Assembly (NCBI RefSeq): GCF_001553645.1
Contig: NZ_CP014231.1
Coordinates: forward strand, 124,001 to 188,000
DNA from: Leptotrichia sp. oral taxon 847
GTDB lineage: Bacteria; Fusobacteriota; Fusobacteriia; Fusobacteriales; Leptotrichiaceae
Length of the DNA: 64,000 nt
Direction: 5' to 3'
Shown here: one piece after another, positions 1 through 64,000 of the stretch
Position numbering within the stretch: position 1 is the stretch's first letter
Layout of the letters: every line of letters starts with the position of its first letter
Made by a program: the position numbers and the translations under genes
Notes under the pieces: generated by a model
What the model was told of the DNA's origin: nothing
The model's database searches: none
Seen by the model: the letters and a program-made list of their open reading frames with translations, nothing else

Positions 1-1
1 A

Positions 2-496
2 AATTCAATTTGCTTTATATTGCCATCTTCCATTGGAACAACTGTAACAAGTATGGTAAGTATGAATATGGGAATTGATAACATAAAAAAATCAAAAAAC
101 ATTTTTTACTACGGAATAGCAACAAGTATAGTCATAGCAATTTTAATAATATCTTTGGTTCTTCCTTTAGATGAAACATTAACACTGTCCTTCACAAGAG
201 AAAAAGCAGTTTTAGATATTGCAAATAAAGCCTTAAATATTTATACGTATTCTGTAATAAGTTTTGGAATTTTCTGTGTCTGTCAAGGAGTTTTTATAGC
301 ACTTGGCCGAACAAAAGTACCGATGTTTATGTCAATTTTAAGAATTTGGTTTTTTAGATATTTGTTCATACTTTTTACAAAATCGTTTTTAGGAGTCTAC
401 TCTGTTTTTTGGGGAAATTTATTTTCAAATATGTGTGCCGGAATTCTATTTTTCATTTTAGTTTTAAAGCTAGATTGGTCTAAAAAATATGTTTAA
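2..496 (+). CDS. MATE-family multidrug/drug:cation exporter, C-terminal part (5' end outside window)
   Basis: The frame is open to the left window edge, so only about the last 164 residues are present. They hold alternating hydrophobic segments of inner-membrane type. The pattern of a G-I/M-x-N-rich start followed by 'QGVFIALGRTKVPMF' and a final pair of membrane helices is typical of the second half of MATE exporters, which expel drugs or metabolites using a Na+ or H+ gradient. The protein ends in a short basic tail (KKYV). The first in-frame start-like codon is an internal TTG at 20 and is unlikely to be the true start. The family call is fairly secure; the substrate cannot be read. The gene is followed by a 0.8-kb region of nested repeats. 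Confidence 0.75.
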   Translation, partial: NSICFILPSSIGTTVTSMVSMNMGIDNIKKSKNIFYYGIATSIVIAILIISLVLPLDETLTLSFTREKAVLDIANKALNIYTYSVISFGIFCVCQGVFIALGRTKVPMFMSILRIWFFRYLFILFTKSFLGVYSVFWGNLFSNMCAGILFFILVLKLDWSKKYV

Positions 497-546
497 TTAA
501 TAAAAATTGAAATAATAAATGGTGATTTTTTTATTTATAAGGAAAT

Positions 547-1102
547 TATACTAAACCCCATTTGAATAGCGAATACATTATAAATCTTTTTAGTAGGTTA
601 AATCTAATATTTATTTTCAAATAATTAGAAGATGGTTTAAAAATTTTAGGGGCAGAATGTTATTTTGTTTAATATTATTTTTTTATTTTTTTACATAAGG
701 GGAAAGGACCGCCATTTCCCCTTATAATCCCCACGCTCGTCTAAGCATTTTTTGGAAGCAAAGCCGAAACTCACTTCGTTCAAACAGTCGTCTTTACTCC
801 CAAAAAATCACGACACTTTTATATGGTAGTAAAATTTAAACCGTCGGAGCATTTTTATGTGCTGACAAAACTGTTTGAGCACGATTAGTGCGAGTTTTTT
901 GTCAGTGCATAAAAATGACTTGAGCCTTGCCGGGGTGCAGGGGTGCGGCGATGAGCACTTCTGCTTAAAAAAGAAAAAAATATTTTAGTAACTTTCTGGA
1001 TTGAATGAAAAACTTAAAACTAAGATTTTTTATTTGCCTCTATATTTTTTACTCTGTCATAATTAGAATAAATATTCGCTTTTTAAACGAGGGAATAGTA
1101 TA
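547..1102 (+). repeat. Small TIR element (family 2), interrupted copy
   Basis: Without the 428-bp insert and one 10-bp duplication, this is a 118-bp unit made of 547-630 joined to 1069-1102. Its ends form an imperfect inverted repeat: TATACTAAACCCC at the left, and the right end read inward is TATACTATTCCCTCG, with AGCGAATA shared further in. The unit is nearly the same as 31323-31439, which is uninterrupted. It encodes nothing. It looks like a MITE-type sequence that was itself hit by the larger element. Confidence 0.75.
631..1058 (+). mobile_element. Dispersed TIR element, copy A (nested in family-2 repeat)
   Basis: This 428-bp non-coding unit starts GATGGTTTAAAAATTTTAGG and ends in TTTACTCTGTC. 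It is flanked by a perfect 10-bp direct repeat, ATAATTAGAA, at 621-630 and 1059-1068. The interior carries an 11-bp stem (ATAAGGGGAAA/TTTCCCCTTAT) and a long second hairpin with arms CATTTTTATG/CATAAAAATG. It is much richer in G and C than its surroundings. Its right terminal repeat is more degenerate than in copies B and D. Copies B (13602-14077), C (32671-33155) and D (52308-52784) share the same internal sequence. Confidence 0.85.
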
Positions 1103-1159
1103 ACATTAAAATATTTATATTTTTAGTTATGTGGTTTTAATATTATTTTTTTATAAAAA

Positions 1160-1178
1160 ATAACGTCCGATAATGTTT
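1160..1178 (+). repeat. 19-bp repeat ATAACGTCCGATAATGTTT, copy 1
   Basis: The same 19 bases occur at 11850-11868, again in AT-rich intergenic DNA. The core CGTCCGATAAT resembles half-sites bound by Tn3-type serine resolvases, but no inverted partner half-site is visible next to it. The function is unknown. Confidence 0.5.
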
Positions 1179-1214
1179 GTTTAATTTGAAAAAATTTTTA
1201 TACTATTAATAAAC

Positions 1215-1276
1215 CTAAAAAAACTCTAGTACATTATTTATAGTCAAATATTAATCTATAAATAACTACTAGAGTT
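1215..1276 (-). terminator. Rho-independent terminator of the 1291-1956 gene
   Basis: On the minus strand a long hairpin (outer arms AACTCTAGT/ACTAGAGTT, inner arms TTATTTATAG/CTATAAATAA) is followed by a run of seven T. It lies just past the stop codon of the membrane-protein gene. Confidence 0.75.
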
Positions 1277-1290
1277 AAAAATTTATTTTA

Positions 1291-1956
1291 TTATTGTATA
1301 TTATTATTCGTTATCACTCTTGACATAAAATTTGAAATTATTATTTCATATCCGTAAAACAAAATACACATAATTCCTATGATTATTCTCAAAATGGCTG
1401 TAATATCTGCGTCAAAGTCCAACCAAATCATTACTGCATTTGAAAAAGTCAACACTGAAATTACTATTAAGAAAAAATTTTTTGTGTTACACATACAAAA
1501 GAATAAAGAAATTGAAAAAAATATATATGCCACTCTTACTAATCCTATTCGTGTTGTCAATCCTTGTGAAGAAGTTACTAAATCATTAAAGTATGGTGAA
1601 CTTTCCAAATAAACTCTTGAAATGTCCACAAGCATTGAAACTACAATAAAAATTAAAAACATTATATTAAATCCCAAATTTTCTCTATTTCCTTTTTTAT
1701 AAAAAGAAAAAATTGTCCAAAAAAGAAAAATCCAAAAAAGAAAACTTACCATAACTAAATGGCTTGTTATATAATGAATTTTATCATTGGGAAACTCTTT
1801 AAAAACAGTGTTATAAAAATCTAAATTTAATGTTATAAAACGAAAAGATATAAGTATTCCCACCAAATTTCTAAATAAATTTAAAAGTTTTTTTATTTCT
1901 GATGGATTTTCTCTAAACTTTTTTATTATTTTTTCCTCTATTTTTTTAGTTTTCAT
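1291..1956 (-). CDS. Hypothetical multi-pass membrane protein (221 aa)
   Basis: I do not recognise a family. After a basic cytoplasmic N-terminus (about 25 residues) there are roughly five to six hydrophobic segments, near residues 30-50, 62-88, 97-115, 140-160, 163-182 and 187-210. Short loops such as FYKKGNREN separate them. No catalytic motif stands out. The gene begins 15 bp after the stop of the TPR gene 1972-3930 on the same strand, so the two are probably cotranscribed, and a strong terminator follows it. A role in the envelope together with its TPR partner is a guess. Confidence 0.6.
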   Translation of the reverse strand: MKTKKIEEKIIKKFRENPSEIKKLLNLFRNLVGILISFRFITLNLDFYNTVFKEFPNDKIHYITSHLVMVSFLFWIFLFWTIFSFYKKGNRENLGFNIMFLIFIVVSMLVDISRVYLESSPYFNDLVTSSQGLTTRIGLVRVAYIFFSISLFFCMCNTKNFFLIVISVLTFSNAVMIWLDFDADITAILRIIIGIMCILFYGYEIIISNFMSRVITNNNIQ

Positions 1957-1971
1957 AAAAAACTCTCCTGA

Positions 1972-3930
1972 CTAACTTTCTTTTTCAATAAATCTTTTGA
2001 CCCATTCGACGTAAGTGGAATCAGTAATGTTTAACGCTTCCAAATTAGCCACAAAATTTTCTTCATCGTCAAAAATATTAAAAATAATTGGCGCCAAAAC
2101 TTTTAATGTCTGGGTTTCAAATATTCCTTCGATATTCATACTGTAAAGTAAAGGCTTTTGCTCTTTTAATAACTGACTGTTCGTTTTTTTTACTTCATAT
2201 AACAATGACAATAAATTTATTTTTTTTAAATCATTTTTTCTATCTTCCAAAACTACATCAATCTGGTCTGAAAGGAGTTTTTTGTAACGCCAAGATTGAT
2301 GTTTTTTGTACTCTTTCGGCTCTAACAAAAATTTCATCTTTTGAGAAAATAAAACTAGATTTCCCATATCTTTTTCATATTTTATCGACATATTTCTATC
2401 AAAAAATTTGTTTATTTCTTTTAGCAGATCATTTTGCACTTGAAAAAGATTTTTATCATCATACACTTTATTTACAAGCAACAGTTTTTGTTCATTAAAA
2501 ACATCGTACAAATAAATTGTTATTTCATATTTTTCAACATTTTTAATTTTTGAAATATTTCCTGCTAAAACATAGTTCAAATTTGTGTTTGATTCTCGTA
2601 TTTTTTTCATATAATCAACGCTGTATCTCGTTTTCGAAACAAATAAATCTTCTTTACGATAAGCGATCGCCACTTGATAATTCAAATTTGTCTTATAATG
2701 TAAATTCTCGTTTAAATAAAGTGGCAAAGAAACTGCCAAATTTTCCGCTAACTCGGATTTTTCACCAATTGAAGTAAGCGTCAAAATTAAAATATTCGGT
2801 TTCACTCTTTTACTTTGATTCAATAAAAATTCTGGTTTATTAAACTCATAATACCAAAGTGGTTTATTTGTTGAAAAGAATTTATTTTTTGGAAGTAAAT
2901 TATTTTTTTCGTTTTTATTTTTACTTTCCAATCTAATTTTTAATTTTAAAAATTTTTCTTCCAACTTCATAAACTTTTTACAATATTCAATCCAAGGATA
3001 TTTTGATACAAACTTACAAAGTTCCAATCCTTTATTATATATTTTTTTAGCACAGTAGTATTCTAACACATTCAAGGTCGTCTGTACCCCATGTTTTTCA
3101 GGAACATAATATGGCAAAACATATTTTTCAAATTCTTCGTACATCTCATTTAAAATATAAATACTTGAAGTAAGGCTCATTATTTCAGAATTATAACTGG
3201 ATTCTTTTAACGCTGCCGTTAAATAAAAATTTCCCATTTCTTTATCTCCGTGTTTAAAAAAAACTACCGCTTCCATAACTTTGGCACGCCAATTTCCCTT
3301 TATCGAAGATAATTTTTCCAATTTGCTCTCATATTCTAAATTACTTCTTTTTTTTACAATATCAAAATATTTTTTAAATGCTACTGCTGAATTTGGATTT
3401 TTTTCCAGTGCATCTAAATATTTTTTTTCTGCTTCTGAATATTTTTCTTCCATTTCCAACGCTTCAGCATAAGAAATACAAAGTGATTCAGTTATATTTT
3501 CACTGTTTAAGTTTCTTTCATAAAGCTCTATTGCCTGCTCTGGAGTACCTGTTTTAATATAAAAAGTCCCCAACAAATTTAACTTTCTCTCAAAATTATG
3601 GTCTTTGGCATAAAACCTGAAAACGGCTTCTTTTACTTCGTTGTATAAATTTTTTGAAAAAGCATCTATAATTACTGGATGTAAATTTTCTACATTATTC
3701 CAGTTCTTCTTTATCGCAGGCTCTAATTTTTTTTGTATCCATTCTTTCTTTTTCATTTTCATTTCTTTACCGAAGTTGTCATAATATGAAACTTCTTCTA
3801 ATTCACTAGTATCTCTAGTTATTTTAAATTCATCGACAAACTTTTTTTTGCTGGTTGCAGCTTCATTTTTTTCTTCTTCGGAGTTATGTTTTTTTTCTTC
3901 AGCTTTATTAAAAAAATCAAAAATCCCCAT
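1972..3930 (-). CDS. TPR protein with TolB/FlgO-like second half
   Basis: This 652-residue protein has no signal peptide and starts MGIFDFFNK followed by a Lys/Glu-rich linker. Residues about 115-260 show tetratricopeptide repeats with the usual A-x-x-x-Y and alternating small/aromatic spacing (for example 'YSEAEKKYLDALEKNPNSAVAF'). Residues about 370-530 resemble the nucleotide-binding-like fold of TolB-N/FlgO proteins: an I-L-I-L strand, then VLAGNISKI, then an alternating strand IYLYD. TPR domains scaffold protein contacts, so an assembly or sensing role is plausible. A good ribosome site (taggagg) precedes the ATG. It is the first gene of a likely two-gene operon with 1291-1956. Confidence 0.6.
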   Translation of the reverse strand: MGIFDFFNKAEEKKHNSEEEKNEAATSKKKFVDEFKITRDTSELEEVSYYDNFGKEMKMKKKEWIQKKLEPAIKKNWNNVENLHPVIIDAFSKNLYNEVKEAVFRFYAKDHNFERKLNLLGTFYIKTGTPEQAIELYERNLNSENITESLCISYAEALEMEEKYSEAEKKYLDALEKNPNSAVAFKKYFDIVKKRSNLEYESKLEKLSSIKGNWRAKVMEAVVFFKHGDKEMGNFYLTAALKESSYNSEIMSLTSSIYILNEMYEEFEKYVLPYYVPEKHGVQTTLNVLEYYCAKKIYNKGLELCKFVSKYPWIEYCKKFMKLEEKFLKLKIRLESKNKNEKNNLLPKNKFFSTNKPLWYYEFNKPEFLLNQSKRVKPNILILTLTSIGEKSELAENLAVSLPLYLNENLHYKTNLNYQVAIAYRKEDLFVSKTRYSVDYMKKIRESNTNLNYVLAGNISKIKNVEKYEITIYLYDVFNEQKLLLVNKVYDDKNLFQVQNDLLKEINKFFDRNMSIKYEKDMGNLVLFSQKMKFLLEPKEYKKHQSWRYKKLLSDQIDVVLEDRKNDLKKINLLSLLYEVKKTNSQLLKEQKPLLYSMNIEGIFETQTLKVLAPIIFNIFDDEENFVANLEALNITDSTYVEWVKRFIEKES

Positions 3931-4254
3931 ACATTTTTTCCTCCTAACTTTTAATTTTAAAATTTTATAATTGACTGCTTTTAATAGCCAACTATTATAA
4001 TAAGTGAACTAAAACTTTCATTTCTTATTTATTTATCTAAAAATAAAATTTAAACAAGTTTATTTTTATTTTATTTTTTAAATGAATACTCATACTTCAT
4101 ATAACAGTATATCATAAAAAGAAATCTTTTTAAATAAATTTTTAAAAAAAACTTATTTTTTATTTTTCTAAAACTTTTATTTTTTTATTTTTTATCTTCT
4201 ATTAATTTTGAATTTATGCTAAAATATACAAAAAAGAAAGGAACCTGAATAAAA

Positions 4255-4560
4255 ATGAGTATGTTTGTTGTTATTTCAACTTATAAAAAAAGTTTGGACG
4301 AAATTGACAAAAAAAGAGAAGAACACTTAGCCTATGTTAAAAATTTTATTCTTTCTGGAAAATTTTTGGCTGTAGGAAGAAAAAATCCAGTAAACGGTGC
4401 TGTTATTATAGCTCACAATGTTACAAAAAATGAATTGGAAAAAATTTTTAGAAATGATCCATATTATTTAAATGGATTAGCAGAATATTCAATAACAGAA
4501 TTTAATCCCGCATCTTTTGCAAAAGGTATTAAAGAAACTTTAAAAAATTTGGAGAAATAA
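4255..4560 (+). CDS. YciI-like (YCII domain) protein
   Basis: This 101-residue protein has the ferredoxin-like YCII fold. It shows an N-terminal strand (MFVVISTY), a helix containing R-x-E-H-L-A-Y, the central 'SGKFLAVGRKNPVNGAVII' segment and a C-terminal 'DPYYLNGLAEYSITEF' segment. In family members a His (here in EEHL) and an Asp act near a small-molecule pocket, but the substrate is generally unknown. Two ATGs lie 6 bp apart; the first follows aaaggaacc. An extended -10 (TGC TAAAAT, 4217-4225) lies just upstream. It is a monocistronic gene followed by a strong hairpin. Confidence 0.75.
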   Translation: MSMFVVISTYKKSLDEIDKKREEHLAYVKNFILSGKFLAVGRKNPVNGAVIIAHNVTKNELEKIFRNDPYYLNGLAEYSITEFNPASFAKGIKETLKNLEK

Positions 4561-4572
4561 AAGAAAAAGAAA

Positions 4573-4624
4573 AAAAACATATATTATTAAATTAGTTTAA
4601 CTAATAAAATATTATATGTTTTTT
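4573..4624. terminator. Bidirectional terminator between yciI-like and esterase genes
   Basis: A hairpin with arms AAAACATATA and TATATGTTTT (bulged) is followed by T-rich sequence on both strands. It separates two convergent genes. Confidence 0.7.
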
Positions 4625-4630
4625 ATTAAT

Positions 4631-5365
4631 TTATAAAATGTGTTCCATAAAATATCTTATTTGGATTCTCCACCAAGGCCAGTCATGAGCGACATCGTAA
4701 CCCCAGTAATCAAACCAGGCAGGCACTTGCTTTTCACATAAAATTCTGTCAAGCTCCCTGTTACTAGGTAACAATTCTCCTTCCCATGCTCCTTGTCCAA
4801 TACAGATAATTATATTTTTTTGTCTGTACAAATCTAAATAAGGGTGATTCCAAGGCATATCTCCCAAGAAATCAACAACTGAGTTGTTATAAACCAAGTC
4901 ATCCATATAATCGTAAAAAAACATTCTCGCATCAAATTGTCCACTTAAAGAAATTAATGTATCAAACAAGTCTGGTCTACGAAAAAATAAAATTCCAGCG
5001 TGCGTTCCACCCATACTGCATCCCGTAACTATTATATCGCTTCTCCAGGAAATATATTGGATTCTAGGAACCATTTCATAACAAATATGTTCAAACCATC
5101 TTTCTTGCATCTCAATTCTATGTCGAGGATTGCCGTTTTTATCTGACCAGCTTTCAGTATCAATACTTCCTATACAAAAAACCTGAATTCTCCCCTGTTC
5201 GATAAAATCTGACAAGACATCTATCATTCCAAATTCTTCATATTGATTACAATTTCCATCTTGTGATGGAAATACTAAAACTGGCTTTCCAGAATAGCCA
5301 TATTTTTTAAATTCCACGTCTCTATTAAGTATAGGGCTGTATTCTCTTATGTATTCTATTTGCAT
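4631..5365 (-). CDS. Esterase D-like alpha/beta hydrolase
   Basis: This 244-residue protein matches the putative-esterase family related to esterase D and S-formylglutathione hydrolase. The nucleophile elbow GCSMGG places Ser117, and the catalytic His is probably His227 in VAHDWPWW. It has no signal peptide, so it should be cytosolic and cleave a small ester, thioester or acyl-peptide. It begins 11 bp after the stop of the ATP-grasp gene 5377-6576. Ribosome-site sequence ggagaagatgc lies at the ATG. Pairing with an ATP-grasp ligase suggests that one enzyme makes an acyl or peptide product and the other releases or transfers it. Fold confidence is high; substrate unknown. Confidence 0.8.
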   Translation of the reverse strand: MQIEYIREYSPILNRDVEFKKYGYSGKPVLVFPSQDGNCNQYEEFGMIDVLSDFIEQGRIQVFCIGSIDTESWSDKNGNPRHRIEMQERWFEHICYEMVPRIQYISWRSDIIVTGCSMGGTHAGILFFRRPDLFDTLISLSGQFDARMFFYDYMDDLVYNNSVVDFLGDMPWNHPYLDLYRQKNIIICIGQGAWEGELLPSNRELDRILCEKQVPAWFDYWGYDVAHDWPWWRIQIRYFMEHIL

Positions 5366-5376
5366 CTTCTCTCCTT

Positions 5377-6576
5377 CTATTTTCTTTCGTGCACCATTTT
5401 TTTAAATTCGTTCATTTCTTCTTCAGTCTTAAATTTAGCGGTATACATGTAATTTCCCATCGCTCCTGCAAAAATATCTGGCATTCTTTCATCCATCACA
5501 ATTTGGTTTGCATATTTTTCTTTTATTTGTTCGTGTGAATAGACATATTCTTTATTATCTCTTCTGCTTGCATAAAAGCAATAATTTTTTTCAATATCTT
5601 TATTTAAATCAGCATTTCTTATTTCATCAAAAACTACCATATCAGCCCAAATTTGATAAACATCAGTATTATTTGCATAATTATACATATCCGGCGTATA
5701 TCCACCTGCAGGACGCATATTTGTCTCAAGTCCCACATAATCACCTTTTTTACCCAAGCCTTTTTTAGCACTTTTCAATTTAAAAAATTCTAAATGAATA
5801 AATCTGCTCTTTACTCCAAATGCTTTTACTGTGGCTCTTCCTATTTCCAAAAGTTTTTCGGGCATTTCTTTTTCAACGTAATAATAGACATCCAATTCTT
5901 TGTTTACTACATCCATAATTGTCGGCTCAAAAATTCCAGTTTCAAAAATAGGCTCTCCTTTTGAGTTTACAATTGCATCGTAAGAAACTAAATCTCCTTC
6001 AATATATTCTTCCATTATATATTTTATATCTTTATTCAATCCTTTAAAAAAATCTTTTAATTCTTTTTCATTCGAAATTTTGTGAGTATCACTTGCGCCA
6101 ACGCCATTATCAGGCTTTACAATAACAGGATAACCTACTTTTTCAATAAATTTTTTAGCTTTTGCCAAAGTTGTTACCATTGAATAATCCGCTGTAGGAA
6201 TTCCCCCTTTTTTATAAGATTTTTTCATTTTCGATTTTTCTTTTATTCCTGCAACTTTATTAAATTGTATTCCTGTTGTAACATTAAAATCTGTACGAAG
6301 TCTTGAATCGTTAACTAACCAATATTCATTATTTGACTCAATCCAGTCTATTTTACCGTATTTATGGGTAAAAAAGCCCACAGCTTTCAAAACTTCATCG
6401 TAATTTTCTAATGATGAAACTTTGTAATATTCAGTTAATGCATTTTTTAATTTAGCATCCAACTCATCATAGTTAACATCGGCTATTCCTAAAACAGTCA
6501 CTCCATTTTTTTTCAGTCTATCACAAAATTCCCAGTTTGTTTTTGGAAATTGTGGCGAAATGTAAACAAAATTCAT
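5377..6576 (-). CDS. ATP-grasp carboxylate-amine/peptide ligase
   Basis: The protein has 399 residues. An N-terminal Rossmann-like part (1-105) precedes an ATP-grasp domain. Visible features are the nucleotide-binding strand VIVKPDNGVGASDT (151-164), MEEYIEGD (about 188-195), HLEFFK (261-266) and the Mg-binding ETNMRPAGG (284-292). Such enzymes activate a carboxylate as an acyl phosphate and join it to an amine. The exact substrates cannot be read. It lies 26 bp downstream of an aminotransferase and 11 bp upstream of an esterase on the same strand, and behind a peptidoglycan amidase. This context favours amino-acid or small-peptide chemistry. Confidence 0.8.
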   Translation of the reverse strand: MNFVYISPQFPKTNWEFCDRLKKNGVTVLGIADVNYDELDAKLKNALTEYYKVSSLENYDEVLKAVGFFTHKYGKIDWIESNNEYWLVNDSRLRTDFNVTTGIQFNKVAGIKEKSKMKKSYKKGGIPTADYSMVTTLAKAKKFIEKVGYPVIVKPDNGVGASDTHKISNEKELKDFFKGLNKDIKYIMEEYIEGDLVSYDAIVNSKGEPIFETGIFEPTIMDVVNKELDVYYYVEKEMPEKLLEIGRATVKAFGVKSRFIHLEFFKLKSAKKGLGKKGDYVGLETNMRPAGGYTPDMYNYANNTDVYQIWADMVVFDEIRNADLNKDIEKNYCFYASRRDNKEYVYSHEQIKEKYANQIVMDERMPDIFAGAMGNYMYTAKFKTEEEMNEFKKMVHERK

Positions 6577-6602
6577 ATTTTATTCATCTCCTTAAAAATA
6601 AT

Positions 6603-7817
6603 TTATTTATTGTTTTTATTATATTCTTCTAAGGCGTATTTTAAAATTTTCATTCCATTTTCAATCTCTATTAAATTATGTGTACAGAATGAAAATCTGG
6701 CTTCCTTTGTCCCTTTTCCAGGCGTTGTATAAAATCCGGGTCCTGGTGCAAATGACAAAGTCTGATTTTTATATCTAAACTTGGTAAGCAACCAAATTAC
6801 AAATTTTTCAATATCATCCACAGGCAATTCTGCAAACAAGTATAAAGCGCTACTAGGTTTATACGTAATCACTCCTGGAATTTTTTTTATGTTGTTATAA
6901 ATCATATCTCTTCTGACTTTATATTCCAATTTTGTGTTATCGATATAAGTGTCAAGAGTGTTAATCAAATTTGCACTTGCATACTGTTCAATCGTTGACA
7001 CAGAGAGTCTAGCCTGACAAAATTTTAGTGCTTGCGCCATAAATTCTTTGTTTTTTGAAATGATAACTCCTATTCTTGCTCCACATGCGCTATAATGTTT
7101 TGAAATACTGTCAACCAAGATGACTCTGTCTTTAATTTCCTCCATTGTCAAAAATGATTGATATTGTGCTTCAATTTCTTCGTCGTAAATAAACTGTCTA
7201 TAAACTTCGTCAGAAATTATAAATAAATTATATTTTAACGCAATTTCCTTTATCATTTCCATCTCTTTTTTCGTAAATACAATTCCTGTTGGATTTGAAG
7301 GATTAGAAAATAATATCGCTTTTGTCTTTGGTGTAATTAATTTTTCAATTTCTTCTTTTTTAGGAAGGTGATAATGATTTTCAATAACTGTTTCAATCGG
7401 AATCAATTTCGCATCAGCTGCTCTCAAAAAACTGTCATAATTTGTGTAATAAGGCTCTGGAACTAAAACTTCATCACCTGGATTACAAATAGTTTGCAGC
7501 GAAATTTGGATTGCTTCACTTCCACCTTGTGTTATTAACATTTCATCTACTGAAATATCAATTCCCGATTTTCGGTAAGCTTTTACAAATGTTTCTCTTA
7601 GTTCCAATATTCCTGCTGAATTTGCATATTTTACAATTTTTTCCTTATAATTATCCAATCCTTCAAAAAAAGTATCAGGTGTTTCCACATCAGGCTGACC
7701 AATATGAAATTGATAAACTTTCACTCCTTGTTTTTTGGCTTCATCAATGTAAGGAACAAGTTTTCTAATCGGTGAATAGTGCATATTTTGTACTCTATCT
7801 GAAAATCTTTCTTTCAT
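6603..7817 (-). CDS. PLP-dependent class I/II aminotransferase
   Basis: This 404-residue fold-type I aminotransferase should transfer an amino group between an amino acid and a 2-oxo acid. Family motifs are FHIGQPD near 37-43, NPSNPTG (172-178), SDEVY with Asp203, and the PLP Schiff-base lysine Lys240 in SISKHYSACGARIG. A C-terminal Arg in ARFSFC should bind the substrate carboxylate. The sequence is nearest to aspartate/aromatic-type aminotransferases, but the specific substrate is not readable. It starts 29 bp after the amidase stop and leads into the ATP-grasp and esterase genes, so it probably belongs to one four-gene transcript. Confidence 0.85.
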   Translation of the reverse strand: MKERFSDRVQNMHYSPIRKLVPYIDEAKKQGVKVYQFHIGQPDVETPDTFFEGLDNYKEKIVKYANSAGILELRETFVKAYRKSGIDISVDEMLITQGGSEAIQISLQTICNPGDEVLVPEPYYTNYDSFLRAADAKLIPIETVIENHYHLPKKEEIEKLITPKTKAILFSNPSNPTGIVFTKKEMEMIKEIALKYNLFIISDEVYRQFIYDEEIEAQYQSFLTMEEIKDRVILVDSISKHYSACGARIGVIISKNKEFMAQALKFCQARLSVSTIEQYASANLINTLDTYIDNTKLEYKVRRDMIYNNIKKIPGVITYKPSSALYLFAELPVDDIEKFVIWLLTKFRYKNQTLSFAPGPGFYTTPGKGTKEARFSFCTHNLIEIENGMKILKYALEEYNKNNK

Positions 7818-7846
7818 TTTCCCTCTTTTCTTAATATAAAAATCAA

Positions 7847-8800
7847 CTATTTATTATTATATTTTTCATTTAACGCTTTTAAAATCGCAAATGTTTCTAA
7901 ATCAATTTTTCCATCATATTTTGACGGTCTAAAATGATGCTGAAATACTTTTATTACATTTTGCGTCTGTTTATCCCATCCGTTTGTAATATCTATTGCA
8001 TAACCAAATTTTTTTAACTCAGTTTGTACCACTGACGGAGTAACCGTATTCCAAATGCTTGAATATTGAGCTTCATAAGCCTGCTTTTTATCTTCATCAT
8101 ACCACATTCCAAGATTGTATTTTTTGTACAATTCTTTCCATGGAAATAATGGACCTGGATCAGATTTTCTTTGAGGTGCTATATCTTCGTGTCCCAAAAT
8201 ATTTGTTGCTGGTATTTGGTATTTATCAGATAAATATTTTACAAGAACAGCGACATTTTTTATTTGAAAACTTTTATAGGGAACAAATGCTCCATGTGCA
8301 TCCCCATCATTTACAATTTCTATTCCAACTGAACTGTCATTTAGATTTTTAGATGTTTTCCATTCGCTGAGTCCAGCATGCCAAGCTCTTTTACTTTCGT
8401 CTACCAAATAATAAACTGGATCATTTCTATCATCAGAAACTAAGTAATGTGCACTTACTTCCTCTGTTGTCAAAGTTTTTAGTGATCCTTCCCTTCCAAT
8501 TGCGGTATAGTGAAGGATTATAAATCTTTGTCTATAATTCTGTCCTTGTGAAGTATAATCAGAATTTATTGTAATATTTCCTATTGAGTTTCTAATTGTC
8601 TGATTTCCGCTTCTGCCTGGAACTGTGTTTACATTCGATTGTCCGCTACTACGTCCGCTACTACTATTGTTATTACTTCCGCCATTATTTATTATTATTT
8701 CATTTGGCTTTTTATTAATATCTTTTGAAGAATCTTTATTATTTGCACTCAAAAGACTTGCAATTGATAATATTGATATTATCATCAAAAATTTTTTCAA
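7847..8800 (-). CDS. Secreted N-acetylmuramoyl-L-alanine amidase (AmiD-like)
   Basis: This 317-residue protein starts with a signal peptide (MKKFLMIISILSIASLLSA), so it is exported. A Ser/Asn/Gly-rich linker (residues 35-65) leads to an Amidase_2 zinc hydrolase domain (about 85-225). The Zn ligands read as His97 (LHYTA), His204 (GHEDIAP) and Asp214 (RKSDPG). The C-terminal 60 residues (TELKKFGYAIDITNGWDKQTQNVIKVF) are a peptidoglycan-binding helix bundle. The enzyme cuts the bond between MurNAc and L-Ala of the stem peptide. A -35/-10 pair lies upstream. The following aminotransferase, ATP-grasp and esterase genes might process released peptides. Confidence 0.88.
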   Translation of the reverse strand: MKKFLMIISILSIASLLSANNKDSSKDINKKPNEIIINNGGSNNNSSSGRSSGQSNVNTVPGRSGNQTIRNSIGNITINSDYTSQGQNYRQRFIILHYTAIGREGSLKTLTTEEVSAHYLVSDDRNDPVYYLVDESKRAWHAGLSEWKTSKNLNDSSVGIEIVNDGDAHGAFVPYKSFQIKNVAVLVKYLSDKYQIPATNILGHEDIAPQRKSDPGPLFPWKELYKKYNLGMWYDEDKKQAYEAQYSSIWNTVTPSVVQTELKKFGYAIDITNGWDKQTQNVIKVFQHHFRPSKYDGKIDLETFAILKALNEKYNNK

Positions 8801-8938
8801 AACTTTGTACCTCCTATTTTTTTATAAAATCTTTTACCATTTTTATTTAATGGTATCATTTTTGAAAATTAATTTCAATAAGAATTTTTTATAAAATTTC
8901 TTGTTTTCAAAATTTTCATTAAATTACATATTATTCTT

Positions 8939-8967
8939 ATTTTACCAAAATTCTATCGTTCTTTCAA
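8939..8967 (-). promoter_or_regulatory. Likely promoter of the amidase operon
   Basis: On the minus strand TTGAAA (8962-8967), a 17-bp spacer and TAAAAT (8939-8944) form a good sigma-70 promoter. The leader also holds a 7-bp stem TACCATT/AATGGTA (8835-8855). The rest of the 8801-9194 gap is plain AT-rich DNA with no gene seen. Confidence 0.55.
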
Positions 8968-9194
8968 GTCATTTTACAAATTTATTTTAATAATTTTATT
9001 TTATTTCAAAGATTTTTATATTTTTAAAAAATTTTAAAGAAAACTATTTTGAAAATTTTCTGAAAGAAAATAAAAAACTTAATCTAAAAAAATAAAATTA
9101 CTTAATATTCAATAAAAAAATACATTATCAAACACATCTATTGAGAACAGAATAAAATTATGAACAGGAAAAATAAACAGTTACATGAATAAAT

Positions 9195-9980
9195 TTAACA
9201 CAAATCTTTACTTTTTTCAGTAATTTTTTCTCTCATTTTATATAAAAAAACTCCCGTTGCAACGCTTACATTGAGAGATTCAATATTCCCGCAAATTGGA
9301 ATTATTGCTTTTATATCTGAATTACCTATCATATAGTTAGATACGCCACCACCTTCATGTCCAAAAATAAAAGCATTTTTTTCTTTTAATTTTATTTTTT
9401 CGTACGAAACAGATTCTTTGTGTAACACCGTCGAAATTATTAAATAATTATTTTCTTTCAAAAATTTTACAATATTTGAAGGTGTTTCATAAATAATATT
9501 TAATTTGAAAATACCGCTCATAGTTGCTCTCACAGTCTTTGGATTATAAACATCCACTGAACCCTTCGTAAGAATTAAGTTGTAAAAACCTGTTGCAATC
9601 ATTGTTCTAATAATTGTCCCAACATTGCCAGGATCTTGAATGTCATCTAAAATGACAACATCGCCTTTTATATCCGAAATCGTATTCAAATTCTTGGAGT
9701 ACAAAAAAATTATTCCTTGACTGTTTTCTTGCGTTGAAACTTCGTCAAATAAATTATCTTTTAAAATTGTCAAATTTTCATTTTTAGAAATACTATATTT
9801 TTTTTCAAAATATTCAAATTTTGATTCTTTCACAATAATTTTATTAAAATTTATATTTTCGCCTAAAAATTTTTCACCTTCAGCCTTAAAAATACTGTTT
9901 TCATCTCTATACTTTTTTTTATCCAACTTTTTTAACAACTTATAAAATTTATTATCCGAACTCGCTATTATATCTTTCAT
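9195..9980 (-). CDS. TrmH/SpoU-family RNA 2'-O-methyltransferase
   Basis: This 261-residue SPOUT enzyme should methylate a ribose 2'-OH in rRNA or tRNA using S-adenosylmethionine. The N-terminal 100 residues form the substrate-binding extension (KFLGEN resembles the family's 'EG.r.v'). The three catalytic-fold motifs are clear: DDIQDPGNVGTIIRT, GHEGGGVS, and IPICGNIESLNVSVATGVFLY, which forms the trefoil knot. A TTG precedes the ATG; the ATG at 9980 is taken as start. The target nucleotide is unknown. It is the last gene after khpA, thioesterase, rpiB and HIT on the minus strand. Confidence 0.85.
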   Translation of the reverse strand: MKDIIASSDNKFYKLLKKLDKKKYRDENSIFKAEGEKFLGENINFNKIIVKESKFEYFEKKYSISKNENLTILKDNLFDEVSTQENSQGIIFLYSKNLNTISDIKGDVVILDDIQDPGNVGTIIRTMIATGFYNLILTKGSVDVYNPKTVRATMSGIFKLNIIYETPSNIVKFLKENNYLIISTVLHKESVSYEKIKLKEKNAFIFGHEGGGVSNYMIGNSDIKAIIPICGNIESLNVSVATGVFLYKMREKITEKSKDLC

Positions 9981-10054
9981 CAAATTTATTTTCTCTTTCT
10001 TTTTCTTTGTAATTAAATTAATCTAAAATCTTTAAATTTTTTTATTTGTCTTTA

Positions 10055-10396
10055 TTATTTAAAACTTTCTGGTAATTTTTCTCCACCTAAAATATGATAA
10101 TGCATATGAAAAACTGTCTGTCCACCATTTTCATTGATATTTGTGATAACTCTGTAACCATCTTTAGAAATTCCCAAATCTCGTGCAATCTTTGCAATTG
10201 TCAACTGCAACTTTCCAAGTAGCAGTGCATCTTTATCAGTCGCTTCATCCAAATTTTTTATTTCTTTTTTAGGTATCACGATAACATGAATTTTTGCTTG
10301 TGGCTGTACATCATAAAACGCTAAAAAATCATCATCTTCATAAACTATATTTGCTGGTATTTCTTTATCTATTATCTTTTTAAAAATTGTTGACAT
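10055..10396 (-). CDS. HIT-family nucleotide hydrolase (HINT type)
   Basis: The product starts MSTIFKKIIDKEIPANIVYEDDDFLAF, the usual HINT beginning, and ends with the catalytic histidine triad HMHYHILGG (H-x-H-x-H). HINT proteins hydrolyse phosphoramidates such as AMP-lysine. The 113-residue length is standard. A GTG at 10426 would add ten residues (MIFLFSHEKD). I prefer the ATG because homologues begin there, and because a hairpin at 10405-10429 could bring the ribosome site AGAAGGGAG close to it. The gene lies in a minus-strand run with rpiB upstream. Confidence 0.88.
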   Translation of the reverse strand: MSTIFKKIIDKEIPANIVYEDDDFLAFYDVQPQAKIHVIVIPKKEIKNLDEATDKDALLLGKLQLTIAKIARDLGISKDGYRVITNINENGGQTVFHMHYHILGGEKLPESFK

Positions 10397-10404
10397 ATCT
10401 TTCT

Positions 10405-10429
10405 CGTGTGAAAATAAAAATATCACACG
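10405..10429 (-). promoter_or_regulatory. Hairpin between ribosome site and start codon of the HIT gene
   Basis: On the minus strand the order is AGAAGGGAG, then CGTGTGA-11 nt-TCACACG, then AGAAAGAT and ATG. The perfect 7-bp stem would loop out about 25 nt and shorten the distance from ribosome site to ATG. This is inference from sequence only. Confidence 0.45.
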
Positions 10430-10458
10430 CTCCCTTCTAAAAATTTTATTTATTCATC

Positions 10459-10545
10459 AACTGTAAATTTCTTTCACAATTACAGTAAAGATTTTCTATA
10501 TTACTGAATTTATACATTTAAATTTACATAAAATTATATACTTTC
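10459..10545 (+). repeat. About 88-bp repeat (family 3), copy 1, degenerate
   Basis: It shares CTGTAAATTT near its left end and TATATTACTGAATTT plus TTTACATAAAATTAT near its right end with copies at 31163-31250 and 51602-51690. It is non-coding and lies between rpiB and the HIT gene. Confidence 0.5.
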
Positions 10546-10564
10546 TTAAAATCTGCTATTTTTG

Positions 10565-10996
10565 TTAACATTTTTCTATTTTATTTACCCTTCTAGCGTG
10601 TCTTCCTCCTTCAAATTCGGTATTTATAAATGTTTCGATACATGCCAGTCCCAATTCATCCCCGATTACTCTGGCACCTAATGCAATGACATTCGCATCA
10701 TTGTGAAGTCTAGAAAGTCTTGCTGTAAATTCATTGTAAACGAGTGCTGCTCTGATGCCTTTAATTTTATTTGCCGCAATCGAAATCCCAATTCCAGTTC
10801 CACAAATGATTATTCCATATTTAGCTTTTCCATCTAATACTTTTTCACATACCAAAGCAGCAATATCAGGATAATCAACGGAATCTAAAGAATTTGTTCC
10901 AACATTAATAACTTCGTATCCTTTCTCTTCCAACGCTTTTACTATTTTTTCTTTAAACTCCACTCCTGCATGATCATTTCCAATAACTAATTTCAT
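10565..10996 (-). CDS. rpiB: Ribose-5-phosphate isomerase B
   Basis: This 143-residue RpiB/LacAB-family sugar-phosphate isomerase interconverts ribose 5-phosphate and ribulose 5-phosphate in the pentose phosphate pathway. It shows the family start MKLVIGNDHAGVEFK, the active-site Cys in IIICGTGIGISIAANK, and the phosphate-binding 'HNDANVIALGARVIG' segment. The C-terminal 'FEGGRHARRV' is also diagnostic. Length is normal. The upstream thioesterase gene stops 46 bp before its ATG, consistent with the khpA-thioesterase-rpiB run. Confidence 0.93.
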   Translation of the reverse strand: MKLVIGNDHAGVEFKEKIVKALEEKGYEVINVGTNSLDSVDYPDIAALVCEKVLDGKAKYGIIICGTGIGISIAANKIKGIRAALVYNEFTARLSRLHNDANVIALGARVIGDELGLACIETFINTEFEGGRHARRVNKIEKC

Positions 10997-11042
10997 TTAA
11001 AAGTCCTCTTTTCTAAAAAATTTTTTTATTACCCAATAAATT

Positions 11043-11429
11043 TTACTTTTTTAAAATTTCTAACATTTCTTTTGAAATTCTTTTCAATTTTCCATTTTCA
11101 TCTACAAATACATTTACTGTACTAGCTTTTGCTTTTAAAATTTTATTAGAATCGTAAATTTCGTAATAAAATTTAATCTTTATATTATTAATTTCTTCAA
11201 TTTTTACAAAAATCTCAATTTCATCATCGTATTTAGCTGAACTAATATACTCAATATTAAGCGTTTTCACTGGCAAAATAAATCCCATATCTTCTATGTT
11301 CTTATATGGAAAAATATCCCTAAAATATTCAGTTCTTGCCACTTCCATCCATTTTAAATAATTTGAATGATAGACAACACCCATTTTATCGGTATCATAG
11401 TAATATACTCTAAGTTTAAAACTTTTCAT
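11043..11429 (-). CDS. YbgC-like acyl-CoA thioesterase (4HBT hot-dog fold)
   Basis: This 128-residue single hot-dog domain cleaves acyl-CoA or acyl-ACP thioesters in the cytoplasm. The signature YYDTDKMGVVYHSNYLKW contains the catalytic Asp (D-T-D) and the His-x-N-Y motif, followed by the helix EVARTEYF. The C-terminal strands are ordinary. It begins 13 bp after khpA stops, so the two are cotranscribed. The preferred acyl chain is unknown; YbgC relatives act on short-chain thioesters. Confidence 0.85.
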   Translation of the reverse strand: MKSFKLRVYYYDTDKMGVVYHSNYLKWMEVARTEYFRDIFPYKNIEDMGFILPVKTLNIEYISSAKYDDEIEIFVKIEEINNIKIKFYYEIYDSNKILKAKASTVNVFVDENGKLKRISKEMLEILKK

Positions 11430-11442
11430 AATTTTTCTTTCC

Positions 11443-11685
11443 TTACATCTCTTTTATCTCAATTTTTACAGATCTTTTATCTTTTTTGGCAATTGAAGAA
11501 ATAAGAACACGGAGTGCTGTGATAATTCTTCCATTCTTTCCGATCACTTTCCCCATATCTTCTTTTATCACATTAATTGTAACATCAATATGCCTCCCCC
11601 TTTCACTACTTTCAATCGTATAATTTTCCGTAGAATCTAATAAATTTTCAATCCAAAAATTTATGGTTTCAAAATACTTACTCAT
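11443..11685 (-). CDS. khpA: KH-domain RNA-binding protein KhpA
   Basis: This 80-residue protein is a single type-II KH domain with the RNA-contacting loop GKVIGKNGRI and surrounding hydrophobic pattern VTINVIKEDM and LRVLISSIA. In Firmicutes KhpA pairs with KhpB/Jag to bind RNA and influence cell elongation and division. No khpB is present in this window. It is the first gene of a minus-strand run and faces argH across a 291-bp divergent intergenic region. Confidence 0.85.
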   Translation of the reverse strand: MSKYFETINFWIENLLDSTENYTIESSERGRHIDVTINVIKEDMGKVIGKNGRIITALRVLISSIAKKDKRSVKIEIKEM

Positions 11686-11849
11686 AATTTTTTTCTCCCA
11701 TCTATTTTTTTATTTTTCACTCTTAAATAATACAATATTAAAAGTTATTTTGTCAACTTTATTTTATTTATTTTAAATGAAGGTGGAGTAAAAATTTTAA
11801 AATAAGATTTTAGTTTTTTATGTTGTGAATTTAAGTATATTAATAAAAT

Positions 11850-11868
11850 ATAACGTCCGATAATGTTT
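11850..11868 (+). repeat. 19-bp repeat ATAACGTCCGATAATGTTT, copy 2
   Basis: It is identical to 1160-1178. It lies in the khpA/argH intergenic region about 60 bp before the argH -10 sequence. Only one resolvase-like half-site is present. Confidence 0.5.
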
Positions 11869-11925
11869 TTAAAATTATGCTAAAAATTTAGAATAATTTT
11901 TTTAACTTTTAAATATCCTCTTTTT

Positions 11926-11934
11926 TGCTATAAT
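11926..11934 (+). promoter_or_regulatory. Extended -10 promoter element of argH
   Basis: TGC-TATAAT is a textbook extended -10 hexamer about 43 bp before the argH start codon. No strong -35 is visible at 17 bp, which is usual for extended -10 promoters. Confidence 0.6.
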
Positions 11935-11976
11935 ATTAATAAAAATAATAATTTTTTAGGAAAGGAATAATAAAAT

Positions 11977-13356
11977 ATGAAAAAGATGTGGGAAGGACGA
12001 TTTAATAAAGAAACTGATAAACTACTGGAAAAATTTAATGCGTCTATTACTTTTGATAAGAGAATATATGAGGAAGACATAAAAGGAAGCATTGCTCACA
12101 GTAAAATGCTTGCAAAACAAGGGATTATTTCTTTTGAAGAGCAAAAAAAGATTGAAAAAGGATTACTTCAAATAAAAAATGAAATTGAAAATGGATATTT
12201 TAAATTTAAAATTGAAGATGAGGATATTCATATGTCAATTGAAAAAAGACTAACTGAAATCATTGGATCTATTGCTGGAAAACTTCATACGGCTCGGAGC
12301 CGAAACGATCAAGTGGCACTTGATACAAGAATGTATGTAAGAAAAGAAGCTACTAAAATAAAAAAACTTCTTGTAACTTTTGAAAATGTTATTTTAACAT
12401 TGTCAGAAAAATACAAAGACATTATCATTCCTGGTTACACACATTTGCAAAGAGCACAGCCTATTTTGTTTTCTCATCATTTGATGGCTTATTTTCAAAT
12501 GTTTAAAAGAGATATTTTAAGAATTGATGACTTTTTAAAAAGAAGTGATGAAATGCCGCTTGGAGCGGGGGCTTTGGCTGGAACAACTTTTGATTTAGAT
12601 AGGCATTTTGTCGCAAAAGAACTTGGATTTTCAAAACCAACCGAAAACAGTCTGGATTCTGTGAGCGATAGAGATTTTATAATTGAATTAAGTATGATTA
12701 TTTCTGTAATTTCAATGCATTTATCAAGATTTTCTGAAGAAATAATCATTTGGTGTACATCAGAATTTTCATTTATAAATTTGGACGATGCTTTTGCGAC
12801 TGGTTCTTCAATTATGCCACAGAAAAAAAATCCCGATATTGCAGAACTTGTACGAGGAAAAACCGGTAGAATCTATGGTAATCTAATGGCGGTTTTAACA
12901 ACTATGAAAGCTTTGCCACTAGCTTACAACAAAGATATGCAGGAAGACAAGGAAGGAATATTTGACTCAATTGATAACATAAAGCTTTGTATTGAAATTT
13001 TTTATTCAATGCTTGACACAGTTACAGTAAATAAAGAAAAAATCCTGACTTCAATGAAATATGGATTTTTAAATGCGACTGATGTAGCAGATTACCTTGC
13101 AAAACATGGTATTCCATTTAGACAAGCGCATAAAATTGTTGGTGAAATTGTATCTTATTGTGAAAATAAAAAAATTGCAATCGAAGATATGACAATGTCT
13201 GAATTTCACAAATTTTCAGAAATATTTAAAGACGACATTAAAAATGAAATTACAATTCAAACTTGTGTAAATAAAAGAAATTCTTTTGGTGGAACTTCAA
13301 TTAAAAATGTAGAAATGCAAATAAAAAATGCAAAATTATTTTTAGAAAATATTTAA
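11977..13356 (+). CDS. argH: Argininosuccinate lyase
   Basis: This 459-residue fumarase/aspartase-superfamily enzyme splits argininosuccinate into arginine and fumarate, the last step of arginine synthesis. It starts with the family's MWEGRF. It shows the three superfamily regions: 'HTARSRNDQVALD' (substrate binding), 'PGYTHLQRAQP' (catalytic T-H), and the signature GSSIMPQKKNPD with the catalytic serine on a mobile loop. Length is standard. aaaggaa precedes the ATG. argG and other arg genes are absent from the window, so it stands alone. No operator or terminator is obvious. Confidence 0.96.
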   Translation: MKKMWEGRFNKETDKLLEKFNASITFDKRIYEEDIKGSIAHSKMLAKQGIISFEEQKKIEKGLLQIKNEIENGYFKFKIEDEDIHMSIEKRLTEIIGSIAGKLHTARSRNDQVALDTRMYVRKEATKIKKLLVTFENVILTLSEKYKDIIIPGYTHLQRAQPILFSHHLMAYFQMFKRDILRIDDFLKRSDEMPLGAGALAGTTFDLDRHFVAKELGFSKPTENSLDSVSDRDFIIELSMIISVISMHLSRFSEEIIIWCTSEFSFINLDDAFATGSSIMPQKKNPDIAELVRGKTGRIYGNLMAVLTTMKALPLAYNKDMQEDKEGIFDSIDNIKLCIEIFYSMLDTVTVNKEKILTSMKYGFLNATDVADYLAKHGIPFRQAHKIVGEIVSYCENKKIAIEDMTMSEFHKFSEIFKDDIKNEITIQTCVNKRNSFGGTSIKNVEMQIKNAKLFLENI

Positions 13357-13384
13357 AATTTTTATTTTATCTTAAATATCCTGT

Positions 13385-13570
13385 GATAATGTAAAAATTT
13401 TAAGGGCAAGTTTTAATTTCAATATTTTCTAATTTATTTTTGCTCACAAGATATTATTTTGTTTACTATAAGTTTTATATCTTTGTACATAAGGGGAAAA
13501 AAACGCCATTTTCCCCTTATAATTTCCAAACTCATCTAAGTATTCTTTATATAACAGAAAAATTTAAACC
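13385..13570 (+). repeat. Degenerate left-half relic of the dispersed element (copy E)
   Basis: From GATAATGTAAAAATTTTAAG to about CTCATCTAAG it follows the left half of copies A-D, including the AAGGGGAAA/TTTCCCCTT stem. It then jumps to AAATTTAAACCG and stops matching. It is in opposite orientation to the adjacent copy B, so the two form an inverted pair. Confidence 0.65.
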
Positions 13571-13601
13571 GTATCTTAATCCTATTGTTTCCTTATCCTA
13601 T

Positions 13602-14077
13602 GACAGAGTAAAATATTTAGGGGAAATAAAAACTTCTATTTTAAGTTTCTTATTCAATCCAGAAAGTTACTAAAATAACAATGTTTTCCTATTCCTTTTT
13701 TAAGCAGAAGTGCTCATCGCCGCACCCCTGCACCCCGGCTAGTCTTCGTCATTTTTATGCACTGCCAAAAAACTCGCACTAATCGTGCTCAAACAGTTTT
13801 GTCAGCACATAAAAATGCTCCGACGGTTTAAAATTCTAATATTATACAAAAGGTGTCGTGATTTTTTTGGAGTAAAGACGACTGTCTGAACGAAGTGAGT
13901 TTCGGCTTTGCTTCAAAAAAATGCTTAGACGAGCGTGGGGATTATAAGGGGAAATGGCGGTCCTTTCCCCTTATGTAAAAAAATAAAAAACTATACTAAA
14001 CAAAATAACATTTTGTAATCGAGAATAACTTAAAAAATTTAAAATTAAAAATCTGCCACTAAAATTTTTAAACCATC
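13602..14077 (-). mobile_element. Dispersed TIR element, copy B
   Basis: This 476-bp non-coding unit lies in minus orientation between argH and the CNNM gene. Perfect 10-bp direct repeats CTTATCCTAT flank it at 13592-13601 and 14078-14087. Its two ends read inward as GATGGTTTAAAAATTTTAGT and GACAGAGTAAAATATTTAGG, an imperfect terminal inverted repeat. It belongs with copy C to a subfamily that has CGAAGACTA just after the large hairpin, where A and D have CTTGAGCCTT. Its right edge lies only 30 bp before the downstream gene's -10. Confidence 0.85.
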
Positions 14078-14114
14078 CTTATCCTATTGTTTCCTTTTTT
14101 TATTTAAAAAAATA

Positions 14115-14123
14115 TGCTATAAT
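14115..14123 (+). promoter_or_regulatory. Extended -10 promoter element of the CNNM/CBS gene
   Basis: TGC-TATAAT lies 35 bp before the start codon. The -35 position (about 14095-14100) is a T-run just outside the target duplication of copy B, so the insertion defines the upstream border of this promoter. Confidence 0.6.
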
Positions 14124-14157
14124 AGCGTTAAATAAAAAATTTAGGAGGAAATAAAAA

Positions 14158-15513
14158 ATGTCCGAGGGCAACTTATTATTACAAATAGTAATAATAATTA
14201 TTTTAACTGGAATTAATGCCTTTTTTTCCGCTGCGGAAATGTCCATCGTTTCAGTTAATAAAAATAAAATAAAAATTTTAATTGAAGAAGGAAATAAAAA
14301 AGCAATATTATTAAATAATTTACTCAATGAACCAAGTAAATTTTTATCAACAATTCAAGTGGGAATAACTCTTGCAAGTTTTTTTGCTTCTGCATCAGCT
14401 GCAACTGGTTTATCGCATTATTTTTCTGACTTTTTAAAAAAATTTAATGTTCCGTATACTAGCCAGCTTTCTATGATTCTAATGACTTTTTTGCTTTCTT
14501 ACATAACTCTTGTTTTTGGAGAGCTTATTCCAAAGCGAATTGCACTTAGAGATTCCGAAAAAATCTCACTTCGCACTATCGGTGTGATTGTCTTTGTCTC
14601 AAAAATATTTTCACCATTTGTGAAATTTTTGACACTGTCAACAAATTTAGTTTTGACTATTTTGAGAATGAAAGAAGATAATATTGAAGAAAAGGTTTCT
14701 AAAGAAGAACTCCGTTCGCTTGTGGAAGTTGGACAGGAACACGGTGTAATTAATGAAGCTGAAAAAGAGATGATAGAAAATATAATTGTGTTTGACGAAA
14801 AAATTGCGCGGGAAATTATGATTCCAAGAACAAAAGTTTTTTTGGTTGACAAGAATATTTCAATTCAGAAATTGTTTGAAAATAAAGAAATTGAGCGTTA
14901 TTCAAGAATTCCAGTCTATGAAGAAGAAGCTGACAATATCATAGGTGTTTTAATGACAAAGGATTTGATGATTGAAGCATACAAAAAAGGATTTGACAAC
15001 GTAAATATTGCAAATTTGGTGCAAGAAGCCTACTTTGTACCGGAAACTAAAAATGTGAATGAATTATTTAACGAAATGCAGTCTGAAAAAAAACATATTG
15101 CTATTTTAATTGATGAATACGGTGGTTTTTCGGGAATCGTTACTCTGGAAGACTTGATTGAAGAAGTTATGGGAAATATATCCGATGAATTTGATGATGA
15201 AGACTTAACAATAACAAAATTGCCATTTTCAAAAAACAAATATTTAGTAAACGGGGAAATTTCCTTGAATGACTTAAACGATAACTTTCATTTTAATTTA
15301 GAATCTAAATATTATGACACATTAAATGGACTTTTAATTGAAAAGCTGGGGTATATTCCAGAAGATTCAGAAAATATAGAGCCAATACAAATTGACAACA
15401 TTGTCTTTAAACCACAAAAAGTTAAAAATAAAAAAATTGAAAAAATCATTATGACTTTGAATAACAAACAAAAAAATGAAAAACAAGAAGAAGAGAAAAA
15501 AGAAAATGAGTAA
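14158..15513 (+). CDS. CNNM/CBS/CorC_HlyC-domain membrane protein (hemolysin-like)
   Basis: This 451-residue inner-membrane protein has a CNNM (DUF21) domain with about four membrane helices (1-190). It shows INAFFSAAEMS and GELIPKRIALR, the family's core motif. Two CBS domains follow (about 205-340; 'IMIPRTKVFLVD' and 'IAILIDEYGGFSGIVTLEDLIEEV'). A CorC_HlyC domain (about 355-430) and a Lys/Glu tail end the protein. Relatives act as Na+/Mg2+ exporters or in Mg/Co resistance; the old 'hemolysin' label is weakly founded. A strong taggagg ribosome site precedes the ATG. It is monocistronic, with a terminator at 15598-15635. Confidence 0.88.
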   Translation: MSEGNLLLQIVIIIILTGINAFFSAAEMSIVSVNKNKIKILIEEGNKKAILLNNLLNEPSKFLSTIQVGITLASFFASASAATGLSHYFSDFLKKFNVPYTSQLSMILMTFLLSYITLVFGELIPKRIALRDSEKISLRTIGVIVFVSKIFSPFVKFLTLSTNLVLTILRMKEDNIEEKVSKEELRSLVEVGQEHGVINEAEKEMIENIIVFDEKIAREIMIPRTKVFLVDKNISIQKLFENKEIERYSRIPVYEEEADNIIGVLMTKDLMIEAYKKGFDNVNIANLVQEAYFVPETKNVNELFNEMQSEKKHIAILIDEYGGFSGIVTLEDLIEEVMGNISDEFDDEDLTITKLPFSKNKYLVNGEISLNDLNDNFHFNLESKYYDTLNGLLIEKLGYIPEDSENIEPIQIDNIVFKPQKVKNKKIEKIIMTLNNKQKNEKQEEEKKENE

Positions 15514-15597
15514 TACAAATATTACAGTAAAATCTTAAAAATCATCGGATTTTTGACAGCTCTTCCCACTAAAGTTTATAAATATTCAAATATATAA

Positions 15598-15635
15598 AAA
15601 TTACTCACTTGGCAAAAATGCTAAGTGAGTAATTT
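15598..15635. terminator. Strong terminator after the CNNM gene
   Basis: Arms AAATTACTCACTT and AAGTGAGTAATTT form a perfect 13-bp stem. It lies between convergent genes and probably serves both. A shorter AAAAATC-ATCG-GATTTTT hairpin lies nearer to the stop (about 15538-15555). Confidence 0.8.
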
Positions 15636-15720
15636 ATTTAAATAGCCATGTCATAAAACTTTAAAAGCTTTTACAAATATATATAATAAGTTGTAATTTT
15701 TTTATGCTTCCCATATTTTC

Positions 15721-17772
15721 TTAAAATCTTATTCCGCCTCTAAATTTGTTGTCATATTCTATCGGCTCTGTTCCAGCTTTAAATAACATAGTTCTCTTAT
15801 TTACGCCGTCCGTATCGAGTAATCCGTTTTCCAAGTCAATTTCTCTTGTTGTCAAATCTTTTCTCTTGATATAATCATCGATAAACTCAAACACTCCAAC
15901 ATTGTAATTTGGCAAATCCACAACTGACTGCATATAATTTTTCCAAATTGGTGCTGCAGCTGATCCTCCTGTCATTCCAGTTCCCATTGACTTGTTGTCA
16001 TCATTTCCGACATACACGACTGTCGCAAGAGTTGGTGTGTAACCTGTGAACCAAGCTGATACATAATCTGAAGTCGTTCCAGTTTTTCCAGCCATTGGGA
16101 TTAACTGACCGTTTTTAAATACTTTTGCCGATTGACCAGTTCCGTAATTTACAGCATTTTCTAGCATATATGTAAGAACTGCCACATCTTTTGAATCGTA
16201 AACTTTTTTCATTTTAGGTTTCGCTTCATAAATGACTTCACCATATTTATTTTCAACTTTGTAAATATATTGTGGCTCAACTTGATAACCTCCATTTGCA
16301 AGTGCCGCATAAAACATCGCCATATCTGAAGGTTTTGTAGAAATTGACCCTAGTGCCAATGTAAAGTTTTTAGGAAAATCTCCTCCAACCACTCCAGCAT
16401 CTCGCCAGACTTTTTCAGCTTTAGGAATTCCCACATATTGCAATAATTTTACAGGAATTATGTTGTTTGAAATTTCTATTGCTTTGTCTAACGTCATGCT
16501 ATCTCTGTAACTTCCATCAAAGTTTTTAGGCGACCAATTGTTAATTTTTACTGGTGAATCTTCCATCACGCTTGCCATTGTCATTTTTTTCTGGAGTGCT
16601 GCTAAATACACTATTGGTTTAAATGACGAACCTGGTTGCCGTAATGAACTTATAGCACGGTTAAAGTTTCCTTTTTTATAATTTTTTCCTCCAACCATCG
16701 CTTTAACAAATCCGTTGCTTGGATCTATTGAATATAGCGCTCCATTTAAACCTGCTCGAGTCTTTAAATTGTAATTGCTGTTAAATGCTTTATATGCAGC
16801 TCTTTGTAAGTCTAAGTCAACAGTTGCATAAACTTTGTAACCATCAAATAAAAATTTCTGATCTTCTTCGGATATCTTCAAAATTTTTCTTAGTTCACTT
16901 AGCACAATTGTCGTAAATTCTGGCGCAACGTTTGAAGTTGAAATTTGTTCTTCTTCATTTCGACTTTTTATATCCCCATTTTTAAAGGCAATTTTTTCAT
17001 TAATTGCATCGTTATATTGCTCATCAGTTATAAATCCATATTCTCTCATTTGATGCAAGACTATTTTTTGTCTTTCAAGCGCATATTTTAATTTTGAATA
17101 TTTTGTCGGAGATTTTGGCAAACTTGCTAAAATTGCTGCTTGTGCAATTGTTAAATTTTTAGGTTCTCTGTTAAAATATTTGATTGCTGCATTTTTTATT
17201 CCGTAAGCACCTTGTCCAAAATAAATTGTATTTAAATAATTTTCCAAAATTTCATCTTTTGTATATTTTCTTTCAATTTCTATTGCCAAAATCGCTTCTT
17301 TTAATTTTCTTGACACAGTTTGCTCCGGTGATAAAAACGCATTTTTTGCAAGTTGCTGTGTTATCGTACTTCCACCTTCCCGACGTTTTCCTGTTACTGT
17401 CAAAAATATTGCTTTAGCTGTACGGACGAAATCTATTCCGTGATGACTTCTAAACTTCCTGTCTTCTATCGCCAAAAAAGCATTTTGCACATCTTCTGGA
17501 ATATCTCCGATCCCTATTGGATCACGATTTTGAACCATTATTGTGTCAATTTGATTTCCGTTCATATCATAAATAACCGAAGGTGAAACTGGAGCATATC
17601 CGTCAATTAAGTCAACCGGTGTGTCTCTGTTTACCGTGTAAACTAAGTATGCTAGTGCTCCAACTCCAATTACACAAAAAAATAAAAAAACTTTAAAAAG
17701 AAAAGGGAGAAATCTAAATTTTTTTTTCGGTTTTTTTACTTTTTCTTTTTTTTCTGCTTTCTTCATTTCCAT
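15721..17772 (-). CDS. Class A penicillin-binding protein (PBP1A type)
   Basis: This bifunctional peptidoglycan synthase has about 683 residues. A basic cytoplasmic tail is followed by one membrane anchor (FLPFLFKVFLFFCVIGVGALAYLVYTV). The glycosyltransferase domain shows EDRKFRSHHGID and GGSTITQQLAKN, with the catalytic Glu in the first. The transpeptidase domain has the acylated serine in GSSFKP, an SNN motif and KTGTT. It polymerises lipid II and cross-links stem peptides outside the membrane. The ATG at 17772 has a ggtagg ribosome site; a TTG 21 bp upstream is less likely. The gene follows rlmN closely, so they are cotranscribed. Confidence 0.93.
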   Translation of the reverse strand: MEMKKAEKKEKVKKPKKKFRFLPFLFKVFLFFCVIGVGALAYLVYTVNRDTPVDLIDGYAPVSPSVIYDMNGNQIDTIMVQNRDPIGIGDIPEDVQNAFLAIEDRKFRSHHGIDFVRTAKAIFLTVTGKRREGGSTITQQLAKNAFLSPEQTVSRKLKEAILAIEIERKYTKDEILENYLNTIYFGQGAYGIKNAAIKYFNREPKNLTIAQAAILASLPKSPTKYSKLKYALERQKIVLHQMREYGFITDEQYNDAINEKIAFKNGDIKSRNEEEQISTSNVAPEFTTIVLSELRKILKISEEDQKFLFDGYKVYATVDLDLQRAAYKAFNSNYNLKTRAGLNGALYSIDPSNGFVKAMVGGKNYKKGNFNRAISSLRQPGSSFKPIVYLAALQKKMTMASVMEDSPVKINNWSPKNFDGSYRDSMTLDKAIEISNNIIPVKLLQYVGIPKAEKVWRDAGVVGGDFPKNFTLALGSISTKPSDMAMFYAALANGGYQVEPQYIYKVENKYGEVIYEAKPKMKKVYDSKDVAVLTYMLENAVNYGTGQSAKVFKNGQLIPMAGKTGTTSDYVSAWFTGYTPTLATVVYVGNDDNKSMGTGMTGGSAAAPIWKNYMQSVVDLPNYNVGVFEFIDDYIKRKDLTTREIDLENGLLDTDGVNKRTMLFKAGTEPIEYDNKFRGGIRF

Positions 17773-17797
17773 TTTATTTTTCCTACCTTTCAAAACG

Positions 17798-18862
17798 TTA
17801 CTTTACTTTTTCTAACTGTTTTTCAGCCTTTAATTGTCCACAAGCTGCTGCAATATCCTGACCTTTTGTTTCTCTAAGTGTCACATTAACATTTTTATCT
17901 TTTAATATTTTATAAAACTCTCTTTGTTTAGCTTTTGGTGGCGTCTTATAAACTTTTCCTCCAACTGGATTATATGGAATAAGATTTACAAGGCAGTTAA
18001 ACGAACTTAAAAATTCCGCTAATTCTCTTGCATCTTTGGGCTCACAATTTAACTCATCAATTAAAATATATTCAAATGTAATTCGATTTTTTGTCTTTTT
18101 TTGGTATTCCAAAAGTGCCTGCCTTAATTGACTCACATTCCAGGTTTTATTTATTGGCATAATTTGATTTCTAATTTCATCTCTTATTGAATGAAGAGAA
18201 ATTGCCAAGTGAATTTGTGATTCATCTAAAGTAAATTTTTTTATTACCGGAACGACTCCGCTTGTTGAAATCGTAAAATTTCTTTTAGAAAAATTTTGTC
18301 CTTTTGGGGAATTTAACATATTTATTGATGAAATTACGGCTTCATAGTTTAAAAAAGGCTCTCCCATTCCCATATAAACGACATTTCCAAGTTTTTTACC
18401 ACGCTTTAAAAGATGTTTCTGAACGTAGTAATATTGAAGCAAAATCTCTGAAACAGACAAATTACGCTCATAACCCATCAGAGCTGTCGCACAAAAATCA
18501 CAGTTCATAAGACATCCAATTTGTGATGAAACACAGAGCGTGTACCTATTCTTATGGGTTATTAATACGCTTTCAATAAATTTTTTATCTTTTAGCTCAA
18601 AAAGAAATTTTTCAGTTTGCTTATCCAATGAGACTTGATGAGCTTTAAATTTCAGTTTTTCCACAAAAAAATTTTTATGTAAAACTTCCCTATCTTTTTT
18701 TGAAATATTTGAAAAATTGTCAAAATCAAATTCAAGTTTATTATGAAGCCAATCAAATACTTGAGTTGCGTTAAATTTTTTAAGTCCTAACAAGATAAAT
18801 TTTTTTTGCAATTTTTCCAAATTTAACTCCAAAATATCAATTTTTTCTGTTTTTTCATTCAT
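17798..18862 (-). CDS. rlmN: Dual-specificity rRNA/tRNA adenine C2-methyltransferase RlmN
   Basis: This 354-residue radical-SAM enzyme makes m2A2503 in 23S rRNA and m2A37 in some tRNAs. The 4Fe-4S ligands are Cys117, Cys121 and Cys124 (GCLMNCDFC). Other signatures are GMGEPFLNY, ISTSGVVP and 'RITFEYILIDELN'. The second catalytic cysteine is in 'DIAAACGQL' near the C-terminus. Length is normal. It heads a two-gene unit with the PBP1A gene, whose start lies within 30 bp of the rlmN stop. Confidence 0.95.
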   Translation of the reverse strand: MNEKTEKIDILELNLEKLQKKFILLGLKKFNATQVFDWLHNKLEFDFDNFSNISKKDREVLHKNFFVEKLKFKAHQVSLDKQTEKFLFELKDKKFIESVLITHKNRYTLCVSSQIGCLMNCDFCATALMGYERNLSVSEILLQYYYVQKHLLKRGKKLGNVVYMGMGEPFLNYEAVISSINMLNSPKGQNFSKRNFTISTSGVVPVIKKFTLDESQIHLAISLHSIRDEIRNQIMPINKTWNVSQLRQALLEYQKKTKNRITFEYILIDELNCEPKDARELAEFLSSFNCLVNLIPYNPVGGKVYKTPPKAKQREFYKILKDKNVNVTLRETKGQDIAAACGQLKAEKQLEKVK

Positions 18863-18987
18863 TTTTTCTATTTCTTCTCTCTCCCTCTCTCCTTTTGTTT
18901 CTTTTCAAGATTTTATATATTTAATATCATATCATATTTTTTCAAATATTTATACAATTTTTTAAATTTTAAAAATATAAATAAATT

Positions 18988-19004
18988 ACTTTGATTATCA
19001 AAGT
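18988..19004 (+). promoter_or_regulatory. FabT-like operator upstream of fabV
   Basis: ACTTTGATTATCAAAGT is a perfect 17-bp palindrome. It closely resembles the TTTGA-N-TATCAAA-type box bound by the MarR-family fatty-acid repressor FabT in streptococci. It lies about 31 bp upstream of the -35 of the fabV promoter. Regulation is inferred; no FabT gene is in the window. Confidence 0.55.
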
Positions 19005-19034
19005 TATAAATTTTATTTTAAAATAAAATAATCC

Positions 19035-19064
19035 TTGTAAAAGATGTAAAAAATATGGTATTAT
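19035..19064 (+). promoter_or_regulatory. Promoter of fabV
   Basis: TTGTAA (19035-19040), an 18-bp spacer and TATTAT (19059-19064) lie about 52 bp before the start codon. Confidence 0.55.
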
Positions 19065-19116
19065 TTAGAAAAGTGCATAAAAAATGATTTTTTTAATAAT
19101 TAATTAGGAGGAAATA

Positions 19117-20310
19117 ATGGTAATAAAACCTAGATTAAAAGGTGGATTAGCTCTAACTAACCATCCCATAGGAGCAAAAGAATTTGTAAAAAGACAAATT
19201 GACTATATAAAATCACAAGATAAATATAAAGGACCAAAAAAAGTCTTAATAATAGGTTCATCATCGGGATACGGACTTTCAACAAGAATTTCATTAGCTT
19301 TCGGTGCGGGAGCTGAAACAATCGGAGTTGCATTTGAAAAAGGTGTGGAAGGAAAAAGAGTCGGTTCTGCTGGTTGGTGGAATACAATTGCTTTTACCCA
19401 AGCTGCAAAAAAAGATGGAATACCTGCAAAAAATTTCATTGGAGATGCTTTTTCCAATGAAATGAAAGCTGAAGTCATAAAATATATAAAAGAAGAATTC
19501 GGTGGAAAAATTGACTTGTTAATTTATAGTCTCGCAAGTGGAGTGAGAACTGATCCAAAAGATGGTAAAACCTACAGATCAGCGCTAAAGTCTACAAAAG
19601 AGGAAATCACAGGTCCTACAATAAATTTTGAAAAAGAAACAATGGAAGAAACTACAATGGGAGTTGCTACACCTGATGAAATCAAAAGTACAGTAAAAGT
19701 AATGGGTGGTGAAGACTGGAAATTATGGATCGAAGCTCTTTCTGATGCCAATGTTTTAGCTGACGGTTTTAAGACAGTAGCTTATTCATATTTAGGTCCA
19801 AAAGTAACTTACGGAATTTATAAAGATGGGACAATTGGAGCTGCAAAAAGAGATTTAGAACATACTGCCGATATTCTAAATGACTTTTTAAAAGAAAAAG
19901 TTAATGGGGAAGCTTATGTATCGTTAAGTAAAGCGTTAATGACAAAAGCTAGTGCAGTTATCCCTATATTCCCACTATATGCCGCTCTTCTTTACAAAGT
20001 TATGAAAGAAAAAGGTATCCATGAAGGAACAATTCAACAAAAACATAGATTATTAAAAGATATGGTTTATGGAAATAACCGTGTAATTGATGACGAAAGA
20101 AGATTAAGACCTGATAACTTGGAAATGAGAGAAGATGTCCAAGCTGAGGTAGAAGCTTTATGGGACAAAGTAACACCTGAAAATTTTAAGGAAGTTAGTG
20201 ATTACAAAGGTGCAAGAGAAGAATTTATGCAATTAAATGGATTTGATTTTGACAATGTCGACTACGATGCTGACATTGACATTGAAGAATTAGCAAAACT
20301 TCGTCCATAA
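19117..20310 (+). CDS. fabV: Trans-2-enoyl-CoA/ACP reductase FabV
   Basis: This 397-residue NADH-dependent reductase performs the last reduction of fatty-acid elongation, in place of FabI or FabK. It has the NAD-binding loop GSSSGYGLSTR near residues 47-57 and the characteristic SAGWWNT segment. The catalytic motif Tyr-x8-Lys fits Tyr235 and Lys244 (YKDGTIGAAK). FabV proteins are long (about 400 residues) and usually insensitive to triclosan. taggagg precedes the ATG. It is a single-gene unit with its own promoter and a possible FabT-like operator. A weak terminator hairpin follows. Confidence 0.95.
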   Translation: MVIKPRLKGGLALTNHPIGAKEFVKRQIDYIKSQDKYKGPKKVLIIGSSSGYGLSTRISLAFGAGAETIGVAFEKGVEGKRVGSAGWWNTIAFTQAAKKDGIPAKNFIGDAFSNEMKAEVIKYIKEEFGGKIDLLIYSLASGVRTDPKDGKTYRSALKSTKEEITGPTINFEKETMEETTMGVATPDEIKSTVKVMGGEDWKLWIEALSDANVLADGFKTVAYSYLGPKVTYGIYKDGTIGAAKRDLEHTADILNDFLKEKVNGEAYVSLSKALMTKASAVIPIFPLYAALLYKVMKEKGIHEGTIQQKHRLLKDMVYGNNRVIDDERRLRPDNLEMREDVQAEVEALWDKVTPENFKEVSDYKGAREEFMQLNGFDFDNVDYDADIDIEELAKLRP

Positions 20311-20319
20311 TTTAAAATA

Positions 20320-20355
20320 AAAATTACGCTGAAAATTTGTAATTTTAACTTTTTA
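20320..20355 (+). terminator. Probable terminator of fabV
   Basis: The stem AAAATTAC/GTAATTTT is followed by AACTTTTT. It is AT-rich, so the call is moderate. Confidence 0.4.
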
Positions 20356-20497
20356 GAAGTCTGAAATTATAAATAATCAGCAATTTTTTTATCCTTTATT
20401 TTTTCATTCCATTTTTTTAACTTATCTTTTCAAAATTTTAAAATTTAAATATTTTGATTTTAGTTCAAATTATTTTATTTTTGAACAAAATTCAAAT

Positions 20498-21133
20498 TTA
20501 TTTAACTCCCCAAGTATTTGGACTTTTACTCCATTCAAGTGCAATTTCTGCTTCTTCTTTTGTCAAATAATCTGTATTTTTAAGTAAATTTATCAAAACA
20601 TTAAAATTTGATAGAGAACTAAATTTACAGTTAAATTTATTGTAATTTTCTTTTGCAGCGTCAAATCCGTAAGTAAAAATTGATTTTACTTCCATATCAG
20701 CCACTTTCTCTTTTTGAAGCACATCAACAGCAATTAAGCTGCTTTTCCCAGTCGTAATCAAATCTTCAATTACAACAACTTTTTTCCCCTTAACTTCGGC
20801 ACCTTCAATCTGTTTTCCAGCTCCATGATCTTTTGGTTTGTTTCTGACATATGCAAGAGGTTTTTTCATTCTATCCGCAATAAATGAGGCCCAAGGAATT
20901 CCTGCCGTTGCAACTCCCACAATGACATCTACGTCACTGTCAATCGCTTGAATAAATCCATCCACAATGACATCTCTCTCGTGAGAAAATCCCAAGACAA
21001 ATCTGTTGTCGCAATAAATTGGACTTTTTATTCCAGACGCAAATGTAAAAGGTTCATTAACATTGATTTTTACCGCTTTTACATCAAATAACGCCTTTGC
21101 TACTCTCTCTTCCAAACTTAAATTTTTACTCAT
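20498..21133 (-). CDS. pyrE: Orotate phosphoribosyltransferase
   Basis: This 211-residue enzyme converts orotate plus PRPP into OMP in pyrimidine synthesis. The PRPP-binding motif VVVIEDLITTGKSS, the flexible loop RNKPKDHGAGKQIEG and the DNRFVLG segment are typical. The chosen ATG (21133) overlaps the end of pyrC by 8 bp and is preceded by ggaagggaag, which fits translational coupling. An ATG 21 bp upstream overlaps that ribosome site and is unlikely. The pyrC-pyrE pair forms a minus-strand operon; other pyr genes are elsewhere. Confidence 0.94.
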   Translation of the reverse strand: MSKNLSLEERVAKALFDVKAVKINVNEPFTFASGIKSPIYCDNRFVLGFSHERDVIVDGFIQAIDSDVDVIVGVATAGIPWASFIADRMKKPLAYVRNKPKDHGAGKQIEGAEVKGKKVVVIEDLITTGKSSLIAVDVLQKEKVADMEVKSIFTYGFDAAKENYNKFNCKFSSLSNFNVLINLLKNTDYLTKEEAEIALEWSKSPNTWGVK

Positions 21134-22403
21134 AAAATTCCACTTCCCTTCCATTTTCTAAACTATCACTAAATTTTCCATTTTCAAAAACAATTTTTCC
21201 ATTAACGATTGTCAAAATATTTTTGCCTTTTAATTTCCAGTTTTCATAAGGTGTCCAGCCACATTTTGACTCAATTGTGTCATCAATTCCAACAGTCCAT
21301 TCTTTTGATAAATCAACAGCTATAATATCTGCAAAATATCCTTCTTTTAGTTTTCCTCTTTTTTTGATTTTCATTATTTCTGCAGGATTTTCACACATCA
21401 GTTTTTGAATTGTTTCCAATTTCACTCTTTTTTCATTATAAGCATTTAGCATTAAAGCAAGTGAAGTTTCCACTCCTGGCATTCCAAAAGTTATTTTTTC
21501 TAATTTTTCTGAAATTAAGTGTGGTGCGTGATCCGTTCCAATTGTATCAATTTCACCATTATTTAACGCTTCCCACAAAAATTCATTGTCAGCTTTTGTT
21601 CTAAGCTCTGGTTTCATTCTCAAAAGCATTTTATTTCTCTTGGTACTTTCTCTAATTTCTTCATTCAAAAACAAGTGATGTGGCGTAACTTCCGCATAAA
21701 TGGGATGCTTTTCGTTGTTAAAATCCTTATCTTTTTTTGCGACCAGCACTTTAATCAATTCTTCTTTTGACGGAATGTGGCAAACATAAAGTCCATTTCC
21801 ATAATCTTTATTAAGTTTTAGTGCTTTGTCAATCATCTCATTTTCAGCGTGGACCAATACCAATTTAGAATTTTCAAACACTTTTTTCAAAATTTCGTCA
21901 TCTTCGATAAGCATTTCTCCTGTCGAAACATTCATAAATATTTTTACAGTATTTACTTTGCCGCTTTCAAGAACTTTTTTTATTTCGCTGGCGTTATCAT
22001 TTTTACTTCCACCAAAATGAAATCCATAATTTACAATAGATTTTCTAGCCGCCAATTTCTTTTTTTCTTCCAGCGCTTTTAAAGTTGTCGTCGTTGGAAT
22101 TGTATTTGGCATATCATAAAATGTTGTAATTCCTGCTTTGGCACACGCTCTGCTTCCTGTTGCAAAATCTTCTTTATAAGTAAATCCCGGCTCTCTCATA
22201 TGCGTATGAATATCAATAACTCCTGGCATTACTAATTTCCCGTTCAAATCAATAATTTTTAAATTCTTGTCGCTATTTTCTTTCTCAAATTCTTCAATTT
22301 CATTTTCCAAAATTTTTTCTCCAATTTTAAAAATTTTATCATCTAAAATTAAAAGCTCAATTTTTTTTCCAAAAACATCAACACCATTTTTCAAAAATAA
22401 CAC
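21126..22403 (-). CDS. pyrC: Dihydroorotase
   Basis: This 425-residue amidohydrolase cyclises N-carbamoyl-aspartate to dihydroorotate. The zinc-binding HTHMREPG, the 'TTFYDMPNT' segment, and the GTDHAPH motif with the catalytic Asp are clear. The length and motifs fit the class I (PyrC/AllB-like) form. The start is GTG, preceded by gaggagaaagaa. It overlaps pyrE by 8 bp. No PyrR attenuator was recognised in the 319-bp upstream region, which is shared with divergent amtB. Confidence 0.94.
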   Translation of the reverse strand: MLFLKNGVDVFGKKIELLILDDKIFKIGEKILENEIEEFEKENSDKNLKIIDLNGKLVMPGVIDIHTHMREPGFTYKEDFATGSRACAKAGITTFYDMPNTIPTTTTLKALEEKKKLAARKSIVNYGFHFGGSKNDNASEIKKVLESGKVNTVKIFMNVSTGEMLIEDDEILKKVFENSKLVLVHAENEMIDKALKLNKDYGNGLYVCHIPSKEELIKVLVAKKDKDFNNEKHPIYAEVTPHHLFLNEEIRESTKRNKMLLRMKPELRTKADNEFLWEALNNGEIDTIGTDHAPHLISEKLEKITFGMPGVETSLALMLNAYNEKRVKLETIQKLMCENPAEIMKIKKRGKLKEGYFADIIAVDLSKEWTVGIDDTIESKCGWTPYENWKLKGKNILTIVNGKIVFENGKFSDSLENGREVEFYE

Positions 22404-22637
22404 TTCTTTCTCCTCTCTATTTCTATTTTACTTTTATATTTTACCACAATAAATAATTTTTGTCTTTTTATTTTTTATTTCTAGAATAATATTTCCTAAT
22501 TTTTTATTTTTTCATCAAAAATCTCCAAATTTTTTTCAAAAAATAAAACATTTTATTGAAAATAAAAATTATACTAAAATGAAGTTTTATACTCCAATTT
22601 ATATATTATATATATCAAAATTATAAAAATAATATAT

Positions 22638-22666
22638 TTTACAAATGATTCAAAAAATGATAAAAT
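22638..22666 (+). promoter_or_regulatory. Promoter of amtB-glnB
   Basis: TTTACA (22638-22643), a 17-bp spacer and TAAAAT (22661-22666) are well placed. The rest of 22404-22722 is AT-rich spacer with an AT dinucleotide run; no other site was recognised. Confidence 0.55.
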
Positions 22667-22722
22667 ATTTTTGTTGAATAAGACACGCAGATGTCGAAAT
22701 ATATTTTAAAGGAGGTATCAGT

Positions 22723-23958
22723 ATGGATACAGCAAGTGTAGTTTTTATTTTATTTTCATCAGCATTAGTGCTTTTTATGACGCCGGGACTAGCTTTTTTT
22801 TACGGAGGTCTGGGACGAAGAAAAAATGTCATTAATACGATGATGATGGTTATTCTTCCAATTGCTATTGCAGTTGTGATGTGGTTTTTAGTAGGTTATT
22901 CCCTAGCGTTTTCTGGAAACGGGAAATTTATAGGAAATTTTGGAAATATTTTATTTAGCGGAGTCAGTGAAACAACGAGTACAAAAGGCTATAAAATTCC
23001 AGATGCAGTTTTTGCATTATTTCAAATGATGTTTTCAATAATTACGGTAAGCATTGCAACAGGTGCCGTAACTGGGAGAATAAAGTTTGCACCATTTTTA
23101 GTTTTTGCTCCAATTTGGTTAATATTTGTTTATTATCCTTTAGCTCACATGGTCTGGGGCGGAGGACTTCTTGCAAAAATGGGAGCATTAGATTTTGCTG
23201 GTGGAGATGTCGTTCACATTTCATCAGGAGTGTCTGGACTTGTTTTAGCGACAATTATCGGAAAGAGAAGAGAATTTACAAGAACCGAGTATCGTCCGCA
23301 TAATGTGCCTTTTGTACTGCTTGGAACAGGAATTTTGGCATTCGGCTGGCTAGGATTTAATGCAGGTTCAGCTCTTGAAGCAAATAGTACAGCGATTCAC
23401 GCTTTTATTACGACAATGCTATCACTTGCTGCGGCAACATGCTCTTGGGTAATTATTGAAAAGTTAAGTAACGGAACTCCTACATTAGTTGGAACTTCAA
23501 CTGGTCTAGTTGCAGGACTTGTGGCAATTACGCCAGGTGCAGGTTATGTTTCGTACGGCTCAGCAATTTTAATGGGATTGTTAGTCAGTCCAATTTGCTA
23601 TTTTGCAATTTCAAGTTTAAAACATAAATTGCAATACGACGATGCATTAGATGCTTTCGGCTGTCATGGTGTTGGTGGAATTTTTGGAGGAATTGCAACA
23701 GCGATTTTTACAACGCCAAGTTTAACGCCAGAAAAGGGAAATTTTGGACTTTTATATGGCGGAACTCATTTATTTGGTGCGACAATTGCTGCCATACTGA
23801 TAACGGCTATTTGGGCAGGAACTTTTACATTTGTGATAATAAAAGTTATCGGAGTATTTTTACCGCTTAGAGCTACAGATAGAGAAGAAGCTGTGGGAAT
23901 GGATGACAGTGAACATAAGGAAACTGCTTACCCAACATTTATGGGATTAGATTCTTAA
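22723..23958 (+). CDS. amtB: Ammonium transporter AmtB
   Basis: This 411-residue inner-membrane channel has eleven predicted helices. Family signatures are visible: [12 protein letters not shown] at the N-terminus, the '[27 protein letters not shown]' stretch carrying the twin-His region and Amt motif, and [14 protein letters not shown] with the second pore histidine. It lets ammonia cross when external levels are low. taaaggagg precedes the ATG. The PII gene follows 16 bp later, the usual partner that plugs the channel when nitrogen is plentiful. Confidence 0.96.
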
Positions 23959-23974
23959 TTTAAGGAGAAAAATT

Positions 23975-24313
23975 ATGAAAAAAATAGAAGTTATAATTCG
24001 TTCTGATAAATTAGAAGATTTAAAAGACGCATTGACAAAAGCCAAAGTCAAAGGAATGACAGTAAGCCAAGTTTTGGGACACGGAAATCAAAAGGGCTAC
24101 ACGGAAAGTTTTCGTGGACAAAAAATTACGCCGACATTACTGGCTAAATTAAAAATTGAAATAATTACTCAGGATGACAATGTTGAAAAATTAGTTGACA
24201 TTATAATAGATGCCGTTTACACTGGAGAAGTTGGAGATGGGAAAATATTTATTTTGCCAATAGACGATGTGATTAGAATTAGAACAAAAGAGAGAGGAAA
24301 AGACGCTTTATAG
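23975..24313 (+). CDS. glnB: PII nitrogen-regulatory protein with unusual T-loop
   Basis: This 112-residue trimeric PII protein senses ATP/ADP and 2-oxoglutarate and controls AmtB. It has the fold's [20 protein letters not shown] start, [12 protein letters not shown], and the C-terminal [22 protein letters not shown] nucleotide loop. In the T-loop the residue at position 51 is Ile (RGQKITP), where enterobacterial GlnB/GlnK have the uridylylated Tyr. So control by GlnD is not expected, although AmtB regulation by effector binding remains possible. It is the second gene of the amtB operon and is followed by a terminator. Confidence 0.93.
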
Positions 24314-24320
24314 CGTAATT

Positions 24321-24362
24321 AAAGAAGTTAGCTCAAAATGAACTAGCTTCTTTTCTTATTTT
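24321..24362 (+). terminator. Terminator of amtB-glnB
   Basis: The stem AAAGAAG/CTTCTTT extends through TAG/CTA with a wobble pair, followed by TTTTCTTATTTTTT. Confidence 0.7.
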
Positions 24363-24507
24363 TTCAAAAAAAAGTTGCATAAGGTTAAATAAACGAGAAA
24401 ATTGTGATATAATTTTTAAATAATATTATTTATTTAATAAGAAATCTTAATATTTATTATTTAAAAAATATAAATAACAATAACTATAAATAACAGAAGG
24501 GAAAAGA

Positions 24508-25221
24508 ATGATTAACAAAAAAAAATATTTAAAAGGTCTAAAAGCTGGAATTGGAATGGGAATTGCATATATTCCATTTGGTCTGACAGTTGGGCTGATT
24601 GCTAAAAATAACGGAATGTATACGATTGTTACAGCAGCGATGTCATTTGGAATTTATGCCGGCGGCTCGGAAGCTATGCTTTTGAAAATGGTTTACGTGC
24701 AGCATTCTACAGCGATTGAAGTCATAATTTCAGTACTTATGATAAATTTGAGATATTTGCTTTTAAATTTACTAATTTTTAGGCAATTGAAAAATAGAAC
24801 TAAACTGTTTGAAAAAATACTGGTTGGAGTTGGACTTACTGATGAAACGATAACTTATGCGATTATAAAGGAAGAAAATTCACCTTGGTATATCATTGGA
24901 CTAAATACAGTTCCATATTTCTGCTATGCTGGAAGCTCTGTTCTAGGCTCACTTTTTGGAAATATGATACCTGAAGTTTTTCGTGCAAGTCTAAGTTTTA
25001 TTTTATATTCAATATATTTTAGTTTGCTTGTGATGTCGCTGCAAAAATTGCCAAAATTTTTTGAAGTTGTAATTTATGTAATTGCCGCAAAACTGGCATT
25101 TATGTATTTGCCAATTTTAAATAAGGTAAGCAGTGGATGGGCAATGATTTTAATTATGATAGGTTCAAGTTTAATTTATGCGGTAAGACATAGAAAGGAT
25201 GAGGTAAAAGAAAATGAATAA
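24508..25221 (+). CDS. azlC: AzlC-family branched-chain amino-acid exporter subunit
   Basis: This 237-residue inner-membrane protein shows the AzlC start 'GLKAGIGMGIAYIPFGLTVGLIAKN'. It also shows 'AGGSEAMLLKMV', 'INLRYLLLNL' and 'TDETITYAI', all characteristic of this family. AzlC with AzlD exports branched-chain amino acids and close analogues. An extended -10 (TGA-TATAAT, 24415-24423) lies upstream and gaaggga precedes the ATG. It overlaps azlD by 8 bp. Confidence 0.9.
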   Translation: MINKKKYLKGLKAGIGMGIAYIPFGLTVGLIAKNNGMYTIVTAAMSFGIYAGGSEAMLLKMVYVQHSTAIEVIISVLMINLRYLLLNLLIFRQLKNRTKLFEKILVGVGLTDETITYAIIKEENSPWYIIGLNTVPYFCYAGSSVLGSLFGNMIPEVFRASLSFILYSIYFSLLVMSLQKLPKFFEVVIYVIAAKLAFMYLPILNKVSSGWAMILIMIGSSLIYAVRHRKDEVKENE

Positions 25222-25543
25222 TTTAGCAGTTTTTAAAGTAATCGTCATTTCAGCGTTGGTAACGGTGTCTTTAAGGCTTTTGCCGCTGTTTGTAAAGATT
25301 CCAAAAAATCCGATAATGAATAAATTTTTTGAGGCGTTGCCGTATTCAGTACTGGCGCTTATGGTTTTTCCAGACATTTTCACTTCAGGTGGTACAACTC
25401 CTTATGACATTGTAAAAATATTGATTGGAATGGGTGTCGTTGCTTTTTTATCACTAAAAAGATTTGGACTTGGAATTATTGTTTCGGTGTCGCTTGTTAT
25501 GATATTTTTATTTGATTTGGCAAAAATTTATTTGTTAAACTAA
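25214..25543 (+). CDS. azlD: AzlD-family exporter small subunit
   Basis: This 109-residue protein has four predicted membrane helices and the AzlD pattern 'VTVSLRLLPLFVKIP' and 'FFEALPYSVLALMVFPDIF'. It works with AzlC as a two-part exporter. Its ATG overlaps the azlC stop (translational coupling), and a hairpin-T-run terminator begins at its stop codon. Confidence 0.88.
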   Translation: MNNLAVFKVIVISALVTVSLRLLPLFVKIPKNPIMNKFFEALPYSVLALMVFPDIFTSGGTTPYDIVKILIGMGVVAFLSLKRFGLGIIVSVSLVMIFLFDLAKIYLLN

Positions 25544-25575
25544 AAAAGAAGCGAAGTTTTATTCGCTTTTTTATA
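25543..25575. terminator. Terminator after azlCD
   Basis: The GCGAA/TTCGC core is flanked by A-run and T-run (AAAAAAGAAGCGAA...TTCGCTTTTTT). It lies between convergent genes and can work both ways. Confidence 0.75.
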
Positions 25576-25583
25576 AATTTATC

Positions 25584-26798
25584 TTACGTATGAATAATTA
25601 TTTTTTCCATCGGTATATCACTTTGGACTACCCATTCAAGCCCTAATCTTGTAAAATACAAAATACTTTCATTTACTATTCTTTCATAGCCTTCCAGTTT
25701 TATTTCCACATTTGCCCAATTTAGCCGATACAGGTAATCTAGTGTATCCAAAATCTGATTTTTTGAACGAATTTCACATTTTCTTGCGAGTGATTTTAAA
25801 TTTTCATTTTCTAAAATCTCAATTATATTCGTCAAATCAGAAAAATTATTCAAATCTGGCATTTCCCCAATTGATAAAACCCACAAAAGCACCTGTGCCG
25901 TTTCCAGTCTAAAATAGAATTCAACATTTAATTCGGAATTTTCTACTCTATTTTCTAAAAACTCTTTTTCTCTCTTTGTCAAAATCTCTTTAAACTGATA
26001 TTTTTCTTCAAAAATTCCAATAATTTCTGCTAAATTTTTTTCCCCTTCTGATTTTTTTTCAAAATAAGTTTGTGCTGCTATTCTTGTAATAGTAATTGCG
26101 GCAATTTTTCTTATAATTTCCCACTTTTTTCTTATTTTCACATCTTTTTCAGATATGTTGACTTCCATTTTATCACAAAAAGGCAATTTATTTTCTTTCA
26201 TCAATTTTATATTTCTTTCCATTCTAGCTGTATCTTCTTTTGTCATCTCAAAATTTTCAAACATTTTTTTGGAAAGCGGCGGAATAAAATCTGAGAAATC
26301 CCACTTTTCTTCATCTCTTATAAGATATTTTTTATTGTAATGGTAGTGTTTTAATCTTTTAGCTATCAAAAATTTTTGAAACTCATCAAAAAATTCAATT
26401 GACTTTTTCCTTAAAACTTCATTGTCCTTTTCTTCCCTATTTAATGCTTCAACAATTATCAATATTCGAGTATATCTTAAAATTTCATTTTCAGTCAATT
26501 CTTTACAACTTTTAAATTTGAATTTTTCTATGAATAATTCTAACAAAAATTCATTTTCTAAAATATATTTAGGACTTGGATTTACTTGAATTATCAATTT
26601 TCTATCACTTTTTAATTGTACAAAAAACTTTTTTGTTTTTGAAGTTATTTCTTCATCACGTTCATTTGTAATTGATTTTATTTTATCGGCATACGCTTCA
26701 AAAAAATTTTTCATTAACATTTCTGAAGTTTTATCTTTTGAAAAACATATAATCAATTCTTCTCTTCGTTTTTTCCTAAATAAATCTAACATTCCCAC
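25584..26798 (-). CDS. DUF4272-like protein
   Basis: The function is unknown. The second half (residues about 190-370) resembles the DUF4272 domain: a helical run 'IIRKIAAITITRIAAQTYFEKK', 'LTKREKEFLEN', then 'YFRLETAQVLLWVLSIGEMPDLNNF' and 'DTLDYLYRLNWANVE'. The N-terminal part has two strand-helix segments with no known motif. It has no signal peptide or membrane helix. Start choice is uncertain: GTG 26810 lies inside the ribosome site (gggaggtgag), so the GTG at 26798 or the ATG at 26792 is more plausible. It follows gene 26816-27241 with a very short gap, in an operon below mgtE. Confidence 0.6.
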   Translation of the reverse strand: MGMLDLFRKKRREELIICFSKDKTSEMLMKNFFEAYADKIKSITNERDEEITSKTKKFFVQLKSDRKLIIQVNPSPKYILENEFLLELFIEKFKFKSCKELTENEILRYTRILIIVEALNREEKDNEVLRKKSIEFFDEFQKFLIAKRLKHYHYNKKYLIRDEEKWDFSDFIPPLSKKMFENFEMTKEDTARMERNIKLMKENKLPFCDKMEVNISEKDVKIRKKWEIIRKIAAITITRIAAQTYFEKKSEGEKNLAEIIGIFEEKYQFKEILTKREKEFLENRVENSELNVEFYFRLETAQVLLWVLSIGEMPDLNNFSDLTNIIEILENENLKSLARKCEIRSKNQILDTLDYLYRLNWANVEIKLEGYERIVNESILYFTRLGLEWVVQSDIPMEKIIIHT

Positions 26799-26815
26799 AG
26801 TACCTCTCACCTCCC

Positions 26816-27241
26816 TTACATTTGATTTTCAAAATTGTCTAGCTCTTTTTCCAATATAGAAATTATACTCGCTCCTGCGGGTATCATCTGTAATATTTTT
26901 TGATACAATTCTTTTCGTTTATTTCGGCACGCTTTTAAAAATATCAAGCAATCTTGTTTTTTTCTAAGTCTTAAATTGTACCCATCCACCAAAAAAATAC
27001 TAAAATTCATCGTTTGAAAAGTTCCTCTTTTTATAAACATCTTGGTTAATATCGCCATTGTAACCTCATCAATGTTAAAATAAATCTCTTTTTTTCTAAT
27101 TTGTTTTACAAACGTAAAAATAAATTCGCCGTCTAATTCTTCCAGTTTTTCAGCTTTATATCTTATATTTGACAGTATTCTTCTAAAAATAAAATAAAAA
27201 AGAAAAAAAACTAATATAAAAAATGGCATAAAATTTTCCAC
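26816..27241 (-). CDS. Hypothetical protein with N-terminal membrane anchor (141 aa)
   Basis: I do not recognise a family. One strongly hydrophobic N-terminal helix (residues 4-22, MPFFILVFFLFYFIFRRIL) should anchor it, with about 115 residues probably on the cytoplasmic side. The soluble part alternates short strands and helices (EFIFTFVKQIRKKEIYFNIDE; FSIFLVDGYNLRLRKKQ). The start is GTG with an excellent aaaggagg site. It sits between mgtE and the DUF4272 gene on one strand, so the three are probably cotranscribed. Confidence 0.55.
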   Translation of the reverse strand: MENFMPFFILVFFLFYFIFRRILSNIRYKAEKLEELDGEFIFTFVKQIRKKEIYFNIDEVTMAILTKMFIKRGTFQTMNFSIFLVDGYNLRLRKKQDCLIFLKACRNKRKELYQKILQMIPAGASIISILEKELDNFENQM

Positions 27242-27261
27242 TATTTCCTCCTTTTACTTTA

Positions 27262-28758
27262 TTAAGTTAATTTATTTAAAAATATTGTTGCTAAACTTAA
27301 AAATATCAAAAATCCAAAACAGTCTGTCGCAGTTGTAAGCACTACAGCTGACGCCATTGCAGGATCTATCTTAAGCATTTTTAATGTTATCGGAATCAAA
27401 AATCCAATCATACAGGCGATTACCAGATTTCCTACCATAGCTAAAAATACGATAAGACCCATGTAAAAGTTTCCGCAAAATGCCCATATTATTGCACCAC
27501 ATAACAAACCTAAAAGAGCTCCGTTAATTGCCCCAACCAAAAAAGTTTTTGCTACTATGCTAAGTGTATCTTTAAAATCTACTTCTCCTAACGCCAACGC
27601 TCGTATTGTTACTGAAAGTGCCTGTGTTCCAGCATTTCCTCCCATTCCACTAATGATTGTCATTATGGAAGATAAAATAACTACTTTTCCCACTGTCGTT
27701 GAAAATATTTCTATGACAAATGACGCCAAAAATGCTGTTCCTAAATTTATTACAAGCCAAGGAAACCTTTGTTTTACTGAAAACCAGAAATTTGAATGAA
27801 TATCTTCTTCTTCAGAAACTCCACCTAATTTTAAAATATCTTCTGTATTTTCTTCTTGAATTACATCTATTATATCATCTACCGTTATAATTCCCAAAAT
27901 TATTTTTTTGTGATTTGTAACGGGGACCACCTTTAAATCATATCTTGAAACTAGTCTTGCCACTTCTTCCTGATCCTGTTCAACATAAACATATTTTGGA
28001 TTATCGTCCATAATATCAATTAATTTGGTATCATCAGAAGAAATTAAAATATTTCTCAAATCAACTTCTCCTATAAGTTCCTTTTTTTCGCTTGTTACAA
28101 AAATCGTTTCTATCACTTCAGTTTTTGGCGCTATAACTTTCAATTTTTTCATCACATCTTTTACTTCAAGGTTTCCCTTAAACGCTATGTACTGGGTTGT
28201 CATAATTCCCCCGGCACTGTCTTCTTCATAACCCAAAAGTTCTCTTATTTTATTTGCTTGCGAACGTTTCATTTTATTAAGTATAGATTTACTTTTTTGA
28301 ATATCTATAATCCCCAAAATATCGGCGACATCATCTGGCGACATATAGCTTAAAATATCGATAGCTTCTTCATCTGAAAGCAAATCTATAATTCTTGTCT
28401 GCAACTCTTCATCAGCCTGCTCCAAAATTCCAGCTTTATTCTCATCGCTCATAAGCTCAAAAATTCGTATTAATTCGTCATCTTCCAGCTCTTTAAAACT
28501 TTCAGCGACATCAATCGAATGATTGTCGTCCAAATATTTTTCCAGTTCTTTTTCTGTCTCAATTTTTTGAATTTCTTCCGCCATTTCTTCAGGTGAAAAT
28601 TTTTCTTCTTCTTCCATTTCTTCATCATCTGAAATACGATCTCTTATTTCTTTTTTTAACTTTTCAACATTTTTTTCCGAAGTTTCTGTATTTTCTATAC
28701 TTTCTACATTTTTTGTCAAATCTTTTTCAAAATCTTCATTATTTTTTACATCTTTCAT
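27262..28758 (-). CDS. mgtE: Magnesium transporter MgtE
   Basis: This 498-residue Mg2+ channel has an acidic N-terminal extension (1-60) and an MgtE_N helical domain with 'LLSDEEAIDILSYMSPDDVADIL' repeats (about 70-190). Two CBS domains follow (about 195-320; DSAGGIMTTQYIAF and 'VVPVTNHKKIILGIITVDDIIDVI'). A five-helix membrane domain contains GMGGNAGTQALSVTIRALALGE, the pore signature. CBS and N domains close the pore when cytosolic Mg is high. No M-box riboswitch is visible in the 41-bp upstream gap. It may start a three-gene transcript with the two genes after it. Confidence 0.94.
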   Translation of the reverse strand: MKDVKNNEDFEKDLTKNVESIENTETSEKNVEKLKKEIRDRISDDEEMEEEEKFSPEEMAEEIQKIETEKELEKYLDDNHSIDVAESFKELEDDELIRIFELMSDENKAGILEQADEELQTRIIDLLSDEEAIDILSYMSPDDVADILGIIDIQKSKSILNKMKRSQANKIRELLGYEEDSAGGIMTTQYIAFKGNLEVKDVMKKLKVIAPKTEVIETIFVTSEKKELIGEVDLRNILISSDDTKLIDIMDDNPKYVYVEQDQEEVARLVSRYDLKVVPVTNHKKIILGIITVDDIIDVIQEENTEDILKLGGVSEEEDIHSNFWFSVKQRFPWLVINLGTAFLASFVIEIFSTTVGKVVILSSIMTIISGMGGNAGTQALSVTIRALALGEVDFKDTLSIVAKTFLVGAINGALLGLLCGAIIWAFCGNFYMGLIVFLAMVGNLVIACMIGFLIPITLKMLKIDPAMASAVVLTTATDCFGFLIFLSLATIFLNKLT

Positions 28759-28799
28759 TTCGCACCTCTTTTCTTTTAATTGAATATATCAAATTTTAT

Positions 28800-29297
28800 T
28801 CACAATTTTGAAAAATACGTTACCGCAAGTACAGTTTTCATATCTCTTGTAATATTCAAAATATCTTTTACATCAACCCACAGCACTTCCAAATCTTCTC
28901 CGTGATCTAATGACAACTCTTTTGGTTTGATATTGTCAGATTTTAGTTTTGCACTATAAAAATGCAAACGTTCAGTCGTGTACCCTGGAGACACAAAAAG
29001 CCCATGTGGCAATTTTTTTATATCTGTCAAATCGTCCTTTGAGTAGCCCGTTTCTTCTCTAAGTTCCCTAAAGACAGCTTCATCGGGGTTTTCTCCTGGA
29101 TCTATAAGCCCCGCACAAATCTCTACCATATATCCTTTTGAACCAGGTCTATATTGCTTTACCAAAATTACTTTTTCTTTAGTTTCGTTAAATAATGCAA
29201 TACAAACCGCATTTGATTTTGCTAAATATTCCAATGTTATCCCCGTTGTTGGGTGTAACATTTTTTCCCCTTTTAAAAATTTAAAACTGTTATCCAT
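28800..29297 (-). CDS. NUDIX hydrolase, ADP-ribose pyrophosphatase type
   Basis: The protein has 165 residues from the ATG at 29297, which has aaaggaagag at good spacing; a GTG 51 bp upstream lacks a site. The Nudix box reads G-x5-E-x7-REx2EExG in GLIDPGENPDEAVFRELREE, followed by TGY. The downstream 'SPGYTTERLHFYSAK' is typical of the ADP-ribose pyrophosphatase group, which splits ADP-ribose to AMP and ribose 5-phosphate. It is placed upstream of mgtE on the same strand with a 41-bp gap. The substrate is inferred. Confidence 0.88.
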   Translation of the reverse strand: MDNSFKFLKGEKMLHPTTGITLEYLAKSNAVCIALFNETKEKVILVKQYRPGSKGYMVEICAGLIDPGENPDEAVFRELREETGYSKDDLTDIKKLPHGLFVSPGYTTERLHFYSAKLKSDNIKPKELSLDHGEDLEVLWVDVKDILNITRDMKTVLAVTYFSKL

Positions 29298-29493
29298 CTG
29301 CACTCTTCCTTTCTGCAATTTATGTTTTTTTTTAATTTTAATTTTCACTTAAAAACTTTTTTGTTACCATATTTTACCAGTTATTCAAAAAAAAATAAAG
29401 TGATTTATTGCAAAATTTAAAATTTTCTTTCTTTTATCAGCTTTTTTTGATATAATGTAGCTAATTATAAAAAATAAACAAGGAGGAATTTAT

Positions 29494-31113
29494 TTGATAT
29501 CTACAAGTAATTTGTCAGTTCAATTTGGTTCAAGAAAACTTTTTGACGAAGTAAACATAAAATTTACTGAAGGAAACTGTTATGGAATAATTGGTCCGAA
29601 TGGAGCTGGAAAATCTACATTTTTAAAAGTTTTAACTGGAGAAATGGAATCAACTTCAGGAGAAGTTGTAATAGACAAAGGAAAAAGACTGTCTTTTTTA
29701 AAACAGGATCACTTTGCCTATGAGGATGAAGAAGTTCTAAATGTAGTAATGATGGGACATGCAAGACTATACGGCATTATGAAGCAAAAAGAAGCACTAT
29801 ATTCAAAAGAAGAATTTACCGAAGAAGACGGAAATCTTGCTGCAGAACTGGAAGGAGAATTTGCTGAATTAGATGGCTGGGACGCTGAAACAAACGCTGA
29901 AAAATTTTTAATTGGACTTGGAATCAATGCCGAATCACATCATAAATTGATGAAAGAATTGACAGAGCCAGAAAAAGTAAAGGTACTACTGGCACAGGCA
30001 ATTTTTGGAAATCCAGATATTTTATTACTGGATGAACCTACAAATGGACTAGATTTACATGCCGTAAAATGGCTGGAAGACTTTTTGATGGATTTGGAAA
30101 ATACGACAGTTTTAGTTGTTTCGCACGACAGACACTTTTTAAATAAAGTATGTACTCACATTGCGGACATTGATTACGGAAAAATCAAAATGTTTGTTGG
30201 AAACTACGACTTTTGGTATGAATCGAATCAATTAATGCAAGAATTGATAAGAAACCAAAACAAAAAATTGGAACAAAAGAAAAAGGAATTACAGGACTTT
30301 ATTGCTCGATTTTCTGCCAACGCCTCAAAATCAAAACAGGCAACTAGCCGTAAAAAACAATTGGAAAAACTTCAGTTTGAAGATATGCAAGTATCAAACC
30401 GTAAATATCCATACATTGAGTTTAAACCTGAGCGTGAAGCTGGAAACAATATGTTAAAAGTGGAAAATCTATCAAAAACTGTGGATGGAGAAAAAGTAAT
30501 TGACAATATTTCATTTACAATAAACACTGGCGATAAGGTTGTAATCTTATCCAATAATGACATAGCAAAAACTACTCTTTTCCAACTTTTAGCTGGAGAA
30601 ATTGAACCTGACGAAGGAAAAATAGAATGGGGAGTTACAACTTCGCAAAGTTATTTTCCAAAAGATAATTCAAAATACTTTGAAGGAGTAGATTTATCGC
30701 TAATCGACTGGTTAAGACAATTTTCAAGTGATCAGCATGAAGAATATGTGAGAGGATTTTTAGGAAGAATGCTATTTTCTGGTGAAGAAGCTACAAAAAA
30801 AGCAAAAGTTTTATCGGGAGGAGAAAAAGTGAGATGTATGTTATCAAAAATGATGCTCTCAAATGCTAATGTTTTACTTTTGGACAATCCAACTGATCAT
30901 TTGGATTTGGAAAGTATCACTTCATTAAATAAATCTCTGGAAAGATTTCCTGGAACAATTTTATTTACAACACACGACCACGAATTTATTCAGACAATCG
31001 CAAACAAAATAATCGAAATCACACCAAAAGGAATACTTGAAAAAGAAATGGAATATGACGACTATTTAAACGATGAAAACGTACAAGAAAAATTAGAAGA
31101 AATGTATAAATAA
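29494..31113 (+). CDS. ykpA: ABC-F ATPase, YkpA/YbiT type, with altered second ATP site
   Basis: This 539-residue protein has two ABC domains, an interdomain linker and no membrane helix. ABC-F proteins bind the ribosome and modulate translation. The first Walker A is GPNGAGKS (34-41) with Walker B LLLDEPTNGLD (Glu181). The second Walker A is degenerate (SNNDIAKTT, about 353-361), a family trait, and LSGGE is intact (440-444). Here Walker B reads LLLDNPTDHLD, with Asn465 instead of the catalytic Glu. The first-site signature is also altered (ELTEPEKVKV). The start is TTG after aaggagg at 7 bp. An extended -10 (TGA-TATAAT, 29448-29456) precedes it. Confidence 0.9.
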   Translation: MISTSNLSVQFGSRKLFDEVNIKFTEGNCYGIIGPNGAGKSTFLKVLTGEMESTSGEVVIDKGKRLSFLKQDHFAYEDEEVLNVVMMGHARLYGIMKQKEALYSKEEFTEEDGNLAAELEGEFAELDGWDAETNAEKFLIGLGINAESHHKLMKELTEPEKVKVLLAQAIFGNPDILLLDEPTNGLDLHAVKWLEDFLMDLENTTVLVVSHDRHFLNKVCTHIADIDYGKIKMFVGNYDFWYESNQLMQELIRNQNKKLEQKKKELQDFIARFSANASKSKQATSRKKQLEKLQFEDMQVSNRKYPYIEFKPEREAGNNMLKVENLSKTVDGEKVIDNISFTINTGDKVVILSNNDIAKTTLFQLLAGEIEPDEGKIEWGVTTSQSYFPKDNSKYFEGVDLSLIDWLRQFSSDQHEEYVRGFLGRMLFSGEEATKKAKVLSGGEKVRCMLSKMMLSNANVLLLDNPTDHLDLESITSLNKSLERFPGTILFTTHDHEFIQTIANKIIEITPKGILEKEMEYDDYLNDENVQEKLEEMYK

Positions 31114-31162
31114 TTCTATTAATCAGTACTATTTCCCATTTAAATAATAAATTTAAGTTTAA

Positions 31163-31250
31163 GAATGTAAATTTTTTTGTGTAAATAAACTAGAGAATCC
31201 TTATATTACTGAATTTGTATATACATTTACATAAAATTATGGACACACCC
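31163..31250 (+). repeat. About 88-bp repeat (family 3), copy 2, IS256-like right end
   Basis: The left part is ATGTAAATTTTTTTGTGTAA. The right end TTTACATAAAATTATGGACA followed by CACCC looks like the terminal repeat of an IS256-family insertion sequence. Copies at 10459-10545 and 51602-51690 share the layout. It is probably a MITE-like relic; no transposase is nearby. Confidence 0.55.
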
Positions 31251-31322
31251 GTAAGTATTTTACATAAAGTCTTGGCTTTCTCTCAGTAAAAAATATAATT
31301 CTTATTCTCTAAAAATGAAATT

Positions 31323-31439
31323 TATACTAAACCCCATTTGAATAACGGATACATTGTAAATCTTTTTATCAAATTAAACCTGATATTTATTCTTAAATAA
31401 TTAAAATAAATATTCACTTTTTAAACGGGGAATATTATT
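31323..31439 (+). repeat. Small TIR element (family 2), uninterrupted copy
   Basis: This 117-bp unit closely matches the two halves that flank copy A at 547-630 and 1069-1102, including TATACTAAACCCCATTTGAA at the left. At the point where copy A is inserted it reads straight through (AAATAATTAAAATAAATATT). It is therefore a natural empty-site counterpart. Confidence 0.75.
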
Positions 31440-31448
31440 AGAGTAAAA

Positions 31449-31505
31449 TAAAAATGTCTTTATTGTAATTAAGAAATTAATCTTTTTTACAAAAAGACAT
31501 TTTTT
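31449..31505. terminator. Hairpin with T-runs on both strands
   Basis: Arms AAAAATGTCTTT and AAAGACATTTTT (about 12 bp) lie between ykpA and rpmA, which are convergent. It is a probable bidirectional terminator. Confidence 0.65.
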
Positions 31506-31510
31506 AATAA

Positions 31511-31549
31511 AAAAACTACCTCTAATAACGATTGTGCGAGATAGTTTCT
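31511..31549 (-). terminator. Terminator of the rplU-prp-rpmA operon
   Basis: On the minus strand AAACTATCTC pairs with GAGGTAGTTT and runs into TTTTTTT, 24 bp after the rpmA stop. Confidence 0.75.
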
Positions 31550-31572
31550 TATATTGTTTATTGTTATTTAAT

Positions 31573-31866
31573 TTACGCTTCCACTCTTTTAGGGTAAATA
31601 CTAACTCTTTTTTTACCTTTTCCAAATTTTTCAAATTTTACAAATCCATCAGCTACTGCAAATAAAGTGTAATCTTTTCCCAATTTTGCGTTAGTTCCTG
31701 CGTAAAATTTAGTTCCTCTTTGTCTTACGATAATATTTCCAGATTTTACAGCTTCTCCATCATATTTTTTAATTCCTAAATATTTAGGATTTGAATCTCT
31801 ACCATTTCTAGTTGAACCTTGTCCTTTTTTTGAGGCAAATAACTGTAAGTTTAATTTTAATATCAT
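31573..31866 (-). CDS. rpmA: 50S ribosomal protein L27 with cleavable N-terminal extension
   Basis: This 97-residue protein of the large subunit reaches the peptidyl-transferase centre with its N-terminus. The sequence begins [10 protein letters not shown] and continues [15 protein letters not shown]. The first ten residues match the extension that the Prp protease removes in Firmicutes and Fusobacteria before the conserved A-S-K-K-G. The rest is ordinary L27. tgacctcc on the plus strand gives a strong ggaggt ribosome site. prp lies just upstream, but appears frameshifted here. Confidence 0.95.
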
Positions 31867-31895
31867 TTCTGACCTCCTTATTTATTTTCATAATT

Positions 31896-32224
31896 TCATT
31901 CAAATTTTACAAACTCTTTGTATTCGTGTACAACATCCTTTAAATAAGAATACATAGATTCTGTTAAAATGTCTACTTTTTTTAACTCTTCTTCTGTCAA
32001 ATCAGAATTCTGTAAATCACAAGTTAACTTTCCAGCATTGTCTATTTCATATTTCACTTTTCCGTTTAATTTTAAAATCTCTAAAATTCCATTCAAAGTC
32101 ATCTGTGAAACTGACGAAACTGCAGCACAGACTATATCTTCACCACGTTTTGCATAATCTGCATGTTCATTAATTTGAAAATATACAATTCTCTTTTTTT
32201 TCTTTTTATTTTTATTTTTATCAT
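31896..32224 (-). pseudogene. prp: Ribosomal-processing cysteine protease Prp, apparent -1 frameshift in an A8 run
   Basis: Prp cuts the N-terminal extension from pre-L27. The main frame reads RIVYFQINEHADYAKRGEDI followed by VCAAVSSVSQMTLNG. It carries the catalytic His (EHADYA) and Cys (VCAAVS), but has no start codon before the rplU stop. The natural start ATG at 32224 (MIKIKIKRKK) is in another frame. The two frames join at AGAAAAAAAAGAG (32193-32201 region), where one extra A would give a normal 109-residue Prp. The total is 329 nt, one short of a multiple of three. Possible explanations are transcriptional slippage on A8, a sequencing error, or a real loss. Position between rplU and rpmA is conserved. 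Confidence 0.8.
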
Positions 32225-32244
32225 TTTTCTTCTTAAAAAAATTA

Positions 32245-32547
32245 TTATATTGATTTTATTTCAATAGTTGTATATTGTTGTCTATGACCTTTTTTTCTGT
32301 AATAAGTTTTTTTGTTGTATTTAAAGTTGACTTTTTTCACACCTTTTCCGTGCTCTTTAACTACTGCTACAACTTTTGCACCTTCTACAAAAGGTGTTCC
32401 AACTGTTACATTGTCCCCTTCTCCTACCATAAGAACTTCTTTAATTTCAATTTCTGAATTAACTTCAGCTGCTAATTTTTCTACTTTTAATACAGTTCCA
32501 ACTTCTACTTTGTACTGTTTTCCACCTGTTTTAATTACCGCAAACAT
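32245..32547 (-). CDS. rplU: 50S ribosomal protein L21
   Basis: This 100-residue protein binds 23S rRNA. The start [17 protein letters not shown] and the C-terminal '[18 protein letters not shown]' are diagnostic. The ATG at 32547 has a perfect ggaggtga site at 6 bp; a TTG directly before it is not needed. It heads the rplU-prp-rpmA operon with a strong promoter and a structured leader, which suggests autoregulation. Confidence 0.96.
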
Positions 32548-32578
32548 CAAAGTTCACCTCCACATTGTTTTTATTTTT

Positions 32579-32612
32579 CGCTATATTGGTATTAGCCACC
32601 AATTCTAAGCGC
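32579..32612 (-). ncRNA. Structured 5' leader of rplU (L21-leader candidate)
   Basis: On the minus strand CGCT and AGCG close a helix around ATTGGT-GGCTAAT-ACCAAT. It begins at about the expected transcription start and sits about 30 nt before the rplU start codon. An L21 leader is known from Firmicutes; equivalence here is inferred from position and shape, not from alignment. Confidence 0.5.
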
Positions 32613-32618
32613 ACAAGT

Positions 32619-32647
32619 ATTTTACTATATTTTTTTTTATTTGTCAA
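32619..32647 (-). promoter_or_regulatory. Promoter of the rplU operon
   Basis: TTGACA, a 17-bp spacer and TAAAAT on the minus strand form a near-consensus promoter. The border of element copy C lies 24 bp upstream of the -35. Confidence 0.75.
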
Positions 32648-32670
32648 ATTTTTTGTTTTTTTCTGGATTG

Positions 32671-33155
32671 GAGTAAAATATTTAGGGGAAAATAAAAAGT
32701 TCTATTTATAAAAACTTCCATTTCCATTTTAAGTTTCTTAATTTAACTCACAAAGATACTAAAAATAATTTTTTCTTTTTTAAGCAGAAGTGCTCATCGC
32801 CGCACCCCTGCACCCCGGCTAGTCTTCGTCATTTTTATGCACTGCCAAAAAACTCGCACTAATCGTGCTCAAACAGTTTTGTCAGCACATAAAAACGCTT
32901 CGACGGTTTAAATTTTACTACCATATAAAAGTGTCGTGATTTTTTAGAAGTAAAGACGACTGTTTGAACGTAGTGAGTTTCGGCTTTACTTTCAAAAAAT
33001 TCTTAGACGAGCGTGGGGATTATAAGGGGAAATGGCGGCCCTTTCCCCTTATGTAAAAAAATAAAAGACTATACTAAACAAAATGACATGTTGTAATCAA
33101 GAATAAATCAAAAAATTTGGAATTTAAAATATGCCCTTAAAATTTTTACACCATC
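32671..33155 (-). mobile_element. Dispersed TIR element, copy C (no target duplication seen)
   Basis: This copy of about 485 bp lies between rplU and pfkA. Its interior is nearly identical to copy B, including the large hairpin and the CGAAGACTA subfamily marker. One end is intact (ACACCATC). The other reads TGGATTGGAGTAAAATATTT, where copies B and D have GACAGAGTAAAAT, and no 10-bp direct repeat is found. The copy is older or has been rearranged at that end. It contributes the upstream borders of both flanking promoters. Confidence 0.75.
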
Positions 33156-33188
33156 AACAATAAAAAATTAGAAAAAAAGATTTTAGTA

Positions 33189-33217
33189 TTGACATTCAAA
33201 ATCAAAAATGATAATAT
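33189..33217 (+). promoter_or_regulatory. Promoter of pfkA
   Basis: TTGACA (33189-33194), a 17-bp spacer and TAATAT (33212-33217) lie 53 bp before the chosen start. Confidence 0.7.
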
Positions 33218-33270
33218 TAAATTGTAAAGGTAAGAAAAATAAAACTCGTTTTAGAAGGAGAGTAACTATA

Positions 33271-34233
33271 ATGAAAAGAATTGCGATATTAACAAGTGGT
33301 GGAGATTCACAAGGTATGAACACTGCTATAAGAGCCGTTACTAAAGCCGCTATAAACAAAGGAATGGAAGTTTATGGTATAAGAAGAGGATATAAAGGTA
33401 TGCTTGAAGATCAAATCTTTCCATTAACATTGTTGGATGTAAGCGGAATTGCTGATAAAGGAGGAACAATTCTACTATCAGCAAGACTTCCAGAATTTAA
33501 AGATCCTAAAGTTAGAGCAAGAGCTGCAGCTAATTTGAAGAAATATGGAATTGACGGACTAGTTGTAATCGGTGGGGACGGTTCATTCCACGGTGCACAT
33601 TACTTGTACGAAGAACATGGAATTAAAACAATTGGAATACCAGGAACTATTGATAATGACGTAGCTGGGACTGACTATACCGTTGGTTATGATACAGCAT
33701 TAAATATTATATTGGACGCCATCTCAAAATTAAAGGATACTGCTACTTCTCACGAAAGAACATATTTAGTAGAAGTAATGGGAAGAAACTGTGGAGATTT
33801 AGCTCTTTATTCTGCAATAGCAGGTGGAGCAAGTGGAGTTATGATTCCAGAAACTGAAAGTTCAATTGATGACTTGGCAGAAGTAATCAAAAAAAGACGT
33901 TCAGAAGGTAAATTATACGATATAATCGTTGTTGCTGAAGGAGTAGGAAATGTTGTCCAAATTAAAGATGAATTGGCTAAAAAAGTTGACACAAGTATAA
34001 GAGTAACTATATTAGGGCATATTCAAAGAGGTGGGGCACCTACAGCATTTGATAGAATTTTAGCAACAAGATTAGGAGTTAAGGCAGTTGAATTGATAGA
34101 AGAAGGAAAAGGTGGATTGATGGTTGGAATTCAAAGTGAAGAAGTTACAACTCACAAATTATCTTACGCTTGGGAAAACTATTCAAAGACATCTTCAGCC
34201 GATTATGCAATAGCAAATATGTTATCACTATAA
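33271..34233 (+). CDS. pfkA: ATP-dependent 6-phosphofructokinase
   Basis: This 320-residue glycolytic kinase phosphorylates fructose 6-phosphate. The start ATG at 33271 has agaaggagag and matches the family start MKRIAILTSGGD. Motifs include GGDGSFHGA for nucleotide binding, PGTIDNDVAGTDYT with the catalytic Asp, VEVMGRNCGDLAL, and GHIQRGGAPTAFDR. The ATP loop reads GGDSQGMN instead of the common GGDAPGMN, but the glycines are kept. pyk follows 85 bp later on the same strand, a common pairing of the two glycolytic control enzymes. Confidence 0.95.
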   Translation: MKRIAILTSGGDSQGMNTAIRAVTKAAINKGMEVYGIRRGYKGMLEDQIFPLTLLDVSGIADKGGTILLSARLPEFKDPKVRARAAANLKKYGIDGLVVIGGDGSFHGAHYLYEEHGIKTIGIPGTIDNDVAGTDYTVGYDTALNIILDAISKLKDTATSHERTYLVEVMGRNCGDLALYSAIAGGASGVMIPETESSIDDLAEVIKKRRSEGKLYDIIVVAEGVGNVVQIKDELAKKVDTSIRVTILGHIQRGGAPTAFDRILATRLGVKAVELIEEGKGGLMVGIQSEEVTTHKLSYAWENYSKTSSADYAIANMLSL

Positions 34234-34250
34234 TTTTAGTAAATGAATTT

Positions 34251-34268
34251 TCCTGTAATTTTACAGGA
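34251..34268 (+). terminator. Short hairpin between pfkA and pyk
   Basis: TCCTGTAA-TT-TTACAGGA is an 18-bp palindrome without a following T-run. It is more likely an attenuator, RNA-processing or stability element than a full stop. Confidence 0.35.
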
Positions 34269-34318
34269 TTCATTGATATAAAGACAATGAAAGATATTTT
34301 TTAGGAGGAAAAGACAAA

Positions 34319-35746
34319 ATGAAAATTAAAATGACTAAAGTTGTTTGTACAATTGGACCAAAAACTGAAAGCGTAGAAATGCTTACAAAATTGGTAGAAA
34401 GTGGAATGAACGTAATGAGATTAAACTTCTCTCATGGTGATTTTGCTGAACACGGACAAAGAATTAAAAATATTAGAGAAGTTATGAAAAAAACTGGTAA
34501 AGAAATAGCAATTTTGCTAGATACTAAAGGTCCTGAAATCAGAACAGGAAAATTAGAAGGTGGAAAAGATGTATTACTAGAAACTGGTAAAAAAGTAATT
34601 ATAACAACAGATTATGATTTTGTTGGAAATGCTAGTAAATTTGCAGTTTCATATTCTGGAATCGTAGATGACTTGAAAGTTGGAAGCACAGTTTTATTAG
34701 ACGACGGTTTAGTTGGATTGAAAGTTGAAGCTATTAATAAAGAAGCTGGAGAAATTGAATGTGTTGTAACAAATACAGGTGAATTAGGAGAAACTAAAGG
34801 TGTAAACTTGCCAGATGTTTCAGTTGGTTTACCAGCACTAGCTGAAAAAGATATTGCTGACTTAAAATTTGGTTGTGAACAAGGCGTTGATTTTGTAGCT
34901 GCTTCATTTATAAGAAAAGCAGCTGATGTTGCTGAAGTAAGAAAAGTATTGGATGACAACGGTGGAAAAAATATTCAAATTATTCCTAAAATTGAAAGCC
35001 AAGAAGGTGTTGATAACTTTGATGAAATCTTGGAATTAAGTGATGGAATCATGGTAGCAAGAGGGGATTTAGGAGTAGAAGTTCCTGCTGAAGAAGTTCC
35101 ATTTATGCAAAAAATGATGATTAGAAAATGTAACAAAGCTGGAAAACCAGTTATTACAGCTACACAAATGCTAGATTCAATGATTAGAAATCCACGTCCT
35201 ACAAGAGCAGAAGCTGGAGACGTTGCTAATGCGATCTTAGATGGTACTGATGCAGTTATGTTATCAGGAGAATCAGCAAAAGGAAAATACCCAGTAGAAG
35301 CTGTCAAAATGATGGCAACAATTTCAAAAAGAACAGATGAATTCAAAAAATTCAAACCAGTTGCAACACCAGATGTATCGAGTATTTCTGTAACAGAAGC
35401 AATTTCAAGTGGTGCAGTAAATACTTCGAGTGCATTGGATGCAAAATTAATCGTATGTTGGACAAAAACAGGAAGATCTCCTAAAATGATTAGAAAATAT
35501 GGACCAACTGTACCTATAATTGCATTAACTGACAACGACCAAACTGCTAGACAATTAGCTTTAGTAAGAGGAGTTAGAGCGTATGTTGAAAAAGGATTGG
35601 ATAAAACTGATGATTTCTTTGCAAAAGCAAGAGAAATTGCTGCTAACCACGATGAAACAACTAAAGGTGATTTAATAGTGTTAGTAACTGGAATTTCTAA
35701 AGAAGGAACAACTAATACATTAAGAGTAGAAAGAGTCGGAGAATAG
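34319..35746 (+). CDS. pyk: Pyruvate kinase
   Basis: This 475-residue enzyme converts phosphoenolpyruvate and ADP to pyruvate and ATP. The start MTKVVCTIGPKTES, the 'MNVMRLNFSHGDFAEH' region and LLDTKGPEIRTG are clear. IPKIESQEGVDNFDEI contains the catalytic Lys, and GIMVARGDLGVEVP and TATQMLDSMIRNPRPTRAE follow. The C-terminal domain is standard, with no extra PEP-utiliser domain. taggagg lies upstream of the ATG; a second ATG four codons later is possible. A terminator follows. Confidence 0.97.
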   Translation: MKIKMTKVVCTIGPKTESVEMLTKLVESGMNVMRLNFSHGDFAEHGQRIKNIREVMKKTGKEIAILLDTKGPEIRTGKLEGGKDVLLETGKKVIITTDYDFVGNASKFAVSYSGIVDDLKVGSTVLLDDGLVGLKVEAINKEAGEIECVVTNTGELGETKGVNLPDVSVGLPALAEKDIADLKFGCEQGVDFVAASFIRKAADVAEVRKVLDDNGGKNIQIIPKIESQEGVDNFDEILELSDGIMVARGDLGVEVPAEEVPFMQKMMIRKCNKAGKPVITATQMLDSMIRNPRPTRAEAGDVANAILDGTDAVMLSGESAKGKYPVEAVKMMATISKRTDEFKKFKPVATPDVSSISVTEAISSGAVNTSSALDAKLIVCWTKTGRSPKMIRKYGPTVPIIALTDNDQTARQLALVRGVRAYVEKGLDKTDDFFAKAREIAANHDETTKGDLIVLVTGISKEGTTNTLRVERVGE

Positions 35747-35784
35747 TTAAGTTTTATTCTAAAAATTAAAAAGATAATTTATTT

Positions 35785-35818
35785 TGGGAAATAGGTGTAA
35801 ACTGTTTCCCTTTTTATT
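35785..35818 (+). terminator. Terminator of pfkA-pyk
   Basis: GGGAAATAG pairs with CTGTTTCCC (one wobble) and is followed by TTTTTATTTA. Confidence 0.8.
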
Positions 35819-35935
35819 TATTAAATTTCCTATACTACAAAAAATTTTAATTTGTCTTTATAAAAAAATTTTGAATTTTAAAAAAATAGGATATAATAAT
35901 AGTGCAGTACATAAAATTTTCGGGATGTGATAAAA

Positions 35936-36817
35936 ATGAAAAAGTTTTTTTTAATATTAGCACTATTTTTAATGAGCATAAAAATTTATGGATTCACTCA
36001 AAAAGAAAAAATTCAAAAGACTTTGTCAAAAATAGGAATAAAACAAGAAATTATTGACGAAACAGTAAAGCTTAACTACGAAATAAGGGATACACAGTAT
36101 TTTGAAGACGATGAAAAGGTTATTTCTGAAAGGATAAAAAAATTAAAAAAACTTTTTCAAAAGGATGAAAGAAACTATATAGTCTCACAGGATTTAATTA
36201 CGATTTTTGGAGGAAAATTGGGAAAAGACTATAAAAATTATTTGGATTTATTTATAAAATATACTCCATATGAATATGAAAAGATTTTTTCAAAAATGAT
36301 GTATTCACTCGATAACAACGACATTTTAAAATTTCAAAATTACATGGCAGAGATTTCAAAAACTTATAAAAATGTTCCTGTAATTATTGAACTTGCAAAA
36401 CTTTTTACAATAAACAACTTTAATGAAAAGCAGATTCAAACAGAAAAAGTGCTGAATTTACTGGAAGAAGAAAAAGATAGAGAAAAAATAGGTGTTTCAG
36501 ACGAAGAATATCACTTTATGAAACTTACATATTTTTTAAATAAAATTAGAAATTATTACGATAACGGTGAGATTGAAAAAGCTGTTTCAGAATATCTGAA
36601 AAATGTCGATACCATAAAAGTTAGCGAAGAAGTAAAAAATTATAATCTTCGTGCAGAGGTTATCTTATATTTTAACGTTGTACTAATGAATGAACAAATT
36701 TCAGACGATTTAAAGAAGGAAGTGAATATTTCCTATTTGGAAGACACTTGGATAGCTCACAAAATTAAAGAAGAAACTGAAAAAGATAGTAAATTTTTAG
36801 ACAAAATGTTACAATAA
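35936..36817 (+). CDS. Secreted/periplasmic helical protein, paralogue 1
   Basis: The family is unknown. The ATG at 35936 gives a signal peptide (MKKFFLILALFLMSIKIYG) and a mature protein of about 270 mostly helical residues rich in Lys/Glu. The first 35 mature residues (FTQKEKIQKTLSKIGIKQEI) closely match the neighbouring gene 36889-37923 (YTRAENIKDKLSKIGVGQKI). The later part has TPR-like helix spacing without a clear consensus. A GTG three codons upstream is an alternative start. The two genes are a tandem duplication that has diverged. Confidence 0.55.
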   Translation: MKKFFLILALFLMSIKIYGFTQKEKIQKTLSKIGIKQEIIDETVKLNYEIRDTQYFEDDEKVISERIKKLKKLFQKDERNYIVSQDLITIFGGKLGKDYKNYLDLFIKYTPYEYEKIFSKMMYSLDNNDILKFQNYMAEISKTYKNVPVIIELAKLFTINNFNEKQIQTEKVLNLLEEEKDREKIGVSDEEYHFMKLTYFLNKIRNYYDNGEIEKAVSEYLKNVDTIKVSEEVKNYNLRAEVILYFNVVLMNEQISDDLKKEVNISYLEDTWIAHKIKEETEKDSKFLDKMLQ

Positions 36818-36888
36818 ACTAAATTTTATTTTTCAAAAAATGTAGTAACCGTCAAAAATAAAAAACAAATTTTAATATGGAGGCAAAA

Positions 36889-37923
36889 ATGAAAAAAAAT
36901 TTTTTACTTTTAGTATTTTTTATGATTAGTTTAAATGCTTTGGCTTATACAAGAGCTGAAAATATTAAAGATAAACTTTCTAAAATCGGAGTTGGCCAAA
37001 AAATAATAGATGAGACTATAGAGCTTGATTATGAAATAAAAGACAATTTTTCAGAAGATTTTGACAACAAAATGGAAAAATTACAAAATCTTTACACACA
37101 AGATAAGAAAAATTTTTATATTAGTGATTTAATTGCGGCTGGCTATATGCTTTCTGATAAAAAAGATTTTAATAAAGCAAAAGAATATTTAAGTAAGGGT
37201 GAAAAATATAACGAAAGATTTGACAATTTGCTCAATAAAGTTACTTTATACACTATTTTTAATAAAGAGAAAGAAGAAAAAAGATACAAAAATGAGTTAA
37301 AAAGAATGTACAATGGAACACCTGTTATGGATTTATTGGAATTTGTTTATTCTGGAATTGATGATTATAGAAAAGAAGAGGTGCCAAGTAACTCTGACGA
37401 GCTTCCATTCGGATCCTTTTATGATGAAAACACCGGTGAAATCATAAATACAATTGGAGATATTGACGAAAATAACGACAATGAAGACATTGGATTTGAA
37501 GAAAATTTGGACCAAACAAGTAAACTAATTAGAGAAATTTCAAAAGAAGCGGATAAAAATGTAGATAAATTTAGAAGAATTTTAAAATATTTTTCAAGTG
37601 AAAAAATGAAACAAAAATTTTCTTTGACAGATGACATTTATAGAAATTTGGAATTGATTGTAGAAACAAGCAACATCGAGAAAATTTCAGCAAACGAAGG
37701 AATTTTAAAAGCTTTGGATTATTACATTAAAAATGTTTCAAATAAAGCACAGGAAAAGGAATTTGAATTTACTAAAAATAGTGAAATGATACTTTATTCA
37801 ATATTATACATCAGCACATCAGCAATTAAAGATGAAAAAGTTTACGAAACTTACAAAAATAAATTAAAAGCTACGAAAGTGGCAAAACTTTTAAGAGAAT
37901 CTGAAGCAAAAGAAAAGAAATAA
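36889..37923 (+). CDS. Secreted/periplasmic helical protein, paralogue 2
   Basis: The family is unknown. A signal peptide (MKKNFLLLVFFMISLNALA) is followed by a domain starting like the upstream paralogue (KLSKIGVGQKIIDETIELDY). A TPR-like helical region and an acidic insertion follow (about residues 165-210, rich in D/E/N, 'DIDENNDNEDIGFEEN'). The acidic insertion is not in paralogue 1. The chosen ATG has ggaggcaaaa; an ATG 12 bp upstream overlaps that site. It probably shares function and export route with its neighbour. Confidence 0.55.
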   Translation: MKKNFLLLVFFMISLNALAYTRAENIKDKLSKIGVGQKIIDETIELDYEIKDNFSEDFDNKMEKLQNLYTQDKKNFYISDLIAAGYMLSDKKDFNKAKEYLSKGEKYNERFDNLLNKVTLYTIFNKEKEEKRYKNELKRMYNGTPVMDLLEFVYSGIDDYRKEEVPSNSDELPFGSFYDENTGEIINTIGDIDENNDNEDIGFEENLDQTSKLIREISKEADKNVDKFRRILKYFSSEKMKQKFSLTDDIYRNLELIVETSNIEKISANEGILKALDYYIKNVSNKAQEKEFEFTKNSEMILYSILYISTSAIKDEKVYETYKNKLKATKVAKLLRESEAKEKK

Positions 37924-37989
37924 ATAGAAAAAAAATTTTTTAATGAATGAATAAAAATAAAAAAAAGTAAAAAATTAAAAGGAAATGGA

Positions 37990-38580
37990 ATGAAAACAGT
38001 AAAAAAGGAAACAGCAATTGAATTTGAAGAAAAAAAATCTAAATTTATTGGGTATATTAAACCTATTACGACCGTTTTAGAAGCTGACAAATTTATAGAA
38101 AAAATTAGACAGATGCACCCAAATGCAACTCATAATGTTCCCTTGTACCGTGTAGTTGAAAATGGACAGGAATATTTTAAATACAACGACGATGGAGAGC
38201 CATCAAATACAGCAGGAAAACCTATGGCTGAAATTTTAAATATTTTAGATGTCTACAATGTAGCCATTGTCGCAACGAGATACTTTGGCGGGATAAAGTT
38301 AGGTGCGGGAGGACTTATTAGAAACTATGCAAAAACTGCAAAACTGGCAGTAAATGAAGCCAAAATTATAGAATATGTAAAAAAATCAATATTTATAATA
38401 GATTATAAATATGAATACACTACAGAAACAGAAGTTTTTTTAAATAACAAAAAAGATGAATATAAGATTGAAATACTGGATAAAAATTATTCAGACAGAG
38501 TAACTATGAAAATATCAGCAATTAGCGAAATAGAAAATGAATTAAATAATTTTCAAAATATATTAGTGATAAAATTGTAA
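37990..38580 (+). CDS. YigZ/IMPACT-family protein (UPF0029)
   Basis: This 196-residue protein has an N-terminal IMPACT domain with EKKSKFIGYIKPI, 'HPNATHNVPLYRV', DDGEPSNTAGKPM and ATRYFGGIKLGAGGLIRNY. A short C-terminal ferredoxin-like domain follows (YEYTTETEVFLNNKKDEYKI). The IMPACT fold resembles domain IV of elongation factor G and is linked to translation control; the bacterial role is poorly known. aaaaggaaatgga precedes the ATG. recR follows by 31 bp, so the two may be one transcript. Confidence 0.9.
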   Translation: MKTVKKETAIEFEEKKSKFIGYIKPITTVLEADKFIEKIRQMHPNATHNVPLYRVVENGQEYFKYNDDGEPSNTAGKPMAEILNILDVYNVAIVATRYFGGIKLGAGGLIRNYAKTAKLAVNEAKIIEYVKKSIFIIDYKYEYTTETEVFLNNKKDEYKIEILDKNYSDRVTMKISAISEIENELNNFQNILVIKL

Positions 38581-38611
38581 AAATTTTTGAATTAAGGAGA
38601 AAAGTTAAAAA

Positions 38612-39199
38612 ATGAAAAAATTAGATGATTTGATAGATGTATTTGCAAAATTTCCCGGAATTGGAAGAAAAAGTGCACAAAGAATAGCTTTTGATATATT
38701 GGAAAAGAGCGAAAATGAAATTGAGGAAATGCTAAATACGATTAAAACTTCACATTCTGGAATTAAACACTGCAAAATTTGTGGAAATCTATCAGAAAAC
38801 GAAATTTGTGAAATCTGCTCAAACGACAAAAGAGACAAAAACGTAATCTGCGTTGTGGAAGATGTAAGAGATGTAATAGCTTTCGAAAAATCGGACACTT
38901 ATTTTGGACTTTATCATATTTTAGGTGGAAAAATTGATCCGCTAAATGGGATAACCATCGAAGATTTGAATTTAGATAGTTTACTTAAAAGACTGGATGG
39001 AACAGTCAAAGAAGTTATTTTGGCATTAAATCCAGATTTGGAAGGGGAAACGACAAATTTATACTTAACTAAAATATTAAAAGAAAAAAATATAAAAGTC
39101 TCAAAAATTGCAAGCGGGATTCCAATAGGTGGAAATATAGAATATACTGACATTCTAACGCTTGGAAAATCACTGGAAGGTAGAATTGATGTGGAATAA
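38612..39199 (+). CDS. recR: Recombination protein RecR
   Basis: This 195-residue protein loads RecA with RecF/RecO at single-strand gaps. It has the N-terminal helix-hairpin-helix (FAKFPGIGRKSAQRIAF) and the four-cysteine zinc finger (CKICGNLSENEICEIC). The Toprim domain shows VVEDVRDVIAFE, HILGGKIDPLNGI and 'ALNPDLEGETTNLYL', and a C-terminal segment follows. Length is standard. ttaaggag precedes the ATG. It is followed by a strong terminator shared with convergent thrC. Confidence 0.96.
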   Translation: MKKLDDLIDVFAKFPGIGRKSAQRIAFDILEKSENEIEEMLNTIKTSHSGIKHCKICGNLSENEICEICSNDKRDKNVICVVEDVRDVIAFEKSDTYFGLYHILGGKIDPLNGITIEDLNLDSLLKRLDGTVKEVILALNPDLEGETTNLYLTKILKEKNIKVSKIASGIPIGGNIEYTDILTLGKSLEGRIDVE

Positions 39200-39202
39200 A
39201 TA

Positions 39203-39250
39203 AAAAAAACTGTATTTGAATTTATTTATTATTCATTTACAGTTTTTTAT
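39203..39250. terminator. Bidirectional terminator between recR and thrC
   Basis: AAAAAACTGTA and TTACAGTTTTTT form a stem, extended by TTGAAT/ATTCA after a bulge. Both strands end in T-runs. Confidence 0.8.
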
Positions 39251-39265
39251 TTTCAAATTATTTAA

Positions 39266-40768
39266 TTATTTCAAGTTTTTTATGTATTTTTTCACAAAAT
39301 CTTGAATTTCACTTTTATCAATCACATCTGAAAATCTAATTTTAGAATTTCTAACTTCGGTCAATTTTTCAGGAAATTTTACTCCAGTAATTTCTGATAC
39401 TTCATCCAAAATTGCATAAGGTTCTTTTGTATCGTCAATTCCTAACGCTTTTGCAATTGGAGCTGGGAACTTGAATGGATGAGCAGTTGACATTATTACT
39501 GTGTGAATGTCCTTGTCCAAATATTTTTCATCCAATTTTTTGTAAACTGAATAGGCAACAGCTGTGTGTGGATCCATTAAATAATGGTAATTTTCATAAA
39601 TTTCTTTAATCGCACTTACAGTTTCTTCATCGTTTGCAAATTCTCCGTAAAATTCAGTTTGAATATTTTTTAGTTCTTCGTCATTTACTGACAATTCCCC
39701 GCCTAAAAGCAAGTTTTTAATTAATTCGCTTACTCTCTTGCTATCTTCATTTAACGCATAATATAAATATCTTTCAAAGTTTGATGAAAGAAGAATGTCC
39801 ATTGACGGAGAATTTGTCGCATAAAAGTCTCTATTTTTGTTGTATATTCCAGTTTGGAAAAAGTCAGCTAAAACTTTGTTCTTGTTTGAAGCTGAAATAA
39901 ATTTTTTGATTGGTACTCCAAGTTTTTTGGCGATAAATCCAGCTAAAATATTTCCAAAGTTTCCAGTTGGAACTACTACATTAAATTCTTCCCCAGCTTT
40001 AATTGTTCCAGCATTTACCAAATTTACATAAGTCGTAACATAATATATAATTTGTGGAAATAATCTTCCGATGTTAATTGAATTTGCACTTGAAAACATA
40101 ACATCGTGTCTATTTGCATATTTTTTAAATTCATCGCTTGAAAAAATCACTTTTATAGCGCTTTGAGCATCATCAAAATTTCCGTTAATCGCAACGATTT
40201 CTACATTGTTTCCAAGTTGTTTTCTCATCTGTTCTTCCTGCATTGGACTAACTCCATTTTTTGGATAAAAAACGACAATGTTAATTCCATCAACATTCTT
40301 AAATCCTTCAAGTGCCGCTTTTCCAGTATCACCAGAAGTTGCCGCTAAAATCAGGATTTTTTTGTCTTCTTTTTGTTTTTCCTTACTCAAAAGCAGTAAA
40401 TATGGAAAAAGTGATAAAGCTAAATCTTTAAACGCCAGTGTTCTTCCGTGAAATAATTCTCCAAAGCTCACTTTGTCATTTAATTTGTGAACTGGAACAA
40501 TGTTTTTGTCGTTAAAAGTTGTGCTATTATAAGCATTATTTATAGCAGTTTTTATTTCTTTGTCTGAAAATTCTGTAAAAAATAATTTTATAATTTTTTC
40601 TGAAATTTCTTGATAAGATAAGTCTTTTAATTCATCATAAGTCAATTTCACATCTGGCAATTTTTCTGGAATATATAGCCCTCCATCTTCACAAAGTCCG
40701 TGAAGTGTCGCAAAAGTAGAACTTTTTACATTATTAGGATCAGTTTCTCTCGTACTTTTATAGTTCAT
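39266..40768 (-). CDS. thrC: Threonine synthase
   Basis: This 500-residue PLP enzyme converts O-phosphohomoserine to threonine. It has the N-terminal 'YKSTRETDPNNVKSSTFATLHGLCEDGGLYIPEKLP' region of the long threonine-synthase class. The PLP lysine is in FHGRTLAFKDLAL, with LAATSGDTGKAALEGF for the phosphate loop and VPTGNFGNILAGFIAKKLG following. The terminal 'SSAHPFKFPAPIAKAL'-type segment is also present. It stands alone, divergent from a lipoprotein gene. No T-box or attenuator was seen in the 169-bp upstream gap. Confidence 0.95.
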   Translation of the reverse strand: MNYKSTRETDPNNVKSSTFATLHGLCEDGGLYIPEKLPDVKLTYDELKDLSYQEISEKIIKLFFTEFSDKEIKTAINNAYNSTTFNDKNIVPVHKLNDKVSFGELFHGRTLAFKDLALSLFPYLLLLSKEKQKEDKKILILAATSGDTGKAALEGFKNVDGINIVVFYPKNGVSPMQEEQMRKQLGNNVEIVAINGNFDDAQSAIKVIFSSDEFKKYANRHDVMFSSANSINIGRLFPQIIYYVTTYVNLVNAGTIKAGEEFNVVVPTGNFGNILAGFIAKKLGVPIKKFISASNKNKVLADFFQTGIYNKNRDFYATNSPSMDILLSSNFERYLYYALNEDSKRVSELIKNLLLGGELSVNDEELKNIQTEFYGEFANDEETVSAIKEIYENYHYLMDPHTAVAYSVYKKLDEKYLDKDIHTVIMSTAHPFKFPAPIAKALGIDDTKEPYAILDEVSEITGVKFPEKLTEVRNSKIRFSDVIDKSEIQDFVKKYIKNLK

Positions 40769-40937
40769 AACATACCTCTTTCATTTTCATTTTTTTACAT
40801 AGGATAATTATACTATTATTTTTTATAATATGCAAGATGAGAGACAAAAAAAATAAAATTTTAGCTTTTATATAAACGAAAATATGGTATAATTTAAGTA
40901 AAAAGAAAAACGTTTTATTGGAAGGATTATAATTTTT

Positions 40938-42341
40938 ATGAAAAAAATATTTTTAATTTTATTGCTGTTATTTACGGTTGTGTCATGTGAATTAGAAGAT
41001 GCCAGAGAAGCTTATAATAAAAAGGAATATCTAAAAAGTATAGAATTAGTTCTCAATTATTTTGAAACAAATCCCAAAAAAATTAATAAAATCAAGCCTG
41101 AAATAAAAAATGAAATTATGGAAAAGTTTTTGAATATTACAAATCATTATAAAGCGATGACAGGGAGTAGTGATTTGAACGAAAGACAGAAAGGTTATGA
41201 AGAATTGGTTAAAATTTATGCATTATTTGATACTTATAAAAATTCTTCAGCTTTTTCGGATTTTCAGCAAAAATATCCTTTGGATGAATCTTTGAATAAT
41301 ATTGAAAAAATAATTGCACAAAGATTAAAAAATAATAATTATAATTATGAATATTATGGTTATGACCATTTTAAAGATGTGACACATGATATAAATGATT
41401 ATTATGAAGATATTTTAAAATTTATTGAATCTATGGAAAAAAATTCAAAAATATCTAATGAAATGGCTTTAAAATATGAACAAATAAGTAAGCAGATAAA
41501 TAAAAATAAAGCTAATAAATTTATCGAATTTGCTAATGCAAGCGAAAATAAAAAAAATTATAGAGAAGCACAGAGATTTTACGAAGAAGCTGATAAAATT
41601 TTTGTAATAACTCGCCAAGATGCAAAAAAAGTCTCAATTAAAACAAAGGAATTAAAAGGAAAGGCTGATTTACAAGCAGCAGAAAACGCATATAGTATAG
41701 CTTTATCAAGCCTTAAAAATGCTAAAACTAGAAATGACTATAGAAACGCAGTTTGGGATTTAGAAAGAGCAAATGAACTTGTTCCAAATTATAAAGATTC
41801 TGTAAGTTTGATTTCAAAATATAAAGATAAAATTTATGTAAAATACAATATTTTTGGGTGCAGCAATAGCTGGGTTGAAAAATATCTAGATAAAAAATTG
41901 GAAAATGTCATTGGTAAGAAAACTTCTGCAAATTCTGCTGAAGTTCAAATAAATTGCAGAGTTACTGATAGCTATAATATCTCTACATTTCCTAGCAATA
42001 TTGAGAATCTGAGAGAAATAAGGGAAATTGTAAATAATGCTGGTGAAAAGGTTACAAAAGAGTTTATATTTCAAAAAATTAAAAGTCTAGCAATCGAAAA
42101 AATAACTTTTAACTATGAAATAGAAGTATCAGGTCTTGTAAAACAAAGATATTCAAATAATCTTTCAGAAAAAAATGAGGTGCATTCACTCCAATATATA
42201 GGAGATATTCCAAAAGAATATAAAGATAAGGATAAAATAGAAAAACCTTTAGGTGAAACCAGAATGAAAAATAAAATTTTAGAAAAATCTAATTTAGAAA
42301 AAGAATTAAATCAAATAATTGATGCGATAGATAGGTTATAG
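40938..42341 (+). CDS. Lipoprotein with TPR-like helices
   Basis: This 467-residue predicted lipoprotein has signal MKKIFLILLLLFTVVSC, and the lipobox cysteine is Cys17. Residues about 18-260 are helical and resemble TPR repeats ('AREAYNKKEYLKSIELVLNYFETNP'; 'KNYREAQRFYEEADKIF'). The C-terminal 170 residues form a more globular part with a Cys-containing 'YNIFGCSNSWVEKYLDKKL' and no known motif. An extended -10 (TGG-TATAAT, 40885-40893) and gaaggatt precede it. It is probably anchored in the outer or inner membrane. The specific role is unknown. Confidence 0.6.
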   Translation: MKKIFLILLLLFTVVSCELEDAREAYNKKEYLKSIELVLNYFETNPKKINKIKPEIKNEIMEKFLNITNHYKAMTGSSDLNERQKGYEELVKIYALFDTYKNSSAFSDFQQKYPLDESLNNIEKIIAQRLKNNNYNYEYYGYDHFKDVTHDINDYYEDILKFIESMEKNSKISNEMALKYEQISKQINKNKANKFIEFANASENKKNYREAQRFYEEADKIFVITRQDAKKVSIKTKELKGKADLQAAENAYSIALSSLKNAKTRNDYRNAVWDLERANELVPNYKDSVSLISKYKDKIYVKYNIFGCSNSWVEKYLDKKLENVIGKKTSANSAEVQINCRVTDSYNISTFPSNIENLREIREIVNNAGEKVTKEFIFQKIKSLAIEKITFNYEIEVSGLVKQRYSNNLSEKNEVHSLQYIGDIPKEYKDKDKIEKPLGETRMKNKILEKSNLEKELNQIIDAIDRL

Positions 42342-42629
42342 TTATGAAAAATAAAATAAAAAAATTAGTTAGCGTATTTTTCTTTTTATCAATTATCGAA
42401 AAATTCCAAAGTTTAAAAAATATTTCAAGTATTTCAAAATTGTAAAATTTTTCAAAAATAAAAAATATTGAAATAGAAAAAATATTAATAACAGTATACT
42501 TAAATTTATATTTTACTAAAGGAGCTTTTAGTGAATTTATAGTAAAAAAATTTAAATGTATTTTTTTATAATGCTTGTATTTTTTTTATTAAAATGTTAT
42601 TATAATAGACGGGAGAAAGATAAAAACTT

Positions 42630-43247
42630 ATGAATAGGAGTAAAAAATTGAAAACGGTCAAAACAAATTCAAAAGGCGTTGAAAATAAAGAAGTTTCTTT
42701 AAAACAGATGCTTAAAAGTGTAGATGACGACTTAAAAAGAGAAGAAATAATACATATGTTATTAGAGCAAAAAGTTTCTAAAGTTATAAAAGAAGAAAAA
42801 GATGAAAAAACAAAAATTTCAAATAGACTGTCAAAATTTATTGGAAGTAAAAAATTTGTAAGCTTAGCGGTTGCAACCGTTGCAATTTGGCTTTTTATAA
42901 ATTTGATGTTTATTTCTAATAAAAAATTTGATTCTTACTCTTTTATAATTTTAAATGCGATTTTATCTTTTGTTATGCTTTTATTTTGTTCACTTATTAT
43001 AGTTAATCAAAATAAATCAAAAAAACTTGACGAAAAAAAATCGCTGAATGACTATAAAGTGAATTTAAAAAACGAAATCGTAATAGAAGACTTGCACTAT
43101 AAATTAGATGAATTAATAAAAAAGCAAAACGAAATAGCAAGGCGTGTATCTCAATTAGAAAATAGAAAAAATGCAGTTGGCGGAAAAGAAAAAAGAGCAT
43201 TTAAATTTATAGATATTACAGAAATGGAAAAGGAACACAATAACTAA
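42630..43247 (+). CDS. DUF1003-family membrane protein
   Basis: This protein of about 205 residues has a cytoplasmic N-terminal part and two close membrane helices (about 78-95 and 104-124). The family motif region reads 'FIGSKKFVSLAVATVAIWLFINLMF' and 'DSYSFIILNAILSFVMLLFCSLIIVNQNK'. A coiled-coil-like tail follows ('LDELIKKQNEIARRVSQLENRK'). DUF1003 proteins have no settled function. The ATG at 42630 has only a distant gggag. A TTG at 42648 has aggag at good spacing and is an equal candidate. It leads a three-gene cluster with a cupin and a membrane protein. Confidence 0.7.
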   Translation: MNRSKKLKTVKTNSKGVENKEVSLKQMLKSVDDDLKREEIIHMLLEQKVSKVIKEEKDEKTKISNRLSKFIGSKKFVSLAVATVAIWLFINLMFISNKKFDSYSFIILNAILSFVMLLFCSLIIVNQNKSKKLDEKKSLNDYKVNLKNEIVIEDLHYKLDELIKKQNEIARRVSQLENRKNAVGGKEKRAFKFIDITEMEKEHNN

Positions 43248-43248
43248 A

Positions 43249-43554
43249 ATGAATATTTTTGATTTTGAAAAACTGGAAAATAACGAAGAAATTATAACTA
43301 TTTTGGAAGAAAATAAAAATATAAAAATTGAAAAAATTATTTCGACAGGACAGACGACTGACTGGCAATCTTCTGACAAAAATGAATTTGTAATTCTAAT
43401 TCAGGGAGAAGCTGAAATAACATATTTAAAAAATTCTGAAATCGTGAAGCTATCAAGTGGAGATACAATTTTGATAGAAAAAAATAAAAAACACAAGGTA
43501 AGTTATACAAGTAAAAATCCGCATTGTGTGTGGATTTGTATTTTTTATAAATAA
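43249..43554 (+). CDS. Small cupin-domain protein
   Basis: This 101-residue single cupin barrel shows NEFVILIQGEAEITYLKN (cupin motif 1 region) and LSSGDTILIEKNKKHKVSY (motif 2 with a His). The metal ligands are incomplete compared with classic cupins: motif 1 lacks the usual H-x-H, so a binding rather than catalytic role is possible. Its ATG follows the DUF1003 stop by 1 bp, so they are cotranscribed. Confidence 0.75.
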   Translation: MNIFDFEKLENNEEIITILEENKNIKIEKIISTGQTTDWQSSDKNEFVILIQGEAEITYLKNSEIVKLSSGDTILIEKNKKHKVSYTSKNPHCVWICIFYK

Positions 43555-43571
43555 AAGGGAGATGATTTTAT

Positions 43572-44435
43572 ATGGTAATGATGATAATGCTACTTATATT
43601 TTCGTTAGTTGTAGCAATTTTAACAGGAATTCCATATGTGAAAAAAAGTGTGGAAGACAACAAGAAATTAAAAGAATTTTTAGAAAATGGAATGGGGAAA
43701 AACGAGGCAAAAGGGAAATTGAGAGATGAAAAAACTTCGACAGACAAAATTATCAGAGGTTTATTTTATTTTTCCTTTGCAGTGTTTGTCATAAGTGGTG
43801 TTTATAATATTTATTCACTCACTCAAAATAACGGTATGGGACCCGACGGTGTAGCTCAAACTCAATTGCAACCAGCAAACTCGATGCCTGAAGTTTCAAC
43901 AGGACCAAATGGAGAAAGTGTGCAAAATCAAACTAATCCTGACCAAAATCAAAATATTCCCGCAGTTAATAAAAATTCGAATAATTCTGCTGGAAACAAC
44001 AATGACGTCGAAATACAAAATAATGTTAGAAGAGAACAAAATAGAATAAATAAAATGTTTGAAGAAAGTGAAAAAAATACAAAAGATTTGTTGGACGCCT
44101 TAACTCGTAATGTAAAAAATAAAGAAGCCGAAGAAGGTATAAAAAATGGTGAAAAGGCATTAAAAAATGTAAAAAAATCCAACGAAATGTTTAAAAATGC
44201 TCAATGTATTCAGACGGGTGATGCAACTTTTGACAAAGAATGTCCAAAATTATTAAAACAAGGAAAGGATTTATATTCCGCAAAACAAATAACAGTTGAA
44301 AAAACGTTGGAAATGTTAAGAAGTATTGAAAAAGGAATAAAAGATATTCAGTCAAGTCAAGTTGGACAAGATGTGATGAAAAAAGGTGAAGAATTATGGG
44401 ATAGCATCATGAAAAATGTAAATGGTAATCAATAA
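43572..44435 (+). CDS. Hypothetical bitopic membrane protein with helical C-terminal domain
   Basis: The family is unknown. Two hydrophobic segments (residues 3-20 and about 64-83) flank a basic cytoplasmic stretch. A disordered Asn/Gln/Pro-rich linker (about 88-150) leads to a helical domain with two cysteines ('FKNAQCIQTGDATFDKECPKLLK') that could form a disulfide outside the membrane. It ends in more helices. It follows the cupin gene by 17 bp with ggga-g spacing, and a terminator follows. Topology suggests that the C-terminal part is extracytoplasmic. Confidence 0.5.
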   Translation: MVMMIMLLIFSLVVAILTGIPYVKKSVEDNKKLKEFLENGMGKNEAKGKLRDEKTSTDKIIRGLFYFSFAVFVISGVYNIYSLTQNNGMGPDGVAQTQLQPANSMPEVSTGPNGESVQNQTNPDQNQNIPAVNKNSNNSAGNNNDVEIQNNVRREQNRINKMFEESEKNTKDLLDALTRNVKNKEAEEGIKNGEKALKNVKKSNEMFKNAQCIQTGDATFDKECPKLLKQGKDLYSAKQITVEKTLEMLRSIEKGIKDIQSSQVGQDVMKKGEELWDSIMKNVNGNQ

Positions 44436-44455
44436 AGAAATATTTATTAATAAAA

Positions 44456-44500
44456 AATAAGGGAAACTTAAAAATATAAATTAAGGTTCCCTATTTTATT
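44456..44500 (+). terminator. Terminator of the DUF1003-cupin cluster
   Basis: GGGAA-A-CTTAA pairs with TTAAG-G-TTCCC and is followed by TATTTTATT. Confidence 0.7.
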
Positions 44501-44622
44501 GATTATTCAAAATTTTGATTTTTTGAAACAAAAACTTCACATTAATTATTATAATTGCCTCTCTCAATTTTTAATTTTTATACATTTTAAATAATTTTTT
44601 TGATACTTTCTATTTTACTTAA

Positions 44623-47600
44623 CTACATATTAAAATATTTACAGAACGGTTGTGAAAATACGATTGCACTTACAGATGCTTCAGGATACATCATAAATTC
44701 ATCAGTAAGTTTTATTCCATAAATTTCAGGTTTTAACAGTTTAAATAATTTTTTTTGATCACTTAAATCTGGACATGCAGGATATCCAAATGAATAACGG
44801 TTACCTTGATAATTTGCTTTTAATATATCTTCCATTTTCATTTCCTTATCGATAATTCCCACATCTTTTCTCATAATTTGGTGAATATACTCGGAAGTCG
44901 CTTCCGCAAGTTCCAATCCTATTGAATTTACCAAATGTCCTTTATAAAATTCACCTTTTGCTTTTAATTCGTTAGACACAATTCTTGACTTCTCTCCAGC
45001 CGTTGCAACAAAGAATCCAACATAGTCAATTCCGCTAGGAGCTACATAATCGTTTAATGACAAATACTGACCGTATTTTTGTCTTGGAAAATTAAATGTT
45101 TCGATAATTTTACTCAAATCATCGGATAAAATTTCCAACGAAAATTCATTTTTTTCTTTACCATATTTTCTTTGCACAGGAAAATATTTGTAAATTGCAG
45201 TTATATCAAAATATTCATCGCCGTGTTCGATAATATCTTTAATTTCATTATACATTTTTACTGTACGGGGATCTTGTTTTTCAAGCATTTTTCCAACAAT
45301 CCATTTTAGTCCCAGATGTTTTCCTATAAGCATTTGCAAATTGATAAACGGAAACACATCTTTTGCTTTTATATTTGTGATAATTTGCTTGTTCAAAGTT
45401 TCAGGTTTATAAATATTCTCAAAATTATATTTTGGAATTTCAATTTGAGAATAGTCAAAAGTTCCGTCTTTATCTTTAATATCGCTGACTGTCTGTTTTA
45501 CTTTCAATTTTTTCAACTCTTTTTCATCTTTTATTAAAAGCAAATCTCTTCGTTTTTGCAAATACTCTCTAAATTCTTCAAATTTCTTTTCATCAATCAT
45601 TTTATTTAAATCAGAAAGCGCTGTCATCGCATCTTTTGAATAAATTACAATATTATTTTCATAAGCTGGTTCAATTTTATTAATTGTGAATTTCTCTGTA
45701 AGTGCAGCTCCACCAACAAATATCGGTATAGAAATTCCTGCCTCTCTTAACACAGCGACAGTATTTACCATCTCAGTAGCAGATTTTACTAGAAGTCCTG
45801 AAAGTCCTAAAAAATCAGCTTTTTCTTTTACTACAGCATCTCGAATTTTTTCCGCAGGAGTGTTAATTCCTAAGTCAATCACTTCATAACCATTGTTTCC
45901 AATAATTATTCCAACCAAATTTTTCCCGATGTCGTGCACATCACCTTTTACAGTTGCCATAATTATTTTACCTTTCACAGATGACTCGTCTTTTTCCATA
46001 AACTGCTCTAAATATGCCACACTCGCTTTCATAACCTCCGCACTTTGCAAAACTTCCGCAACAATTAAGTCATTTTTGTTAAAAAGTCTTCCAACTTCGT
46101 CCATTCCAGTCATCAAAGGCCCATTTATTATTTCAATTGGAGTATATTTTTTCAAAAGTTCATCTAATAAAACTGTCAAATCCTTTTTACTTCCTTCGAC
46201 AACCAAATTTGCAACTTTTTCTTCTGCCGTCAAGTTACTTACATCAACTTTTTTCTTAGTCGCTTTTTTATCTCTATAAAAATTTGCAAATTTTGAAACA
46301 TTTTCATCATTTGTATGAAATAAAATATTTTCTGACAGCTCTTTTTCTTCATCCAACATTTCATCCATCGGAATAATTTTTTCAGTATTTACAATCGCAA
46401 AATCAAGCCCAGCTTCATAGGCTTTATTCATGTAATAAGTATTTAGCACTTCTCTTCCCGCAATCGGCAATCCAAATGAAATATTACTTATTCCCAAAAT
46501 TGTTTTAACATTAGGCATTTCCTTTTTTATTTCGCGAATAGCTTCAATCGTCGCAGTTGCAGAACCAATATATTTTTGATCTCCTGTCGCAACTGGAAAA
46601 ACAAGCGTATCAAAAATTATATCTCTTTCATCAATTCCATATTTTTTCGTAAGCAGCTCGTAACTTCGTTTTGCTACTTTAACTTTCTTCTCAAGTGAAA
46701 CGGCCATTCCTTCTTCATCAATAAGCCCCACAACAACCGCAGCTCCAAATTCTTTGATAACTTCAGCCATTTTCTTAAATTTTTCTTCCCCGTCTTCCAA
46801 GTTTATCGAATTAATAATCCCTTTTCCCTGAAGATAAGTCAGCCCTTTTTCAACGACATTTATATCAGTCGAGTCAATCATTATCGGCACTTTTGCAAAT
46901 TTTGAAACCTTTTCCAAAAATGCTTTCATATCGGCAACTTCATCTCTATCTGGATTTGCAAGACAGACATCAATCACATCGGCATCCCCTTTAATTTGAA
47001 GCCTTGCAACTTCAGTCGCTTCATCAAATTTTTCTTGTGCAATAAAATTTTTAAAAATTCTTGAACCTATAACATTTGTCCGTTCTCCCACATAAATCGG
47101 TCTATCTTTAGGAGTTTCAAGTGAAATTAGACCAGACAAATTATTAAAATTCTTATTTTTATCAATATTTCTAGGCTCATAATTTACAGTTTTAGCTTTA
47201 ATTTTTCTGATGTAATCAGGTGTAGTCCCACAACATCCGCCCACAATGTTCAAATATTTATTTTTGAAAAAAGGCTCCAATTTATTTGCTAAAGTTACGG
47301 GAGTTTCTTCATATTCTCCATCTTCATTTGGAAGTCCAGCATTTGGATAGACGGAGATGTAAGTATTTGAAATATCATTTAATGTTTTTAAAAACTGAGT
47401 CATAAATTCAGGTCCTGTTGCGCAGTTTAATCCGACAGAAAATGGATGCATATGATTTACAGCGTAATAAAAGGCATCTGCGGTTTGTCCAGCAAGTGTT
47501 GTTCCTGTACTCTCAATTGTAAATGACAACATAAGCGGCACGGTATAGTTCTCTTCCATAGCCTTTTTAAGCCCTAAATATGCGGCTTTTAAGTTTCTCG

Positions 47601-48132
47601 TATCTTGAATTGTCTCAAACAGGATTAAATCCACTCCACCAGCTAAAAGCCCTGAAACAGCTGTATAATATGTATGGACAAGTTCATCAAAAGTAACTCC
47701 TCCAGTAACACTAATTGACTTATTAGATGGTCCCAATGCTCCTGCAACATAAAGATGCCTATTATCATCAGGATTTTCATTTCTGTACTCTAAAATTGCT
47801 TCATTTACAAGCTCCGCCGCTCTTTTATTCATTTCAAAAGCTCTATCTTCCAAATCATAATCTTTTAATACAATATCCAAAGCCCCAAAACTGTTAGTTT
47901 CTATAATATCACTTCCAGCTTTTAGATACTTTTTGTGAATATCTTTAATAATTTCAGGTTTTGTCAATACAAGGTAGTCGTTACACCCCTCATATTTTTC
48001 GCCACCAAAGTCATCGGCAGTTAAGTTTTTTTGCTGTATCATCGTCCCCATTGCTCCGTCCAGCAGTAAAATTCTATTTTTTAAGTCCTTTTGTAACAAA
48101 TCATATGAATTTTTATATTGTGATATTGCCAT
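44623..48132 (-). CDS. metH: Cobalamin-dependent methionine synthase (full length)
   Basis: This 1169-residue enzyme transfers a methyl group from methyl-tetrahydrofolate to homocysteine through cobalamin. The homocysteine domain has the zinc cysteines in NCATG (Cys237) and GGCCGTTP (298-305). The pterin-binding domain (about 340-590) has 'ERTNVIGSRIF' and IMIDSTD. The B12 cap and binding domains follow, with DVHDIG (His733 as lower axial ligand). The C-terminal activation domain is present ('RYSFGYPACPDLSDQ'). All four modules are there, so it is a complete MetH. It starts 20 bp after a chrA gene. No cobalamin riboswitch is visible near it. Confidence 0.96.
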   Translation of the reverse strand: MAISQYKNSYDLLQKDLKNRILLLDGAMGTMIQQKNLTADDFGGEKYEGCNDYLVLTKPEIIKDIHKKYLKAGSDIIETNSFGALDIVLKDYDLEDRAFEMNKRAAELVNEAILEYRNENPDDNRHLYVAGALGPSNKSISVTGGVTFDELVHTYYTAVSGLLAGGVDLILFETIQDTRNLKAAYLGLKKAMEENYTVPLMLSFTIESTGTTLAGQTADAFYYAVNHMHPFSVGLNCATGPEFMTQFLKTLNDISNTYISVYPNAGLPNEDGEYEETPVTLANKLEPFFKNKYLNIVGGCCGTTPDYIRKIKAKTVNYEPRNIDKNKNFNNLSGLISLETPKDRPIYVGERTNVIGSRIFKNFIAQEKFDEATEVARLQIKGDADVIDVCLANPDRDEVADMKAFLEKVSKFAKVPIMIDSTDINVVEKGLTYLQGKGIINSINLEDGEEKFKKMAEVIKEFGAAVVVGLIDEEGMAVSLEKKVKVAKRSYELLTKKYGIDERDIIFDTLVFPVATGDQKYIGSATATIEAIREIKKEMPNVKTILGISNISFGLPIAGREVLNTYYMNKAYEAGLDFAIVNTEKIIPMDEMLDEEKELSENILFHTNDENVSKFANFYRDKKATKKKVDVSNLTAEEKVANLVVEGSKKDLTVLLDELLKKYTPIEIINGPLMTGMDEVGRLFNKNDLIVAEVLQSAEVMKASVAYLEQFMEKDESSVKGKIIMATVKGDVHDIGKNLVGIIIGNNGYEVIDLGINTPAEKIRDAVVKEKADFLGLSGLLVKSATEMVNTVAVLREAGISIPIFVGGAALTEKFTINKIEPAYENNIVIYSKDAMTALSDLNKMIDEKKFEEFREYLQKRRDLLLIKDEKELKKLKVKQTVSDIKDKDGTFDYSQIEIPKYNFENIYKPETLNKQIITNIKAKDVFPFINLQMLIGKHLGLKWIVGKMLEKQDPRTVKMYNEIKDIIEHGDEYFDITAIYKYFPVQRKYGKEKNEFSLEILSDDLSKIIETFNFPRQKYGQYLSLNDYVAPSGIDYVGFFVATAGEKSRIVSNELKAKGEFYKGHLVNSIGLELAEATSEYIHQIMRKDVGIIDKEMKMEDILKANYQGNRYSFGYPACPDLSDQKKLFKLLKPEIYGIKLTDEFMMYPEASVSAIVFSQPFCKYFNM

Positions 48133-48152
48133 TAAATCACTCCTTTTATTTT

Positions 48153-48728
48153 TTATTGAAATTTAAAAACTATTCCGACAATTGCCGACAGCACAATCAA
48201 AAGTATGGGATTAAACTTAAACTTTGTAAGTATTGCAATAACTATTGCCAAAACAATGGATTTATAATCAAACAAATTAGATATATTTTTTGATAAATGA
48301 TATTTTTCTATGTCCAGCAAAGAACCCTTTGCTACACTAATCCCAGCTGTTACAATAAGTGCAATAGAAGCTGGTCTCAATCCATAAAAAATATCTTGCA
48401 CTAAAACTGAATCCTGAAATTTTCTTAATGCGTTAGAAATCATAATGATAATAATTATTGACGGCACAACAAGAGCAACTGGCGCAATTACTGCTCCCCA
48501 TAGCCCCGCTATTGTAAATCCAACCGAAGTTGCCATATTAATTCCCATGGGTCCAGGTGTTGACTGAGAGATCGCTATCATATCCGACACATCATTAGCA
48601 GTAAACCAATGTGTTCTCTGTCCCATATGATAAAGAAACGGCAAAGTAGCAAGTCCTCCACCGACTGAAAAAAGTCCCACTTTTCCAAATTCTATCGATA
48701 AATGTAATAGTTTTACTATTTCATTCAT
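48153..48728 (-). CDS. Chromate-transporter family (ChrA) half-protein, second gene
   Basis: This 191-residue ChrA-type membrane protein has one CHR domain (short form). It shows the typical 'FGKVGLFSVGGGLATLPFLYHM', then 'QSTPGPMGINMATSVGF' and 'GLWGAVIAPVALVVPSIIII'. Short CHR proteins work as pairs; its partner's stop overlaps its ATG (TAATG). Chromate or sulfate-like anion export is the family's named activity, but the physiological substrate is unknown. metH follows by 20 bp. Confidence 0.9.
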   Translation of the reverse strand: MNEIVKLLHLSIEFGKVGLFSVGGGLATLPFLYHMGQRTHWFTANDVSDMIAISQSTPGPMGINMATSVGFTIAGLWGAVIAPVALVVPSIIIIIMISNALRKFQDSVLVQDIFYGLRPASIALIVTAGISVAKGSLLDIEKYHLSKNISNLFDYKSIVLAIVIAILTKFKFNPILLIVLSAIVGIVFKFQ

Positions 48729-49309
48729 TATTTTTCACCCCCGTTATCTGTTTTTTGATCAACTCCACTATCTTTTTTTCTTGTAAAGTTTTTAATAATA
48801 ACTCCTGTTACTCCCGCCAAAATCACAAGTAAAGTCGGATCTAATATATTTGTAACTGAAAATACAATTACAAGAATAAATATTACGATACAAATTAAAT
48901 CAGGCAGTGATTTTTTTGCCATCATAAATATAGCTTGAAAAACTTGCACACAGACACACGCACGGATTCCATTAAAAGCGTATTTTATAACCATAAGATG
49001 AGAAAAATTTTTCAAAAATATAGCAATCAAAGTAATAATTATAATAGGGGGAACAATCATTCCAAGAGTTGCAACTATAGAGCCCACAAGCCCTTTTACT
49101 TTGTGCCCTACAAATGTTGCAGTATTTACCGCAATAACTCCAGGAGTTACTTGTCCTATCGCATAATAATCCATAATTTCGTCTTCTGTAGCCCATTTAT
49201 TTTTTTCAACAACTTCCCTTTTTATCATAGGAAGCATAGCGTACCCACCTCCAAATGTAAAAAGTCCCATTTTAGCAAATGAAAAAAATAATTCAAATAA
49301 TGTTTTCAT
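48728..49309 (-). CDS. Chromate-transporter family (ChrA) half-protein, first gene
   Basis: This 193-residue CHR-domain membrane protein shows 'FAKMGLFTFGGGYAMLPMI', then 'IGQVTPGVIAVNTATFVG' and 'GIVPPIIIIT'-like segments (here MIVPPIIIITLI). The ATG at 49309 has aaaggaaatt at good spacing; the longer frame upstream lacks a site. It forms a heteromeric pair with the next gene, with a 1-bp overlap. A TATAAT preceded by TTG lies about 45 bp upstream. Confidence 0.9.
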   Translation of the reverse strand: MKTLFELFFSFAKMGLFTFGGGYAMLPMIKREVVEKNKWATEDEIMDYYAIGQVTPGVIAVNTATFVGHKVKGLVGSIVATLGMIVPPIIIITLIAIFLKNFSHLMVIKYAFNGIRACVCVQVFQAIFMMAKKSLPDLICIVIFILVIVFSVTNILDPTLLVILAGVTGVIIKNFTRKKDSGVDQKTDNGGEK

Positions 49310-49532
49310 TTTAATTTCCTTTCTTTGATTATAAACGTATATTTTATTATACAAAATATAATTTTAAAAATCAATATATTTTTATTAAGTAAAATGTTCA
49401 CAAAAGCAACACTATCCTACTGCAACATTCAATAAAAAAAGTAGCCTTGTATATCCTTCAAAATTTTTTATTTATAATTTCTACAAAAAATGATATACTT
49501 AACTTAAAGAGAAAAAAATTGAAAGGAAAAAA

Positions 49533-51551
49533 ATGAACTCACTTGACGATAATATACTAAAAAATTATAAAAATTTAAAAAATGAAATTGAAAAACATAA
49601 TAATTTTTATTACAACGAAGATAATCCAATTATTTCAGATATGGAATATGACGGTCTTTTACGAAAATTAAAAGAAATGGAGGAAAAATACCCCGCCCTT
49701 TTGCAAATTGATGTTTCTCCAACTGAAAAAATTGGTGGAACTGCAAGCAGTAAATTTTCCAAAGTAAGACATAAAGTCCCTATGTTAAGTCTATCAAATA
49801 CTTACAATATCGCTGAAATCGAAGATTTTGACAAAAGAGTAAAAAAAATTATTAATTCTTCGCAAAAAATTGAATATATTTTGGAATTAAAATTAGATGG
49901 CCTTAGCATAAGCCTTATTTATGAAAACGGCGTTTTGCTAAAAGCTGTCACTCGAGGCGATGGACAAATTGGAGAAGATGTTACAGATAACATTATGGAA
50001 ATTGAATCCATTCCCAAAAAATTAAAAAATCCAATTTCATTGGAAGTTCGAGGAGAAATTATTTTACCAATTCCAAATTTTAACAAAATAAACGAAGAGC
50101 GGGAAGAAAACGGGGAAGAAGTTTTTGCAAATCCGAGAAATGCTGCTTCAGGAACAATAAGACAACTAGATTCTACAATTGTCTCAAAAAGGGGACTTGA
50201 CTGCTACCTTTACTATTTAGTCAACGCACAAAATTATGGAATTAAAACTCATTTGGAAAGTATTAAATTTATAGAAAAATTAGGATTTAAGACAACCAAA
50301 GTCTTTGAAAAATATTCTGACTTTAAAACTCTTGAAAAATCCATTGAAAAATGGCGAACTAAAAGAGAAAAATTGAATTATGAAACCGATGGACTTGTCA
50401 TAAAAATAAATAATTTTGAATTTTATGAAACTTTGGGCTACACGACAAAAAGTCCCAGATGGGCAATAGCCTATAAATTTCCTGCTGAGCAAGTCAAAAC
50501 AAGACTTTTGGATGTAACTTTTCAAGTGGGAAGAACAGGTGTTGTAACTCCAGTTGCAGAATTAGAAGCTGTAAATTTATCTGGGTCAATTGTAAAAAGG
50601 GCTAGCCTTCACAATTTTAACGAAATCCGTAGGAAAGATATAAAAATTGGAGATAATTTAATTGTAGAAAAAGCCGCTGAAATTATACCGCAAGTGATAA
50701 ATGTTGTGTTTGACGATAGAACTGGAACAGAAACTGAAATAAAAGAACCTGAAAATTGTCCTGTTTGTGGTAGCCAACTTGTAAAAGAAGAGGGGCTTGT
50801 TGCGTTAAAATGCCTAAATCCTCATTGTCCCGAAAAAATAAAAAGAGAAATTTCCTATTTTGTGTCAAGGGATGCTATGAATATTTCAGGTCTAGGAGAT
50901 AAAATCGTAGAAAAATTTATTGAACTAAAAAAAATAAAGACTGTTGTAGACATTTATTTTTTAGAAAATTATCGCGAAGAATTAGAAAATTTGGAAAAAA
51001 TGGGGAAAAAAAGTGTTGACAATTTGTTAAACAGCATAGATGAAAGTAAAAAACAAGATTTCTCTAAAGTCTTATACGCACTTGGAATCCCTTTCGTAGG
51101 AAAATTTAATGCCAATCTTTTGAGCAAAACTTTTAAAAACATCGACACTTTAAAAGAAAAAACAGTCGAAGAACTCCTGGAAGTAAAAGGAATTGGAGAG
51201 AAAGCCGCAATTGCTGTAAACACTTTTTTAAACGATGAAAATAACTGGAAAATTATTACAGAACTTAAAGAAATTGGTCTAAAATTCGGATTTACAGAAA
51301 ATGAGTTAGAGGAAGTCAAAGATAATCCGATAAAAAATAAAAATTTTCTTGCGACAGGAAAATTACAAAGATATAAACGAAATGAAATAAAAGACATAAT
51401 TTTAGAAAAAGGTGGAAATTATTTATCTGCTGTTTCAAAAAATTTAGATTTTTTAATTGCCGGAGAAAAAGCGGGAAGTAAGTTAGAAAAAGCTCAAAAT
51501 TTAGGAATTAGAATACTAAGTGAAGATGAATTTGAAAAAGAATTTTTATAA
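49533..51551 (+). CDS. ligA: NAD-dependent DNA ligase
   Basis: This 672-residue essential ligase seals nicks in replication and repair. It contains the Ia domain (HNNFYYNEDNPIISDMEYD) and the adenylation domain with active-site Lys120 (KLDG), followed by the OB fold. A four-cysteine zinc finger (CPVCG...CLNPHCPEK), helix-hairpin-helix repeats and a C-terminal BRCT domain (KNKNFLATGKLQRYKRNEIK) complete it. Length is standard. A TATACT -10 lies about 35 bp before the ATG, with gaaagg at the start. It is monocistronic, with a strong terminator. Confidence 0.97.
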   Translation: MNSLDDNILKNYKNLKNEIEKHNNFYYNEDNPIISDMEYDGLLRKLKEMEEKYPALLQIDVSPTEKIGGTASSKFSKVRHKVPMLSLSNTYNIAEIEDFDKRVKKIINSSQKIEYILELKLDGLSISLIYENGVLLKAVTRGDGQIGEDVTDNIMEIESIPKKLKNPISLEVRGEIILPIPNFNKINEEREENGEEVFANPRNAASGTIRQLDSTIVSKRGLDCYLYYLVNAQNYGIKTHLESIKFIEKLGFKTTKVFEKYSDFKTLEKSIEKWRTKREKLNYETDGLVIKINNFEFYETLGYTTKSPRWAIAYKFPAEQVKTRLLDVTFQVGRTGVVTPVAELEAVNLSGSIVKRASLHNFNEIRRKDIKIGDNLIVEKAAEIIPQVINVVFDDRTGTETEIKEPENCPVCGSQLVKEEGLVALKCLNPHCPEKIKREISYFVSRDAMNISGLGDKIVEKFIELKKIKTVVDIYFLENYREELENLEKMGKKSVDNLLNSIDESKKQDFSKVLYALGIPFVGKFNANLLSKTFKNIDTLKEKTVEELLEVKGIGEKAAIAVNTFLNDENNWKIITELKEIGLKFGFTENELEEVKDNPIKNKNFLATGKLQRYKRNEIKDIILEKGGNYLSAVSKNLDFLIAGEKAGSKLEKAQNLGIRILSEDEFEKEFL

Positions 51552-51556
51552 TATAA

Positions 51557-51590
51557 AAAAGGGAGAAAAATACGTTCTCCCTAATTTTTA
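51557..51590 (+). terminator. Terminator of ligA
   Basis: GGGAGAA-aaatacg-TTCTCCC is followed by TAATTTTTA, starting 6 bp after the stop. Confidence 0.85.
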
Positions 51591-51601
51591 TCTCAAATTT
51601 T

Positions 51602-51690
51602 GGGTGTGTAAAAATTTTTTGTATGCAAATATTTCAAAAAATCGCTACACTTGACAGTTTTGTATACAAATTTACATAAAAATTCTGAAT
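51602..51690 (+). repeat. About 88-bp repeat (family 3), copy 3
   Basis: The left end GGGTGTGTAAAAATTTTTTG and the right end TTTACATAAAAATTCTGAAT read as imperfect inverted ends. Both resemble IS256-type termini. It is related to 10459-10545 and 31163-31250. Confidence 0.5.
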
Positions 51691-51721
51691 ACTCTCATTT
51701 TTTTATTTTAAAATTGTTTTT

Positions 51722-52219
51722 TTATTCCATTTCTGTCGCTTCCATAAATATTTTACCATTTGAATTTAAAAATACAAGTTTTTGTATTTTTGTATCGTAA
51801 GCATAGATCATAGTACTATCGCCATCTTCTTTTACAAGTGCAAAATTTTTATAGACTTTTAATCTTTTTGTATCTTTTTTTGCTTCAGTATTCTGACCAT
51901 CTTCACCAAAATCGTAATCTACAACATAATATCCCTTTGCATCTTTTTTTATTTCAAATTCATCAGAAGTATCAGTATATCCAAATTTTTTATTCAGAAA
52001 TTTATCTTCATGAAGTTTTCCATCAGTTGTAAAATTACGGTTTTCTCCATCACCGTAAGAAGATTTTAGTTCCACTTCATTTTTTTTATTTTTATCTACT
52101 TTAGAAGAATAATCTTTTATTTTATTATTTTTACTTTGTTTTCCATTCCCACAAGCTATTGCACTTATCAAAATTGCTGAAATAAAAAACATAATTCCAA
52201 TTTTTCTAATTTTTTTCAT
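51722..52219 (-). CDS. Small lipoprotein, unknown function
   Basis: This 165-residue predicted lipoprotein has signal MKKIRKIGIMFFISAILISA and lipobox SAIAC, so the mature protein starts at Cys23. After a Lys/Asn/Ser linker the globular part has alternating strands ('FEIKKDAKGYYVVDYDF', 'KRLKVYKNFALVKEDGDSTMIYAYDT'), like a small beta-sheet domain. No family is recognised. Element copy D lies upstream, with its edge about 90 bp from the start codon. Confidence 0.6.
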   Translation of the reverse strand: MKKIRKIGIMFFISAILISAIACGNGKQSKNNKIKDYSSKVDKNKKNEVELKSSYGDGENRNFTTDGKLHEDKFLNKKFGYTDTSDEFEIKKDAKGYYVVDYDFGEDGQNTEAKKDTKRLKVYKNFALVKEDGDSTMIYAYDTKIQKLVFLNSNGKIFMEATEME

Positions 52220-52307
52220 GTTTTTTCACTTCCAATCTTAAATTTTTTTAATTTTCAGTTTTATTATACCATATAAATAGAAAAATTAAAAATTTTTAAA
52301 CAATAAT

Positions 52308-52784
52308 GATGGTTTAAAAATTTTAGGGGCAGATTTTTAATTTTAAATTTTTTAAGTTATTCTCGATTACAAGATGTTATTTTGTTTAGTATAGTTTTTT
52401 ATTTTTTTACATAAGGGGAAAGGACCGCCATTTCCCCTTATAATCCCCACGCTCGTCTAAGCATTTTTTTGAAGCAAAGCCGAAACTCACTTCGTTCAGA
52501 CAGTCGTCTTTACTCCAAAAAAATCACGACACCTTTTGTATAATATTAGAATTTTAAACCGTCGGAGCATTTTTATGTGCTGACAAAACTGTTTGAGCAC
52601 GATTAGTGCGAGTTTTTTGGCAGTGCATAAAAATGTCTTGAGCCTTGCCGGGGTGCAGGGGTGCGGCGATGAGCACTTCTGCTTAAAAAAGGAATAGAAA
52701 AAAATTGTTATTTTAGTAACTTTCTGGATTGAATAAGAAACTTAAAATAGAAGTTTTTATTTCCCCTAAATATTTTACTCTGTC
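52308..52784 (+). mobile_element. Dispersed TIR element, copy D (best-preserved)
   Basis: This 477-bp unit is flanked by perfect 10-bp repeats AAACAATAAT at 52298-52307 and 52785-52794. Its ends read inward as GATGGTTTAAAAATTTTAGG and GACAGAGTAAAATATTTAGG, 17 of 25 aligned positions identical over the terminal 25. Inside are a perfect 11-bp hairpin (52411-52441) and a large hairpin (52568-52635). A GC-rich tail contains GGGGTGCAGGGGTGCGGCG. It has no open frame of note. It lies between nrdF (3' side) and the lipoprotein gene (5' side). Confidence 0.88.
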
Positions 52785-52818
52785 AAACAATAATTTTAAT
52801 ACTTTTTTATTTTTAGAA

Positions 52819-53826
52819 CTATATATCAAAATCATCATCGTCGTCGTCATCAAATCCAAAGTCATCGTCATGTAAATGCTCAATTTCCAACGCTTTCTCA
52901 TAATTTGTAGATTTTTTAGAGAAGAAGTCATGCTGTGTTGTTTCTACATTAAGCCCATTTAACACAATCGGATTTACATTTTTTACTTCAAACTCTTCTT
53001 CAAATCCCAAATTCATAAGCGCTTTATTGGCATTGTATCTGATATATTCCTTAACGTCACCTGTAAGTCCAATATCTCCATATACTTCGTCGGTATATCT
53101 GCATTCATTTTCATACAAGTCGTAAAGCAATGTCTTTAATTCATCTCTCATTCCCTTTTTAGTTTCTTCATCAAATGAATTATATAATTCTTGGAAAAGC
53201 AGTCCGACAAATACTCCGTGAATTGACTCGTCCGCAATAATTTTCTTAATTATATCACAACTTGCCACCATTTCTCCCTGTCCAGCAAGCCAAAGTGGCA
53301 AAAAGAATCCGCTGTAAAACAAATAAGTTTCCAAATAAACCGAAGCCGCTAAAGACATTGCAATATCTCTTCTTGAAGCTTCTGGATTATTCATCTTCTG
53401 ATAATAATTGTCAATTTTATTGGCTTTGTACTGCAAATGTGGATTTTCCTGAACCCAGTTAAATGTTTCATTTATTTCACGAGTTGACGCTACTGTTGTA
53501 AATATTGTTGAGTAAGATTTTGCGTGAATCGACTCCATCATGCACATATAAGAAAGCACTGACCGATTCTGCAGTGAATCAATGTGATCAATAATTTTAG
53601 GCATTCCGGTATGACTTTGCAATGTATCAAGCATTGTAAGTCCTCCAAGTGCATGTAAATAAGCCAATTTCATTTCAGGCTTAAGCGCATTCCAGCTGTC
53701 AATATCCCTTGACGGAATATATTCCGTATCAATCCAAAATTGTCTTATATTTTGTTCCCAGAAAGTTTCCACATAATCATTTTCTGGGGTATTCCAGTTT
53801 ACTGCTTTGTATATTTTCTTTTCCAT
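52819..53826 (-). CDS. nrdF: Class Ib ribonucleotide reductase small subunit NrdF
   Basis: This 335-residue protein carries the metal-tyrosyl radical for NrdE. Metal ligands are Asp67, Glu98, His101, Glu166, Glu200 and His203, and the radical tyrosine is Tyr105 (HAKSY). All are present, so this is ordinary class Ib, not the metal-free type. The C-terminal tail is unusually acidic (DDDFGFDDDDDDDFDI); its last residues should dock on NrdE. aaaggaa precedes the ATG. Unlike the usual nrdHIEF order, it is separated from nrdE by a 5.6-kb accessory block, so it needs its own promoter or read-through. Confidence 0.95.
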   Translation of the reverse strand: MEKKIYKAVNWNTPENDYVETFWEQNIRQFWIDTEYIPSRDIDSWNALKPEMKLAYLHALGGLTMLDTLQSHTGMPKIIDHIDSLQNRSVLSYMCMMESIHAKSYSTIFTTVASTREINETFNWVQENPHLQYKANKIDNYYQKMNNPEASRRDIAMSLAASVYLETYLFYSGFFLPLWLAGQGEMVASCDIIKKIIADESIHGVFVGLLFQELYNSFDEETKKGMRDELKTLLYDLYENECRYTDEVYGDIGLTGDVKEYIRYNANKALMNLGFEEEFEVKNVNPIVLNGLNVETTQHDFFSKKSTNYEKALEIEHLHDDDFGFDDDDDDDFDI

Positions 53827-53842
53827 TTTTTGTTTTCCTTTC

Positions 53843-53863
53843 TTGATAAAATTGTTTTATCAA
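53843..53863 (-). promoter_or_regulatory. Inverted repeat just upstream of nrdF
   Basis: TTGATAAAA and TTTTATCAA are separated by 3 bp and end about 5 bp before the nrdF ribosome site. It could be an RNA hairpin controlling translation or a repressor site. It has no T-run and is not a NrdR box. Confidence 0.4.
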
Positions 53864-53903
53864 TTTATGTTATCTCAACCAACTCCCACATTTTATATAA
53901 AAT

Positions 53904-54200
53904 TTAGAATAGTTCACTATGACTACCTGATGCTAATAAAATCAATATTAATTTATCTTCAACTATCTCGTAGATTAATAACCAATCTGGAGTTATATGA
54001 CATTCTCTTGCTCCATCATAATTATTGACTAATTTATGATCCTTGTTTTTAGGAGGAAGTTTTTCTCCTTTTGCCAATATTGAGATGATACTTTCCAATA
54101 ATTTTAAATCTTTTTTCTGTTTTTTTAGATTTTTTAAATGTTTTTTAAATTTCCCAGTAAGAATAATAGAATATTTATACTCTTCTTTTTTATCCCTCAT
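53904..54200 (-). CDS. yafQ: YafQ-family mRNA interferase toxin
   Basis: This 98-residue RelE-superfamily toxin cleaves mRNA on the ribosome. The putative catalytic residues are His55, His68, Asp72 and His94 (DHKL, ECHITPDW, SHSELF), as in YafQ. The ATG at 54200 overlaps the antitoxin stop by 11 bp, the usual coupling for DinJ-YafQ. A longer frame upstream lies inside the antitoxin gene and is not used. It is probably neutralised by the 96-residue DinJ partner. Confidence 0.88.
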   Translation of the reverse strand: MRDKKEEYKYSIILTGKFKKHLKNLKKQKKDLKLLESIISILAKGEKLPPKNKDHKLVNNYDGARECHITPDWLLIYEIVEDKLILILLASGSHSELF

Positions 54201-54480
54201 AATCTTCTCCCAAGACATCTTTAAACATTTCTTCTGGACTACTGTACGATTTATAATTTGAAGGATTTTTCTTAATTTGTTTAGCTTCTTCAAATGCTTG
54301 AGCCAATTCTGAATTTTCAGGTAAAGAATTTATATAAAATGGTATGCCTTTTTCTCTTATAGCCTGTTTTAAAAATATATTAATTGCTGTACTAAGACTT
54401 AATCCTAAATCTTTAAATAATTCCTGTGCTTCTTTTTTAGTTTCTTCATCTATTTTTATACTTGTATTAACTGTTGCCAT
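54190..54480 (-). CDS. dinJ: DinJ/RelB-family antitoxin
   Basis: This 96-residue protein has an N-terminal ribbon-helix-helix DNA-binding part (TVNTSIKIDEETKKEAQELFKDLGLSLSTAINIFLKQAI). A C-terminal toxin-binding tail follows (NPSNYKSYSSPEEMFKDVLG). It blocks YafQ and represses its own promoter. ttccttttat on the plus strand gives aaaggaag as ribosome site. The operon has its own promoter and an inverted-repeat operator. Confidence 0.9.
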   Translation of the reverse strand: MATVNTSIKIDEETKKEAQELFKDLGLSLSTAINIFLKQAIREKGIPFYINSLPENSELAQAFEEAKQIKKNPSNYKSYSSPEEMFKDVLGEDYEG

Positions 54481-54504
54481 AAAATATCACTTCCTTTTAT
54501 ATTT

Positions 54505-54534
54505 ATTATACATACAAAGTATATCTTTTGTCAA
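54505..54534 (-). promoter_or_regulatory. Promoter and operator of dinJ-yafQ
   Basis: TTGACA (54529-54534), an 18-bp spacer and TATAAT (54505-54510) lie on the minus strand. Inside the spacer TATAC and GTATA form an inverted repeat with 7 bp between, a plausible DinJ operator. Confidence 0.65.
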
Positions 54535-54649
54535 TCAATTAGTTTATCATAATTTCTATTTATGCCAATCTTTCAGTTTTTATTCGTAATTTTCCCCCAT
54601 TTCTTCTATTTAAAATCTCAACTTGTTCCTTAAAAGTTTTTCCCCCTTT

Positions 54650-54776
54650 TTATCAAAAAAGCCCTATCAAAATTGAAAGAGCTTTTTCTACAGTCTACAA
54701 CAACGCACAATTAAGTGGGTTATTCTTGTAGTACAATCACTAAAGTTAGTATACTCTGTATTTTGATTTTTGTCAA
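54650..54776 (-). ncRNA. Candidate small RNA or leader with own promoter and terminator
   Basis: A near-perfect promoter (TTGACA 54771-54776, 17-bp spacer, TATACT 54748-54753) lies just after the 54799-56310 gene. The predicted transcript of about 90 nt starts near 54741. It folds into a hairpin (CTACAA...TTGTAG with inner AAC/GTT and CAC/GTG pairs). It then ends in a terminator at 54653-54689 (arms like GCTCTTTCAA/TTGATAGGGC and a T6 run). No reading frame is present. It may be a free sRNA or a terminated leader of dinJ-yafQ. The rest of the 54481-54649 region, apart from the dinJ promoter, holds nothing recognised. Confidence 0.55.
54653..54689. terminator. Terminator after the accessory cassette and candidate sRNA
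   Basis: On the minus strand GCTCTTTCAA pairs with TTGATAGGGC around a short loop and ends in TTTTTT. On the plus strand the same hairpin ends in GCTTTTTC. Confidence 0.75.
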
Positions 54777-54798
54777 ATATTGATATTTTAAATTAAAT

Positions 54799-56310
54799 TT
54801 ATTCAACATACCCTATTTTATTTACCCCGATAACTCCTCTTCTAAGAATTTTTATCTTTATTTTGTTATATTCAAATTTATTATAACTAAATTTCTTGAA
54901 TTTAAATTTTTTATGTTCAAATTTATTATAGCTAAATTTTTCATATTCAAAAACTTTAATTCCAATTTCCTGTAATATCTCTTTCGACAATTCATAATTT
55001 TGTTCAACTAAACCAAAAAAAGCAAATCCTGAATCTATACAGTATGATATTATAGCATTATATGATGTTTCGTATATGAAAGTGCCTAAAACTGCTCCCA
55101 TAAAACTTCCTAACATAAAACCTAATATTGGAATTTCTATTACTCCCTGTGTTATTCCTCCTCCAATTAAAGAGCAGGAAGAAATAAACATTTCTCTAAT
55201 TAACTCGTTTACTAATTCACGATTATTCATTTCACCTTTAGAAACTTTATAAGAATTTTTTATTGTATTTAGTAATATCACAGAAATTGCTCCAATTACA
55301 GAAGAATCTATTGTTTTTAATACATTACCATATATTCCAGATTTACAAGAAATTATTAAAGAAGCCGATAAACTTCCGTATAAAAATCCTTTGGCACCAC
55401 TTAATAATGTTGCAAATCCATTTTTTTTCAATTCTTCTTTATCTATTTCACCTGTTTTTATTAAATACTCTATAACTGAATATAATTTTGGTGTTACTTC
55501 TAAAACCATTTTTATTATTGCAGAACTTAATCCTGCTCTAAATCCTTGTTGTATAATATATTCATATTTCATTAAATCTTCTATATTTATTCCAAAATTT
55601 TTCAAATCCACATTACCTAATTTAGATAATTCTGAAAGTTTAAGAGCTTCTTCTGTTGAAAGCGGGATAGACTCGACTCCTTTACCATCTCTTAATCTAT
55701 CATCTAATAGTTTAAGTGTTTCTTGATAACGAAAAAATTGTTCTGACCTTTTAGAACTTTCTTCATTTATTTTTCTTTTTAACCATTTTATTGCTTCTTC
55801 TAACTGTTCTCTTGGAATTACTCTTATTTGTCCCTTATATATTGGATCATTTAATATATTATCATTATTACTTAAATTTCTATTCTTCAAAAATTCTTCT
55901 ATATTTTCTTTTCCGCCTTTTGCTTTGTATTCAGAAAACTTTTGAAAAATGCTTAATGATTGTGCTTTGACTCCTTCTTCTCCATTTCTATAATACTTTA
56001 ATCCAAAATCTTTTCCAAAATTTCCTTTTATATCTGGTGATGCAAATTCATGGCTTCTATCAGTATATGCTCTATTTCTAGAATCTTTCAATGCAGCATT
56101 TATATTAAAAGTATTTGAATGCCAAAATTCAGCTATATCACCTTTTAATTGTTTATTAGGTGTTTTAAAACCTTCAAAATTACTCAATTCTTTTTCAAAT
56201 TTTTCTATTTCCAAATTTATATTTTTTAAATAATTTTCACTTAAATTTATTCCATAATCTCTTTCTAGATTATCTATGAAAAATTTATATCCTTTATTAA
56301 ATGTATTCAT
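54799..56310 (-). CDS. Accessory membrane-associated protein with pentapeptide-repeat tail
   Basis: This protein has about 503 residues and no named family that I can give. The N-terminal soluble part includes 'GDIAEFWHSNTFN' and 'SHEFASPDIKGNFGKDFGLKYY'. A helical segment follows. A glycine-rich hydrophobic region (about 250-430) has glycine-zipper character ('GGGITQGVIEIPILGFMLG', then SFMGAVLGTF). The tail has six 5-residue repeats, F-x-[YFH]-x-K (454-483), then RRGVIGVNKIGY. The layout suggests a protein that can insert in membranes. Its ATG follows the previous gene's stop by 1 bp. A TTG 12 bp upstream is possible. It is the last gene of the three-gene cassette. Confidence 0.6.
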   Translation of the reverse strand: MNTFNKGYKFFIDNLERDYGINLSENYLKNINLEIEKFEKELSNFEGFKTPNKQLKGDIAEFWHSNTFNINAALKDSRNRAYTDRSHEFASPDIKGNFGKDFGLKYYRNGEEGVKAQSLSIFQKFSEYKAKGGKENIEEFLKNRNLSNNDNILNDPIYKGQIRVIPREQLEEAIKWLKRKINEESSKRSEQFFRYQETLKLLDDRLRDGKGVESIPLSTEEALKLSELSKLGNVDLKNFGINIEDLMKYEYIIQQGFRAGLSSAIIKMVLEVTPKLYSVIEYLIKTGEIDKEELKKNGFATLLSGAKGFLYGSLSASLIISCKSGIYGNVLKTIDSSVIGAISVILLNTIKNSYKVSKGEMNNRELVNELIREMFISSCSLIGGGITQGVIEIPILGFMLGSFMGAVLGTFIYETSYNAIISYCIDSGFAFFGLVEQNYELSKEILQEIGIKVFEYEKFSYNKFEHKKFKFKKFSYNKFEYNKIKIKILRRGVIGVNKIGYVE

Positions 56311-56311
56311 T

Positions 56312-56944
56312 TTACTCACCAATAAATTGATTTATTAATTCAAAATAAAAAGTAAGAACCAAACAAAGATACTGTTGTTTCAATATTTTATTATAATTAT
56401 TTATTTTATAGACATTCCAAGGTATTAATAGAACTGGAGGTAGTAACAACGGAAAAAGAAACAAAAAAAGACTTGCTACCCCTACCGTTGTCACTACCCC
56501 TACCGTCGTCATTATTGTTTCTTTATTTTTATCTAATAAAAAGACTTCTTTATTTTGTTTGATATAATCACCGTACTTTTTTAATTTTTCGAATAATTTT
56601 TGGTATTCTCTTTTTTCTAACTTATTTTTATCAACAAAAAGAACTCCAATTTTTCCTACCCACCCATATTTTAATCCATATTCTCCTTTTATTTTAATAA
56701 ATTCAGTTTCTTTTTTTATATTTTCATCATTTCCTATAAATAATATGTAGTTATCTTTTCCCATTGACATTTTATTTTGTCTATATTCATTATACGAATG
56801 TACAACTACATCAACGGTTCCATCTTTTACACCAATAATTTTTTCTTCTGTATCATCATCTTGTGTTAATAAAGCTTTTAAAAAATTTGCATATTTTTCT
56901 GTTTCTTTATTATAAACTATGATTAAATTTTTTTCTTCATTCAT
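56312..56944 (-). CDS. Accessory protein with Rossmann-like N-terminus and C-terminal membrane segment
   Basis: The family is unknown. Of its 210 residues the first 125 alternate strands and helices (NLIIVYNKETEKYANFLKAL, DVVVHSYNEYRQNK, NYILFIGNDENI), like a small Rossmann- or TIR-like fold. No catalytic residue can be assigned. Residues about 142-182 are strongly hydrophobic with a Val/Gly/Leu/Pro-rich pattern, so the protein is membrane anchored. It precedes the 503-residue gene with coupled translation, and the HEPN-motif gene lies 52 bp upstream. The pair probably functions together. Confidence 0.55.
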   Translation of the reverse strand: MNEEKNLIIVYNKETEKYANFLKALLTQDDDTEEKIIGVKDGTVDVVVHSYNEYRQNKMSMGKDNYILFIGNDENIKKETEFIKIKGEYGLKYGWVGKIGVLFVDKNKLEKREYQKLFEKLKKYGDYIKQNKEVFLLDKNKETIMTTVGVVTTVGVASLFLFLFPLLLPPVLLIPWNVYKINNYNKILKQQYLCLVLTFYFELINQFIGE

Positions 56945-56996
56945 GATATCTCTCCTATAATTTCAAAATGTTACAATGTATTTCTCTGATTATAAT

Positions 56997-59459
56997 TTAA
57001 GAATTTAAATAGGTTATAATTTCTGTTATAAGTAGAACCATTTCTTTATCTAATTTTGATTTACAATCAGTTTTGATTATCTGCATGCTCTTCAATAATT
57101 CTTTATTTTCAAAATTACTATGAATTCTATTTTTTATATATAGAAAAAACTGTGATGAAATAATTAAATTTCTAATACTCTTAAGTTTATCATTATCAAA
57201 GTATTTTTCGTAAAGAGGATTGAATATCCAATATAAGATTCGTGTAGCTTCATAACTTACAAATAATCCAGATTTAAACTTACTTAAATTAAATCTTTCT
57301 CTTGTACCATTTAAATCATTAATTAGACAATTCATATTACTTTCATTATACTTTTCACTTTTTTTTATTCTATCAAAAGTTTCTTCAATATATTTTTGAG
57401 CTGTGTCTATCTCATTTGTTTCAGAAATTGTATGAATAATAGAATTTAAATCATACAATAATTCTAAAGCAAAAATTTCGCTTTTTATATCTTTTACATT
57501 ATCAATCAAAAAGTCATAATTTCCATGTGCGACATTATTTCTTATTAAACTATTAAAATAATATTTAAAATATGCTATCGTATCAAAAAACATATTTAAA
57601 TTCTTTTTAATTCCAAAATCTATTTTTTGAACTAAATCAATGTTCATTATTTTATTATAAACTTCAATATCTTGACAATATTCATACATTAAAGAATATT
57701 TTAAAAAATCTTTGAATAATCCTTCAATTTGAATAGGTAAAATATTTATTACCACTTCATAATCCTTATTTTCAATTCCATTTATAATTTTTTCAATTAT
57801 TTTTTTCCTTTTTGATAAACAAATTGAATTTGAAATATTATATTTAATATTTTCTATTGCTGTACTAGAATTTTTTCTCAATATGTTTAAATAATCTTTT
57901 TCATTTTTATTATATTTTTCTAGATTTATTGGGTTTAATGGATGATTTTCTATTTTTAAGTTAATTTCCTCAATAATAGTATTATTATGTTCTTCATCAG
58001 ACAACTTTAAATTTCTTCTTCCTATATTTTGAATATTATCATAATACGGAATAAATTTTATATTATAATATATTTTATTTAAAGTACTAATAGGAATTTC
58101 CGCTAATAAAAATTTAAATTTCCTTATTATTTGATTATAATATGAAATTCTATAATCAATTTGTTCTTGAGAAAATAAAGAGAGTTTTTTTAGTTCTTTA
58201 TCAATTTTTTCATTACTAGAAAAGTTTTTAAAAAAAGTTTCTAGTTTTTTCCTATAGAATATTAATAATCCCGATTCTATATTTTTTTGATTTTTGAATA
58301 AAACTTCCAATTTTCTTCTTTTTATATAATTTTCTTTAAGTTTGACGACTTCTATATCTTCTAAAATCCCCTTTTTGTTGTATCTAGATTTTTTTAGTTC
58401 ATTCAATTCTTCTTTTACTTTATCTATTAATTCCTCAATTTTATTTTTTAATATGTCATATTTTTTTAAAATTTTTCCAAATTTTTCATTAACTAAAACA
58501 TATCTATCAGCTAAATTACCAGTTAAATCAAAACAATTATAAATTTCTTCATAATATTCCTCTTTTGTATGAGGGATTTTTCTTGAATTAAAATCATATT
58601 TCCTCATTTTTTTTAAAGTTATTTTTATAAGATTATCATTAGAATTTTCAATTTTTTTATTTATCTTTTTAAATAATAATTTTCCTTTTTTGACATTATT
58701 ATTCTCTTTAAATAATCCCACTTCAGCTTGATCAAAAACTTCATTTTTTATATTATTTATATAATTTTCAATTTCTATAATTTTATTAAATTTTTTAGAA
58801 TTTATTTTATATAATAAATAAAAATATTTTTCAAAATTTTCAGATTTGTGACCAATCTCAGAAAAAATAATAATTTTTTCTATCAACTTTTCTAATTTAT
58901 TTTTATCATCTACTAATTGATAATTTTTAAAATAAATATTATCATTTATTATTTCTAGTAAAAGAACTTCATATTTAAAATATTCAAAATCAGTGTTTAT
59001 AAAATAATTTACAATTTCTCTCAAAAAATCATTTATTTTTTGTAATTCCTTATTTTCTTCATAAGATAAAATAGATAAAATAATTGCTTTGTATATAATA
59101 TACTGACCTAATGGATTTTTTTTAGAAAATACATAATTGTTAAGTTCATTTATATCATTTTCATGGCTATTGATTATTTTTGATAAAGTTACTATGAATA
59201 ATTGAATATTAAATCTATGATTTATAAATTCAAGAATTTCTAATAAAAAATCAAAAGTCTCTCTTATTTTAAATTTTAAAATCAAATTTAATATTATATG
59301 AAACTCTTCAATTTCTTGAATTTCTTTTTTTTCTATTATTTTTTTTAATTTTAAAATTAAATGAGATGTAATTTGTGAAATATTATTTTCTATTACATCA
59401 AAAGCTTCCTTTGATTCGTTAATATTAAAAATTATATCTATTGCTTCATTTATATTCAT
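56997..59459 (-). CDS. Large accessory protein with C-terminal HEPN-like Rx4H motif
   Basis: The protein has 820 residues, is extremely rich in Ile, Lys and Asn, and is encoded by DNA even more AT-rich than its neighbours. This fits horizontal transfer. Residues 1-450 are helical with no recognised domain. A C-terminal region (about 565-690) has 'ILPIQIEGLFKDFLKYS' and then SLIRNNVAHG. Arg640 and His645 form the R-x4-H motif of HEPN ribonucleases, which are common in toxin and phage-defence proteins. The HEPN assignment is from motif and context only. It begins 15 bp after the nrdE stop with gaagggag, so it may use the nrd transcript. Confidence 0.55.
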   Translation of the reverse strand: MNINEAIDIIFNINESKEAFDVIENNISQITSHLILKLKKIIEKKEIQEIEEFHIILNLILKFKIRETFDFLLEILEFINHRFNIQLFIVTLSKIINSHENDINELNNYVFSKKNPLGQYIIYKAIILSILSYEENKELQKINDFLREIVNYFINTDFEYFKYEVLLLEIINDNIYFKNYQLVDDKNKLEKLIEKIIIFSEIGHKSENFEKYFYLLYKINSKKFNKIIEIENYINNIKNEVFDQAEVGLFKENNNVKKGKLLFKKINKKIENSNDNLIKITLKKMRKYDFNSRKIPHTKEEYYEEIYNCFDLTGNLADRYVLVNEKFGKILKKYDILKNKIEELIDKVKEELNELKKSRYNKKGILEDIEVVKLKENYIKRRKLEVLFKNQKNIESGLLIFYRKKLETFFKNFSSNEKIDKELKKLSLFSQEQIDYRISYYNQIIRKFKFLLAEIPISTLNKIYYNIKFIPYYDNIQNIGRRNLKLSDEEHNNTIIEEINLKIENHPLNPINLEKYNKNEKDYLNILRKNSSTAIENIKYNISNSICLSKRKKIIEKIINGIENKDYEVVINILPIQIEGLFKDFLKYSLMYEYCQDIEVYNKIMNIDLVQKIDFGIKKNLNMFFDTIAYFKYYFNSLIRNNVAHGNYDFLIDNVKDIKSEIFALELLYDLNSIIHTISETNEIDTAQKYIEETFDRIKKSEKYNESNMNCLINDLNGTRERFNLSKFKSGLFVSYEATRILYWIFNPLYEKYFDNDKLKSIRNLIISSQFFLYIKNRIHSNFENKELLKSMQIIKTDCKSKLDKEMVLLITEIITYLNS

Positions 59460-59474
59460 TTACACTCCCTTCTC

Positions 59475-61574
59475 TTATACCGAACAACTTATACACTCCT
59501 CAATCGTAGCCTTTCTAGTCCGAGTATAATAAAGTGATTTCAATCCTAATTTATGCGCATAAATATAAAGTTTTGAAATATCTCTTGTAGTATCAGAGCT
59601 CTTTGTGTGAAGAATTATTGAAATTCCTTGATCCACATGTCTTTGGATTACTGACATTAATTTTAACACATTTTTTTGATCCATGTCGTAAGCTGATTTA
59701 TAAAAGAAGAAATTGTCGTTTGTCAAGTATGGCATCGGGTAAAAAGTTTTACTGTCCCCGTATTCTCTCACTTCTATCGTGTCAACTATTGGCATAACTG
59801 AAGCTGTCGAATTCATAATATACGATGTCGACTGATTTGGTGCAATTGCCATTCTATAAGCGTTATAAATTCCGTATTTCATAACTTGATCTTTTAATTT
59901 TGCCCAGTCTTCTGTCGTCGGAATATACATTCCTTCAAATAATTCTTTTACTTTATCAGTTTTTGGCTCATAATTTTTTTCTAAATATTTTTTGAAATAA
60001 TTTCCATTTGCGTATTCTGATTTTTCAAAATCTTTAAATTTTTCGCCTCTCTCTTTTGCAATTTCCATTGATCTTTCTAACGAATAAAAATTTACCATCA
60101 TAAAGAAAACGTTACAAAAATCAAGTGCTTCACGGCTTTCATACATAATGAAGTTTTTAGCTAAAAATCCGTGTAAATTCATTGCTCCAAGCCCCACAGA
60201 ATGCAATTCCTCATTCGCCTTTTTAATTGTTGGAACAACATCAATGTTTGTTAAATCTGAAACCATTGTAAGTGAATCAATCGCAGCTTTTGTTACTTCT
60301 TTAATTCTTTTATTTTCCATAACTGTTGCAATATTTAGTGAACCTAGATTACATGATATTCCTCTTCTTATCGTATCTTCTTCATAGTAAGCATTGATGT
60401 CTGAAACTTCTGATAATTGCATTATTTCTGTACAAAGATTTGAAAACTTGACTGTTCCAATTTTTTTTAACGCATGTTCTTTATTCGCATTATCTTTAAA
60501 GAAAATATACGGATAACCACTTTCTTTTTGAGATTGTGAGATTTTTACTAAAATTTCTCTTGCATCAACTTTTTTCTTTTTGACATTTGGATTGTCGACT
60601 AATTCTTCGTACATTTCATTCATGTCCATTTCGTCCAGATATTTTCCGTATTCCAAAAATACTGTATGTGGATTAAATGTGTAGCAAACTTCGCCTTCCT
60701 TGGCAAGTTCCAAAAATTTGTCTGGAATTATTACCCCTGTTGAAAGTGATTTTATTCTCACTTTTTCATCAACATTTATTTTTTTACAGTCCAAAAATTC
60801 ATTTATATCCGAGTGAAAGACATTCAAATAAACAGCTCCTGCTCCTGCTCTTTGCCCCAATTGATTTGCATAAGAAAAAATATCCTCCAAAATCTTCATA
60901 ATTGGCAAAACTCCAGATGCTCTTCCTTCCACACCTTTTATCGCTTCTCCTCTAGCTCTTATTTTCGATAAATTAATTGAAACTCCTCCTCCAATCGAAG
61001 AAAGCTTCATTGAGGAATCAAAAATATATCCAATTCCGCTCAAATTATCTCCCATTTCATCCAAAAAGCAAGAAACAAGTTCTCCAGCTCTTTTCTTTCC
61101 AGAATTTAAAAATGTCGGTGTTGCTGGCTGATATTCCTGATTAATTAACATAAGTGCATATTCCTTCGCTTTTTCCACATTTCCCTGCGCTAAAAATAGC
61201 GAGACGATTGCAATTCTGTCTTCATATCTCTCCAAAAATTTTTGTTCCGTGTCATCTTTCATCGCATAACTTTGATAAAATTTTGAAGCACTCATAAATG
61301 ATGCAAATCTAAATTTTTTATCATATACCAGTTTAAAGACTTCTTTAATTTCATCATGCGAATACATTTTGTAAAAATCAATGTAATAGTCATTTTTTAT
61401 CAAATATCTCATTTTCTCTTCCAAATTGTGAAAAAATACTGTATTCTTGTTGACATAATCCACAAAATATGAATAAACTGCTTCCTTGTCTTTTTCCAGC
61501 TGAAAATCTTCCCCTTTTTTTATCATTATTACGTTATTTAGATAAATCCATTTTTTTGCCCTGCTATCTACCAT
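59475..61574 (-). CDS. nrdE: Class Ib ribonucleotide reductase large subunit NrdE
   Basis: This 699-residue catalytic subunit reduces ribonucleoside diphosphates. It has the NrdE start region WIYLNNVIMIKKG and AQGNVEKAKEYA. The active-site segment 'PATPTFLNSGKKRAGELVSCFL' holds the first redox Cys, and ISCNLGSLNIATV contains the second-site Cys region. It ends EECISCSV, the C-terminal CxxC that exchanges with NrdH. It lacks the long allosteric ATP cone of class Ia. nrdI lies 95 bp upstream. After its stop the accessory cassette starts at once, instead of nrdF. Confidence 0.95.
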   Translation of the reverse strand: MVDSRAKKWIYLNNVIMIKKGEDFQLEKDKEAVYSYFVDYVNKNTVFFHNLEEKMRYLIKNDYYIDFYKMYSHDEIKEVFKLVYDKKFRFASFMSASKFYQSYAMKDDTEQKFLERYEDRIAIVSLFLAQGNVEKAKEYALMLINQEYQPATPTFLNSGKKRAGELVSCFLDEMGDNLSGIGYIFDSSMKLSSIGGGVSINLSKIRARGEAIKGVEGRASGVLPIMKILEDIFSYANQLGQRAGAGAVYLNVFHSDINEFLDCKKINVDEKVRIKSLSTGVIIPDKFLELAKEGEVCYTFNPHTVFLEYGKYLDEMDMNEMYEELVDNPNVKKKKVDAREILVKISQSQKESGYPYIFFKDNANKEHALKKIGTVKFSNLCTEIMQLSEVSDINAYYEEDTIRRGISCNLGSLNIATVMENKRIKEVTKAAIDSLTMVSDLTNIDVVPTIKKANEELHSVGLGAMNLHGFLAKNFIMYESREALDFCNVFFMMVNFYSLERSMEIAKERGEKFKDFEKSEYANGNYFKKYLEKNYEPKTDKVKELFEGMYIPTTEDWAKLKDQVMKYGIYNAYRMAIAPNQSTSYIMNSTASVMPIVDTIEVREYGDSKTFYPMPYLTNDNFFFYKSAYDMDQKNVLKLMSVIQRHVDQGISIILHTKSSDTTRDISKLYIYAHKLGLKSLYYTRTRKATIEECISCSV

Positions 61575-61669
61575 TATTTATTTTTCTCGCTTTCTTTTTT
61601 TATTTTATAAAATTTATAATTTTGTAAATCTTTCCCAGAAAAACTTTTAAATTTTAAAATAAAATTTTT

Positions 61670-62041
61670 TTATTTATTATTTTTTTCAACATAATCAATA
61701 AAATGTTTAACTTCTCTATTTGTTCCAGATAATTCAAATTTCATACAAACTGGAATATCATATTTTTCTTTTATTTTATCTGCCGCAACAGCAAAATACA
61801 CTCCCCAGTTCATATTTCCACTGGAGCTTATCGACTTTATATATTTACTGTTCTTTTTCAAAAATCTAGCTGTAGTTTCTGGAACTTCGCCTATTTTTGT
61901 CGTAAATGTAACAAAATGCCCATCTTTTTTGACTTCCAAATCAGGACTAATTTTAATAATTTCCCAGTTTGGTCTTTCTTTCTTTATTTTTTCCATAAAT
62001 CTTTGGACATTTCCAGTTTTTGAGTCATAATATATAACCAT
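61670..62041 (-). CDS. nrdI: NrdI flavodoxin-like protein
   Basis: This 123-residue flavoprotein supplies oxidant to assemble the dimanganese-tyrosyl cofactor of NrdF. The flavin loop 'YYDSKTGNVQRFMEKI', 'TFTTKIGEVPETTARFLK' and SSSGNMNWGVYF are typical. It starts 11 bp after nrdH stops. The C-terminal end is standard. Confidence 0.93.
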   Translation of the reverse strand: MVIYYDSKTGNVQRFMEKIKKERPNWEIIKISPDLEVKKDGHFVTFTTKIGEVPETTARFLKKNSKYIKSISSSGNMNWGVYFAVAADKIKEKYDIPVCMKFELSGTNREVKHFIDYVEKNNK

Positions 62042-62052
62042 AAGATTCTCCT

Positions 62053-62292
62053 CTATAATTCTGAAGCCATTTCGTTTAATTCTTCCATTTTAAACCCCAT
62101 AACTCTTTTTACTTCGGAGTCATTTTCCATCAAAATCACAGTTGGCACTGTTCTCACTCTAAACTTCATAGCCATTTCTGGATTGTCGAAAGCATTGATT
62201 CTTTCATACTTCACACCTTTTTTATCTAAAAACTCCGATACCATTGCACATGGATTGCAGTCACTTTTTTCAAATTTAATTATTTTTTTCAT
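62053..62292 (-). CDS. nrdH: NrdH glutaredoxin-like redoxin
   Basis: This 79-residue thioredoxin-fold protein has the redox pair Cys12-Asn-Pro-Cys15. It shows cis-proline segment RVRTVPTVIL and 'MGFKMEELNEMASEL' at the end. It re-reduces NrdE. ggagaatagg precedes the ATG. It is the first gene of the nrdHIE unit, whose promoter region has two NrdR-type boxes. Confidence 0.93.
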   Translation of the reverse strand: MKKIIKFEKSDCNPCAMVSEFLDKKGVKYERINAFDNPEMAMKFRVRTVPTVILMENDSEVKRVMGFKMEELNEMASEL

Positions 62293-62366
62293 ATCCTATT
62301 CTCCTTTTCTCATTTTCAAGCATTTTCAAAACGCTTCTCTATATAATATTTATTTCCAAACTAAAA

Positions 62367-62384
62367 AACACAATATATTGTGTT
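62367..62384 (-). promoter_or_regulatory. NrdR box 1 at nrdH
   Basis: The core ACACAATATATTGTGT (62368-62383) matches the NrdR consensus, and the perfect palindrome extends to 22 bp (62365-62386). It lies about 75 bp before nrdH and downstream of the -10. Confidence 0.75.
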
Positions 62385-62399
62385 TTCTTTTTAAAAAGT

Positions 62400-62415
62400 T
62401 TCATATATGTAGTGT
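62400..62415 (-). promoter_or_regulatory. Degenerate NrdR box 2
   Basis: TTCATATATGTAGTGT keeps one good half (TAGTGT). It is centred 32 bp from box 1, the usual spacing for paired NrdR boxes, and overlaps the -10 hexamer. Confidence 0.55.
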
Positions 62416-62439
62416 ATCTTATTTTTTAAAATTTTTCAA
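62411..62439 (-). promoter_or_regulatory. Promoter of nrdHIE
   Basis: TTGAAA (62434-62439), a 17-bp spacer and TACACT (62411-62416) lie on the minus strand. The -10 overlaps NrdR box 2. The rest of 62440-62600 is AT-rich spacer with nothing recognised. Confidence 0.55.
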
Positions 62440-62603
62440 TAAGATTATTTTTAAAATAAAATTAAAAAGTTTATTATTTATTATAAATAAAGATTTTCTG
62501 AAATATATATATTTTATATATTTTTAAAATGAATTTTTGATAACTTGACTAATGAATTAATGTTTATAACTTTCTCAAACATTTTTATAAAAAAATAAAT
62601 TAA

Positions 62604-62634
62604 AAAAAGAGAAAATTAATTAAAATCTTCTCCC
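62604..62634 (-). terminator. Terminator of the rRNA methyltransferase gene
   Basis: On the minus strand AGGGAGAA pairs with TTTTCTCT (two wobbles) and is followed by TTTTTAA. Confidence 0.65.
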
Positions 62635-62644
62635 TGTTAATATT

Positions 62645-64000
62645 TTATTTTTCAATCTTTCTCAACCTTGATACAACTTCCATATGCTGTGTAAATGGAA
62701 ACATATCAACTGTAGCTATTTTCACCAGCTCATACCCATTTTCCTGCAAAACCTTCAAATCAGTATTAAATGTTTTTGGATTACACGACACATAAATTAT
62801 ATCCTTTACATCGTATTTCAGCAATTTACTAAGCGTTTTTTCTCCAACGCCTGCACGAGGCGGATCTAAAATTATAATATCTGGCTTGACTCCGTCACTA
62901 TCGAACTCATCTAATTTTTCAAAAACATCTCCTGCAATAAAATGAGCATTTTCAATACCATTCAATTTCACATTTTCGTTTGCTTTTTCAACAGCTTCTT
63001 CCACAAGCTCAATTCCATAAACTTGTTTTGCCTTTTTTGAAACAATTTGCCCAATTGTCCCTGTTCCGCTGAATAAATCAAATACAACTGAATTGTGAAT
63101 ATTTTCCCCTTCTATTTCATCTAAATAATTTAGCACTTTTCCGTATAATTTTTCTACTGTTTTTGAATTTGTCTGAAAAAAACTGTATGGACTAATTTTA
63201 AATTTCAATCCTAAGATTTCTTCTTCCAAATCTCTTTTTCCAAAAAGAATTTCCTCGCCTTCAGAAACAACCGAATCAGAAAAATTATCATTAAATGTAT
63301 GTAAAATTCCAGTTATTTTAAATCCATTTTCAAGCTTCAAAGCCAACAATCCTCCCACTAGACCTTTTTGAAATTCCAATTTTTTCTCATTTTCAACTTG
63401 AGTTGTCGTAACCATATTTACCAAAATTTGCTTCGTAAAATCCGCTTTTCTAATAACTAAATTTCTAAAAAAACCTGTATGAATAAGTCTGTGATAAAAA
63501 TTTAAGCCAGTCTTTTTTGAAAAATCATTACAAAATATATAAATTTTATTAAAATTGTCATCCATTAATTTTAGTCCATCTACTTCAACAATGTCATGAA
63601 AACTATTTTGTTTATGAAGTCCCAAAATCATAGGCCCGTCTTTCACAGCATTTCCATAACTAAATTCCATTTTATTTCGATACTTTTCCACCTCAACACT
63701 TCTAACTGGCTCTTCAAAAGTAAAATCATATTTTGCAATTTTCTTTACTTCTTTTTCAATATTAGAATTTTTCAACGTAAGTTGTTCGTTATACAAATAA
63801 TACTGATAATTACAACCACCATTTTGTCTAGCAATTTCGTCATAAATCGCATTTTTTCTACCTGCAAAATCAACGATTTTACAATGAATCAATTCATATT
63901 TTCTTCTTCTTTTTACAAAAATTCCTTCCACAACTTGATCTCTAGCAGCATTAATATTAGTAAAAATTTTATTTTCGTAATCTTTATAAAAACCATATGC
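62645..64000 (-). CDS. TrmA/RlmD-family RNA m5U methyltransferase (5' end outside window)
   Basis: The frame is open to the right window edge, so the start is not in view. A GTG at 63931 lies within the protein. The visible part begins with TRAM-like sequence (GFYKDYENKIF). It continues with the central domain and a Rossmann methyltransferase domain: FDLFSGTGTIGQIVSKKAKQ for S-adenosylmethionine, ILDPPRAG, and SCNPKTFNTDL with the nucleophilic cysteine. 'FPFTQHMEVVSRLR' is the family's C-terminal signature with its general base Glu. It methylates uridine C5 in 23S rRNA or tRNA; which site cannot be decided. The usual iron-sulfur cysteines would need the missing N-terminus and residues nearby. 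Confidence 0.9.
   Translation of the reverse strand, partial: AYGFYKDYENKIFTNINAARDQVVEGIFVKRRRKYELIHCKIVDFAGRKNAIYDEIARQNGGCNYQYYLYNEQLTLKNSNIEKEVKKIAKYDFTFEEPVRSVEVEKYRNKMEFSYGNAVKDGPMILGLHKQNSFHDIVEVDGLKLMDDNFNKIYIFCNDFSKKTGLNFYHRLIHTGFFRNLVIRKADFTKQILVNMVTTTQVENEKKLEFQKGLVGGLLALKLENGFKITGILHTFNDNFSDSVVSEGEEILFGKRDLEEEILGLKFKISPYSFFQTNSKTVEKLYGKVLNYLDEIEGENIHNSVVFDLFSGTGTIGQIVSKKAKQVYGIELVEEAVEKANENVKLNGIENAHFIAGDVFEKLDEFDSDGVKPDIIILDPPRAGVGEKTLSKLLKYDVKDIIYVSCNPKTFNTDLKVLQENGYELVKIATVDMFPFTQHMEVVSRLRKIEK

Follow-up and report, generated by a model that had tools for sequence, protein, structure and literature searches.

A family of MITEs with ISLre2-type ends is dispersed over the genome of Leptotrichia sp. 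oral taxon 847 (2.19 Mb, one contig), and its copies were very probably inserted in trans by an ISLre2 (p-MULT 3) transposase upstream of promoters, with formation of 10-bp target duplications. Four copies, designated A to D, lie in the window, that is, the whole 64,000-nucleotide stretch of DNA that was analysed (genome positions 124001-188000). The features of a MITE were found in these elements: they are short (428-489 bp in the window and ~470 bp genome-wide), they have no transposase gene, and in the window copies no ORF reaches 120 aa, their inverted repeats are those of an autonomous element, and they show target duplications as well as empty sites. As read from the DNA itself, the evidence is made up of the ends, the duplications, the empty sites, the spacing to predicted promoters and the lack of a detectable transposase gene.

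In the window, copies A, B and D have in common the terminal bases GACAGAG... and ...CCATC, which are directly abutted by a perfect 10-bp repeat proper to each copy (Table 1). The first-pass annotation had described such repeats at identical borders and they are indeed present at these positions. By chance, ATAATTAGAA, CTTATCCTAT and AAACAATAAT are expected to give 1.0, 0.16 and 1.9 matches, respectively, in 64 kb. Single 10-mers may thus recur by chance, yet their placement at both borders is non-random because identical 10-mers stand exactly at both borders in 32 of the 47 two-ended copies of the genome, whereas none of the 2162 mismatched pairings (left 10-mer of one copy against right 10-mer of another) match. 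The duplication of copy B is readable as 10 or 11 bp since the last C of the element also stands before the left repeat. Moreover, the left flank of B is an older truncated copy, so that its empty site is not cleanly readable. Copy A is inserted immediately beside one copy of a second repeat family, TACTAAACCCCATTTGAATAGCGAAT..., which is found at window positions 526-630 and 31302-31406 with 80% identity between both; similar stretches are present in congeners.

Table 1. MITE copies and associated features in the window (window coordinates)
Feature	Position	Strand	Remarks
Copy A duplication ATAATTAGAA	621..630	.	left side
MITE copy A, 428 bp	631..1058	-	left end 1 base off the 24-bp ISLre2 inverted repeat
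Copy A duplication ATAATTAGAA	1059..1068	.	right side
Older truncated relative, left flank of B	13385..13548	-	81% match, query 315-469; end-like GATAATGTAAAAATTTTAAGG at 13385
Copy B left duplication CTTATCCTAT	13592..13601	.	
MITE copy B, 476 bp	13602..14077	+	terminal repeats GACAGAGTAAAATATTTAGGGG / GATGGTTTAAAAATTTTAG; 98% identity to copy D
Module M1 in copy B	13698..13826	+	two-hairpin fold, z = -3.6 (L001:1597-1725)
Module M2 in copy B, inverted to M1	13854..13974	-	two-hairpin fold, z = -4.5 (L001:1753-1873)
Copy B right duplication CTTATCCTAT	14078..14087	.	
Promoter-like pair facing B	14095..14123	+	9/12, offset 9, spacer 15; -10 TATAAT at 14118-14123; upstream of gene at 14158
MITE copy C	32667..33155	+	left end decayed, no target duplication in flanks; same place empty in G005, G007
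Promoter-like pair facing D	52263..52290	-	9/12, offset 7, spacer 16; upstream of lipoprotein gene 51722-52219
Copy D duplication AAACAATAAT	52298..52307	.	once at empty site in G005, G007
MITE copy D, 477 bp	52308..52784	-	
Copy D duplication AAACAATAAT	52785..52794	.	

Genome-wide, a 25-base core probe revealed 63 copies, with an exact match in 56, and its reversed control pattern gave 0 matches in the genome. Copies were located by pattern and similarity searches, and those without the core are under-counted. A derivative of ~180 bp with ISLre2-like ends and no core was observed (L108, 3230 to ~3400), and the family therefore also holds internal-deletion forms missed by the core probe. Both ends are kept in 47 of the 63 copies. 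If the right border may shift by 1 bp, an exact duplication is present in 37 of these 47, with a length of 10 bp in 31 cases, 9 bp in 2 and an apparent 11-12 bp in 4, the latter being due to chance base matches at the border. The 10 two-ended copies that carry no duplication include copy C; given that no cross-copy pairing matches, no reciprocal exchange is visible among them.

A search with the flanking genes identified other Leptotrichia genomes as close relatives (81% and 80% identity), and the nearest ones by NrdB among those searched are G005 and G007 (99% identity). Copy D is absent from the syntenic stretches of both, in which the flanks overlap by exactly its 10-mer. In parallel, a query of 13 joined flanks, for which a gapless alignment over the junction was required, allowed identifying six further empty sites, at positions 110759 (G005, G003), 269425, 444995, 455752 (G005, G007), 679669 and 1312995 of the own genome; the other joined flanks gave no clean alignment over the junction. 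This amounts to 7 loci with gapless empty sites in sister species, D included. At D, 110759, 269425, 444995 and 1312995, one relative or more has a single 10-mer identical to the own one, and at 455752 and 679669 it is off by 1-2 bases. The absence of these 7 insertions in sister species suggests that the activity began after these species had separated, or at any rate continued beyond that point. Just beyond the 3' end of nrdB, an ISLre2 copy of G001 (L146, 2330-3627) is found as well as MITE copy D, at differing exact positions. The first-pass annotation had proposed that the elements moved by transposition with a 10-bp target duplication and were not the product of simple expansion, and that the flanks of all genomic copies and the empty sites in relatives should tell. 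Most complete copies do carry 10-bp repeats, single 10-mers are present in sister species, and both results uphold the proposal.

The two ends of the MITE are unequal: one reads GACAGAGTAAAATATTTAGGGG (or ...TAGTTAGGGG), and the opposite end reads GATGGTTTAAAAATTTTAGGGG. In congener genomes, a pattern search found facing GACAGAGTAAAAAATATAGGG pairs ~1.5 kb apart. The gene between them encodes up to 447 aa, and its product scores 241-263 bits against NF033529, the NCBIfam ISLre2 transposase equivalog (cut-off 200 bits), and also matches Pfam UPF0236; many of these transposase copies are broken. All 24 bases of the ISLre2 inverted repeat are exactly present in an own copy (L064), and GATGGTTTAAAAATTTTAGGGG is a poorer match to the ISLre2 end than the opposite end. 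Beyond the terminal 22-26 bases, no similarity was seen by eye between the MITE and the ISLre2 elements. Such a likeness confined to the ends is common among MITEs. ISLre2 corresponds to p-MULT 3, a group related to eukaryotic Mutator for which circular intermediates were reported, and ISLbu1 of Leptotrichia buccalis, which has perfect 24-bp repeats, is the sole member of the ISLre2 family reported in both orientations (PMC3942029). The 1.5-kb elements of G001 share its properties and probably represent ISLbu1.

The duplications of p-MULT 3/ISLre2 elements were reported to be 8 or 9 bp long (PMC3942029). In the congeners, ISLre2 copies were found with duplications of 10 bp (L140, L145, L147), 9 bp (L134, L137) or 10 bp with one mismatch (L138), and some copies have none. 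The MITE duplications are mostly of 10 bp and some of 9 bp, and with 9-10 bp for the Leptotrichia ISLre2 elements, a 10-bp duplication may be usual in the genus. Other elements with such ends were observed in G003. One of them (L147, 480-1447, contig C4) is 968 bp long and is bounded by perfect ISLre2 inverted repeats, and its flanks carry the 10-bp sequence AGTCATATAG as an exact duplication; it contains a small LprI-domain lipoprotein gene and a mere transposase remnant and is thus a passenger-carrying derivative. In another one (L139, 521-3594), ISLre2-type ends stand 3.07 kb apart around two unrelated genes, one with MORN-like repeats as judged by eye, and no target duplication is present.

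Neither the ISLre2 transposase protein nor PF06782 gave a match in the own genome or in G005, while both match several congeners. The MITE copies are consequently orphaned, and the enzyme that would have mobilised the family either has been lost since then or came from outside. Several candidates for the transposase were rejected. No match to DDE_Tnp_1 (PF01609, IS4/IS5-like) exists in the genome. An AAA-ATPase-like gene of G005 and G011 turned out to be a fusion in which both partners, a PF09820 gene and a MITE, are truncated, and the regions of isolated end-like sites contain ordinary genes and short internal-deletion derivatives but no ISLre2 transposase. At the fusions (L123, ~4310-6023; L124, ~5390-7110), the 3' end of the PF09820 gene passes directly into the MITE core, and the gene stops early, without the PDDEXK_9 part present in a full-length relative. 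In G011, an ISAs1-like element starts exactly 10 bases past the MITE end.

The reported insertion point of ISLre2 elements lies 15-17 bp upstream of the -35 box of a sigma-A promoter (PMC3942029). For the 37 copies with duplications, TTGACA-N(16-18)-TATAAT was scored at every offset from the duplication, the promoters being sequence predictions. One sharp peak was observed at offset 7, which places the predicted -35 box 17 bp from the element end, a spacing of the ISLre2 type. At this offset, a score of at least 9/12 is reached in 25 of the 37 copies, compared with a mean of 0.74 at offsets 20-119, and a score of at least 10/12 in 17 copies against a background of 0.15. The two flanks share the 9/12 signal about evenly (right, 14 copies; left, 13 copies), which agrees with what was described for ISLbu1. 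With offsets 5-9 and spacers 15-19, every one of the 37 copies scores 8/12 or more on one or both sides, a looser figure that means less because control windows of the same size give 8-19 of 37. No insertion point falls within an ORF of ≥120 aa, and convergent ORFs flank only 2 of 36 sites. Of 6 autonomous congener copies examined, 4 score at least 9 near offset 7 on one side. In the window, the promoter-like pair of copy A has a weak score of 8.

Every MITE holds two modules, M1 and M2, that are inverted to one another. They follow a shared plan made of a short hairpin whose loop is conserved (mostly CGCC), a GCTAGTC/GCTCGTC linker and a long hairpin closed near CGAC. In the short hairpin, at least 8 of 9 Watson-Crick pairs are formed in 42 of 71 distinct segments compared with 16 of 1420 shuffled ones, and the pairing is kept while the stem sequence varies. 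Element matches were found in all 12 other Leptotrichia genomes searched, although few in some, and 5 of the 12 have no ISLre2-type ends with at most 1 mismatch, which indicates that the modules have another spreading route as well. The inverted pair of genus-wide structured repeats is probably captured cargo. Rfam gave no hit at gathering thresholds, with a best E of 0.9 at relaxed ones. The possibility that the modules are the ends of an IS200-like element was rejected, since the matches at Y1_Tnp loci have 4 mismatches and fall inside tnpA/tnpB coding sequence. Likewise, no RAYT transposase flanked by modules, as in REP/REPIN systems, was found, and Y1 matches are missing from two genomes rich in modules. 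Two M2 modules, in L231 (G008) and L251 (G011), have a much longer insert in the second hairpin, within its inner loop.

Other explanations were considered for this set of copies. The first-pass annotation had hinted at an IS4-type transposase, while marking the family as unassignable. Duplication length alone would be compatible with some IS4 groups, and hence with ownership by an IS4-type or other DDE_Tnp_1 enzyme making 10-bp duplications. The hint was not supported, given that PF01609 is without a match in the genome, that the MITE ends are those of ISLre2 elements and that a fixed promoter spacing is the reported ISLre2 habit (PMC3942029), which leaves such an owner very improbable. Spread by recombination or by duplication of larger segments could account for the 10 complete copies that have no duplication. 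On the contrary, each copy has its own flanks and its own 10-mer and the empty sites are gapless, so that this possibility is practically nil, and for the copies with duplications it is already refuted.

It could also be that selection maintains the element because it has a regulatory or RNA-coding role, such as that of a promoter insulator, a terminator or a small RNA, and that transposition accounted for its initial spread only. The near-uniform core (identical to the 25-nt probe in 56 of the 63 copies), module folds far below shuffled energies, the same short hairpin formed from differing stems and the location of copies just upstream of predicted promoters all speak in favor of this. Nevertheless, recent amplification by itself would preserve core identity, the insertions tested are absent in sister species and Rfam contains no matching family, which makes selection an unlikely explanation.

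Insertion of an ISLre2-type MITE in trans is thus the favored reading. An ISLre2-family Mutator-like DDE transposase, supplied in trans, would recognise the MITE ends and would cut the target with a stagger of ~10 bp, the outer edge of the site lying typically 7 bp from the -35 box. The element end would thereby come to lie 17 bp from this box, and repair of the gaps would generate the 10-bp duplication. The identity of the enzyme and the repair step are proposed by analogy with the biology of the family. Several points count against this reading, namely the lack of a transposase in the genome, the poorer match of one end, the 10 bp compared with the reported 8-9 bp, and the complete copies without duplication.

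The family provides numerous clean cases of promoter-directed insertion by a bacterial transposase of the Mutator-like type, with 37 scars and 7 sites empty in sisters. By comparison of orthologous genes that have or lack the element, it can be tested how targets are chosen and what an upstream insertion does to a promoter. It also represents a MITE family that outlives its transposase within one genome, and it brings to light a structured genus-wide repeat. In the literature searched, which covers few subscription journals, no description of an ISLre2-derived MITE or of this repeat in Leptotrichia was found. The departures from the known ISLre2 kind that are worth checking are the 10-bp instead of 8-9-bp duplications and the structured cargo.

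Compared with known systems, the MITE resembles ISLbu1 in its inverted-repeat sequence type, in its genus and in its insertion upstream of promoters in both orientations (PMC3942029), but it differs in that it has no transposase gene, its inner sequence is another one, its two ends are unequal and its duplications mostly measure 10 bp. Like bacterial MITEs in general, it is short and geneless, has inverted repeats and duplications, occurs in many copies and would depend on a transposase in trans; unlike them, it would use a Mutator-like enzyme with promoter-fixed targeting and carries structured repeats as cargo. The interior modules recall REP/REPIN sequences (PMC3733652) as abundant palindromic repeats that are paired inverted, but they are longer, at ~120 nt versus 20-40 bp, and were not found to flank any IS200-like transposase. 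Plant Pack-MULEs are likewise non-autonomous Mutator-like elements that contain captured sequence and insert near the 5' ends of genes (PMC3942029). The parallel is an analogy only, since the cargo consists of structured repeats and not of gene fragments and the enzyme would be a bacterial ISLre2 one. A bolder and rather doubtful extension of it would see in the family a bacterial Pack-MULE analogue that sets inverted structured repeats ~17 bp upstream of dozens of promoters, maybe insulating or tuning transcription, with modules that form a new genus-wide class having its own means of spreading.

Follow-up and report, generated by a model that had tools for sequence, protein, structure and literature searches.

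The prp gene of Leptotrichia sp. oral taxon 847, which encodes the cysteine protease Prp (YsxB), is recorded with its start ATG and its catalytic frame one base out of phase, and a run of eight As (A8) forms the junction between them. The A8 run itself is nothing unusual; what chance does not account for is that the frame is interrupted here although all relatives tested have the gene intact. The break does not look like a built-in control device; it looks more like an isolated slip, possibly a slip of sequencing. The explanation favoured here, with slightly better than even confidence, is an isolated shortening of a fragile A-run by one base. Under this explanation prp would be a living, selected gene, and the recorded A8 would be either an assembly undercall or a change that arose recently in the sequenced culture and is unstable. 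In most cells, and in the species at large, the working chromosome would be in frame, with Prp made normally and trimming L27. Five points are read directly from the data: the frame is broken, the break is unique to this genome, the remainder of the gene is intact, so is the L27 extension, and A-runs of nine or more are avoided. Together they suggest an in-frame prp as the true or majority form.

The window, a 64,000-nucleotide stretch of contig NZ_CP014231.1, lies within a genome assembled as a single contig of 2,194,935 bases (2.19 Mb). It carries the minus-strand gene order rplU (L21), prp, rpmA (L27), whose features are listed in Table 1. A scan of the locus for promoters and terminators gave nothing useful on the prp frame break.

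Table 1. Features of the rplU-prp-rpmA locus, in window positions
Feature	Position	Strand	Remark
rplU, ribosomal protein L21 (PF00829)	32245..32550	-	upstream neighbour of prp
AAGAAG, likely prp ribosome-binding site	32229..32234	-	found by eye
prp ATG (32224-32222), first seven codons and two bases up to the run, frame 0	32202..32224	-	MIKIKIK R
A8 run (T8 on the plus strand)	32194..32201	-	junction of ATG frame and catalytic frame; register A_AAA_AAA_G
Prp catalytic frame 3' of the run, Pfam PF04327	31896..32193	-	RIVYF...H-A-D...GEDIVCAA...KFE stop
30-codon frame actually opened by the prp ATG	32132..32224	-	no Pfam match
rpmA, ribosomal protein L27 (PF01016)	31573..31866	-	N-terminal extension (10 residues) ahead of ASKK

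Translation from the prp ATG ends after 30 codons. The catalytic frame, traced back to a TAA, spans 119 open codons and has no ATG, GTG or TTG 5' of the catalytic motif. The run occupies nucleotides 24-31 of the gene. From the ATG to the GGT-GAA-GAT codons there are 80 nt, against 27 codons (81 nt) in 58 of 59 relatives, which bears out the original prediction that start and catalytic frame are joined only with one more A. Searched across the whole genome, the PF04327 profile gives a single match, beginning at profile position 7; the recorded frame covers positions 7-90 with 77.3-78 bits (cut-off 27). The read-through protein, with the run joined, covers positions 1-90 with 88.6 bits, compared with 91.6 for the intact protein of the comparison genome G005. 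This search also finds no second copy of prp in the single-contig genome, as had been predicted. The catalytic His and Cys, whose roles are described in PMC9405229, are present in the Prp frame within the motif H-A...G-x-D-[IV]-[VI]-C: HADYAKRGEDIVCAA. The locus thus has the profile match, the catalytic motif and the adjoining long L27 expected of a Prp gene, and lacks a single continuous frame from a start codon. It resembles the known Prp/YsxB family (PF04327, MEROPS C108; S. aureus structures 4PEO and 7KLD) in its L21-prp-L27 order, its profile match, its H...C motif and its long L27; the copy of Leptotrichia sp. oral taxon 847 alone has a start that is out of frame. The N-terminal extension of L27 is retained, as the original prediction had stated, and relatives carry a like extension beginning M[IL].

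The start region was read in 60 genomes, the own genome and 59 relatives, with one genome per species. An in-frame ATG is present in all 59 relatives, lying 27 codons before G-x-D-[IV]-[VI]-C in 58 and 29 codons before it in one, and is lacking in the own genome. Long A-runs are tolerated in this region: within the 120 bases before the motif, the longest run is at least seven in 23 of the 59 and at least eight in seven, with the frame unbroken. A wider scan of 98 genomes of the phylum found a PF04327 match in 92. Of the 92 best matches, 91 begin at profile position 1 and only that of the own genome begins at position 7; a partial second match with stops, at a contig end of genome G016, was left out of this count. 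Five of the six genomes without a match are 62-82% complete and one is 95% complete. Comparison of the tract in relatives, proposed as a check on the original prediction, therefore found the frame break in none of the 59, and neither set of genomes gave any sign of a conserved or recurrent break in prp. Among the matches listed in a literature search, none was a published account of a prp frameshift.

Despite the break, both parts of the gene carry the marks of a protein under selection. Over the 98 codons that begin at RIVYF and run to the end of the gene, comparison with G005 gives a dN of 0.078, a dS of 1.014 and a ratio of 0.077, close to the median of 0.084 for 235 orthologs, 103 of which lie below prp. 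Measured against three outgroups, the own copy has evolved no faster than that of G005 (dN 0.279-0.286 vs 0.318-0.328), and the amino-acid changes in Prp comprise two on the own branch, two on the branch of G005 and G007, and seven that could not be polarised. The first ten codons, read in the ATG frame against G005, hold three synonymous and no non-synonymous differences; a shifted frame would carry two amino-acid changes. With no relaxed constraint on either side of the run, these substitution patterns show the two halves of prp to have been kept as one protein. Either the break is recent or unreal, or expression joins the two frames. As a separate observation, the dS of prp to G005 (31896-32193, about 1.0) is roughly twice the ortholog median of 0.51, making the locus a relatively diverged one.

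These patterns bear on whether Prp could simply begin within its own frame at a non-ATG codon, for example the ATT of RIVYF. The 119 open codons of that frame would allow it, and ATT does serve as a rare start codon, but such a start would lose the first residues of the family (profile positions 1-6), and the conserved, synonymously changing codons of the ATG frame argue that the ATG is still the start. Internal initiation appears highly improbable.

A true loss of prp, with L27 left untrimmed or trimmed by another protease, is suggested by the sequence as written, in which the frame is broken and the copy is single. Against this, constraint is not relaxed and L27 keeps its cleavage site, although a very recent loss is conceivable. 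Prp and L27 are moreover reported to be essential in S. aureus (PMC9405229), so a stable prp null is unlikely, and as the sampled cells were alive, Prp was, by this analogy, presumably made in them. A dead prp is judged quite improbable and ranks third, behind an in-frame chromosome and, second, a fixed A8 rescued by slippage.

The weight given to slippage depends on how A-runs behave in this genome. A8 runs are ordinary in its genes: the 339 orthologs (of 349) that match G005 in one frame contain 170 A8 and 22 A9 runs in frame, and 25 of these genes have an A8 or longer run in their first 60 nt. When synonymous codons were shuffled within 235 genes (a 464-kb sample, 100 shuffles), A8 runs proved not to be avoided (124 seen vs 110.5 +/- 7.6 expected). 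Longer runs were strongly depleted, with A9 seen 14 times vs 37.4 +/- 4.2 expected, and A10 to A12 not at all vs about 19 expected; together, runs of nine or more were seen 14 times vs 56.0 expected. The cost of A-runs thus sets in at nine, a cost for which the census cannot separate replication from transcription slippage. As a usable rule for this genome, genes tolerate runs of eight As, whereas runs of nine or longer have been purged. There is no sign in the census of the cost that would be expected of an efficiently slipping A8.

The original prediction held that transcriptional slippage on a genuine A8 was the simplest answer. In that reading A8 is the true chromosomal state, and a minor fraction of transcripts gains an A through slippage of RNA polymerase. 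These transcripts would supply Prp in sufficient quantity, as only catalytic amounts of the enzyme are needed, and Prp level would depend on the slippage. Exactly one added A restores both the family spacing and the full PF04327 match, and the sequence is constrained both before and after the run, in the two respective frames. There is precedent as well: tolerated homopolymer frameshifts are documented in Blochmannia and Buchnera (PMC3017870, PMC5009743), an A11 run in Citrobacter tssM is reported to give 20-25% slippage (PMC4256274), and insertions are said to prevail in the A-runs of E. coli and Buchnera (PMC5574713). Run length weighs against it, however. E. coli RNA polymerase is described as showing no detectable slippage on runs of fewer than eight As (PMC6260861), which places A8 no higher than the threshold for slippage. 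Eight As are 'non-slippery' and nine slippage-prone in the terms of Baranov et al. (PMC1088944), who note that the threshold differs between organisms; according to the authors of GeneTack, slippage may occur in dnaX genes with runs of A8 or A7 (PMC3711429). Further points against slippage are that A8 is not avoided in the 235 genes, that the state is absent from all 59 relatives, and that the account of Buchnera in PMC5574713 reports no frame-restoring transcript error.

The premises of the slippage proposal therefore stand, namely a real break, a retained L27 extension and a single prp; the mechanism itself comes out weaker than the prediction had it. With the break in no relative, slippage is not a conserved device, and it is not the simplest reading because an unstable or undercalled run fits the same data without any rescue. 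Slippage on a fixed A8 is regarded as unlikely but worth keeping in view. A little less probable still is the fuller picture of a strain fixed at A8 and living on Prp from a minority of slipping transcripts or ribosomes, in which mature L27, and hence ribosome supply, would be throttled by decoding errors. If A8 were real and fixed, the locus would be a natural test of the minimal need for Prp, and of whether slippage can rescue an essential gene in a bacterium that is not an endosymbiont.

Comparison with known systems helps to place the locus. Like the 'pseudo pseudogenes' of Baranov et al. (2005, PMC1088944), it has an A-run at the frame junction and homologs with one open frame. In the cases described there, however, mutation lengthens a non-slippery A8 to A9, whereas here the broken form is A8. 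The run thus falls short of the slippage-prone length of nine or more given in that source, and for this reason the locus is not filed as a slippage-rescued gene, although it may still work like one. Essential genes of Blochmannia and Buchnera (PMC3017870) offer a second parallel, with a single poly-A indel in an otherwise intact gene of essential type in an AT-rich genome. Set against those endosymbiont cases as described, the present genome is of 2.19 Mb, is not that of a reduced endosymbiont and has mismatch repair genes; the break occurs in no relative and is known from DNA alone.

Ribosomes might instead make Prp by a -1 shift on A_AAA_AAA. The heptamer stands in register, since frame-0 AGA AAA AAA AGA becomes, after a -1 step, AAG AGA ATT GTA, and in this slippery heptamer the locus is like programmed -1 frameshifting at A_AAA_AAN in dnaX and IS elements. 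It differs from those systems in that no stimulator was found, the site is not conserved and the shift falls at codon 10. The X_XXY_YYZ heptamer is in place, but the downstream structure and the conservation in homologs that mark programmed sites are lacking: the 106 nt downstream hold no unusual RNA structure (z -0.30; 73 of 200 shuffles were as stable or more so), and the arrangement occurs in 0 of 59 relatives. The search for a Shine-Dalgarno stimulator upstream was made by eye. Unstimulated heptamers in E. coli are reported to reach only 2.1 to 10 times a background of about 0.055% (PMC4066793). Ribosomal frameshifting is considered very unlikely.

The favoured contraction of a fragile run draws on the same census. 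Because runs of nine or more As are purged from genes here, a prp run needing nine As would be a fragile state. Several base differences surround the run between the own sequence and those of G005 and G007, and one route between them may have passed through an A9 run. The quality of the assembly speaks partly against this explanation. A general homopolymer error was not seen, with 192 A8 and A9 runs in frame in the 339 orthologs, although isolated errors may exist; A/T runs of 13-17 in the sample from the own genome indicate that runs are not generally cut short. In an assembly this clean at its runs, a lone undercall in prp would be a coincidence. Loss of mismatch repair was rejected as a cause because MutS and MutL are present and open, which also argues against general run instability. 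If the run was undercalled or is unstable, the locus serves as a warning that even a complete genome of high quality may list an essential gene as disrupted by a single base within a homopolymer.

The frequency of comparable lesions was gauged by frameshift screens of the own genome and G005 against each other, which returned many artefacts from wrong starts and divergent adhesins and whose remainder was judged by eye. Splitting of HSPs flagged 4 of 335 ORF queries in the own genome and 3 of 334 in G005; it missed prp, the first part of which is too short. An alignment screen gave 14 events among 242 orthologs in the own genome and 16 among 240 in G005. In a larger sample it gave 17 among 349 and 21 among 348, respectively, most of which were judged on inspection to be wrong starts or divergent adhesins. 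In these screens, judged by eye, prp is the only own-genome lesion seen at a run of eight or more. In either genome, isolated run lesions affect roughly one gene in a hundred at most, and the prp break may be one of them.

Some further lesions were observed in the two genomes. A DUF676 esterase-like gene is open in the own genome with an A9 run (L184:13509-14303) and broken in G005 with A8 (approximately 2047131-2047960), an event like that seen in prp. Opposite a 2161-residue protein of G005 without a Pfam match (L171:5451-11936), the own genome (approximately 290766-297244) is one base out of frame near codon 201, where there is no homopolymer. Outside the window, at contig positions of about 266620-267929, a gene for a chorismate-binding enzyme of the anthranilate/PABA synthase type has lost one base in an A-rich linker when compared with G005, where the gene is open; the stricter frameshift screens missed this lesion.
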